Shown: in pieces, positions 1-41,526 of the stretch | How the letters are laid out: the number at the start of each line of letters is the position of its first letter | Position numbering within the stretch: position 1 is the first letter of the stretch | Assembly: GCF_004212215.1 (NCBI RefSeq) | Contig: NZ_QVFV01000011.1 | Coordinates: forward strand, 1 to 41,526 | Source: Leptolyngbya iicbica LK | GTDB lineage: Bacteria; Cyanobacteriota; Cyanobacteriia; Phormidesmidales; Phormidesmidaceae | Direction of reading: 5' to 3' | DNA length: 41,526 nt | Translations under genes and position numbers: made by a program | Notes under the pieces: model-generated | The model's database searches: none | What the model saw: only the letters and a program-made list of their open reading frames with translations | Told to the model about the DNA's origin: nothing

Positions 1-1420
1 TGGGCATGGGGTAAGGCTTTCATCGTCTCAGTTTCATCTTCTACAACAGTATTGACTACCCTAATTCTTTGCGTTGACGTTGCACTAGCCCTGGCAAAAG
101 GAATCGCGCTCCAGAAGCCAAACTTGCCCTAATCTCCGAGTGAAACCTAACGGTTTTCGAGTTGCGCCGATCAACCAGTGACTAAACTCAGATATTTAAG
201 CAAAACCCACCAAGAACTCGAAACCAGAACAAAGGCGCAAGCAAACTCAAGATAAGACTCATCATTCTCGAGTCAAGTCTCACGCTAATCTCGGAAAGAC
301 TTTCAATGAGACTCTGGCAGATGAGCTGTGTGTCGATCAATAAACATCTAACAAACTGAGGTGTTATTGCTGTCAGTACAGGCCGTGGCGCACAAAGCAG
401 AACTACCTGCGATGTCGACGAGCACACAAATAGCTCCTGTCGCGATCGCTTTCTCCATTTCTTTGAATAGTTGCGTTGAACGCAAATACTCAAAACAACA
501 AAACGCTCTCAGGCTGTAGATTTCAGAAAGATTTTTGAATACCTGGACTGTTTTTGGACTAAAAACAACGTGCCTCATTAGCCATGCGTTGCAGATCGTG
601 GAGTGACTGCAGAGAAGGAAGTTCCTGCTCTTGGCAACATCAGCTTTTGCGGGCGTCTATCCATCAAGAAGCTGAGTCAATTGCCGCGATGATGACTGGC
701 TACAGTCAACTATAGTCCGTGTTCTTTGAAGTGGAGCAGCGCTAAAGGAGCGGGCTGCTGGCACCGCGATCGCACCCAAACTCCTAACCGCCTACAAACA
801 CCACCAACGAAGCAGTTTTCATCAGTCTCAGACCAAGACTTAAAGCAACTCGCCAGCGGGGCATTGACAACCACCAGATCTTTTCTCGCCAAACGTCACA
901 CCGAGCATTCAAAAATTCGGCGATCGCACAAAATACACAACCGACAAAAACAGCACAAAAGAGAGTCCACCACGAAATAAAACACGTCCGCAAACACCAA
1001 GGAATCGCCTCTTTATGAGACTCACAAAACTCAAAAACAGTCTCTCAACGAGATTGAATAGTCCTTTTAAGAGACATACGTTTCCTCGAATATTGAAACT
1101 CGGTTATTGGCTTGGAGGATAGTTCCGCAGACGGTCATCCGCGATCGCACTACAGATACTGCATGCACCAGCAGTGAATATCGCCTTTCAAGACATTTTG
1201 ACAAAGGACACCAACACCTCGTTTGCGGACTCGGCTCACCCAAACAAGATCAACTCAAATACCGACATCGCAAGAAAGTCGATCTCATCACAAGACTCAC
1301 CAAAATCTTAACTGGGCCGAAATTGCGGCAACCAAGTCTCACAACGAGACAAAGTCAGTACGTCGCACAGGAATCCAGAAACGGGCTCGCATGTGGACTG
1401 AACAGTTGATCTTGTTGCTA

Positions 1421-1465
1421 GACTCAAAAGCCTCACCAATAGTCTTGTTCTGGCTTTTTTGAGTC
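1421..1465. terminator. Hairpin with flanking A/T runs, terminator-like
   Basis: GACTC at 1421-1425 pairs with GAGTC at 1461-1465, and AAAAGCC at 1426-1432 pairs with GGCTTTT at 1452-1458, leaving a 19-base loop. The T run 1455-1460 follows the GC part of the stem on the plus strand and an A run precedes it, so it could act in either direction. No gene in this gap needs it, which may hint at an unannotated transcript. The long loop lowers confidence. Confidence 0.35.
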
Positions 1466-1510
1466 TCATTAGAAGTCAAGACCTCGTCTCTTTGTGGGAC
1501 TACTTTATTT

Positions 1511-1543
1511 TTAAGTGAGTCTCACATAAAGTTAAGTGAGTCT
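1511..1543. repeat. Direct repeat, 12-base unit, 21-base period
   Basis: TTAAGTGAGTCT occurs at 1511-1522 and again at 1532-1543, exactly 21 bases apart (about two helical turns). The first copy extends into the palindrome GTGAGTCTCAC at 1515-1525. The spacing would suit two proteins binding the same DNA face; that is inference. Confidence 0.6.
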
Positions 1544-1703
1544 TTGTGTGAAGGTTTTTCTGCCCGGCCATTGTATGGCCTGAGAAGATGCAGGGAGATG
1601 TCAGAAGTAGGCATATGAGGCAGTTTTACGCAGGAGATCAGGTGTTTTGTCTGCCGTTGGCAAAAGCTGCCATCTCAGTAATGACGATATTTGCCGGGTT
1701 AGG

Positions 1704-2783
1704 TCAGTTTTGCTGCCACGGCGATGTGGAAGGCATCAGCGGTAGGGAATCTGCATCGTCCATCGATCGCGTCGGTTCGCTAGTCACCCGTTCGAGTTGA
1801 GCGACTTGAAAAATCAGAGTGAATCGACGGCCCATTTCGTCGGCGACAAACTCTTCTAGCAAATTGACCTGCACGGGCGTCACGGGTTCATTAGCGTAAA
1901 CCAACAACCTGACTTCTGGGGGGTTGGGGAACCAGTCTGTTTCCAGCGAGGCCAGTTCCAGTCGCTGAAAGGTTAAGGTGCCATCTAGCAAGGCTGCTTG
2001 CAAGTTAGATTCCAGACGGTCTTGCACAATCAGTCGATAGGAAGTTATCCCCAAGGGCAACGTGAGCAAACTTGTGATCGCTGTCGTCCAAATCAGCGGG
2101 CGACGAGCTTTGATGACGGGAGAGTATCCCGCCCAAAAAAATACCAGCATGCAGGCCAGGGTGATGCCAAGTAGGTTAGTGAGGTAAAGCACCAGTGCCC
2201 CCCAAGCCCAGCGCAGTTCAAACTTAGCTAGCCAGAGCCCGACGACACACAGCGGGGGCATCAAGGCAACGGCGATCGCAGTCCCTGCCAGTGAACTCGA
2301 AATTTTCGCCTCAATTTTGGCATAACCGGCCAACGCGCCCGCTGTAATCGCAATCCCTAAATCCAGCAAAGTTGGCTGAGTGCGGCCCCAGACTTCACTG
2401 CCATAGCCGGATAAGTTGACGACCATACCGAGGACCATCGAGACCGCGATCGCGACCCCTGTGCCAATGATGATGGCTTTAGCGCCCGTCCGAATGAGAG
2501 ATTCATCACCTTCTAAAATGCCGAAAGACAAGCCCCGAATCGGCAACATCAACGGGGCAATCAACATCGCCCCAATAATGACCGCTGTGCTGTTGGCAAG
2601 CAAGCCAAACGTCGCAATCATGCAAGAGCCCAAAGTCAGGATGAGAAAACTATTACCTAGCCGTGACTCATCAGACAGACTATCGGTCATGTACTTCAGT
2701 TGCTGAGGAGAAACCCGCCGCCCAGCAGACAGATATTTGCGGCGAAAACGCTGGAACTGCTCGATAATTGCCGACCGATTCAT
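1704..2783 (-). CDS. DUF389 family integral membrane protein
   Basis: A 359-residue membrane protein with the DUF389 hallmark STAVIIGAMLIAPLM at about residues 64-78, preceded by a basic N-terminus and followed by several further hydrophobic segments. The last ~90 residues are soluble. The biochemical role of DUF389 proteins is not established. I chose the ATG at 2783; the frame is open further up to a TTG at 2870, which would add 29 residues with no membrane segment. It stands alone on the minus strand, facing away from the RND operon. Family assignment is firm, function unknown. Confidence 0.85.
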   Translation of the reverse strand: MNRSAIIEQFQRFRRKYLSAGRRVSPQQLKYMTDSLSDESRLGNSFLILTLGSCMIATFGLLANSTAVIIGAMLIAPLMLPIRGLSFGILEGDESLIRTGAKAIIIGTGVAIAVSMVLGMVVNLSGYGSEVWGRTQPTLLDLGIAITAGALAGYAKIEAKISSSLAGTAIAVALMPPLCVVGLWLAKFELRWAWGALVLYLTNLLGITLACMLVFFWAGYSPVIKARRPLIWTTAITSLLTLPLGITSYRLIVQDRLESNLQAALLDGTLTFQRLELASLETDWFPNPPEVRLLVYANEPVTPVQVNLLEEFVADEMGRRFTLIFQVAQLERVTSEPTRSMDDADSLPLMPSTSPWQQN

Positions 2784-3081
2784 AGGCCCGCCTAGAAATG
2801 AGTGGGTGGATTCCAGTTTAGGCGGGAAATTCAGCTTTTGAAACCCTGTTAACTCTTGTGATAAAAGCAATACCGCGATCGCGACAAGGCCATCCAGCCC
2901 TGCAGCAATAATGAAGGATTGGCGTTATTCTATAGAAAAAATTAAGTTTTGTGATTAGTGCCAGCGGTGGTCATGCGAATGCTCAGTTAAGGGAGTGTAA
3001 AAGCTGCCAGCTTGCATTGGTCGTTAAATATCTGAGCGTTTCAGTGGTCAGTAAGTCTCAATCGGATTACGAGGTTAAAGC

Positions 3082-4365
3082 GTGACGTCAAATTATGCTC
3101 GATTATCGGCGACGTATCGATTACCGCTTGCAGCGGGTGGTTTGATGTTAATGGCTAGCCTGGCGGGCCTCGTGGGTTGCACTAATGGCGAGGGGGGCGG
3201 TCGTCCACCGCAGGCGGCCATGGCCGAAGAGATGGTATCCGTCAACACGCAAGTCGCCCAGGTGGGTACGTTTGAAGCGGGACTCACCTTTACGGGCACC
3301 ACTCAGCCCGTGCAAACGGTCGCGTTGCGATCGCGGGTCACCGGACAAGTGACGGCCCTGACGGTTGATGTGGCTGATGCGGTTGCCAATGGCGACATCC
3401 TGGCCCGTCAAGATGCCGATCTATTGACCGTGGCGGTGAACCAAGCCCAGGCCGAGTTGCAAGCTCGCCAGTCAGAAGTCGCCCAGGCTCAGGCGGCAGT
3501 AAGCGATGCCCAAACTGCTTACAACTCGGCGCTGGTGCGGCTCCAGCAAGCCCAAACTGAGGCCGATCGCTTGACCAGGCTCGCCGCTGATGGGGCCGTT
3601 TCAATTCAGACAGCAGAGCAAGCCCAGTTAACCGTCGATACCGGGCAGCAAGTGGTGCAATCGACCCAGGAACAAATTCGCACCCGCCAAGCGGCCGTGA
3701 GCGCCGCCGAAGGGCGGGTCAGCGCGCAGCAGGCCGTAGTGGATCAGGCCCAAGAGCGATTGTCTTATGCCGTGGTGCGATCGCCCCTGTCAGGCACGGT
3801 GATTGAGCGATTCGTCGAAGTGGGCGACTATGCCGAAACGGGCGACGAGTTGATGCAGTTGGGTGACCTCAGCAGCATCAAGGTGGTGATTGAAGTTTCG
3901 GATCGCGACCTGGCACAAGTCTCCGTCGGGCAGCCCGTAGACGTGCAGCTCGACGCCTTGCCAGGGGAAACCATCGGCGGACGCATTACGCGCATTGCCC
4001 CCGCCGCCGACCCGACCTCTCGGCTCATTCCGGTTGAAGTCACCATTCCCAACGCTACGGGCCGCATTGGCAGCGGTTTACTAGCACGGGTAACTTTGGA
4101 GGGAGCCGGAAGCGATCGCATCGCCATTCCTAAACCAGCCCTTGAGATTGCCAGCGATGACGCCCCCACTCTGTTTGTGCTGACCACGGTGAACGAGCAG
4201 GAGGCCACCGTCGCTGCCCGCCCCGTCGAAGTGGGTCGCGAAAACGATAGCCGGGTCGAGATCCTGTCTGGTTTGCAGGCGGACGAGGTTGTGGTGGTGC
4301 GCAGCAGCGGCGACCTGAGCGACGGCCAAGTCGTCAAACTCAGCATCCTGTCCGAAACCGAGTAA
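3082..4365 (+). CDS. RND efflux periplasmic adaptor (membrane fusion protein), lipoprotein
   Basis: A 427-residue HlyD/AcrA-type adaptor. It begins with GTG and has a lipoprotein signal: basic start, hydrophobic stretch, then lipobox LVGC with the acylated cysteine at residue 33. After that come a first half-lipoyl strand region, a long Ala/Gln-rich helical hairpin (about residues 115-235), the second half-lipoyl motif (SPLSGTVIERF), a beta-barrel and the membrane-proximal domain. Such adaptors link an inner-membrane RND pump to an outer-membrane channel. The pump gene follows 85 bases downstream; no TolC-like gene is in the window, so the channel is presumably encoded elsewhere. Substrate cannot be predicted. 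Confidence 0.93.
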   Translation: MTSNYARLSATYRLPLAAGGLMLMASLAGLVGCTNGEGGGRPPQAAMAEEMVSVNTQVAQVGTFEAGLTFTGTTQPVQTVALRSRVTGQVTALTVDVADAVANGDILARQDADLLTVAVNQAQAELQARQSEVAQAQAAVSDAQTAYNSALVRLQQAQTEADRLTRLAADGAVSIQTAEQAQLTVDTGQQVVQSTQEQIRTRQAAVSAAEGRVSAQQAVVDQAQERLSYAVVRSPLSGTVIERFVEVGDYAETGDELMQLGDLSSIKVVIEVSDRDLAQVSVGQPVDVQLDALPGETIGGRITRIAPAADPTSRLIPVEVTIPNATGRIGSGLLARVTLEGAGSDRIAIPKPALEIASDDAPTLFVLTTVNEQEATVAARPVEVGRENDSRVEILSGLQADEVVVVRSSGDLSDGQVVKLSILSETE

Positions 4366-4401
4366 ATATTCTGAGCCTCACACCCTGTTCCGCTGCCACC
4401 C

Positions 4402-4420
4402 AAGCCCTGCGGGCAGGCTT
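4402..4420. repeat. Small palindrome between adaptor and pump genes
   Basis: AAGCC/GGCTT and TGC/GCA pair around a GG centre at 4402-4420, within the 85-base gap of the RND operon. It resembles GC-rich dispersed palindromes common in cyanobacterial intergenic DNA. It may be an mRNA hairpin that sets relative expression of the two genes; this is inference. Confidence 0.4.
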
Positions 4421-4450
4421 CGCCAACACACCCAGCCACCCTGACACCCT

Positions 4451-7400
4451 ATGACCTCTTCCCCTCGCAGCAGTATTACCACGCTCTCGATTCGTCGCCA
4501 CATTGCCGTGTTGATGCTGGCGATCGCGGTGGTCGTGATGGGCCTGTTCTTCATTACCCGGTTGCCCGTTGATCTACTGCCCTCCATCACCTATCCCCGC
4601 ATCGGCCTACGCTTAGATGCTCCCGGCGTATCCCCCGAAGTCGCAGTGGATGAGATCACCCGCCCTTTAGAAGAAGGGTTAGCGGCGACGGAAGGGGTGG
4701 TGCAAATTTATTCGCAAACGCGAGAAGGCCGCATCAGCATCGACCTGTTTTTTGAACCAGGGGGTGATATTGATCAGGCCCTTAACGATGCCACCGCCAC
4801 GTTGAACCGATCCCGCGATGCACTGCCCGACACCGTGGGCGAACCTCGCCTCTTCAAATTTGACCCGTCACAGCTCCCCGTCTACGAACTGGCCCTCACC
4901 TCACAGTCCCTACCCGGCAGCGATCTGCGCATCTTTGCCGAAGAAGAGTTGGCGCGGGAGCTGACGACCCTGCCCGGCGTGGCCAGCGTCGATGTCACCG
5001 GGGGCTTAGAAGAAGAAGTGCAAATCAACATCGATCCCAATCGCCTGCAAGCGTTGGGTTTGGGCTTGGCCGATGTGCTTACTGAATTAGAGACCCGCAA
5101 CCAAGACACCTCCGGCGGCCGGATTCGTGGCACCGATTCAGAAACCCTGACACGGGTCACCGGAAGATTTGGCAGCGCTGACGAAGTTCGGAATCTACAG
5201 TTCACGGTGGGCGGCCCGGAGGCCTCTCAACAGGTCTATCTGCGCGACTTTGCCGAAGTCGTTGACGGCACTGCCGAGCAGCGCATCTACGTGTCGCTCA
5301 ACCAACAACCCGCGGTCAAAATCAGTGTGCAAAAGCAGCCTGACGCCAATACCGTCGCCGTGGTTGATGTGGTCAAAAGTCGCATGGCCCAACTGCAAGC
5401 TGCGGATCTCTTTCCCGACGACGTAGCGATCAACATCGTTCTGGACGAATCGGTGTTCGTGCAAAATTCCATTCGCAATGTGGCGATCGCGGGGCTCACC
5501 GGGGCCACCCTGGCGGCGATCGCGGTCTTCTTTTTCCTCGGGTCGCTGCGCCAGACGCTGATTATCGTCCTCGCCATTCCCCTTGCCACGCTGACGGCCA
5601 TCATTTTGATCGGCGTGTTTGGCCTCTCGCTGAATGTCTTTAGCCTGGGAGGATTGGCCTTAGGGGTCGGCATCGTGGTCGATAACTCCATCGTCATGCT
5701 TGAAAATATCGCCCAGGGAGCTGAAAGGCTGGCTCGCCGCCATGCTAGCAACGGCAACGGGGCTGCGCTGAGGTCATCAAATGCACCCCCCAAGGACGAA
5801 GTGATTGCCCAAGCAGAGCAGAGCAGCCAACAGCTAGAGTCGGCTTTACTCGCTTCGACCTCAACGAACCTCGTCTCCGTGCTGCCCTTTTTGCTGATTG
5901 GGGGCTTTATCGCCCTGCTGTTCAATGAACTGGTGCTGACCATCAGCTTTGCGATCGCCGCTTCCCTGGTGGTGGCCTTGACTGTCGTGCCCACCCTCAC
6001 CGCTCGTTTGCTGACCCTGCCCGGTTCCAGCGGCGTCAAAGACTGGTTTTTACTCCGGCAGTTTGACTTACGCCTCAAAGGCTTAACGCGACAATATCAA
6101 CGGCTATTGGGGCGGGTGCTAAGTCGGCGGCTGATGGTAATTGCGATCGCTGTGCTCGTGTTGGGGGGCAGCAGCTTGCTCATGGTGCGGCAAATTCCCC
6201 AAGAAATTTTGCCCTCGATTGACACGGGGCAGGCGCGGCTGTTTGCTCAGTTTCCCCCCGGTACTCCCCTGGCCGACAACCGCAAAGTCATGGCCGCGAT
6301 AGATGAGGTCCTGATGGCCCAGCCGGAAGTTGACTATGTGTTCACCACTTCGGGCGGCTTTTTGTTTGCCAGCATCACCAGCGCCAACGCCCTGCGCGGC
6401 ACCAGCACCATTACCCTCAAGCCGGGAACGCCCGTGGGGCGGTTTGTCGGTCAGGCCAATCGGGCTCTTGCCGAGCTCAATCTGGTGGATATTCGGTTGC
6501 GGCTATTTCCCGAGTCGGTGCGCGGTCTCATCACCAGTAACTCGCCCGTGCGCGGGGCCGATGTCGACATCATTTTGCAAAGCGCCAATCGCGAACGCTT
6601 GCAGCAGGCGGGTCGCCAAGTGCTCGACACCTTTGACCAACAGGCAACCTTAGCCAGCTACAGTCCCGACGCCGATCCCCCCCAACCCGAAACCCAGATT
6701 CGCCCTGACTGGGAACGCGCAGCTGATTTGAATCTCTCTGCTGCGACCCTTGGCGACACCGTACAAACCCTCGTCGATGGCTCTGTCCCCACTCAGCTAC
6801 AACGGGGCGATCGCTTGGTGGATATTCGGGTGCAGCTGCCCGATGCGGCCATCGACACACCATCCAAGCTACGGCAACTACCGGTCTATACCGACGGGGG
6901 GCAGCTCGTGCGGCTAGGCGATGTGGCCACCGTCGAACCCGGCCAAGCCCCTGCCGAAATTCAGCGCATTAACCAGCGTCAAGTCTTCATCATCGAGGGC
7001 CGACTGGCCGAGGGGGCAACCTTGGGCGACGCGATCGCTGAAATGAAACGCATTTTAGCCACCATCGACCTACCCGAAGGCGTCACCGTCCTCCCCAGTT
7101 CCAGCGCCGAAGCGAATCAGGCCATCCAGCGATCGCTGCTGACCCTCGGTGGCCTCGCCGCCTTCCTGGTATTCACCGTCATGGCCGTGCAGTACAACTC
7201 CCTGATCGACCCGCTGGTGATTATGTTGACCGTCCCGCTGGCACTGGCGGGGGGCATTTTGGGGCTGTTCGTTACCCAAACTGCCATTGGCGCAACCGTC
7301 ATTGTCGGGGCTGTGCTGCTGGTGGGCATTGTGGTCAACAACGCCATCATTTTGGTGGAACTTGCCAACCAAATTTACGCGGAGCAAGGGTGCGATCGCA

Positions 7401-7705
7401 CTACCGCTATCTTGCAAGCCGCCCCCCAACGACTCCGCCCCATCCTGATGACCACGGTCACCACCGTCCTCGGCCTACTGCCCTTGGCTCTGGGCATCGG
7501 GGACGGCTCCGAGTTTTTGCAGCCCATGGGCATCGTCGTCTTTTCGGGTTTGTCCCTCGCGACGTTGCTGACGCTGTTTATCATCCCCTGCTTTTACACG
7601 CTGCTGCACGGCTCCCGCACCGACGGCGGCACTGCGGACCAGCTGGCGCCACTCGCCCCCGATGCGTCTGCCACTAAACCGCCCACCGCTACTCCGCTGC
7701 CGTAA
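4451..7705 (+). CDS. RND family efflux pump, inner-membrane permease
   Basis: A 1084-residue AcrB/MdtB-type proton-driven exporter. TM1 is followed by a large periplasmic porter domain, a TM2-6 block, a second porter domain and a second TM block. The TM4 motif GIVVDNSIVMLEN carries Asp411, expected to be part of the proton relay; the next position is Asn where AcrB has a second Asp. The matching second-half motif is GIVVNNAIILVE. A polar, low-complexity loop of about 40 residues (roughly residues 425-465, Asn/Ala/Gln/Ser rich) between TM4 and TM5 is longer than usual. It shares an operon with the upstream adaptor. Its last 17 bases overlap the end of purN on the other strand. Substrate unknown. 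Confidence 0.95.
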   Translation: MTSSPRSSITTLSIRRHIAVLMLAIAVVVMGLFFITRLPVDLLPSITYPRIGLRLDAPGVSPEVAVDEITRPLEEGLAATEGVVQIYSQTREGRISIDLFFEPGGDIDQALNDATATLNRSRDALPDTVGEPRLFKFDPSQLPVYELALTSQSLPGSDLRIFAEEELARELTTLPGVASVDVTGGLEEEVQINIDPNRLQALGLGLADVLTELETRNQDTSGGRIRGTDSETLTRVTGRFGSADEVRNLQFTVGGPEASQQVYLRDFAEVVDGTAEQRIYVSLNQQPAVKISVQKQPDANTVAVVDVVKSRMAQLQAADLFPDDVAINIVLDESVFVQNSIRNVAIAGLTGATLAAIAVFFFLGSLRQTLIIVLAIPLATLTAIILIGVFGLSLNVFSLGGLALGVGIVVDNSIVMLENIAQGAERLARRHASNGNGAALRSSNAPPKDEVIAQAEQSSQQLESALLASTSTNLVSVLPFLLIGGFIALLFNELVLTISFAIAASLVVALTVVPTLTARLLTLPGSSGVKDWFLLRQFDLRLKGLTRQYQRLLGRVLSRRLMVIAIAVLVLGGSSLLMVRQIPQEILPSIDTGQARLFAQFPPGTPLADNRKVMAAIDEVLMAQPEVDYVFTTSGGFLFASITSANALRGTSTITLKPGTPVGRFVGQANRALAELNLVDIRLRLFPESVRGLITSNSPVRGADVDIILQSANRERLQQAGRQVLDTFDQQATLASYSPDADPPQPETQIRPDWERAADLNLSAATLGDTVQTLVDGSVPTQLQRGDRLVDIRVQLPDAAIDTPSKLRQLPVYTDGGQLVRLGDVATVEPGQAPAEIQRINQRQVFIIEGRLAEGATLGDAIAEMKRILATIDLPEGVTVLPSSSAEANQAIQRSLLTLGGLAAFLVFTVMAVQYNSLIDPLVIMLTVPLALAGGILGLFVTQTAIGATVIVGAVLLVGIVVNNAIILVELANQIYAEQGCDRTTAILQAAPQRLRPILMTTVTTVLGLLPLALGIGDGSEFLQPMGIVVFSGLSLATLLTLFIIPCFYTLLHGSRTDGGTADQLAPLAPDASATKPPTATPLP

Positions 7706-8330
7706 GCTGGGCTTGCCCCGCCAAAGCGATCGCCGCTGGATAGATCTGATGCTCTTGCACCTGAATGCGCGCTTGCAACGTTGCTGGGGTATCGTCCGCC
7801 AACACCGGCACCGCCGCCTGCATAATGATGGGGCCACTATCCACTACCAACTCCACATAATGAACCGTGCAGCCGGTAATTTTGGTGCCCGCCGCTAACG
7901 CTTGCTCCACCGCCCGCACCCCCGGAAAGCTGGGCAGCAAACTGGGATGAATGTTCAGCACCCGGCGCGGAAAAGCGTCGATCAACACCGCCGTTACCCG
8001 CCGCATCCACCCGGCCATAATCACCCAATCGGCCTGGTGAGCCTGCACCGTTTCGATAATGGCGGTGTCGAGAGCTTCCCGACTCGCAAACGTCCGGTGA
8101 TTGAGCAGCACTGTCGGAATGCCGTAGTGCTCCGCCTTTTGCACCACCCCCGCCGCCGGATTGTTGTAAATCACCACCTGAATTGTCGCGTTCAGTTCCC
8201 CACGGGCGATCGCATTGGCGATCGCGGCGAGATTGCTGCCCTTGCCCGAAGCCAACACTGCCAGGCGCATCGGCGAGGCTTGAAGCTGGGATGAGGAAGG
8301 AATTGCAGGAGAAATGAGGGCGTCACTCAC
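7689..8330 (-). CDS. purN: Phosphoribosylglycinamide formyltransferase (GART)
   Basis: Transfers a formyl group from 10-formyltetrahydrofolate to GAR in de novo purine synthesis (cytosol). The 213-residue protein has the substrate loop ASGKGSN (27-33), the catalytic motif NIHPSLLP with Asn126 and His128, and Asp164 in DSGPII, matching the Asn/His/Asp triad of the family. The start given is GTG at 8330; Met21 (ATG at 8270) sits right before the conserved core, but cyanobacterial PurN proteins often carry such an N-terminal extension, so both are possible. It converges on the RND pump gene with a 17-base overlap. Confidence 0.95.
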   Translation of the reverse strand: MSDALISPAIPSSSQLQASPMRLAVLASGKGSNLAAIANAIARGELNATIQVVIYNNPAAGVVQKAEHYGIPTVLLNHRTFASREALDTAIIETVQAHQADWVIMAGWMRRVTAVLIDAFPRRVLNIHPSLLPSFPGVRAVEQALAAGTKITGCTVHYVELVVDSGPIIMQAAVPVLADDTPATLQARIQVQEHQIYPAAIALAGQAQLTAAE

Positions 8331-8439
8331 GGGTCATTCATCAAATTGCTCAACATGCACCGCCCATTCTACCGACGAAATCCGACTCTGCTCGCTGGCG
8401 ACGACACCCCAAATTCGGGCACGCTGAGCACAGCCGTTG

Positions 8440-9117
8440 ATGGGTGAAAGATCCGTGTCCACCTCCAAAATTCTGCGCCAAGGGACGATCTCCCTCATTG
8501 GGTTAGAACTGGGCCTCGCCATCGCCTACTTTTGGGGCATGGTGCAGCGGGGCAGCGTTCCCCACCTGTTGAACTTCAACGGTCTGCGCACGCTCCCTTC
8601 GTTGCTGCAAGCGATCCATCTCTTTGCCATCGGCGGTTTGTGTCTCGTGCTGTTGATGCAGCGATCGCGACTCCATGCCCCCTATTCTTGGTATTTACCG
8701 CTAGCGCTAGCCTGCCTCTGCCTCTTCGGTGGCCTCGACGAACTCACCAAACTGCACCTCACCTTCGACCAGATCAACTGGAAATTTCTCTATCTCGGCT
8801 TACTCGCGGCGATTCCGATCTTGAGTTGGCGGGATTTAGTTTGGCTCTGGCAAATCCACCGCATCACTCTGATCAGAGTGGCAACGGGCATGGCCATCTT
8901 TCTCGGCGGCGGCTTTGGGGCCGAGTTTTTGAAAGGAGCGATCGCCACCACGGCGGCCCAAAATTCCGCCGAAGTCGCCGCTTGGGCTGAATACCTGCGC
9001 ATCACCCTCGAAGAGTTTGCCGAACTCTGCGGCGAAACCATCATCCTCTACGCCTTCGCCGTCTTCACCGTCAAGCTGCTCACCCAGCCCCTACCGTCGG
9101 AGACCCATCCGGCATAG
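8440..9117 (+). CDS. Small membrane protein, function unknown
   Basis: A 225-residue protein with about five to six predicted hydrophobic segments (near residues 15-33, 47-67, 80-98, 111-127, 145-162 and 200-217) and charged loops such as LDELTKLHL. I do not recognise the family. It starts about 110 bases from the divergently read purN start and ends before the convergent cupin gene. The ATG at 8440 is used; a TTG directly before it and a GTG at 8455 are alternatives. Frame length, hydrophobic pattern and HIP1 content support a real gene. Confidence 0.7.
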   Translation: MGERSVSTSKILRQGTISLIGLELGLAIAYFWGMVQRGSVPHLLNFNGLRTLPSLLQAIHLFAIGGLCLVLLMQRSRLHAPYSWYLPLALACLCLFGGLDELTKLHLTFDQINWKFLYLGLLAAIPILSWRDLVWLWQIHRITLIRVATGMAIFLGGGFGAEFLKGAIATTAAQNSAEVAAWAEYLRITLEEFAELCGETIILYAFAVFTVKLLTQPLPSETHPA

Positions 9118-9217
9118 AGAGTTCGGGATAGCCTTAACAGTCGGCTTGTAACTCACTCTGCCAGCCAGCCACTCAGCCACTGCTCCCAATCGGGATCTGC
9201 CAACGTCTGCCATGATC

Positions 9218-9709
9218 TCAACAGGGCATCAGCACATCCGTACGGCTGAGCACCCGCAAATCTTCCTCATCCAGCTCATCCGGCACTCCATTGCGAATCA
9301 GTTCAGCAAAGTCTTCGTTCGGCACCATGATGCAGAGCATGTAGAGGCGATCGCTGCCCACATTCCGCACTTCATGGGTGCCACTGTTGGGAATCAAAAT
9401 GCTGTCCCCAGTCTTCAGTGGCACCACCCGGCCATCGCAAACCGCTTCGCCTTCGCCCTTCAGCACATAAAACATTTCCACCGCCGAGTTGTGACGATGG
9501 GAGGGCGTCTCTCCCCCCACCTCAAAAATTTCGACACAGTAGGTCAGCGATACATCCGCCGTCTTGGGGTCAAACACGATCGCCAAACGATTGCGATCTT
9601 CTGGACTGATGCGATAAACCTGATAATCTCGGTACGTCTTCACCACAGCTAGCTTGCAATCTTGCGCGGTGTCCGTGGCCGATGCTACAGCAGAGGATGT
9701 CTGAGTCAT
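9218..9709 (-). CDS. Cupin-domain protein, probable metal-binding
   Basis: A 163-residue single-cupin protein. Cupin motif 1 is visible as His71, His73 and Glu78 (PSHRHNSAVEMFYVLKGEG), and motif 2 as His112 (PNSGTHEVRN), which together make a complete 3-His/1-Glu metal site. There is no signal peptide or extra domain. Such small cupins include dioxygenases, isomerases and sensors; the sequence does not choose between them. The 9709 ATG start is used. Confidence 0.85.
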   Translation of the reverse strand: MTQTSSAVASATDTAQDCKLAVVKTYRDYQVYRISPEDRNRLAIVFDPKTADVSLTYCVEIFEVGGETPSHRHNSAVEMFYVLKGEGEAVCDGRVVPLKTGDSILIPNSGTHEVRNVGSDRLYMLCIMVPNEDFAELIRNGVPDELDEEDLRVLSRTDVLMPC

Positions 9710-9885
9710 GGGTCTAGAAGGGTGAAAATAAATACGACAGCAAACAGCGATTTAGCCAAATTAGACGCTAATTCATCCCGCCTTGCCGTAGCGTTTGTGT
9801 CTAGAAAACAATTTCAACGCTGATGGCTAAGACAAATCTCGTCCTGCCTTGACTCTAGGGCGCATCCATCAGAGACAGTAGCGAA

Positions 9886-10021
9886 CTACAGGTTTTGTAA
9901 AAGAAGGGCAACCCATAAACCACAAAAAACGGCTTCGGACAGCGATCGCTCTTCTCAGCTTTCTGCGTCCGAAACCGTTTTCAAAAGGATATGGAATCAG
10001 AGTTTTATAAAATTCAAGTTT
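9886..10021. repeat. Imperfect long inverted repeat (possible MITE-like palindrome)
   Basis: The core stem pairs AAAACGGCTTCGGAC (9926-9940) with GTCCGAAACCGTTTT (9967-9981), one mismatch in 15. The loop holds the palindrome AGCGATCGCT. The symmetry continues weakly outward: TTTTGTAAAA near 9893-9902 faces TTTTATAAAA near 10003-10012. The rest of the 9710-10110 gap shows no gene. It could be a dispersed palindromic element or the 3' structure of the por transcript. Confidence 0.5.
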
Positions 10022-10050
10022 TGTCGGGCAACCATCTTGCCTGCTCTTGA

Positions 10051-10067
10051 ACAGCCGAGACGGCTGT
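10051..10067. repeat. Perfect 7-bp stem, 3-base loop, downstream of por
   Basis: ACAGCCG (10051-10057) pairs with CGGCTGT (10061-10067) around AGA. It lies about 45 bases past the por stop codon (minus strand). No T run follows on the minus strand, so it is not a classic terminator; it could protect the por mRNA 3' end. Confidence 0.45.
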
Positions 10068-10110
10068 CCACACTGAATTAAATTCTCATTCCTATGGGGC
10101 GTCGCTGCAA

Positions 10111-11328
<1,218 letters not shown>

Positions 11329-11370
11329 GCAAAAAAGCAAGCGATCGCCCGTCAACAAACGAGCGATCGC
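11329..11370 (-). terminator. Rho-independent terminator built from two HIP1 octamers
   Basis: GCGATCGC at 11341-11348 and at 11363-11370 pair with each other, extended by CGT/ACG, with a 6-base loop. On the minus strand the stem is followed by TTGCTTTTTT (complement of 11331-11340). It sits about 40 bases past the stop of the minus-strand gene at 11408-11734 and fits it as a terminator. Confidence 0.75.
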
Positions 11371-11407
11371 GTCTTTCAATGTGGATAACTTGCCCCAAAA
11401 GTTCGCC

Positions 11408-11734
11408 TTACTGAGGACGATCTTCCGGCAAATCGAAACAGGTCATCGATGGCGACGCCAGATTGTTGACTGCCTGGTAAGCCCACTCCCAGGGATAAAC
11501 GTCAGCAAAGGCCGAAGGGAATTGTCCCGGTGGACAAACTAGCGGCTCACCCTCTGCCACCGCTGGGGTCGCATCGGAGGTGGTCGTCGCCGGAGCTGGG
11601 GCAGCTGTCGGCGACGGCAGATTTGTGAGACCAGTTTCAGCTGCTAAGGGAGCCGGTTCAGCTTTGGCGGCAGTGCCTATTAGCAATCCGGCGGTACCCA
11701 GCGCCGCCGCTGTGATCAAAAATTTGGCTTGCAT
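11408..11734 (-). CDS. Small exported protein ending in an SLH-like fragment
   Basis: A 108-residue protein with a clear Sec signal peptide (cleavage likely after TAAKA, about residue 24), then a low-complexity Pro/Ala/Thr linker to about residue 60. The C-terminal part has two cysteines (in LVCPPGQ and MTCFDLP) that could form a disulfide. Between them FADVYPWEWAYQAVNNLA resembles the first half of an S-layer homology (SLH) motif, as found at the N-terminus of cyanobacterial outer-membrane porins. A full SLH domain is longer, so this is a fragment or a reduced version. A terminator follows at once. Likely periplasmic, possibly peptidoglycan-associated; function unknown. Confidence 0.8.
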   Translation of the reverse strand: MQAKFLITAAALGTAGLLIGTAAKAEPAPLAAETGLTNLPSPTAAPAPATTTSDATPAVAEGEPLVCPPGQFPSAFADVYPWEWAYQAVNNLASPSMTCFDLPEDRPQ

Positions 11735-11768
11735 GGTGATTCAGAGAAAGAGAAGTTACCGAACCCCT

Positions 11769-12965
11769 TTAAGGTAACGCGGTTGCCTGGGCGTAGGCAG
11801 GCGCTGTCACAGTTGGATTAAAGCGCTGCAACCGGCCTCGGTCGACGACTCCGAGAATGCGTAGGGCAGAGTCAAAAATAGTGGCGTTGGCAATATAGCC
11901 CGGTGCAAGTTGACCGTACTGCTCGTCCACATGGATGGCACGGGCCGGATACAGACTAGCCATGCGCAACGCTTCTGCCAGAGGAATCCCGACATGGTGA
12001 ACGCAGTTGGCGATCGCCTCAATCATGGTCAGCGCCGAACCGCCCAGCGTGCCTTCCGCCGAGATGCATTTGCCCTCACGATAAAACACCCGCTGGCCGC
12101 CAATCATGAAGGAGTCCATTTCGGTGCCTGCTGGGGGGGTGGCGTCGGTGACGAGAAACAAGCGATCGCCCTTCAATTTGTGAGCCAACGAAATAGACGT
12201 GAAATGAACGTGATGACCATCGGCGATAATGCCTGTGTAAACTTCCGGCTGATCGAGCACCGCCCCCACCATGCCCGGCTGTCGACTTTGCCAAGGCGAC
12301 ATGGCGTTGAACAGGTGGGTCGCCATCGTCACCCCCTGATGAAAGCTCGCCACTGCCTGGTCATAGTTAGCGTTGGTATGCCCCGCCGACACGACAATCC
12401 CAGCTTGCGCGAGTTGGGCAATGTCCTCAGGCGTCGCCATTTCTGGGGCCAAAGTCACAAGCCGTACCGTTTCTGGCCCAGCTTGCGCGATCGCGGCAAT
12501 CATCTCGGCATCGGGCGATCGCACAAAATCCCCATTGTGAATGCCCTTGCGCTTGGGATTGAGATACGGCCCTTCGAGATGCAGACCCAACACCGAGTGG
12601 GGCTGATCTTGGCGATAGGCTTTAACTACACTCATGGCCGATCTCATGTCGGCATCTGAGGTGGTGATCAGCGTCGGCAAAAAGCTCGTCGTGCCGCTCC
12701 GCAGATTCGTTTGGTGCATGATGTCCAACGTTTCTGGCGCGATCGCGTCATTGAACATAACGCCCCCACACCCGTTGAGCTGCAGGTCGATAAAACCGGG
12801 AGTAATGGAGGCTCCCTCCAAATCGATCCGCTCACAATCCTTGGGCAGATCGGTCACCGACATGAGACTCTGAATGCGATCGCCCTGAATGACCAAGGCG
12901 CGATCGTCCAGCACCTCCGCCCCGGTGTAAATCCGACAATTTGTCAGCGCCCACATTGCCGCCAT
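11769..12965 (-). CDS. nagA: N-acetylglucosamine-6-phosphate deacetylase
   Basis: Removes acetate from GlcNAc-6-phosphate, feeding amino sugars from wall recycling back to GlcN-6-P. The 398-residue amidohydrolase-fold protein shows the expected metal and substrate residues: Glu131 in HLEGPYLN, His196 in GHTNA, His217 in THLFNAMSP, His251 in DGHHVH, and the catalytic Asp274 in VTDATPPAG. Start at the ATG at 12965; an ATG three codons later is equally placed. No other nag gene is adjacent. Confidence 0.95.
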   Translation of the reverse strand: MAAMWALTNCRIYTGAEVLDDRALVIQGDRIQSLMSVTDLPKDCERIDLEGASITPGFIDLQLNGCGGVMFNDAIAPETLDIMHQTNLRSGTTSFLPTLITTSDADMRSAMSVVKAYRQDQPHSVLGLHLEGPYLNPKRKGIHNGDFVRSPDAEMIAAIAQAGPETVRLVTLAPEMATPEDIAQLAQAGIVVSAGHTNANYDQAVASFHQGVTMATHLFNAMSPWQSRQPGMVGAVLDQPEVYTGIIADGHHVHFTSISLAHKLKGDRLFLVTDATPPAGTEMDSFMIGGQRVFYREGKCISAEGTLGGSALTMIEAIANCVHHVGIPLAEALRMASLYPARAIHVDEQYGQLAPGYIANATIFDSALRILGVVDRGRLQRFNPTVTAPAYAQATALP

Positions 12966-13041
12966 CTCTACTTAAACCACCAGCAATATCTTTGCAGGAA
13001 TGTTATCCGGTTTCAGCTCTAGAATGACCCGAATAGACAAC

Positions 13042-13067
13042 AAAAAACCCCCAGATGTTTGGGGGCC
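13042..13067 (-). terminator. Rho-independent terminator of the PEP-CTERM gene
   Basis: CCCCC (13048-13052) pairs with GGGGG (13061-13065) around an 8-base loop. On the minus strand the stem is followed by TTTTTT (complement of 13042-13047). It lies about 50 bases past the stop codon of the minus-strand PEP-CTERM gene. Confidence 0.85.
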
Positions 13068-13117
13068 TCGGAATATGATGTTGCAGTGGATAAACTTCCC
13101 AAGAAGAGTCCAAAAAC

Positions 13118-13714
13118 CTAAGCAGTCGCTTTCTTCTTAAGTACACCACCCGCCGCAACGACACCAACGGTAGCCATGCCAAGTAGTGAAACGGGTTCGG
13201 GGACGGATTCAGAGACCGTTTCACCTCTGACTAAAAGTACTCCATACTCAGCAATAGGGCCAGCTACATCCTCTCGAAATCCTAAACCTGCGACACCAGG
13301 GAAATACTGAATGGCCCCAAATACGTCATTTCCATTTCCATCATCAAAACGGCCTCCCATGAACCCAAATCCTCCTGTCCCGCCAAAAAGTGTACGCAAA
13401 CCACCCCCTAATGGTTGACTTATTACACCAGTATTTAAGTCAGGAACAACTCCGCCAAAATCTTCTTGCGCTGACTTTAACAACTCTGCAACTTCTGAAG
13501 TGGTACTCAAGCGATATTCGGGAAACGCACTCAAGGCCTGCATAGGAGTCATTCCATCAGTTTGAGATAAATCCAACCAAGATAAGTCGGTGCGATTATC
13601 TTGGACAATATTGCCTACTTTTACCAAATTCAGACTGGCTGCCTCAGCACTCCCAGCAAAGCCAACTCCGCTCACGGCTGCGCTCGTCAGTGCAAGGATG
13701 GTTTGTTTAAACAT
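13118..13714 (-). CDS. PEP-CTERM sorted exported protein
   Basis: A 198-residue protein with a Sec signal peptide (cleavage likely after GSAEA) and a C-terminal sorting tail: VPEPVSLLG, a hydrophobic segment, then KKKATA. Proteins with this tail are recognised by exosortase/archaeosortase-type enzymes and go to the surface or extracellular matrix. The body (RTDLSWLDLSQT, then YRLSTTSEVAELL) resembles a repeated type of PEP-CTERM ectodomain with a WLDL...T motif. The ATG at 13714 is chosen over an upstream in-frame start because GGAAA lies just before it and the signal peptide begins there. The gene and its upstream region are AT-richer than neighbours and lack HIP1 octamers. Confidence 0.85.
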   Translation of the reverse strand: MFKQTILALTSAAVSGVGFAGSAEAASLNLVKVGNIVQDNRTDLSWLDLSQTDGMTPMQALSAFPEYRLSTTSEVAELLKSAQEDFGGVVPDLNTGVISQPLGGGLRTLFGGTGGFGFMGGRFDDGNGNDVFGAIQYFPGVAGLGFREDVAGPIAEYGVLLVRGETVSESVPEPVSLLGMATVGVVAAGGVLKKKATA

Positions 13715-13911
13715 AATTATTTCCAGAAATCTACGATGTGTACAAGCGTGCTTGGATGGATGCACGTTATGTGAATTACTTGACAACATGTACAAGTTAC
13801 GTGTTTCCACCAAGATACGTAAAGGTTGAAGTAAAATTCCTCACCCAATCTTTAATGAACTGTTTGTTTAGGTAATGGTATGAAGTGAAACGCCACCAAA
13901 TAAAAAAACGA

Positions 13912-15219
13912 TTACTTACCTGCTGGTAAATCTACTGCGTAAAGGTCACGACCCTGGCCGAGCGAAAACCGGAGGGAATGGTCGAGATCTTTGCTGGAGG
14001 TGGTGATAAAGATGAGCAGCCCCAAAAACGTCATCAGCCCCGCCAAACCAAAACAACCGCGATAGCTGACGAAATCGGCAAAGGTGCCAAAGACGGGGCC
14101 AGCAAAGGCAATGCCCACATCAAAGCCGACCATGACCAGACCAAACACCTTGCCGCGTTCATTGGGAGCGGAGCGATCGCCCATCATGGCCGCCACCATG
14201 GGAATCAGGGTCCCCGCCGCGCCGCCCTGAATCAGCCCTGCCAGCAGCAACACTTGCGCCGAGTCCGCCTGCCAAAACGTCAGCATCGACAGCGTATAAA
14301 GCAACAGTCCCGCTGTGATAAAACGCCCACGACCAAAGCGATCCGAAGCTCGACCCACCGCCAGCCGAATGCCGAAGCTGGCGATCGCCGACGCGGTGTA
14401 AATCAATCCCACATTCAGGGCAATGCCAGTCTCACGCACAAACAAGGGAATGAACGTACTTAAGGTGCCAAAGGCTAACCCCACCAGCAGCAACATGAAA
14501 GCCGGCGTTTTCACCCGAGGCGTCAGCAGCAAGCTCCAAAATTGAGGACGTGGGGCATGCGGATCAGGGCGATCGACTAAGGGGGTATAGGTTTCTGTCA
14601 CCTGAGAAATGCAGATCACCCCAACAATGCCGAGCAGGCCCATCGCCATAAACGCGAATGAGAAGTCATTCCACTCCAGCAAAAAGCCGCCCAACGCTGG
14701 CCCCAGCGCCATCCCGATCGGATTCACCAAACTCATGTAGCCAATTAACTCACCGCGATTGGCTGGGGGCGAAATATCCACAATCAGGGCGCTGTAAGCC
14801 ACCACAAACGCAGCAATGCTCAAGCCATGAAAGGCACGGAACGCCATCAGTAGCAGCAAAATGCCGTTGACATCGAGCAGGCGATCGCCCCAACTCAGCT
14901 GCCACTCGAGCGGTGGTAAATACAGCGCAAATAGATAGAGAAAGGGCGCGATCGCGATCGACACCATGCCAATCATCAACACCAACTTGCGCCCCCGTTC
15001 ATCGGCCAAGCGGGAGAGCCAGGGGCGTGCGACCAAGAGGCCGAACGCAAAGGAAGCCATGACGATGCCAATTTGCGACCCCGTGGCGCCCAAGCTTTCG
15101 ATAAATAGCGGCAGCGTAGGCAAAAGGCCCGCCAGCCCGGCCCAAAAGCAGAGCCCCGCCGCAAACAAAATGGCTAAATTCCAACGCAAGGCCGAGTCAA
15201 ATGAGGCGAATACTCTCAC
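13912..15219 (-). CDS. MFS transporter (drug/multidrug type)
   Basis: A 435-residue twelve-helix major facilitator. The A-motif region between TM2 and TM3 is visible (RPWLSRLADERGRK) and a second copy lies between TM8 and TM9 (GRASDRFGRGRF). Overall length and the TGSQIG region fit bacterial drug/metabolite exporters. Substrate unknown. It stands alone, divergent from the DUF1643 gene. Confidence 0.9.
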   Translation of the reverse strand: MRVFASFDSALRWNLAILFAAGLCFWAGLAGLLPTLPLFIESLGATGSQIGIVMASFAFGLLVARPWLSRLADERGRKLVLMIGMVSIAIAPFLYLFALYLPPLEWQLSWGDRLLDVNGILLLLMAFRAFHGLSIAAFVVAYSALIVDISPPANRGELIGYMSLVNPIGMALGPALGGFLLEWNDFSFAFMAMGLLGIVGVICISQVTETYTPLVDRPDPHAPRPQFWSLLLTPRVKTPAFMLLLVGLAFGTLSTFIPLFVRETGIALNVGLIYTASAIASFGIRLAVGRASDRFGRGRFITAGLLLYTLSMLTFWQADSAQVLLLAGLIQGGAAGTLIPMVAAMMGDRSAPNERGKVFGLVMVGFDVGIAFAGPVFGTFADFVSYRGCFGLAGLMTFLGLLIFITTSSKDLDHSLRFSLGQGRDLYAVDLPAGK

Positions 15220-15577
15220 AGCAGCTTTCCCAATCAGCTCAGATTAGACTGTTAACAAATGTAACAAACACTCTCGAATTCAGATTTCTACCGGCAGACG
15301 GATTCCTCAACTGCTCACCGCGCGGCTGTCCAGTCCAGCGGCCAAATCAGCCACGTTTAAGACGGCAGTGCCCGTCGCTCAAAGTTAATATGCCCCATAC
15401 CTAGCGGCCTTATTCTCACGCGGCGGCGATCGCGGCGGCGCACCACCACTGCCTGTCGTTACTGGCACAGCTACGGTGGTGCGCCATCTGATAACTGCAC
15501 GCTTACAGCCGACAATTAGCCGACAATTAATCGTAGATGTTCCTCCCACCGCGATTGTTTTGAGCTCTACCCTCACG
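15220..15577. other. Divergent intergenic region with a strong hairpin
   Basis: This gap lies between the divergent MFS and DUF1643 genes and must hold both promoters; none is clear. The dominant feature is a perfect 11-bp inverted repeat: GGCGCACCACC (15437-15447) and GGTGGTGCGCC (15475-15485). Inside the loop TGCC and GGCA can pair too. There is no following T run. It could be a leader-RNA structure of the DUF1643 transcript or a protein-binding palindrome. Confidence 0.6.
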
Positions 15578-16123
15578 ATGCAGCGATCCGCCCTGTTTGA
15601 TGCCACCGGGCAATATCGATATTGGCTCCAGCGGCAGTGGCAGCCAGAGGGGAGAGCGATCGCCCTCATTATGCTGAATCCTAGTCGCGCTGATCACCGC
15701 CAAGACGACCCCACCCTGCGCCGCTGCATTAGCCTCGCTCAGCACTGGCAGTTCGGTCGCCTCACCGTGGTAAATTTGTTTGCCTACTGCACCGCCTCAC
15801 CCAAGGTCCTCAAAACGGTCGCTGCCCCCATCGGTTCCGACAACGATGCCCACATCCTGGAAGCCTGCCAATCGGCTGATTGCATTGTATTGGCCTGGGG
15901 CAATTGGGGCTCCCTGCACCAGCGCGACCAAGCGGTCCTCAGGTTGCTCAACCCGTTTCGCGATCGCCTCAATTGTTTGGGGCTTAATCGCACCGGCCAA
16001 CCGCGTCATCCCCTATACTTGCCACGCCACACGCCCCTGCAACCCTGGTTAACTCCACCAACCATCACCGCTGACGATTCATTGAGCAAGTTATCAATGG
16101 CCCAGAGTTCTGTGGCAGGATAG
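15578..16123 (+). CDS. DUF1643 domain protein
   Basis: A 181-residue protein of the DUF1643 family, recognised by LIMLNPSRADHRQDDPTLRR near residues 30-50 and by LAWGNWG further on. The biochemical function of the family is not known to me. The ATG at 15578 starts right before the conserved core; the frame is open up to a GTG at 15476 inside the upstream hairpin, which I consider too early. The next gene follows almost immediately, suggesting co-transcription. Confidence 0.85.
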   Translation: MQRSALFDATGQYRYWLQRQWQPEGRAIALIMLNPSRADHRQDDPTLRRCISLAQHWQFGRLTVVNLFAYCTASPKVLKTVAAPIGSDNDAHILEACQSADCIVLAWGNWGSLHQRDQAVLRLLNPFRDRLNCLGLNRTGQPRHPLYLPRHTPLQPWLTPPTITADDSLSKLSMAQSSVAG

Positions 16124-16149
16124 TGACCGTCTCAAAATTTGTTGGCCCT

Positions 16150-16521
16150 ATGAGCACCCCGGCAACACCGAGTAAAACAGACTCTGCGACCGCCCCCCCT
16201 GCCGAAAACCCCCTCTCCACCAAACGCATCTTGCGCGCTTTCACCGGCTCCATGATGGCGGCGGTCTTTGCCATGCTGTTTTACAAAATGCTGGTCGCGA
16301 TCGCCACCTCCTTTGCCAACAAGCCTGTCACCTCCGACAACATCACCGTGATTAACCTCTCAGCTGCCGTTCGCACCCTGGTCATGGGCAGCATCACGCT
16401 TGGGGCTGGCGTGTTTGCCATCTCTGCGATCGGCTTGTTCCTATTGGGCTTGCAAATGATCTGGCAGCGCGCCAACGATCCCAGTGATGCTGAGACAACC
16501 ACGCCAGAAGCCCAAGACTAA
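16150..16521 (+). CDS. DUF3082 family membrane protein
   Basis: A 123-residue cyanobacterial protein with two membrane segments (about residues 32-52 and 80-105) and the conserved FANKPVTSDN...INLSAAVRTLVMG core between and before them. The N-terminus is Pro/Ala/Thr rich and the C-terminus polar. The frame opens at a GTG overlapping the stop of the upstream gene (16123), but the ATG at 16150 is more likely. Function unknown; the family is broadly conserved in cyanobacteria. Confidence 0.85.
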   Translation: MSTPATPSKTDSATAPPAENPLSTKRILRAFTGSMMAAVFAMLFYKMLVAIATSFANKPVTSDNITVINLSAAVRTLVMGSITLGAGVFAISAIGLFLLGLQMIWQRANDPSDAETTTPEAQD

Positions 16522-16752
16522 TACAGTACATTTGATCTATAATCAAAGTTCTTCGGTGAGGTTGCCAAGGCCCTGCGCCATCTGGTCGCTCTCCGAACCC
16601 AGTTTGTCGTGCTCCCCTGCTCCTCCGCCCCTGCGCCCGCTCATTAAAACTATCGGGAATTTTCCTCATCGCCCTTGATTTTGCTGGGAAGCCCCGTAAA
16701 GTATCGAGTAATTATTGGCCCTGCCCCGTTTTTTTCAACAAGGACGTCGTCG

Positions 16753-17517
16753 ATGGCGATCATTGCCCTCAAAGCCTGGTATCTAGAACAGTATGAGCCT
16801 GCTCAAGAATTGGAGAAGCGATCGCAAGATCTGCGCTTGAGTCGCAATAGCCTGCTGAAATCAGGACTGCGGGCTGACTTTCTCGACGATAGTGAAGCGG
16901 TGCGCCAAGCCGATTGGTTTCAACGCTATCTCGCGGGCGAAGCCGTAGAGTTTTACATCGAAGGCAGCGGCACCTACGCGATCGCCAACATCGACCTGCT
17001 CAGCCACGAAATTTATTTCATCAAACAAGAGTCTTTAGTCCAGCAAGACCCGTCGATTTTCTTCTCTTACCAAACCGACTACGCCGAGTCGAGTGCCTTA
17101 CTCCGTGAGGGATTGGAAGCGCTGCTCGAAAAGGTAAATCAGCGATCTCGCCTCGCCCTCAGTCTTGAGGAAGCTAATCGCTCTGGAGCCGGAGCCCTAA
17201 AGCGCAACAGCCCCCTCATGCGTAAACTCCGTAAATCCCTGCTCTTTATCGCCGACGGCACCTCGGTGGCCCAATTACCCGGTGCGCCACCGTCATTGCT
17301 GCCCAGCGCTAGCGTCTGTGTTGAGTTGGGCTATGCCCTCCAGTGCAAACGCCCCGAGCAAATCATCCTCGCTCGTCAAGAACGCGACGACCTGCCCGGT
17401 CACTTTCCCTTTGAAATTCCCTCAGAGCAGCAGATCGTTTTCCACAATGCCACCGATCTCAAAGCCCAACTTAAAGCCAAAGTCGAAAGCGAACTCCAAC
17501 GCTACAAGTTGCTTTGA
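16753..17517 (+). CDS. Conserved cyanobacterial protein with TIR/deoxyribosyltransferase-like C-terminus
   Basis: A 254-residue protein. The N-terminal half (LKAWYLEQYEP... to about residue 140) is a conserved cyanobacterial block of unknown function. The C-terminal ~90 residues read: a hydrophobic strand ending in Asp (LLFIADGT), then SVCVELGYALQ, then IILARQERDDLPGHFPFE, then a last strand/helix. The order 'iaDgT - nvxxELGyA - vIlx - pFd' is seen in TIR-like and nucleoside 2-deoxyribosyltransferase-like folds, where the Glu in ELGyA is catalytic. The fold assignment is my inference from this pattern; no N-terminal portion of such a domain is obvious. ATG at 16753 is chosen because conservation begins there. 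Confidence 0.75.
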   Translation: MAIIALKAWYLEQYEPAQELEKRSQDLRLSRNSLLKSGLRADFLDDSEAVRQADWFQRYLAGEAVEFYIEGSGTYAIANIDLLSHEIYFIKQESLVQQDPSIFFSYQTDYAESSALLREGLEALLEKVNQRSRLALSLEEANRSGAGALKRNSPLMRKLRKSLLFIADGTSVAQLPGAPPSLLPSASVCVELGYALQCKRPEQIILARQERDDLPGHFPFEIPSEQQIVFHNATDLKAQLKAKVESELQRYKLL

Positions 17518-17534
17518 AGCTGGAATAAGCAGCC

Positions 17535-18266
17535 CTAAATTCCCGACCCATCTAAAAATTCGGTGATCACGCGATCGTCAAGGCGACAGCTTTTGCTTTG
17601 GCCGATCGCGACAAGCTCTTTCTGACTCACCTTGTCTTCTTTCAAGGTTTCCAATTGTTCTTCCAACGCTTCGATCCGATCTACCAGAGCGCGAATCACT
17701 TGGGCCTCAGAGTCAGGCAGGCGATCGTGATCTAGCGGTCCCACTCGCTCCCCGGCGCGATACACCACCCGTCCGGGAATGCCCACCACCGTACAGTCAG
17801 ACGGCACTTCGCGCAGCACCACCGACCCCGCGCCAATGCGCACGTTGTTGCCAATTTGAATATTGCCGAGCACCTTCGCACCTGCACCCACCACGACATT
17901 TTCTCCTAGCGTGGGGTGGCGCTTGCCCGATTCTTTGCCCGTACCGCCCAGAGTGACGCCCTGGTAAATCAAACAGTAGTCACCAATAATCGCCGTCTCA
18001 CCGACGACGACACCCATACCGTGGTCAATGAACACGCTATGACCAATCGTCGCGCCGGGGTGAATTTCGATGCCGGTAATGAAACGGCTGATGTGGGACA
18101 ACAAACGCGGCACAAACGGTAGCCCCAGGTTCCACAGCCAGTGAGCAAACCGATGGAACATCAGCGCTTGCAGGCCCGGATAACAAAACATTACCTCTAG
18201 CCAATTGCGGGCCGCCGGGTCGCGTTCAAAAACAATTTTGAAATCAGCTCGCAATGCTTTCAGCAC
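17535..18266 (-). CDS. cysE: Serine O-acetyltransferase
   Basis: Makes O-acetylserine from serine and acetyl-CoA, the first step of cysteine synthesis. The 243-residue protein has an N-terminal helical part ([17 protein letters not shown]) and a left-handed beta-helix of hexapeptide repeats with the catalytic IDHGMG (His82) and the KRHPTLG loop (His117), then a C-terminal coiled segment. I choose the GTG at 18266: it gives VLKALRADF, the usual family N-terminus, and GAGG sits seven bases upstream. The frame is open to a GTG at 18350. The C-terminal ~50 residues extend beyond the minimal enzyme. It ends 17 bases from the convergent upstream gene. Confidence 0.93.
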
Positions 18267-18416
18267 TTGTTTCGCCTCGTGAAAAACACACTGTGCAATT
18301 TTAGCGTTACTCACAGCCCTGGGGAATAGTCCACGAGGTGAGGATCCCACGATCGCTCGTCTTAGTCAGTGGCACGAAGGCCACCCGCGCGAGATTGACG
18401 GTCAGGGGTGAGCCAT

Positions 18417-18444
18417 TTGACTGCTTTACATATCGTCTTACTCT
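18417..18444 (+). promoter_or_regulatory. Candidate promoter for the antiporter gene
   Basis: TTGACT at 18417-18422 and TACTCT at 18439-18444, spaced 16 bases, lie about 70 bases before the antiporter GTG in the divergent cysE/antiporter gap. The -10 is only a fair match. Confidence 0.35.
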
Positions 18445-18512
18445 AAAATTTAGCCGCAGCCTAGAGCGATATGGGCATAGATTAACGAGGGCCACAGCGC
18501 AATCAGATCAAG

Positions 18513-20126
18513 GTGTTAGAAACAGTCTGGAGCAATCATTTTGCGGCGATCGGCACAGTGCTGATGAGCCTTTTGACCGATGCGACCGATCTGGCCATTG
18601 AACGCAATCTCAAAGAGTTTTTGCCAGTACTGCTGGTGGCGCTCAGTGCGGCTAGCCTACCCCGCATTTTTCCCTTTTTGCGTCAGGTTCCCTACACGCT
18701 GCTGCTAGTGATTGTCGGCTTGGGGTTGGCGCTGGTCGAAGTGCGGCTAATCGACCTCTCGCCCGGCATGATTCTGCTAATTTTCTTGCCGCCGATTCTA
18801 TTCGAAGCCGCCTGGAAAATGCGGTGGCCCGATCTTCAGCGCGAGTTGCTGCCCAGCAGTCTGTTTGCCATTGGCAGCGTGCCCATCACCGTAGCGGGCG
18901 TGGGCTGGGCCTTGCACCAGTGGATGCAGGTTTCTTGGACGACAGCGCTGCTAACGGGGGCTTGCTTGGCTGCCACCGACTCCGCCTCAGTATTGGGCGT
19001 ATTTCGCGAGGTGGGGGCGGGCAAGCGGCTCACCACCTTGCTTGAAGGCGAGAGCTTGTTTAACGACGGGGCCGCAGTGGTGGCCTTTAGCGTGTTGCTA
19101 GAGCAGGCGGTCGATCCGCAACCGATTGATTTGTCCACGACGCTGCTGCAATTTGTGGTGGTCAGCGCCATCGGTCTCGGCGTTGGGGGTGTCATTGGCA
19201 CCATCGTGGCCCTGCTAACCCAGCGCTATGACTTGGCCTGGGTCGAGCAAACGTTGAGTTTGGTGACCGCCTATGGCGGCTACATTTTGGCCGAAGACTT
19301 GGGCGGCTCGGGTGTAATCGGCGTTGTCACCGCCGGACTCATCATCGGCAACCTGAGTCTGGTGCCGGGTGAGCAACCGCAAAAATGTAGCACCATGATC
19401 GAGTTTTGGGAATTCATCATTTTTTTGGTGAACTCCATTGTGTTTTTGCTGTTGGGCGATCAAATCTTATTTCCGTACTTTTTAGAGAATATCGATACAA
19501 GCTTGGTCGCGATCGCTGCGGTATTGGTCTCCCGTGGTGTCGCCATCTACGGTTTTAGCGCCATCAGTGGCTGGGTCACCCAAAATCCCATTCCCTGGGC
19601 TGAGCAAACTGTGCTGTGGTGGGTGGGGTTGCGTGGGTCGGTGGCGATCGCTTTAGCTTTGAGCATTCCTGATGGGGTTCCCGATCGCCAACAGATCATC
19701 TCCAATTCGTTTGGCGTTGTACTCTTTACCCTGCTCATTCAAGGACTCACGAGCAAGTTTTTGCTCGATCGCCTGAATCTACTCACCGACGAAAAGCTGT
19801 ATCAGCAATACTTAACTCTGGTGGCTCAACGAGATGCCCTGCAAAAAATTCTGACCTATTTACTAGATGGCGATCGCAAACCCGTCATCGCCGCCGATAA
19901 ATTTCAGCAAGAGTTGGCATTCGTTAAAACCACCTTGACTGAGACCCAAAATCAACTCGCTGCCATGCGGGAAGCTCATCCCTTATTGGAGGGATTGATT
20001 CTCCAGCAACACCAAGCTCAATTGGTTGCCATTGAAACTTTGACTTACACCAATTTTGTCCAGCAGGGTCTCTTAAAAGAGATTCCTCCCTCCGTGATAG
20101 AGCGTGCCATCAGCCATCCGAGCTAG
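18513..20126 (+). CDS. Na+/H+ antiporter, CPA1 family
   Basis: A 537-residue cation:proton antiporter. About twelve membrane segments occupy residues 35-430. Key motifs are the transport Asp in LAATDSASV and GESLFNDGAAVV, as in NhaP/NhaK-type CPA1 proteins. A polar, helical cytoplasmic tail of about 110 residues follows (KLYQQYLTLVAQRDAL...). It probably contributes to Na+ and pH homeostasis. The start shown is GTG; an ATG 17 codons in (18564) is an alternative. Confidence 0.92.
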   Translation: MLETVWSNHFAAIGTVLMSLLTDATDLAIERNLKEFLPVLLVALSAASLPRIFPFLRQVPYTLLLVIVGLGLALVEVRLIDLSPGMILLIFLPPILFEAAWKMRWPDLQRELLPSSLFAIGSVPITVAGVGWALHQWMQVSWTTALLTGACLAATDSASVLGVFREVGAGKRLTTLLEGESLFNDGAAVVAFSVLLEQAVDPQPIDLSTTLLQFVVVSAIGLGVGGVIGTIVALLTQRYDLAWVEQTLSLVTAYGGYILAEDLGGSGVIGVVTAGLIIGNLSLVPGEQPQKCSTMIEFWEFIIFLVNSIVFLLLGDQILFPYFLENIDTSLVAIAAVLVSRGVAIYGFSAISGWVTQNPIPWAEQTVLWWVGLRGSVAIALALSIPDGVPDRQQIISNSFGVVLFTLLIQGLTSKFLLDRLNLLTDEKLYQQYLTLVAQRDALQKILTYLLDGDRKPVIAADKFQQELAFVKTTLTETQNQLAAMREAHPLLEGLILQQHQAQLVAIETLTYTNFVQQGLLKEIPPSVIERAISHPS

Positions 20127-20486
20127 CTGATTCCTTAAAACGCTCCTCTCATCATAAATACAAGTCTTGACGGCTGGCTAAGACGATACATCATGGTTGT
20201 CTTAGCCGTGACATATTTGCTTGTCTTCGCGCGCTTTCCCCGGTGACTCTCGCCCTGGCAAAGGGGCAGCACATCCTTTCGGAACTAGCAGCGAAAGATT
20301 CCCCCATGGCAACCCCTTCTGATTAACTGATGTGCTGCCGACGCCTGATACTCAATGATGCGCAGCTGCTAGAAAGACAAGCAGCTGCTAAAGACGCCAG
20401 AGATCTACATTCTCCTCGCCAAGTGCCGCATCACGATCAGGCGTTAGGCATCAATTTGACCGGCTAAAACTTGATGAATCGCGTGA
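20127..20486. other. Intergenic region with two inverted repeats and a tandem repeat
   Basis: No gene is seen. GGCTAAGAC (20176-20184) pairs with GTCTTAGCC (20199-20207), probably the 3' hairpin of the antiporter transcript, though no T run follows. GGCAGCACATC (20265-20275) pairs perfectly with GATGTGCTGCC (20329-20339); inside it CTTTCG and CGAAAG (near 20277 and 20292) form a second hairpin, giving a branched structure. GCAGCTGCTA occurs at 20362-20371 and again at 20381-20390. Confidence 0.55.
20176..20207 (+). terminator. Hairpin after the antiporter gene
   Basis: A perfect 9-bp stem with a 14-base loop lies 50 bases past the antiporter stop. It lacks a T run, so it may stabilise the 3' end or need Rho rather than terminate by itself. 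Confidence 0.35.
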
Positions 20487-20831
20487 TTACGGAGCGACGG
20501 ACTCAACTGCGGTGTTGCAGATGGGCACCAAGGCCCCTTGAGGCGTTAACCCCAACAGCATGTCATCCCCCGGAGCGATCGCCCGTCCGGTGACCAAACA
20601 TCGTTCGGCCCGCTCTGCTGTAGCGGGAATCGTAGCTCGAATGTCTTGGCGTTTCAGGGTTCCTGTCGGTTTTCCCGATTGCTGCTCCACATAAGCCCAC
20701 AACACTTCCCGAATTAACGCTTGGTAGCCGCGATTACCCGCGATCGCCTTCAAGCTCTCTTTCAGCTCTTTTTCCAGGCGGATGCTGGTCACTTCCATAT
20801 CAGTTGTGGATGCACGGGAAAGGGTGGGCAT
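20487..20831 (-). CDS. Ribbon-helix-helix-like protein, possible DNA-binding
   Basis: A 114-residue protein. Residues 12-52 (MEVTSIRLEKELKESL, then YQALIREVLWAYVE) look like a ribbon-helix-helix domain: a short strand followed by two helices. The C-terminal half (residues 60-114) contains CLVTGRAIAPGDDMLLGL and one more cysteine; I do not recognise it. ATG at 20831 is used, with GGAGG 11 bases upstream; the frame is open to a TTG at 20924. No toxin partner is adjacent. It may regulate its own promoter (see the direct repeats upstream). Confidence 0.7.
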   Translation of the reverse strand: MPTLSRASTTDMEVTSIRLEKELKESLKAIAGNRGYQALIREVLWAYVEQQSGKPTGTLKRQDIRATIPATAERAERCLVTGRAIAPGDDMLLGLTPQGALVPICNTAVESVAP

Positions 20832-20897
20832 GGGTGAAGACACCTCCAAAGACTCAACACAATGTTCTGAACAACTACCCCATAGTCTAATTACTTT

Positions 20898-20916
20898 TGT
20901 ATTACGGGTGTAGTAT
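20898..20916. promoter_or_regulatory. Candidate operator: TGTAxTAx direct repeat, 11-base period
   Basis: TGTATTAC (20898-20905) and TGTAGTAT (20909-20916) repeat at an 11-base period, one helical turn, about 70 bases upstream of the ribbon-helix-helix-like gene. Such spacing suits RHH dimers binding side by side. Inference only. Confidence 0.3.
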
Positions 20917-21139
20917 TCCAGCAATAAAGTAACAGATTTCCGGCCTAATAATGCGAGCCCCGGTTACTTTGCTGCCCTTGGTTACCCAAGTTAACCCGAT
21001 GATCCGAGCATTCCAGTCAACCAGAAATTAGAGAGTTTGCGAAATTTCATTGACCGACTATTAATAATGACAACTTTTCAGGGCAAACAAGCCCTGAATC
21101 GCTTACTGCACCATGCTTTAACCGACTTAGATAGGAAGC
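20917..21139. other. Divergent gap with a perfect 8-bp hairpin
   Basis: No gene is seen between the RHH-like gene and the STAS promoter. TTCAGGGC (21077-21084) pairs with GCCCTGAA (21091-21098) around AAACAA. There is no T run on either side. It could be an operator for the STAS operon. Confidence 0.4.
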
Positions 21140-21168
21140 TTGCGGTTCCAAATGTCCTGTCATATACT
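21140..21168 (+). promoter_or_regulatory. Promoter for the STAS gene cluster
   Basis: TTGCGG at 21140-21145 and TATACT at 21163-21168 are separated by 17 bases, close to the sigma-70 consensus. The predicted transcript would begin near 21175, about 30 bases before the apparent STAS start. Confidence 0.65.
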
Positions 21169-21207
21169 TAGAGCTCAAATTCTGAGTGACGTACTGGGAG
21201 GTTTCCC

Positions 21208-21567
21208 ATCGCTGAACAGCTGACCCTGACCGTAAGTTTAAGAGGCACCAGAGAGGTTAGGGCTAATTGTCAAATTTTCCGCCTCACTGGACTCTTGGAC
21301 GCTTTCTCAGAACCGACGTTTCGGAAGGTGATGGGAAACTATGTGACCCAAGGTCCTAGCAACCTAATTCTGGACCTTTCTGGAATTGATTTTGTCGATA
21401 GTTCGGGCCTCGGAGCATTGGTGCAATTGGTAAAGAAGGCCAAAGACTCACAAGGGAGCTTGCAGTTAATTGCGAATCCTCGGGTTATGCAAACGGTTAA
21501 GCTAGTGCGTTTAGAAAAGTTTTTAGCAATTCAACCGTCGGTGGATGAAGCGATCGCGAATCTTTAG
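21208..21567 (+). CDS. STAS-domain anti-sigma factor antagonist
   Basis: A roughly 119-residue single STAS domain, as in SpoIIAA/RsbV-type proteins that bind and release anti-sigma switch kinases. The phosphorylatable serine lies in DFVDSSGLGALV. The first STAS strand (VRANCQIFRLTGLLDAF) is encoded upstream of the first ordinary start, a TTG at 21295, so that start would delete part of the fold. Upstream to the stop at 21187 there is no ATG, GTG or TTG in frame. GGGAGG sits six bases before an ATC at 21208; CTG codons at 21220 and 21226 are alternatives. I therefore place the start at ATC 21208. A good promoter precedes it, and Mini-III follows 50 bases on. Confidence 0.75.
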   Translation: MAEQLTLTVSLRGTREVRANCQIFRLTGLLDAFSEPTFRKVMGNYVTQGPSNLILDLSGIDFVDSSGLGALVQLVKKAKDSQGSLQLIANPRVMQTVKLVRLEKFLAIQPSVDEAIANL

Positions 21568-21617
21568 TTAGCGTTAGATCTGTGGGTGGCACTTTGGGCA
21601 GAGCTCAAGGAAACTTT

Positions 21618-22106
21618 ATGGCTCAAGATTCCCAAGATGTTCCGACCCCTAGGTTGCCGATGCCGCTGGAAGGCTTGCTGTGTCCGACTCAGGGTCTAGC
21701 TCAGTACTCAGAACAGCAGCTGCGATCGCTATCGCCCTTGGCGTTAGCCTATATAGGTGATGCAGTTTTTGAGTTATTCGTGCGGAGTCGGCTGCTCTGG
21801 CCCCCGCAGCAGGTACGCACGTTTCATCGGCAGGTCGTCAGTCATGTGCGTGCTGAGCAGCAGGCGCAATACCTAGAGTGCCTGCAACCTTACCTATCAG
21901 CGGCAGAAAAAGATATTTTGCGTCGGGCTCGCAATGCCGCATCTGGACGCAAAGTGCGAGCCAGCTTGCGCGACTATCGTCAGGCCACCGCCTTGGAAGC
22001 CTTGCTGGGCTATCTCTATCTCACTGATGCCCAACGGTTAATTGAGATCCTGTCTTATCTGCCGATTACCCCTGAAGTGATACCGGCAGAGGCAACGCAA
22101 CCTTGA
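21618..22106 (+). CDS. mrnC: Mini-ribonuclease 3 (23S rRNA maturation)
   Basis: A 162-residue RNase III-like protein with only the catalytic domain and no dsRNA-binding domain, the hallmark of Mini-[23 protein letters not shown] carries the catalytic acidic residues (Asp and Glu in GDAVFE), and EALLGYLYL the second conserved acidic site. In Bacillus the enzyme trims 23S rRNA ends. The ATG at 21618 with AAGGAAA before it is preferred over an upstream in-frame codon at 21582. The next gene is a 23S rRNA methylase, matching the mrnC-rlmB order known from Firmicutes. Confidence 0.92.
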
Positions 22107-22182
22107 ACTTTGGCCCTCAGTACAGCGCTATATCGGCGGCCAGCGTGCCCCTCTCTACTTGTTTTACTTGGATGTTGATGAT

Positions 22183-23190
22183 ATGAGCGATCGCCCAAAA
22201 CCTGTCAAAAAATCTACGGGCTCTGGCCCCTCGTCGAGTCGGCCGCAAAAGCGTAGCGGCGGCAAACGGTATAGCCAGGATCGCTTTTCGCGGAAACCTC
22301 GAGGTGATCGTCGGGCGGGCGGGGGCCGCAAAAGCGATCGCTCCCGCCCTGCAAAGCCCGTAAGGCGCGACCATTCCGAGCCCGTTGTCCAGGCCGAAGC
22401 CGAGAACGCGCAAGAATCGCCTGACATGATTTTTGGCCGCCACGCCATCCAGGCAGCCCTCGAAGGTGAGCGCACTCTCAACCGCCTGTGGATCAACGAT
22501 CGCTATCGGTTCGACGGCAGGTTTTTACCTCTGATTAATGAAGCGAAAGCCAACGGTGTCGTAATCGACGAAGTCGATCAGCGTCGCTTAAATCAGCTTG
22601 CGCAAGGCCAAAACCACCAGGGGATCATCGCCCAAGTCGCTCCTTATGACTATTGGGAACTCGATGCTCTAATCACCCATGCGAAACAAGCCACCACTCG
22701 TCCCGTATTGCTGGCTGCGGATAGCATCACTGATCCCCACAACCTGGGGGCCATTATTCGCACCGCTGAAGCCCTTGGCGCCCAGGGATTGATCATTCCC
22801 CAGCGGCGGGCAGCAGGTGTTACCTCAACAGTCGCAAAAGTGGCAACGGGAGCGATCGAGCACCTGCCCATCGCCCGAGTAGTCAATCTCCGTCAGGCGC
22901 TAGAGACGCTCAAAACTGAAAATTTCTGGATTTATGGTCTGGCCGCTGAAGCGAATCGTTCACTACACACAGTTGAATTTAGTGGTGCTACGGTACTCGT
23001 AGTAGGAGCCGAGGGGGACGGGCTTAGCTTACTGGTACAGCAAAGCTGTGACGAAGTCGTGGCTATTCCCTTAGCGGGTAAAACGGCAAGCCTCAATGCA
23101 TCGGTTGCGACCGGCATGGCCCTGTACGAGATTTATCGTCAACAGTGGACTGGGCGATTGAATCTAAATTCTTTGCAAAAAGCAAAGTAA
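22183..23190 (+). CDS. rlmB: 23S rRNA 2'-O-ribose methyltransferase, RlmB/TrmH (SPOUT) family
   Basis: A 335-residue SAM-dependent methylase. Residues 1-75 are a basic, Ser/Arg/Gly-rich, probably disordered RNA-binding tail. Then comes the substrate-binding domain ([10 protein letters not shown]...), and the SPOUT knot with motif 1 [17 protein letters not shown], motif 2 [11 protein letters not shown] and motif 3 [19 protein letters not shown]. RlmB methylates G2251 of 23S rRNA in E. coli; family members can act on other sites. The ATG at 22183 is used; a TTG eight codons earlier is possible. It follows mrnC by 76 bases. Confidence 0.92.
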
Positions 23191-23270
23191 CAGAGTATAA
23201 ACATTCTGAATCGAAAAATAGCCGCTCTCTGATCGAGACTTGATAAGACAGCATCTGATGGGTATACATT

Positions 23271-23567
23271 ATGGCAAATCTGTTTAAGAAGCTTGTTGGA
23301 TTATTGACTGGTGCCGGGCAACAATGGTGGCTTGAAATCAAGACCGCCGAGCCAGCTTGCACTTATTACTTCGGGCCGTTCGAAATCGAGCAAGAAGCGC
23401 AGCTACAGCAACAAGGCTACATCGATGATCTTCAGCAAGAAGGGTCAAAGGTGCTGTCTGCTAAAGCTGTGGCTTTAGATGGGCCGCCTCAGCAACTCAC
23501 CGTTTACGAAGAGGGCATGGACGATCAAGCGCCTGGTCCGACCCCAGCCTTCAGTGGTCAATCATAA
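23271..23567 (+). CDS. DUF1816 domain protein
   Basis: A 98-residue cyanobacterial protein with the DUF1816 core: WWLEIKTAEPACTYYFGPF (residues 23-41), then EAQLQQQGYIDDLQQEG. The family is small and soluble; its role is not known to me. A strong terminator follows, so it ends this transcription unit. Confidence 0.88.
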   Translation: MANLFKKLVGLLTGAGQQWWLEIKTAEPACTYYFGPFEIEQEAQLQQQGYIDDLQQEGSKVLSAKAVALDGPPQQLTVYEEGMDDQAPGPTPAFSGQS

Positions 23568-23644
23568 AGATCCGACAGTCAAGTCAGCCCAACAACTTCA
23601 TGACTGCCGTCATTAATCAGTAATCAGTGTCATCATTTTCAACT

Positions 23645-23679
23645 AAAGCGAAGCAGAGCTAACTCTACTTCGCTTTTTT
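23645..23679 (+). terminator. Rho-independent terminator after the DUF1816 gene
   Basis: AAAGCGAAG pairs with CTTCGCTTT, extended by AGAG/CTCT-type pairs around a short loop, and is followed by a run of six T. It separates the STAS-rlmB cluster from the ndh cluster. Confidence 0.85.
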
Positions 23680-23773
23680 CGTGGGCTCTCCATCGGCGTG
23701 ATTTATGAGCCCTCTCTATAACCAAAGGCAGAACTTCCTATCAGCGGGGGGTGGTGGCGTTACGTCCGAACGA

Positions 23774-23779
23774 TATACT
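23774..23779 (+). promoter_or_regulatory. Candidate -10 element for ndhA
   Basis: TATACT lies about 50 bases before the ndhA ATG, after the preceding terminator. No good -35 is seen at the right distance. Confidence 0.3.
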
Positions 23780-23829
23780 GATCACTGTAACGAAATGCTT
23801 ACTAATCGCTGACGTATTGAGGCTTTCGC

Positions 23830-24948
23830 ATGAGCCAGGGAATTGATCTCCAAAGAAGTTTTGTCGAACTCTTGACCCAGTTTGGGGTGCCAGCGGGGGT
23901 GGCAAAAGCTATGTGGCTCCCCTTACCAATGACGCTAATCCTGATCGCGGCTACGGTCAGTATTTTTGTCACTGTGTGGCTAGAGCGAAAAATTTCTGCC
24001 GCTGCCCAGCAGCGTATCGGTCCAGAATTCGCAGGGCCGTTAGGTACTTTGCAGGCGGCGGCTGACGGCATCAAGCTTTTGTTTAAAGAAGACATCGTGC
24101 CCGCTAAGGCCGATACGATTCTATTTACTCTAGGTCCGGCGCTGGTGGTAATTCCAGTGTTTCTGTCTTATCTCATCGTCCCCTTTGGCCAAAACATGGT
24201 CATTACCGATATCGGGGTAGGCATCTTTTTATGGATTGCCTTGTCCAGCATTACGCCGATTGGTTTATTGATGTCGGGCTATTCCTCTAATAACAAGTAT
24301 TCATTGTTGGGGGGGTTGCGCGCTGCCGCTCAGTCCATCAGCTACGAAATTCCCCTGGCATTAGCAGTGCTCGCGATCGTGCTCATGTCAAATAGCCTGA
24401 GCACCATCGACATTGTTGAACAGCAATCCGGCTATGGCATCTTAGGTTGGAATGTTTGGCGTCAACCGGTTGGCTTTCTCATCTTCTGGATTGCTGCTCT
24501 GGCAGAGTGTGAGCGCTTGCCCTTTGACCTACCTGAGGCGGAAGAAGAACTGGTCGCCGGTTATCAGACTGAATATACCGGTATGAAGTTTGGCCTCTTC
24601 TACGTCGGGTCGTATGTCAACTTGGTGCTTTCCGCCCTGATTTTCTCTGTGCTCTATTTGGGCGGTTGGGAGTCACCCGTGTCGGTAGGCCTGCTATCAA
24701 GCCTCTTTGGCGTAAGTGAGACAACGCCTTGGTTACAGGTAATTACTGCGGCGATCGGCATTGTGATGACGGTAGTTAAAGCCTACTTGTTGGTCTTCTT
24801 AGCCGTACTGCTCCGGTGGACAGTCCCTCGTGTCCGCATTGACCAACTTTTGGATCTCGGCTGGAAGTTCTTGTTGCCAGTGGCTTTGGTCAATCTCCTG
24901 CTCACTGCTGCCTTAAAGATTACCTTCCCTGTTGCTTTTGGTGGTTAG
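23830..24948 (+). CDS. ndhA: NDH-1 subunit 1 (NdhA)
   Basis: A 372-residue membrane subunit of the cyanobacterial NAD(P)H/ferredoxin-plastoquinone oxidoreductase. It matches NuoH/ND1: [19 protein letters not shown] in the first loop, [11 protein letters not shown] next, and the quinone-site loop [20 protein letters not shown] near residues 220-240. Eight membrane helices are expected. First gene of the conserved ndhA-I-G-E order. Start ATG at 23830. Confidence 0.98.
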
Positions 24949-25004
24949 CCAGCGATCGCTCAGCCAACCCTTCATTTGTCGTTATTAACCCAGCACCCAA
25001 CACC

Positions 25005-25610
25005 ATGTTGAACTTTCTCAAACAAGTCGGCGATTACGCTAAAGAAAGCGTCCAGGCGGCAAAATACATTGGTCAAGGGCTGTCCGTTACCTTTGACCAC
25101 ATGCGGCGACGGCCTGTCACCGTCCAGTATCCCTACGAAAAAATCATTCCTTCGGAGCGCTATCGGGGCCGCATTCACTTTGAATTTGACAAATGTATCT
25201 CTTGTGAAGTGTGCGTCCGGGTTTGTCCGATCAATCTCCCAGTCGTGGATTGGGAGTTTGATAAGGCGAGTAAGAAGAAGACCCTCAACCACTACAGTAT
25301 TGATTTTGGCGTCTGTATCTTCTGTGGCAACTGCGTAGAGTATTGCCCGACCAACTGCCTCTCAATGACCGAAGAGTATGAGATGGCTGCCTACGATCGC
25401 CATGAGTTGAATTACGACAACGTGGCAATGGGGCGGCTACCGTACAAGGTCACTCAAGACCCCATGGTGACCCCACTGCGCGAGTATGGTTATTTGCCCA
25501 AGGGGGTTACTGATCCCCATGATTTACCAGCCGGGTCACGGCGGGCAGGCAAGCTGCCCCAAGAGATTCTCGAAGAAGCTGAATCAGCGGCCAGTGGCGC
25601 TGATAACTAA
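25005..25610 (+). CDS. ndhI: NDH-1 subunit I (NdhI), 2x[4Fe-4S]
   Basis: A 201-residue peripheral-arm subunit that passes electrons from ferredoxin towards plastoquinone. Two clusters are bound by Cys64, 67, 70, 74 and by Cys104, 107, 110, 114 in [12 protein letters not shown] and [12 protein letters not shown]. The N-terminal amphipathic helix and the conserved [16 protein letters not shown] segment are typical. It follows ndhA by 56 bases. Confidence 0.98.
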
Positions 25611-25674
25611 GTTCCTGCTCCCTTCCATGATTGGTGAGGGATGATTTAGATGCCGTTCATTTGGAGTCACGACC

Positions 25675-26295
25675 GTGACACTTGCTGAAGGAGTTCAACT
25701 CGTACTGTTTGGCCTATTGGCCGCCCTGGTGATTGGTACAGCCCTGGGGGTTGTCCTGTTATCCAACATTGTCTACTCCGCCTTTTTGTTAGGGGGCGTA
25801 TTCCTCAGTATTTCGGGGCTCTACGTTTTATTGAATGCGGGCTTTGTGGCCGCCGCTCAAGTGCTGATTTACGTTGGAGCGGTCAACGTTTTGATCCTGT
25901 TTGGGATCATGCTGGTGAATAAGAATCAACCGTTTACGCCCGTGCGACGCGGCTGGATTCGACTCATCGCTACGGGGGGCGTGTGCTTCGGTCTGTTTAC
26001 GCTGTTGTCAACCATGATCTTGGGCACTCCCTGGCAGATTTCAACCGATACGCCTGTCGGCGATGGTGCCACAGTACTGATCGGACTACACTTTTTCTCT
26101 GACTTTCTGTTGCCCTTTGAATTAGCCTCAGTGCTCTTGCTGATGGCACTAGTAGGGGCCATCATTCTGGCCCGTCGGGAATTCGTTCCTGATGAGCCGA
26201 CGACAGACACTATCGCAGAAGCCCTAAAGCTACCTGAGCGACCCCGTGAGCTGGTGCCAGCCGGGCGCGAAGGCAGCGAGTCGCCAGAAGGCTGA
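25675..26295 (+). CDS. ndhG: NDH-1 subunit 6 (NdhG)
   Basis: A 206-residue NuoJ/ND6-type membrane subunit with five hydrophobic segments. The pi-bulge helix region QVLIYVGAVNVLILFGIML near residues 62-80 is diagnostic. The C-terminal tail is hydrophilic. Start is GTG at 25675, 64 bases after ndhI. Confidence 0.96.
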   Translation: MTLAEGVQLVLFGLLAALVIGTALGVVLLSNIVYSAFLLGGVFLSISGLYVLLNAGFVAAAQVLIYVGAVNVLILFGIMLVNKNQPFTPVRRGWIRLIATGGVCFGLFTLLSTMILGTPWQISTDTPVGDGATVLIGLHFFSDFLLPFELASVLLLMALVGAIILARREFVPDEPTTDTIAEALKLPERPRELVPAGREGSESPEG

Positions 26296-26407
26296 TTTTC
26301 TTCACCTGTTTGACTGGGTAGGATAATCGACTCGGGGCCTAGCCGTTGCCTTTAGTTAGTGTTTACAGAAAGATTGCTCACCGTTTGGAAAAGGATAGCC
26401 TCAAACC

Positions 26408-26716
26408 ATGATTCCTTTGGAGTTTTATTTGTTGCTGGCAGCTGCGCTGTTTTGCATCGGTATCTATGGCTTGGTGACGAGCCGTAATGTTATTCGAGTC
26501 TTGATGTCGATTGAGCTGTTGTTGAATGCAGTCAACATCAACCTGATGGCGTTTTCTAACTATCTCGATCCAGCGACCGCAACGGGACAGGTCTTTACTG
26601 TTTTTGTCATCTCGATCGCAGCCGCAGAGGCGGCGGTTGGTCTAGCCATTGTGCTAGCCATTTATCGCAATCGCGACACGGTGGATATGGAAGCCTTTAA
26701 CCTGCTGAAGTGGTAA
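26408..26716 (+). CDS. ndhE: NDH-1 subunit 4L (NdhE)
   Basis: A 102-residue NuoK/ND4L subunit with three membrane helices and the two conserved membrane glutamates (in [11 protein letters not shown] and [10 protein letters not shown]) that take part in proton transfer. It ends the ndhA-I-G-E order. The 112-base gap before it is larger than others in the cluster. Confidence 0.97.
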
Positions 26717-26789
26717 GACCCCTGGAACGTGCAAACGGGAGCGACATCCTTAAAATGAGGAAGAACTCATTAGGAGCGATCGCTCGGTT

Positions 26790-27707
26790 GTGGAGTTAAA
26801 TCAGGTCATCATTGCCTATAAAGCGGGCAATCAGCTAAGCAAAAGCCGTGCAGAGCAATGTGCTCAACAATTGAACGAGTTGGGCTGTAAGACCTTGGTC
26901 GGTCCGAGCGGCCCTAAAGATAATCCCTATCCTGTTTTTTTGGCATCAGCCGAGCAAAAAATTGACCTTGCTATTGTGCTAGGAGGAGACGGGACAGCGT
27001 TGGCGGCGGCGCGTAATCTCGCCGCTGACCAGGTGCCTATTTTGGCGATTAACATTGGTGGCCATCTCGGTTTTCTGAGTGAGTCGCCTAACGACACTGA
27101 GTTTTCAGAAATTTGGCAGCGGTTACTCGGCGATCGCTTTGCTATGCAGCGCCGCATGATGTTGCAGGCACAGACTTTTAACGGTGATCGCTCCAACATG
27201 GAGCCAGAAAGCGACACCTATCTCGCCCTAAATGAGATGTGCGTCAAGCCAGCGTCGCCCAACCGCATGATCACCTCCATCTTAGAAATGGAAATTGATG
27301 GCGAGGTGGTTGATCAATATCAGGGCGATGGTCTTCTGATTAGTACGCCCACCGGTTCAACAGGTTACACCGTGGCAGCGAATGGCCCCATTGTTCACCC
27401 CGGCATGGATGCATTGATCGTCACGCCAATTTGCCCGCTGAGCCTGTCGAGTCGCCCCATTGTGCTACCGCCGGGGTGCGTAGTCAGCGTCTGGCCCTTA
27501 GCTGATCCAGAGCACAGCACTAAATTATGGATGGATGGCGTGATGGCAACGGCCATTTGGCCCGGCCAACGGGTCGACGTCCGAGTGGCTCCGGAGTGGG
27601 CAGAATTTATCATTCTGTCTAAGAAATATTCTTACTACCGCACCTTGCGTAGCAAACTGCAGTGGGCAGGAGCGCGCATTCGCTACGACAATAACCATCG
27701 CAATTAA
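26790..27707 (+). CDS. nadK: NAD kinase
   Basis: Phosphorylates NAD(H) to NADP(H). The 305-residue protein has the signature GGDGTA at 65-70 (Asp67 is catalytic), NIGGHLGFLSE, NEMCVKPASP and GDGLLISTPTGSTGYTVAANGP. Start is GTG at 26790. It follows ndhE by 73 bases on the same strand, so co-transcription with ndh genes is possible. Cyanobacteria often carry two nadK genes; which one this is cannot be decided here. Confidence 0.95.
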   Translation: MELNQVIIAYKAGNQLSKSRAEQCAQQLNELGCKTLVGPSGPKDNPYPVFLASAEQKIDLAIVLGGDGTALAAARNLAADQVPILAINIGGHLGFLSESPNDTEFSEIWQRLLGDRFAMQRRMMLQAQTFNGDRSNMEPESDTYLALNEMCVKPASPNRMITSILEMEIDGEVVDQYQGDGLLISTPTGSTGYTVAANGPIVHPGMDALIVTPICPLSLSSRPIVLPPGCVVSVWPLADPEHSTKLWMDGVMATAIWPGQRVDVRVAPEWAEFIILSKKYSYYRTLRSKLQWAGARIRYDNNHRN

Positions 27708-27715
27708 TGGGTGGC

Positions 27716-27754
27716 ACCAATCGTTTTGCCTTCAAAACGCTTTCAGGCATTGGT
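27716..27754 (+). terminator. Two-level hairpin after nadK
   Basis: CGTTTTG (27722-27728) pairs perfectly with CAAAACG (27733-27739) around CCTT; outside it ACCAAT (27716-27721) can pair with ATTGGT (27749-27754). It starts about 10 bases past the nadK stop. No T run follows, so termination is not certain. Confidence 0.4.
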
Positions 27755-27936
27755 TAGGCAAAAGGTAAATGTGCTCGCTATTAGGGAATGATATCGAGCG
27801 TTTTTAGGGTGACGACCTGCGCGCTCTAGCAATCAAACCAATAATCAAATTTGCTCGTGAATAAGTTGCTCAGTAGTTACCTTGCGTCGGTGTCCTACCT
27901 CAGACGCTAAGTATTCGCTAGCAAGACTTTCTAAAA

Positions 27937-28023
27937 CGGAGAGGGAGGGATTCGAACCCTCGTTAGAGTTGCCCCTAAACAGCATTTCCAGTGCTGCGCC
28001 TTAAACCGCTCGGCCACCTCTCC
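27937..28023 (-). tRNA. tRNA-Ser (anticodon GGA)
   Basis: On the minus strand the 87-base gene begins GGAGAGGTGGCCGAGCGG, with a 7-bp acceptor stem pairing GGAGAGG with CCTCTCC, a D arm, an anticodon loop CTGGAAA (anticodon GGA) closed by CAGCA/TGCTG, a long variable arm typical of class II tRNAs, and a T arm GAGGG-TTCGAAT-CCCTC. CCA is not encoded. The anticodon reads UCC and UCU serine codons. Confidence 0.97.
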
Positions 28024-28281
28024 AAATTGTGGTAACTCATTCGCAAGGAATCAATTACAGTGTCTAATCCTACCAGAGAATGACTAGACTGAGGCGCGAT
28101 CGCCTTTGAAAAGTCTGCGAAAACTGGGCTGGGCTGGTTCGAAACCAGATTCCTTAGCCCAGTAGTCTGTCTGCCCCGCAAACGCAGAATCCTGTGAGAG
28201 CATAGACGATGCGGCCAACGTTCATAGTTTGCCGTTACATTGATAAATCTCAGTTTTCATTCTCATCGATTGACTATTAGC

Positions 28282-28650
28282 ATGACCCGCTCTCACCGCA
28301 TCAATATTCATCACCGCGATTGCAATCAGCACTTTACCGTCGAGGTGCCCGAAGATCGCTACATCCTACAAACAGCAGAAAATCAGGGGGCAAAGTTGCC
28401 CTTTGCCTGCCGTAATGGCGCTTGTACGACCTGTGCGGTACGGATTTTGTCAGGAGAAGTTGAACAACCGGAAGCGATGGGCCTCTCGCCTGACCTGCGG
28501 AAAAAAGGCTATGCCTTGCTCTGTGTGAGCTATCCCCGGACTGATTTAGAGGTCGAAACTCAGGACGAAGACGAGGTCTATGAACTGCAGTTTGGTCGCT
28601 ATTTTGGCAAAGGTAAAGTCCGCTTTGGCTTGCCGCTAGACGAAGATTAA
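28282..28650 (+). CDS. Plant-type [2Fe-2S] ferredoxin with C-terminal extension
   Basis: A 122-residue ferredoxin with cluster ligands Cys43, Cys48, Cys51 and Cys81 (ACRNGACTTCAV and LLCVSYP). Unlike the 97-residue photosynthetic PetF, it has an extra C-terminal stretch (YELQFGRYFGKGKVRF) and a loop rich in Gln/Glu-Pro. This is one of the minor cyanobacterial ferredoxins; its partner is unknown. ATG at 28282 is used; an upstream frame extension to 28240 is unlikely. Confidence 0.92.
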   Translation: MTRSHRINIHHRDCNQHFTVEVPEDRYILQTAENQGAKLPFACRNGACTTCAVRILSGEVEQPEAMGLSPDLRKKGYALLCVSYPRTDLEVETQDEDEVYELQFGRYFGKGKVRFGLPLDED

Positions 28651-28715
28651 GCCCGTTGGCCCGGGCATACTGCAACCAGACACAGTGCATTGGCGACTTT
28701 CTGTGCAGAGGCAGT

Positions 28716-29264
28716 ATGGGCATGTTTTTACCGATCTTGAAACCGCGATCGCGGCTCATTGGCATCGCGCTTTTAGCGATCGCCCTGGTATTGACTGGCA
28801 TACCCCCAGCAACAGCCAACTTGACGGCCACCGTTGATTACGCCAAAAGTGGCAACACCCTGGAACTACTGTTTGAGCTCAGCCCGGAACAACCTGTGAC
28901 CGCAATTCGCTTAGCGGCGATTGAGGCACCTGACCGCGATCAAGCACCTTGGGGCTCCCAATCGCGCGACTGTTTAACCGACTTGCAAGACCAGATTATT
29001 CAGCTGGAATTAGTCGATGATCAACCCGATACCTACAACCGGTTGTGGGCTTATGGCTGGCAAAATCGCGATTTAATTAACGCGACTTCTTTAGCTCAAG
29101 GGTGTACCTATCTGGCTGATCCCACCGACCAGTTCAGTCCGTATTATCAAAAGTTGCTCTACGCGCAAGAGCGATCGCGCCTGCTGGGGTTAGGCATCTG
29201 GGATCCCGAAAGTCCGCTACGAGAAACCGCCCAGCAATTTCGTGAGCGATCGCCTTCCCCTTAA
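28716..29264 (+). CDS. Exported thermonuclease-like (SNase) protein
   Basis: A 182-residue protein with a hydrophobic signal segment (about residues 15-33, cleavage near ATA) and a staphylococcal-nuclease-like barrel. Matching catalytic positions of SNase, I see Arg in TAIRLAAIEAPD (Arg35), Asp at the end of that motif where SNase has Glu43, and Arg in DTYNRLWAYGW (Arg87). The Glu-to-Asp change may lower activity. QGCTYL and AQERSRLLGLGIW are family features. ATG 28716 is used; 28656 (TTG-like, upstream) is less likely. Confidence 0.82.
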   Translation: MGMFLPILKPRSRLIGIALLAIALVLTGIPPATANLTATVDYAKSGNTLELLFELSPEQPVTAIRLAAIEAPDRDQAPWGSQSRDCLTDLQDQIIQLELVDDQPDTYNRLWAYGWQNRDLINATSLAQGCTYLADPTDQFSPYYQKLLYAQERSRLLGLGIWDPESPLRETAQQFRERSPSP

Positions 29265-29294
29265 ACTAGGGGATGAACCGCCCAAGGAATCTGT

Positions 29295-30143
29295 ATGACT
29301 GCTGTTAGCGATCACGATTTGCAGCGCTACTTAGAAGTCGCGACCGAAGCGGCATTGGCCGCTGGGGCCGTATTGCAAACCTATTGGGGCAAGCTAGAGC
29401 ACATTGAACAAAAAGGTCGACCGGGCGATCTGGTCACCGAAGCCGACAAAGCGGCAGAAGCCGTCGTACTAGATGTGCTGACCCGACACTTGCCAGATCA
29501 CCCCATCTTGGCCGAAGAGTCGGGTAGTCTGCGAGCGGCCAGCGACAGTCCCCTGCTTTGGGCCATTGACCCCCTTGATGGCACGACCAACTACACGCAC
29601 CAGTATCCTTTTTCAGCCGTGTCAATCGGGTTATTGATTGACGGCCATCCCGCAGTCGGGGCCATCTTCGATCCCTTTCGCGAAGATCTCTTTCGAGCTG
29701 CCAAAGGGCAAGGCGCTACGCTCAACCGGCGCTCGATTCGCGTATCCACCACCGACAAATTGGCCAATAGCCTGCTCGTGACCGGTTTTGCCTACGATCG
29801 CCACGAGCGCGTCGACAATAATTACGCCGAATTTTGTCACCTGACGCACCTGACTCAAGGGGTGAGACGCGGTGGGGCCGCTTCCCTCGATTTAGCTTAC
29901 GTCGCCTGCGGGCGCCTGGATGGCTATTGGGAACGGGGACTATCGCCTTGGGATATGGCCGCTGGGGTGGTATTGGTCGAAGAAGCGGGCGGACACGTAA
30001 CCGCCTATGATGAAACTGATTTTGATATTCAATCTGGTCGCATTCTGGCGACAAATGGTCGCATCCACACTATCCTTAGCCAAGTGTTAGAACAGGTGCA
30101 ACCGCTAGCAAACTTTCAGCCCATTGCGATCGCTGAACCATGA
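29295..30143 (+). CDS. Inositol monophosphatase family protein
   Basis: A 282-residue Mg2+-dependent phosphatase. Metal ligands are visible: Glu74 in AEES, Asp92 and Asp95 in WAIDPLDGTTNY, and the C-terminal Asp in SPWDMAAG. Members act on inositol phosphates, histidinol phosphate or other sugar phosphates. Since hisZ is two genes downstream, a histidinol-phosphatase role is conceivable, but that is inference. Confidence 0.93.
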   Translation: MTAVSDHDLQRYLEVATEAALAAGAVLQTYWGKLEHIEQKGRPGDLVTEADKAAEAVVLDVLTRHLPDHPILAEESGSLRAASDSPLLWAIDPLDGTTNYTHQYPFSAVSIGLLIDGHPAVGAIFDPFREDLFRAAKGQGATLNRRSIRVSTTDKLANSLLVTGFAYDRHERVDNNYAEFCHLTHLTQGVRRGGAASLDLAYVACGRLDGYWERGLSPWDMAAGVVLVEEAGGHVTAYDETDFDIQSGRILATNGRIHTILSQVLEQVQPLANFQPIAIAEP

Positions 30144-30292
30144 TGACTTGATCACGATGACGGAGGCACTGGGTCACCGCCCTTCGGCGCACTCTACCTT
30201 TCAGGGCAGAAGCGTAATCTCAAGCAGCGCACGCTGCACTACAGACAGAAATCGGGAGAATGCCTCAATAGGCGAGGGAAACGTTAATAGGT

Positions 30293-31246
30293 ATGAATAT
30301 AGAGCAAGGGTTATTCCAATTTGACCTCACCGACTATCACGCCATCTTAGGGGTGGCCTTGGATGCTGATGCCAAGGCGATTCGCAAGCGATATCTCAAA
30401 ATCGCCCGTAAGCTGCACCCCGACAGTATGCGTGACAATACTAATGAAGAGCGGCAAAAGGCGAATGAACTGCTTTCCAAAATGGTTAACCCCGCCTATG
30501 AAAGTCTCTCCCAAGAAAAAGTAATGACCGAGCACATGATTGTGTTGCGGCTGCGGGGGCAACGCTTAAGTCAAGATACCTCGATTAATTTACAGTCCGA
30601 GGCGGCCAAGGCGATCGCGCAAAGCAATAATGCCAGCTCGGCTTATGTCAATAGCCTGAACTCCCTAGCTGAAACCCAGTACGAAACGATTGATCAAGTG
30701 CTGGATGTCATCGGTCAAATTAGCGAGCTGAATTTGGCCTACCTCATGTGTACGTCAGGAGGGAGCGGCGCAAGGGCTGCCAATCCTGCTACTAGCAGCA
30801 CGAACACCGCTACGACTGCCCCGACAACTGCAGCCAACCCGTCAGCGTCTCGTAAAACTGCGGCACCACCGCCCCCCTCACCTAAACAGCAGCGGGAAGC
30901 CATTATTGAAAGCTATCAACGCCGGGCTGCCGAATTTGCCTCTAAAAAAGACTATTCCCGCGCCATTTTGGAAATGCGTGATGCGATCAAGTCAAATCCC
31001 ACAAATGGGCAATGCCATGCTCAGCTAGCAACTTATTATTTGCAGGCAGGGCAGCCCAAAATGGCCAAGATTCATCTCAAGCGAGCCTTAGAATTAGATC
31101 CCGGCAATACCCTGGCACAAGAGTTAGAACCCAAGCTGAATAAGGCCACTGGGGACAAGGGGACGCAAAGCAGTCAGGCGAAAAAGAGTACACCGTCGAA
31201 GTCGAAAGGCGGCCTATTTGGCTTGTTTGGAGGAAAGCAAAAATAA
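30293..31246 (+). CDS. J-domain protein with TPR repeats
   Basis: A 317-residue protein. Residues 13-75 form a J domain with the HPD motif (KLHPDSMRD), so it should stimulate an Hsp70 ATPase. A Ser/Thr/Ala/Pro-rich linker (about 160-200) leads to two TPR-like repeats (about 205-275) and a Lys/Ser-rich tail ending GGLFGLFGGKQK. No zinc-finger or substrate domain of DnaJ proper. It directly abuts hisZ (stop and ATG touching), so they are co-transcribed. Confidence 0.9.
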   Translation: MNIEQGLFQFDLTDYHAILGVALDADAKAIRKRYLKIARKLHPDSMRDNTNEERQKANELLSKMVNPAYESLSQEKVMTEHMIVLRLRGQRLSQDTSINLQSEAAKAIAQSNNASSAYVNSLNSLAETQYETIDQVLDVIGQISELNLAYLMCTSGGSGARAANPATSSTNTATTAPTTAANPSASRKTAAPPPPSPKQQREAIIESYQRRAAEFASKKDYSRAILEMRDAIKSNPTNGQCHAQLATYYLQAGQPKMAKIHLKRALELDPGNTLAQELEPKLNKATGDKGTQSSQAKKSTPSKSKGGLFGLFGGKQK

Positions 31247-32464
31247 ATGAGTTATCAGCCACCGTCCGGAACCCGCGATTTATTGCCGCTCGATGTCGCC
31301 CAAAAGTACTGGATTGAGGCGCGCCTAGAGGCGATGTTTCAACGTTGGGGATATCACCGCATCATTACCTCGACGGTGGAAAGCCTGGATACGCTGATGG
31401 CCGGGGGCGCGATCGCCCAGTCGTCGGTGGTTCAACTCCAGGGGGATGGACCGGAGCGGCTTGGCTTACGACCCGAACTCACGGCATCGATCGCCCGAGC
31501 GGCCGTGACCCGCATGGCGCAAGTGACCTATCCCCAGCGGCTCTATTACACCGCCAATGTGTTTAGCCGTGCGCCCAAAGGATCGCAGGCCGGACAGCGA
31601 GAGTATTACCAAGCCGGGGTCGAACTGCTGGGCACCAGCGGCACCCTAGCCGATGCGGAAACCCTGCGGCTGCTCCTGAGCTGTATCAAAAACTTGCAGC
31701 TCACCGACTGGCAATTAATTTTGGGGAATGCGGATCTGACCCGATCTCTACTCCAGGCATTTCCGGAAAGGCTGCGGGACACAGTGCGAGGGGCGATCGC
31801 CCAACTCGACCGCATCACCCTGGAAACCCTCGATTTGCCGGACGAACTGCGGCAGCGAGCGTTACAGCTGATGGATTTGCGAGGGCGTCCTCAAGACGTA
31901 TTGCAAACCGTCAGCCAACTGCCCCTCACGCTCGAACAACAGGCGATCGTCAATGAACTCAAGTCTTTAGTTGAGCTGTTGGATCGCGCTAAGCCCGACT
32001 CGCCGGTCATTCTTGACCTGAGCCTGGTGCAGTCGTTTGATTACTACACGGGCATTGTCTTTGAGGCCGTCGTCAACACCCCCCAGGGCCGACAAGTCGT
32101 GGGCAAGGGGGGACGTTACGATAACCTGCTCGGTGTGTTTGATCCCAAAGGGCGCAGCTATCCCGGCATTGGCTTCATGCTCAATGTTGAAACGCTGCAT
32201 CAAGCCCTAACCGGGACAGGCTGTTTGCCCGAAATGATTCCGCCCAGTGACTGGTTGGTGGTGCCTAAGACGCCCCAAGCCGCGATCGCGGCCTTTCAGT
32301 ATGCTGAAACCATTCGCGAGGCCGAAGCGCTGGTGCGAGTCGAACTGTATTTGGAGCCTGAAGACGACGTTGAGGTGATTCGCCAGCGGGCCCGCGATCG
32401 CAATATCAGTCGCATCGCTTGGATTACGGACACTCACCCGCCGGAAATCGAAGCGGTAAACTAA
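31247..32464 (+). CDS. hisZ: ATP phosphoribosyltransferase regulatory subunit
   Basis: A 405-residue class II aminoacyl-tRNA synthetase paralogue that activates short-form HisG in histidine synthesis. It has the synthetase-like N-terminus PSGTRDLLPLDVAQKYW, motif 2-like RLGLRPELTASIAR, and FDYYTGIVFEAV with GKGGRYDNLLG. The C-terminal anticodon domain of true HisRS is missing, replaced by about 80 residues of a different sequence, as usual for HisZ. Start codon immediately follows the upstream stop. Confidence 0.94.
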   Translation: MSYQPPSGTRDLLPLDVAQKYWIEARLEAMFQRWGYHRIITSTVESLDTLMAGGAIAQSSVVQLQGDGPERLGLRPELTASIARAAVTRMAQVTYPQRLYYTANVFSRAPKGSQAGQREYYQAGVELLGTSGTLADAETLRLLLSCIKNLQLTDWQLILGNADLTRSLLQAFPERLRDTVRGAIAQLDRITLETLDLPDELRQRALQLMDLRGRPQDVLQTVSQLPLTLEQQAIVNELKSLVELLDRAKPDSPVILDLSLVQSFDYYTGIVFEAVVNTPQGRQVVGKGGRYDNLLGVFDPKGRSYPGIGFMLNVETLHQALTGTGCLPEMIPPSDWLVVPKTPQAAIAAFQYAETIREAEALVRVELYLEPEDDVEVIRQRARDRNISRIAWITDTHPPEIEAVN

Positions 32465-32541
32465 ACCCAAGCTGATTTCTCTAGACAGAGTAAAACTCTG
32501 GGAAATCAGATCGCAGAAGACGCCGATTAAGAGAGGAGATC

Positions 32542-32769
32542 ATGGCTCATACAATTGTGACCAACGTTTGTGAAGGGGTAGCTGACTGCGTAGATGCCTG
32601 CCCAGTCGCTTGCATCCACGAAGGTCCCAGTAAAAACGCCAAAGGCACTGACTGGTATTGGATTGATTTTTCTACCTGTATTGACTGCGGGATTTGCCTA
32701 CAGGTGTGCCCTGTTGAGGGCGCCATCCTGCCGGAAGAGCAGCCCGAGTTGCAACAAACCCCGGCTTAG
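32542..32769 (+). CDS. Bacterial-type ferredoxin, two Fe-S clusters
   Basis: A 75-residue ferredoxin with cysteines at 10, 16, 20, 24 and 46, 49, 52, 56. The second motif CIDCGICLQVCP is a canonical [4Fe-4S] site; the first (CX5CX3CPX2C) is irregular, so the cluster could be [3Fe-4S] or [4Fe-4S]. AGAGGAG lies before the ATG. It is 77 bases after hisZ. Its electron partner is not evident. Confidence 0.92.
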   Translation: MAHTIVTNVCEGVADCVDACPVACIHEGPSKNAKGTDWYWIDFSTCIDCGICLQVCPVEGAILPEEQPELQQTPA

Positions 32770-33158
32770 AGATGGGCAAGGAATTGAGCTCCCGGTTGAA
32801 GTGAGTAGCTAGGTGATGGGGGCATTGGGTGGCTGGATAGCTGGGTGACGACAGTGTTATCACCAGCCTTCATAAATCAACGTGTTGACGAATACACTTT
32901 CCCTAAAATTCAAACACTTGAGACAAATTGCCTTTTTTCCGTAAATCTAACCAATTGTGGCGGGAGGTTTTGGGTAGAAGAGGGCATTATGAAACTGTCG
33001 AAAGACACCTATCTTGAACGGCTTCTAAGCCTAGCTTCTTATTTAACCTAACTTGCTATATTTAAGCGCCCCCAGTGCCTTGTGTGCTGGGGGTTATTAC
33101 ATTTAGGGCCAGTCATCAGTCGCGATAGTTGGCAGTTATCGACAGCCGCGGGCGGGCT
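32770..33158. other. Intergenic region between ferredoxin and subtilase, no gene seen
   Basis: There is no convincing gene. The first ~80 bases are a GGTGA/GGCTGGATAG-rich stretch with loose repeats. A hairpin lies at 33069-33093 (see terminator). Confidence 0.5.
33069..33093 (+). terminator. GC hairpin between convergent genes
   Basis: CCCCCAG (33069-33075) pairs with CTGGGGG (33087-33093), followed on the plus strand by TTATTACATTT. It lies 300 bases after the ferredoxin gene and 66 bases past the end of the convergent subtilase gene. A plausible terminator with a weak T tract. Confidence 0.5.
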
Positions 33159-35234
33159 TTATTGTACAGCGAGGGTGAGGTGCCAACTCAGGAGTTGTCC
33201 CGTGTGGCCGGGGGCGCGATCGCTCACTCTGAGGCCCCATTCTCCGGTAGCAGCACTGCCGATAGCCTCGATCAGAATGGGGGTATTTTGCACCGTGTAG
33301 TGATCGTCGAGTTGCTGCTGATTGCCCAGGGTGCGGCCTTGCAGCAATAACGCTTGTCCGCTGGGTAGCTGCAAAGACACCTCAATATCACCTAAGTAAT
33401 CGTGCTGAAGAGTGACGTGGACGATTAAATCTTGCACTATGCCTGGGGTGCGTACCGGCTGTGTGCGGGTGATCCCAAGGGGCTGATTATCGGGAATTGG
33501 AGTCGTCACCTCGTCCTTAATCTCCACCATGCGGGTGTAGGTGCGACCTTGCCATAGTCGTCTTTTCGCTTCCCTGACGGCGCGATAGGCATTTACCCGG
33601 CCATAACCAAACCACTGGGAGTGGCCTTGCTGGTCGTAGGTGCCATAGCGAGTGCCCAGTTGGGGATCCGGGGTGGTGTCAGTAATTTTGTCCGCCGTTT
33701 GTTGAAGAATTTGCTTTACCTCTCGCGCCGTCAGGGATGGATTTGCCGACAGCACCAGTGCCGCCACGCCAGCTACCTCAGGGCAAGCACTAGAAGTGCC
33801 GCCAAAGGTGTTGGTGTAAGCGTCGCGATCGTAACCGGCGGTGCCCGTGCGATCGCTCGTCACCATTCCCCTTCCGGGAGTCGCCGTCGTAATGGGTGGC
33901 CCCGTTTTGATGCTGCCCGTCTCCGGCAGCGACACGGTGGGATGCCCATTATTGCTCGGGGCGGCCACGGCCACATCGCGGCCCCAATTGCTGTAAGCCG
34001 ACTTGCCATTGAGGCTGGTACAAGCCGATACGGTAATTACGTCAGGATGCACCGCAAAGCCGCTCAGCCATTCCGTGCGACCGCGCACCGCATTGCGTGG
34101 CCAGTCCCGCTCGGTCACAGTGCCATGCACGGGACGATTGGCATTCCCGGCTGAAAACACAATCACGCAGCCTTTGCCATCACGGCCTTGGGTGGCGGCT
34201 TGAGTCAGTGCCAGGCGTTGCCGTAGCGAGAGGGGATACTTGATCGCGGCGGGGGACCAGCTGCAAGAAATGACGGCAGCGCCCTGCTGCACCGCCCACC
34301 GAAACATGTCTTCGATCGCCGTATCGTCTAAAAAGCCCGTCATGCGAATGGGCATCAACCCACAGCCGGGGGCAACGCCGACAATACCACTGGCATTCTC
34401 TTCACCGATCGCGAGTCCGGCGCAAGCGGTACCGTGATTATCCGTCGTGCCATCCGGCAGAGGCACGGCATCCTGCGCTTTGAGATCTTTGGGCGCGACG
34501 ATTTTGCCGAGTCCTTGTAAATCTGGATGGGTGAGATCAAAGCCATCGTCACAGACGGCTACCACAATAGAGCGCGTGCCTCGGGTCAGATCCCACGCCG
34601 CTTCGGCGGAAATATGGGCGTTAGGTTTGACGAGGGCGCTGACGACGGATGTCAGGTGCCATTGCTGTCGAAATAACGGGTCGGTCGGGCGATATTGGGG
34701 CGCGGTCGCCATCACCACGTTCGGTTCTGCCGTGAGCACTTCGGTCAACCGCATCAAGCGATTGGCAATTTTGAGGGGATTTTCACTCGCCTGTGACGTC
34801 ACCCGATACACAAACGTGTTGGGAATGCCTGCCAGGGTTTGCGAGATCGCCAAGCCCAACGGAGCCACGATCGCCTGACGCTGCGCCGCCATGACGGTGG
34901 GGGCAAACTGCACGGTGATCTGATCAGTGAGATAAATCCACGTGCGCGGGCTCGCCACTAAGCGATAAACCCGACTGGCGAACTGCACCCGTGCACTTTG
35001 GCGAGCGGCGGTTAGCGCATCCTCTAAACGCTCAGGGTTGACCTGCCATTCCACCAGTTGACCCTGAGCAACCGGACGTACCGCCAGGGGGGTGATGAGC
35101 GATCGCAATTCATCGAGCGAGGTCGGTGCCGTTAGTCGGGTGGTGAAGCGATCGCCCACCCGACTCAACAACAGTTCTTCACCGCCCCGCTGCAAAATGA
35201 GCCCAGGACCAAATTGACCGCCACGATTTGTCAT
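33159..35234 (-). CDS. Subtilisin-like serine protease (S8) with C-terminal P domain
   Basis: A 691-residue S8 peptidase. About 190 N-terminal residues form a prodomain-like segment. The catalytic triad is visible: Asp in VVAVCDDGFDLTHPDL (near 227), His in DNHGTACAGL (near 266) and Ser in GGTSSACPEVAGVAAL (near 480). The last ~100 residues (LIVHVTLQHDYLGDIEVSL, then WGLRVSD) form a proprotein-convertase P domain. No Sec signal peptide is seen at the ATG at 35234, although P-domain proteases are usually exported; the protein may be intracellular or use another route. Confidence 0.9.
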   Translation of the reverse strand: MTNRGGQFGPGLILQRGGEELLLSRVGDRFTTRLTAPTSLDELRSLITPLAVRPVAQGQLVEWQVNPERLEDALTAARQSARVQFASRVYRLVASPRTWIYLTDQITVQFAPTVMAAQRQAIVAPLGLAISQTLAGIPNTFVYRVTSQASENPLKIANRLMRLTEVLTAEPNVVMATAPQYRPTDPLFRQQWHLTSVVSALVKPNAHISAEAAWDLTRGTRSIVVAVCDDGFDLTHPDLQGLGKIVAPKDLKAQDAVPLPDGTTDNHGTACAGLAIGEENASGIVGVAPGCGLMPIRMTGFLDDTAIEDMFRWAVQQGAAVISCSWSPAAIKYPLSLRQRLALTQAATQGRDGKGCVIVFSAGNANRPVHGTVTERDWPRNAVRGRTEWLSGFAVHPDVITVSACTSLNGKSAYSNWGRDVAVAAPSNNGHPTVSLPETGSIKTGPPITTATPGRGMVTSDRTGTAGYDRDAYTNTFGGTSSACPEVAGVAALVLSANPSLTAREVKQILQQTADKITDTTPDPQLGTRYGTYDQQGHSQWFGYGRVNAYRAVREAKRRLWQGRTYTRMVEIKDEVTTPIPDNQPLGITRTQPVRTPGIVQDLIVHVTLQHDYLGDIEVSLQLPSGQALLLQGRTLGNQQQLDDHYTVQNTPILIEAIGSAATGEWGLRVSDRAPGHTGQLLSWHLTLAVQ

Positions 35235-35450
35235 CCCTGCCCCTCTGGAACCTTTCGCTGAGCGCCAGCGTCTAACCGCCTTAGCTCGCGCATGGGTGAT
35301 CGTTAACCCCCAATGTCAGCACGGTGACTCAACTGTAGCGAATACCCGTCCCGTTGATCGCGAGTCAGGTTTTAACTTCAAGTTTCAGGTGAAATGGTAA
35401 GATACATCGGTATTTTTGCATTCTGTCAACATTTGCACTCAGGTTCCCCC

Positions 35451-35993
35451 ATGGCTGTTCCTTTCACTTCCGATTTTCGTAATTTGCAGCGTTGGCTTGG
35501 CGGCAGCTTGTTAGCTGTCGGCCTCCTCAGCGGCATGGGCTCAACAGTGCTAGCGCAAGAGTCGGAAGTGCGACGCATTGACTCCGTATCCACCAGCGAC
35601 TTTAGCGTGCCCCATGCAGACAGCCTGGTGGCCGAGGGGACAGCCGCGATCGCGACACAAGACTACACGGAAGCGATCAGCAAACTAGACGAAGCTCGCG
35701 AACTCTACAACCAGCTCTCCCTCTTTTATCAAGAGCTCGCGCAAATGTTCTTTGGGGTCGATACCCGGCAAAACCGCAGCAACCGTGACCTCGCGATCGA
35801 AGCTGCCCAAAAGCGAGACGAAACCACCTATCAACTCGCCCTCATCTATCGCAGCCAAGGTCAACCCGAAGAAGCCATTCCCCTATTGATGGAAGTATTG
35901 CGGAGTCAGCAACCCACGCGGGATTTGGGCGAACAGGCATACCAACAACTGTTTGAAATGGGATTTGTCGAAGCCCCCTACGAATTTAATTAA
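35451..35993 (+). CDS. Secreted TPR-like conserved cyanobacterial protein
   Basis: A 180-residue protein with a signal peptide (cleavage likely after STVLA, residue 35). The mature part is helical with TPR-like repeats: AATQDYTEAISKLDEARELY, then TTYQLALIYRSQGQPEEAIP. The segment FYQELAQMFFGVDTRQNRSN is unusually conserved-looking for a linker and may be the functional site. Likely periplasmic or thylakoid-lumenal. I recognise the family as cyanobacterial without a known function. The ATG at 35451 is preferred over a frame start at 35394. Confidence 0.82.
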   Translation: MAVPFTSDFRNLQRWLGGSLLAVGLLSGMGSTVLAQESEVRRIDSVSTSDFSVPHADSLVAEGTAAIATQDYTEAISKLDEARELYNQLSLFYQELAQMFFGVDTRQNRSNRDLAIEAAQKRDETTYQLALIYRSQGQPEEAIPLLMEVLRSQQPTRDLGEQAYQQLFEMGFVEAPYEFN

Positions 35994-36049
35994 GTCAGGA
36001 AAACTAACTTGATAGACTAGGGCAAACACCCGTTCATCAGAGGAAATGC

Positions 36050-36310
36050 ATGGTCACAGCCGATCAAGTCATATCAATGATTCAAACCGACATGCCCGAT
36101 GCCGAAGTGCAGGTTAACGACCTGACCGGCGGAGGCGACCACTTGGAAGTCACTGTGGTATCAGAAGCGTTCGCCGGGCGCAGTTTAGTACAGCAACATC
36201 AGTTAGTGTACAAAGCTGTGCAATCAGCGATGTCTAGCGAGGCAATTCACGCCCTCGCACTGAAGACCTACACGCCAGAAACTTGGTCAAAAGTTAGCCA
36301 GAGCGCTTAA
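36050..36310 (+). CDS. BolA family protein
   Basis: An 86-residue BolA-like protein (class with the IbaG-type length) with the conserved C-terminal [10 protein letters not shown] and a histidine in the [11 protein letters not shown] helix (residues about 46-56), a usual cluster ligand. BolA proteins bind monothiol glutaredoxins through a shared [2Fe-2S] cluster. The grxD gene follows 54 bases on, a common pairing. Confidence 0.93.
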
Positions 36311-36364
36311 TGGCTAAGTCCTTTCTCCCTTTGTACTTGCATTCCAACGACGAGGTAATCTCCC

Positions 36365-36688
36365 ATGGCTCCAGAGGTTCAAGAACGCATCGAAACACTC
36401 ATCAATGACAACAAAATCATGGTGTTTATGAAGGGCAACAAGTTGATGCCCCAGTGCGGTTTTTCCAACAACGTAGTGCAGATTTTGAATGTTTTGGGCG
36501 TCCCATTTGAGACGTTTGATGTGCTTTCTGACTACGACGTGCGCCAGGGCATCAAAGAATATTCCAACTGGCCCACGATTCCCCAGGTTTACCTGAACGG
36601 TGAATTTCTCGGGGGCTCTGACATCTTGATTGAACTGTACCAGAACGGACAATTACAAGAGACCGTGGAAGTTGCACTGGCTTCATAA
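36365..36688 (+). CDS. grxD: Monothiol glutaredoxin, Grx4/GrxD type
   Basis: A 107-residue monothiol glutaredoxin with the CGFS site (Cys31) and Lys24 in the FMKGNKLMPQ loop, plus WPTIPQVYLNGEFLGGSD for glutathione binding. It carries or delivers [2Fe-2S] clusters rather than reducing disulfides. Partner of the BolA protein encoded just upstream. Confidence 0.97.
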   Translation: MAPEVQERIETLINDNKIMVFMKGNKLMPQCGFSNNVVQILNVLGVPFETFDVLSDYDVRQGIKEYSNWPTIPQVYLNGEFLGGSDILIELYQNGQLQETVEVALAS

Positions 36689-37425
36689 GCTCTAATTTTC
36701 TTGTTGAAATATGAACTCTGGTCGTTGATTACGACTATTGCCTGCCCAGCCAGATGCCAAATCTAGCTGGGCAATTTAGTTTTGCCTCACGTTCTCCTGA
36801 GAGATGAACCGCTCAAGAAACGCTTACCTCTGACAAACCCTGTCTTTATTAGGATCAGCTGAAAGTGTGTCGCACTGGTTAGTCTGTGCATTACAAATCA
36901 ACAACAGGATGATTTTGCCGTATCAGTATTTGGGTAATCTTCAAAAATGGTGCATGTATTAAGGGATTGATTGGCCTGATGAGTTCCAGCAAGCGTAAAG
37001 AGGGATCGCGGTTGTTAGCGGCGTGATAAGGAGATCTCTACAACAAAATTTTCCTGTAACCGTCTGGATGTAGGGGGTGTTTAACGTCAGGGAATCCAAC
37101 CCGATGCGAGAATAAAGCCAGTTGGATCTCCTGCCTCGACACTAACTGATGCGGGAAGATTCATTTCTAGAAAACCCTTAAACCACTTCGCGATTGGGAA
37201 CTAGAGTTGGGCCGGAGTACTGACATCTTGCGCTTGAAGCTGCTGCTCGGGCTGCGCTTTGCCTCGAATGAGGTTTGAGGGAAGCGCCACCACAATAATT
37301 CTCACCGTCGATTCAGAGTTGGGGCTAACGACATTCTGCTGACTCCACTACAAATGTCTTGCCGATCTGAATACTAGAAAAGTTCACCGCACTTTCCATC
37401 ATCCATCAATCAGGAGCGATTAACG
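36689..37425. other. Long intergenic region upstream of the histidine kinase
   Basis: Apart from the terminator at 36744-36772 I see no gene or clear RNA. Short frames have no ribosome binding site. AGGAG at 37412 lies 10 bases before the kinase ATG. Confidence 0.5.
36744..36772 (+). terminator. Terminator hairpin after grxD
   Basis: GCCCAGC (36744-36750) pairs with GCTGGGC (36766-36772), extended by AGAT/ATCT inside, with a 5-base loop; AATTTAGTTTT follows. It fits as the end of the bolA-grxD transcript. Confidence 0.7.
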
Positions 37426-40400
37426 ATGTTACTGAGGTGGCCGATCTCCCATACCTGGCGACGAGAAACCCTTGGCTTGGCAGGGCTAATGGTGCTGGGA
37501 GTGCTAGGAAATTACTGGCGCTGGTCATTTTTCTTTAATATCGATTTTTTATTTGGCTCGATCGCAGTGTGGTTGGTGCTGTGTCTTTATGGCTGGCGGT
37601 GGGGCCTAATTGCCGCGATCGCCTCAGCCAGCGTCACCTATTTTCTTTGGCATCATCCCTACGCCATCGTAATTTTTACCTGCGAATTTCTCTTTGTCGG
37701 TTTACTCTACGAGCGCTACAAACTTAATCTAGCCATTCTGAACTGGATTTATTGGATTGCCATTGGCATGCCTTTGGTCTGGCTATTTTATCGCCAGGTG
37801 TTGGGGGTCGAGCCGACTCAGGCCCAAATTATTATGCTCAAGCAGGCCGTCAATGGCATATTCAATGCCTTAGTGGCTAGTCTGCTGTTGACCTATACAC
37901 CGCTGCATCGCTGGCTAGGTCGACCTCAAACTTGGAGTGCCCTGTCGCTGCAACAAACCCTGTTCAATATATTGGCGGCGTTTGTCTTTTTCCCCACGCT
38001 GGTGTTTATGGCGATCGGCAGTTACCAAGTCGTTGACAATATTAAAACTGAGAAAACCCACCAACTGCATGATGCGACGACCCATATTGACACGCTGATC
38101 AACAGTTGGTACGAGCAACATCGTCTAGCTATGGCCGCTTTGGAGCCGCTGGCAGAGGATTTCTTTACCAGCCCCGCCGCGCCGACATCGCAAAACTTAG
38201 ACGCTCTACAGCAGCAGACTCAAATCCTCACCACGGTCATTCCCGACTTTCAAAGGATCGCGATCGCCAACCGTCAAAATATTGTGGTGGCCGCTTCGCC
38301 GAGTGGCGGTGAGGGCGAGCCGATGACTCGCGTGGCGCCAACCTCCACCCCGACTGACTCTGAGGCTCGACTCATCACCGCAGGCGTCGCCGAGTCTAAT
38401 GCACTGATATTGCAGCAAGGCATCTTTAAGAACGGCCAGCTAGTCGGCAATGTTTTGGGAGAAATTAACCTCAACAAATTGCAGCAGTTGATGACCGACA
38501 CGTTAGCCAGCTTGCCGATGCAGGCCACTCTGGTTGATGGCCAACAGCGAATTATTGCGAGTACCGAGTCAGAAAATTTGCCGGGTCGTTCCTTGATCAT
38601 TCACCAATCGGGAGAGCGTCAGCCAGTCAATGCCCAGATTCATCACCAGATTTATCAATGGTTGCCAACTGATGGCAGCCCGGTGTTTATGGTGCGCTGG
38701 CGAAATTCCTTATTTGTCATGGAAACGCCACTCCAGACCTCAGCCCCATGGACGCTTGTGTTAGCGTCAACCGCTGCGGATGATGTGCAGGCGATCGAAA
38801 CCTTTCACACCCGTAACCTGACCATTTTGATGGTGGTCTCGGGGTTGGCCTTTGCTTTGGCCACCTTAGTCAGCCAGCAATTAGTGAAACCGCTGTCTCA
38901 GCTAGCGCAGGTAACGCATAATTTGCCCAATCAACTGATCGAAAAACGTCAGATTGCTTGGCCCCAGAGCCCGGTTTATGAACTCACCTCATTGGTGCGC
39001 AACTTTCAGCAGATGGCGACGACTCTCACAGAAAAATTCCAAGAGATTCAGCAGGCCAAACAAGCCGCCGAAGCGGCTAATCAGGCTAAGAGCGATTTTC
39101 TGGCCACGATGAGTCACGAGTTGCGCACCCCACTCAATGCCATTCTGGGGTTCGCCGATTTGCTATACCGCAATCCGACGCTCTCAGATCACCGCACCGA
39201 GTTGCGGCAAATTCACCAGAGTGGGACACATTTACTGGATCTGATTAATGATGTACTCGATCTGGCGAAAATCGAGGCGGGACGCATCACGCTGCACGAA
39301 ACTTACTTTAGCCTGCAGGAACTGCTTGAACATTTAGAGTCAATTTTTCACCTGAAAGCCGCGTCTCAAGGGATTCGCTTTGAGGTGGAGCGATCGCCTG
39401 ATTTGCCCACCTTCATCCAGGCCGACCAACGGAAACTTCGCCAGGTACTGATCAATTTATTGGGCAACGCGGTCAAATTTACTCAGGAGGGGCAAGTGAC
39501 CCTCAAGATTTCCCATGCCCCCAATGGAGTCGACTCGCAGGATGGCGATCGCGCGTGGCTGCAATTTGAAGTAATCGACACTGGCCCCGGCATCTCCCCA
39601 CCTGAGCAAAAGCGCTTGTTTCAAGCCTTCTACCAAGCTCAAGCCGGCAAAAACAGTCAAACCGGCACCGGCTTAGGACTGCGCATTAGCGATCAATTTG
39701 TCAGCCTCATGGGAGGCAACCTCCATGTCACCAGCACGGTCGGCCAAGGGAGTTGTTTTGGTTTTGCGGTGCCAGTGCAGGTATCAAGGGCAGCCTTAGA
39801 TCGAGTTGATGCAGCCTGCATACCCTCACAGCAAGCGATCGCGATCGCCCCTAATCAACCGCCCTATCGTTTACTCATTGCCGACGACCACCCCAGCAAC
39901 CGCTTACTACTGCAGCAATTACTTGAGCAACTCGGCTTTGAGGTTAAAGTTGCGGTAAACGGCCAAACCGCGATCGACCTCTGGGCAACCTGGCACCCCC
40001 ATCTCATTTGGATGGATATCCACATGCCGGAACTAGACGGCTATGCCGCCACCCAACGCATTAAAGCGCAATCGACCGAACCAGCAACCGTGATTATTGC
40101 CCTCACCGCTAGTGTGTTTGAATCCGAAAAATCCTTGGTGTTGGAGGCCGGATGTGATGATTTTGTTCGCAAACCTTTTCAACGCGAAGAGATCATTGAC
40201 AAACTCCAGCAGCACCTTGGCGTTGAATTTATCTACGCCGAAATGACCCCTGCCGACGCCCCATCAGCGCAGTCATTAGCGACCCTATCAGCTCAAGAAT
40301 TAGAGGATTGGCAAACCCTTGATGCTGTCTGGCGCGAGGCCTTCTACCGCAACGCCACCCAAGCCGATCAGGCGACTCTGCTCACTCTATTGCAGCAAAT

Positions 40401-40491
40401 ACCCAGTGAGCAAACAGCGCTACGCCATAAGCTACATCACTGGATTATTAATTTCAACTATGACAAGATCATAGTGCTAGCAAAGGGCTGA
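37426..40491 (+). CDS. Membrane hybrid sensor histidine kinase / response regulator
   Basis: A 1021-residue hybrid kinase. The N-terminus has about six to seven membrane helices (residues 15-205), followed by an extracytoplasmic sensor region (about 206-460) and a final helix. Then a HAMP-like linker and coiled coil (480-545), HisKA with SHELRTPLN (phospho-His564), HATPase with N, G1 (DTGPGI) and G2 (GTGLGLRIS) boxes, and a receiver domain with phospho-Asp864 in [11 protein letters not shown] and Lys in RKPF. The tail after the receiver (about 930-1021) is helical. It is one base from the next gene, a receiver protein; both likely form one pathway. Ligand unknown. Confidence 0.95.
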
Positions 40492-40492
40492 G

Positions 40493-41464
40493 ATGACTTC
40501 AGATACCCCCCTTACCGCGACCATTTTAGTCGTCGATGATGTGCCCGAAAATCTGCGGCTGCTGACCCAAGAGCTGCAGCAGCACAGTTATGAAGTTCGC
40601 GGTGTTTTAACCGGCAAAATGGCTCTGACAGTCGCACATTCCACCCCAGTGGATTTGATATTGCTGGATGTGCGACTACCCGATATGAATGGCTACGAAG
40701 TTTGCCAACGGCTCAAAGCTGACCCCAGCACCGCCGCGATTCCTATTATTTTTATCAGCGCGTTAGATGAACCGTTAGACAAGGCTCGGGCATTTGCAGT
40801 GGGCGGAGTCGATTACATTACCAAACCCCTCAAAACTATTGAAGTCATTGCCCGCATTCAAACTCAGCTCAGCCTAGTACAAGCACGCCTGCAACTTCAG
40901 CAGTTTAATCAAGATTTAGAAACTCAGGTAAACCAACGCACTGCGGAACTGGCCCAGGCAAACCAGGCCTTGCAATCAGAGGTGCAGTTCCGTCAACAAA
41001 TCGAAGCGGAGTTGCGCCAGAGTGAGGCCCGTTATCGGTTGATTGCCAACCACATGAGCGATTTGGTGTGTTTACATCAGGCCGACGGCACCCTGCAATA
41101 TGTCAGCCCTTCTTGCCAAGCATTACTCGGGTATGACCCAGCAACTCTGCACGGCCAAAACCTCTTGTCGTTCTGCCATCCAGAAGATATCGATTTACTT
41201 CAGCGCTGTTTTCAGCCCGCCACCTCACCCGTTCAAGTGATTACGAGCTGTTATCGGCTGCGCTGTCAGGCCGGTCACTACGTTTGGGTCGAAACGCTGG
41301 CTCGTCCTCTAACAGGGGATGACACACAATTGACCGGGGTAGTAACCAGTTCGCGCGATGTGACGCAACGCCTCAAAATCGAGAAACAGCTGCGTTATGA
41401 GGCATTGCACGATAACTTGACCAGACTGCCTAACCGGAACTGGTTACAGCATTTCTCACTCTAG
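40493..41464 (+). CDS. Receiver-PAS protein ending at the start of a GGDEF domain
   Basis: A 323-residue protein. The receiver domain (10-120) has Asp15/Asp16, phospho-Asp59 in LLDVRLPD and Lys111 in TKPL. A coiled coil (about 122-175) and a PAS-PAC module (176-295, VCLHQADGTLQYVSPS) follow. The last residues LHDNLTRLPNRNWLQ are the start of a GGDEF domain, but a TAG ends the frame at 41464, before any catalytic residues. The remaining 62 bases do not continue the domain in another frame as far as I see. It may be a truncated pseudogene-like allele, a real shortened regulator or a sequence error. Co-transcribed with the kinase. Confidence 0.85.
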   Translation: MTSDTPLTATILVVDDVPENLRLLTQELQQHSYEVRGVLTGKMALTVAHSTPVDLILLDVRLPDMNGYEVCQRLKADPSTAAIPIIFISALDEPLDKARAFAVGGVDYITKPLKTIEVIARIQTQLSLVQARLQLQQFNQDLETQVNQRTAELAQANQALQSEVQFRQQIEAELRQSEARYRLIANHMSDLVCLHQADGTLQYVSPSCQALLGYDPATLHGQNLLSFCHPEDIDLLQRCFQPATSPVQVITSCYRLRCQAGHYVWVETLARPLTGDDTQLTGVVTSSRDVTQRLKIEKQLRYEALHDNLTRLPNRNWLQHFSL

Positions 41465-41526
41465 TGAGGTGCAGTAGCAGCAATTTGTAAACCAGTTTTT
41501 AATGTCTGTCAAAGAAACTTCCTTGA

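Follow-up and report, generated by a model that had tools for sequence, protein, structure and literature searches.

In Leptolyngbya iicbica LK, the orthologue of Synechocystis ssr1600 is probably translated from an ATC codon (21208-21210, forward strand), a weak, infC-like start of a kind that is extremely rare in bacteria and that would keep this anti-sigma factor antagonist scarce and tie its supply to IF3 activity. The position of the start is strongly supported by the comparison of orthologous sequences, in which the homologous codon is ATT, ATC or ATA (hereafter ATH, or AUH in RNA) in 221 of 222 distinct loci. The dependence of this start on IF3 would follow by analogy with other genes that begin with such codons. 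The window analysed here is the whole stretch of 41,526 nt from contig NZ_QVFV01000011.1, and all coordinates refer to it.

The STAS reading frame is open from 21190, immediately after an in-frame TGA (21187-21189) seven codons 5′ of the ATC, to a TAG at 21565-21567. A sequence-only reading of the window had stated that this frame contains no ATG, GTG or TTG between the stop at 21187 and a TTG at 21295-21297, and direct reading of the frame confirmed it. That TTG, on the forward strand, is the earliest canonical start codon that a reading-frame scan found in the STAS frame, and a start there would remove 29 residues of the protein, including the first conserved strand. Translated from the ATC, the gene (21208-21567, forward strand) encodes a STAS protein of 119 residues, and profile searches with the window protein matched PF01740 (E 2e-18) and, above its cut-off, TIGR00377 (anti-sigma factor antagonist).

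Besides its STAS domain, the protein contains the sequence DSSG, with the serine pair that is phosphorylated in Ssr1600. Counting from codon 21226-21228, a CTG leucine codon on the forward strand, residues L24, G43, S59 and S60 of Ssr1600 correspond to L, G, S and S in the window protein; by this residue matching, the CTG is the counterpart of the TTG published as the start of Synechocystis ssr1600. The same residue register holds in two further loci (L176 and L178), both of which have TTG at this place. The window gene is an orthologue of ssr1600, the antagonist in the SigC growth switch. In Synechocystis, Ssr1600 and the kinase/anti-sigma factor Slr1861 are reported to control the growth-limiting RNA polymerase-SigC holoenzyme, and Ssr1600 is phosphorylated by Slr1861 and, as cited in the same paper, by PmgA (PMC12329169). 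In the literature we consulted, binding and phosphorylation by these kinases (Slr1861 or PmgA) and the release of SigC are described for Synechocystis alone (PMC12329169).

Of 386 genomes of the phylum, 185 had an orthologue at E 1e-15, all within the class of the window. Among the genomes listed without a match, 20 in number, 19 lie outside this class and one (G156) inside it. In an earlier genus-level search, one genome (G010) gave a weak match only. Loci were taken from whole genomes, from named contigs, from 80 fetched regions of diverse families (most from the listed part of the 185 matching genomes, the rest from an earlier genus-level search) and from 30 further genomes of family f2, a family of small genomes (1.6-3.0 Mb) that are presumably picocyanobacteria. 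Loci identical over the compared stretch were left out of the counts, as were the paralogues L111-L113 and L082, which has too little upstream sequence and whose codon is ATT. Loci under 92% identity formed a set of 161 representatives; the 30 f2 loci stand outside the tree, Shine-Dalgarno, -10 and entropy counts.

No ATG, GTG or TTG was found at the homologous codon in any of the 222 loci. Among 192 distinct loci, the codon is in register and reads ATT in 120, ATC in 50 and ATA in 17 (187 together); in four more (L044, L188, L242 and L243) inserted codons shift the register and the codon is still ATT, and one has CTG. The 30 further f2 genomes have ATA in 20, ATC in six and ATT in four. L233 is one of the loci with ATT at the homologous codon. 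The sole orthologue outside ATH, L202 (genome G201), carries a CTG, itself non-canonical, downstream of AAGGAGGTCACT, and this CTG is preceded by AAGGAGG. The sequence-only reading had named an ATG in relatives as a sign of a sequence error or a mutation in the window. Both are ruled out, because five loci of the same genus (L002-L006) have ATC or ATA and the 222 orthologues carry ATH (221) or CTG (one). L005 is identical to L004 at the start region, and the loci of the window's genus match in place named contigs of Halomicronema sp. CCY15110 and Oscillatoria sp. CS-180. The same reading had placed the start at either ATC or CTG. The ATC was borne out by the orthologues, and the CTG codons at 21220 and 21226 were rejected as leucine codons that vary among relatives.

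A Shine-Dalgarno sequence, GGGAGG (21196-21201, forward strand), lies six bases (TTTCCC) before the ATC, just as the sequence-only reading had described. An exact match to the anti-Shine-Dalgarno complement of at least six bases was present in 136 of the 161 representatives, compared with 56 of 3220 base shuffles, and the spacing was 5-6 bases in 139 of 161. The match is weaker in f2, with 3-5 matched bases in its 14 representatives. As a control we used mrnC, the next gene downstream, for which a match of at least six bases was found in just 14 of 134 of the same loci. When neighbouring in-frame codons were compared for Shine-Dalgarno strength, ATH had the longest match on its own in none of the 161 representatives and shared it in 157, so that this comparison does not tell the codons apart. 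We rejected the idea that the start site is structured or unusually open, as the unpaired probability at the start equalled that of shuffles (0.45 vs 0.46).

Retention of the ATH start looks selected when codon changes are placed on a tree. With a gene tree built without the start codon (161 rows), parsimony counted about 19 changes at the third base of the start codon; the tree itself draws on 333 bases of a single gene. One of the changes gave CTG and the others were among T, C and A; ATG was never produced. Of 783 changes at fourfold sites of this gene, 211 lead to G; on that basis the chance of seeing no ATG among the start-codon changes is 1.4e-4, or about 2e-4 with the CTG change set aside. 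In the controls, a canonical codon was available to mrnC in 134 of 135 loci, L027 being the exception (the control took in 135 of the 137 loci with mrnC downstream), and, of three STAS paralogues of the same genome, the two that gave a result (L111 and L113) have ATG.

When a start codon pairs poorly with the initiator tRNA, IF3 destabilises the initiation complex. At the antagonist gene, the initiator tRNA-fMet (anticodon CAU) would read AUH despite a third-base mismatch, and IF3 would reject such complexes, so that the rate of initiation would be low and IF3-responsive. A shortage of IF3 relative to 30S subunits, or laxer initiation, would raise it, and the strong Shine-Dalgarno sequence would make the weak codon usable. 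The antagonist would consequently be scarce relative to the kinases Slr1861 and PmgA, so that SigC would stay off in growing cells, and the status of translation initiation may act as a second input beside phosphorylation. That almost every cyanobacterial locus read here retains this odd start suggests that antagonist supply is set by how strict the ribosome is in its choice of start codon. The sequence-only reading had proposed that an ATC start would make the switch sensitive to initiation fidelity, and we infer the same as the best reading of the infC, sigR and ccpN precedents together with the apparent ATC start of a second IF3 gene in the same genome.

The genes for IF3 itself bear on this proposal. 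For the canonical infC, an ATG, GTG or TTG was available in 30 of 30 genomes (that of the window and 29 relatives), L151 offering only TTG. A second, divergent IF3 gene was counted by eye in 36 of 59 genomes (that of the window and 58 relatives), and in 20 of these 36, several of them near-complete, no full-scale canonical infC was seen, again by eye. We read 20 copies of the second gene, one per genome (L252-L270 and the window genome's own, L251, at G000:C3:404400-405900). In all 20, the likely start codon is ATC or ATT; the stretch before it contains GAGG in 19 copies and AAGGAG in the remaining one. In 17 copies, no ATG, GTG or TTG lies between the stop codon and the conserved region. The second IF3 gene thus appears, from its sequence, to begin with ATC or ATT, and because of these likely starts, infC-type control probably operates in cells that have it. 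When IF3 type was compared by eye with the choice between ATC and ATT in the antagonist gene, only a clade-wise distribution was apparent.

Genes with proven AUU, AUC or AUA starts are few, a handful being named in the literature we consulted. The start of infC is reported as ATT in Escherichia coli and ATC in Streptomyces (PMC5472188), and as AUA in Staphylococcus aureus (PMC13009471). The antagonist gene resembles this autoregulated system in its AUH start and in the use of AUU, AUC and AUA by different lineages. It differs in that the antagonist is not IF3, so the control would act in trans; moreover, canonical infC has a canonical start available here, and it is the second IF3 gene alone that looks AUH-started. 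The closest regulatory parallel is Streptomyces sigR, whose GTC start is repressed by IF3 and in which a canonical start is reported to unbalance the switch (Feeney 2017, PMC5472188). Both genes encode sigma-pathway regulators whose start is not NTG and whose Shine-Dalgarno sequence is long and conserved; in both, starts have been misannotated and stoichiometry with the partner is the likely reason. Unlike the antagonist of an anti-sigma factor described here, with AUU, AUC or AUA in 221 of 222 loci from many families, sigR encodes the sigma factor itself and has GTC (GTT in two of 34 genomes) in one genus (PMC5472188). Repression by IF3 was demonstrated for sigR in that work (PMC5472188), whereas for the cyanobacterial antagonist we infer it.

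A third precedent comes from Staphylococcus, where ccpN (AUA) and cvfC1 (AUU), the latter a possible regulator, combine a conserved non-AUG start with an extended Shine-Dalgarno sequence in a regulator gene (PMC13009471). These are Firmicutes genes for unrelated proteins, and their starts were seen by ribosome profiling and reporters (PMC13009471). S. aureus AUU and AUA starts with long Shine-Dalgarno sequences are reported to give about 10% of the output of AUG in poor medium; in rich medium, one non-AUG start of three rose to 30% (PMC13009471).

It is quite possible, though clearly short of an even chance, that the AUH codon is a fixed setting, which holds synthesis at a low, constant level and fixes the ratio of antagonist to kinase while IF3 and the state of the ribosome carry no signal. 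Since this explanation departs from the preferred one in its last step only, their odds do not add up. The S. aureus data are in part consistent with it, as the AUU start of cvfC1 showed no effect of medium while the AUA start of ccpN did (PMC13009471), and the authors of the sigR study had been unable to demonstrate that oxidative stress raises translation from the GTC codon (PMC5472188). Against a fixed setting, a GTG or TTG codon or a weak Shine-Dalgarno sequence would serve as well, and here a weak codon has been kept together with a Shine-Dalgarno sequence that is strong in most representatives. It also counts against a fixed setting that 36 of 59 genomes contain a second IF3 gene, with an AUH-type start in the 20 copies read. 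We continue to favour an antagonist start that would respond to IF3.

The remaining alternatives concern the start site itself. It is very improbable that translation yields both a main form begun at ATH and a shorter one begun at a nearby TTG or GTG. A canonical codon does occur within the first 12 codons after ATH in 77 of 161 representatives, but its place differs between loci, and the western blot of Synechocystis Ssr1600 is reported as a single band, on ordinary gels that may not resolve six residues (PMC12329169).

More improbable still is a true start downstream at the leucine codon, CTG at 21226 in the window and TTG in Synechocystis, with ATH lying in the leader. TTG is published as the initiation codon of ssr1600, and protein was obtained from an overexpression construct that used this start (PMC12329169); in addition, TTG stands at the counterpart of 21226 in 21 of 161 representatives. 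The codon is, however, mostly CTG (71) or CTA (46), and TTA (13), CTT (four), CTC (four), ATC (one) and ATT (one) also occur, while the conserved Shine-Dalgarno sequence lies some 23 bases upstream of it. A further argument comes from the codons between ATH and this leucine, which we number from the leucine as codon 0, so that the ATC stands six codons before it and codon -2 is 21220. Entropies were taken from 156 of the 161 representatives, the five out-of-register or CTG loci being left out. At codon -4, GA occupies the first two bases in 100% of these loci and the third base is free (1.51 bits); at codon -2, the first two bases are C in 88% and T in 91%, again with a free third base (1.85 bits). 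At both codons the amino acid is thus preserved despite a varying third base, so translation must start before codon -4. Codons -3 and -1 show no such coding periodicity in the same loci, which counts against a start at ATH. For comparison, codons -12 and -11 have entropies of 1.91-1.99 bits.

Within the gap between the upstream stop and codon -4, ATH is the sole codon that is conserved throughout. The next codon, -5, is mostly Pro or Ala with a varying first base, and the second residue of a protein begun at ATH would be Ala, Pro, Ser, Thr or Val, of the type that permits removal of Met, in 152 of 161 representatives. Together with the in-frame stops described below, this leaves the ATH codon as our preferred start.

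An in-frame stop lies no more than eight codons 5′ of the aligned codon in 79 of the 191 loci with a visible stop, and in 51 of those 79 it is a TAG exactly four codons before ATH; L210, which has no in-frame stop in view, was left out of these counts. In f2, a stop stands two codons before the ATA in 11 of 30 loci. An upstream ATG, GTG or TTG in the open frame was found in 44 of 161 representatives (14 with ATG), which counts against the ATH start, although such codons lie at scattered places. Upstream in-frame starts, the TTG at 21295 and out-of-frame entry were all rejected on the orthologue comparison.

The leader of the gene appears to be short. The hexamer TATACT (21163-21168, forward strand) is a likely -10 element on the strength of its presence in relatives: a TATACT-like hexamer (at least five of six bases) was found upstream in 127 of 160 representatives, 98 of them with the hexamer 36-51 bases before the start, compared with 358 of 1600 shuffles. 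A general scan found neither a consensus sigma-70 promoter, which counts against this assignment, nor a terminator at the window locus, and no known RNA family matched the leader region (20900-21650) up to E 1. The TATACT would place the beginning of transcription at about 21175 and give a 5′ leader some 30 bases long. Eleven of the 161 representatives (L118, L124, L135, L140, L189-L192 and L195-L197) have TGAGCGTT directly after the TATACT-like -10, possibly as a start-site or operator element.

Least probable of all is entry from an upstream frame by frameshifting or re-initiation, with ATH an internal isoleucine codon: an out-of-frame ATG, GTG or TTG within 35 bases reads over the site in 96 of 160 representatives, but such a frame has an ATG in just 22 of 160, the nearest upstream ORF of at least 60 residues in the window is on the opposite strand, the likely -10 element leaves room for the short leader alone and many genomes have an in-frame stop two to four codons 5′ of ATH. 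Initiation at ATH, with putative control by IF3, remains the preferred reading.

Downstream of the antagonist gene, the window contains a gene for a Mini-III type ribonuclease III domain protein, mrnC (21618-22106, forward strand; PF00636, E 3e-23), with an ATG available, and then rlmB, encoding a 23S rRNA 2′-O-methyltransferase (22183-23190, forward strand; TIGR00186, E 1e-77, searched from the codon after ATG). The three genes stand in a row, which places a regulator of SigC beside genes of 23S rRNA maturation (window 21568-23190). In 137 of 161 representatives mrnC lies 3′ of the antagonist gene on the same strand, and in none on the opposite strand; the distance is at most 250 bases in 117 of the 137, the farthest being 1122 bases. 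In the remaining 24 representatives, the retrieved DNA yielded no mrnC. Only L027, among 135 loci, lacks an ATG, GTG or TTG for mrnC between the stop and the conserved domain.

The Synechocystis protein Ssr1600 (Kurkela 2025, PMC12329169) is the same protein as that encoded in the window, with a published TTG start six codons downstream of the ATH. A term search of the main text of that paper found no mention of a non-canonical start. In the open-licence literature we found no report of an AUH start for this antagonist, though one may exist elsewhere, and no IF3 test of this kind in cyanobacteria. If the ATH start is true, the N-terminus used in the published Ssr1600 work is six residues short. 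Gene finders limited to ATG, GTG and TTG must truncate, extend or miss the antagonist gene.

The AUH start of this gene, which encodes a regulator of photosynthesis and growth, seems to have been retained throughout the members of its class in which it was read. Tentatively, and with slightly less than even confidence, we extend the IF3-responsive reading to the oxygenic cyanobacteria as a whole. IF3 activity relative to free 30S subunits would serve as a read-out of ribosome supply and, through an AUH-started antagonist that feeds the SigC brake, would be a conserved input to the choice of sigma factor; in lineages that carry a second IF3 gene begun at AUC or AUU, this IF3 and the antagonist would together make up a small start-codon regulon. 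Start-codon stringency may in this way be wired into cyanobacterial sigma-factor control.
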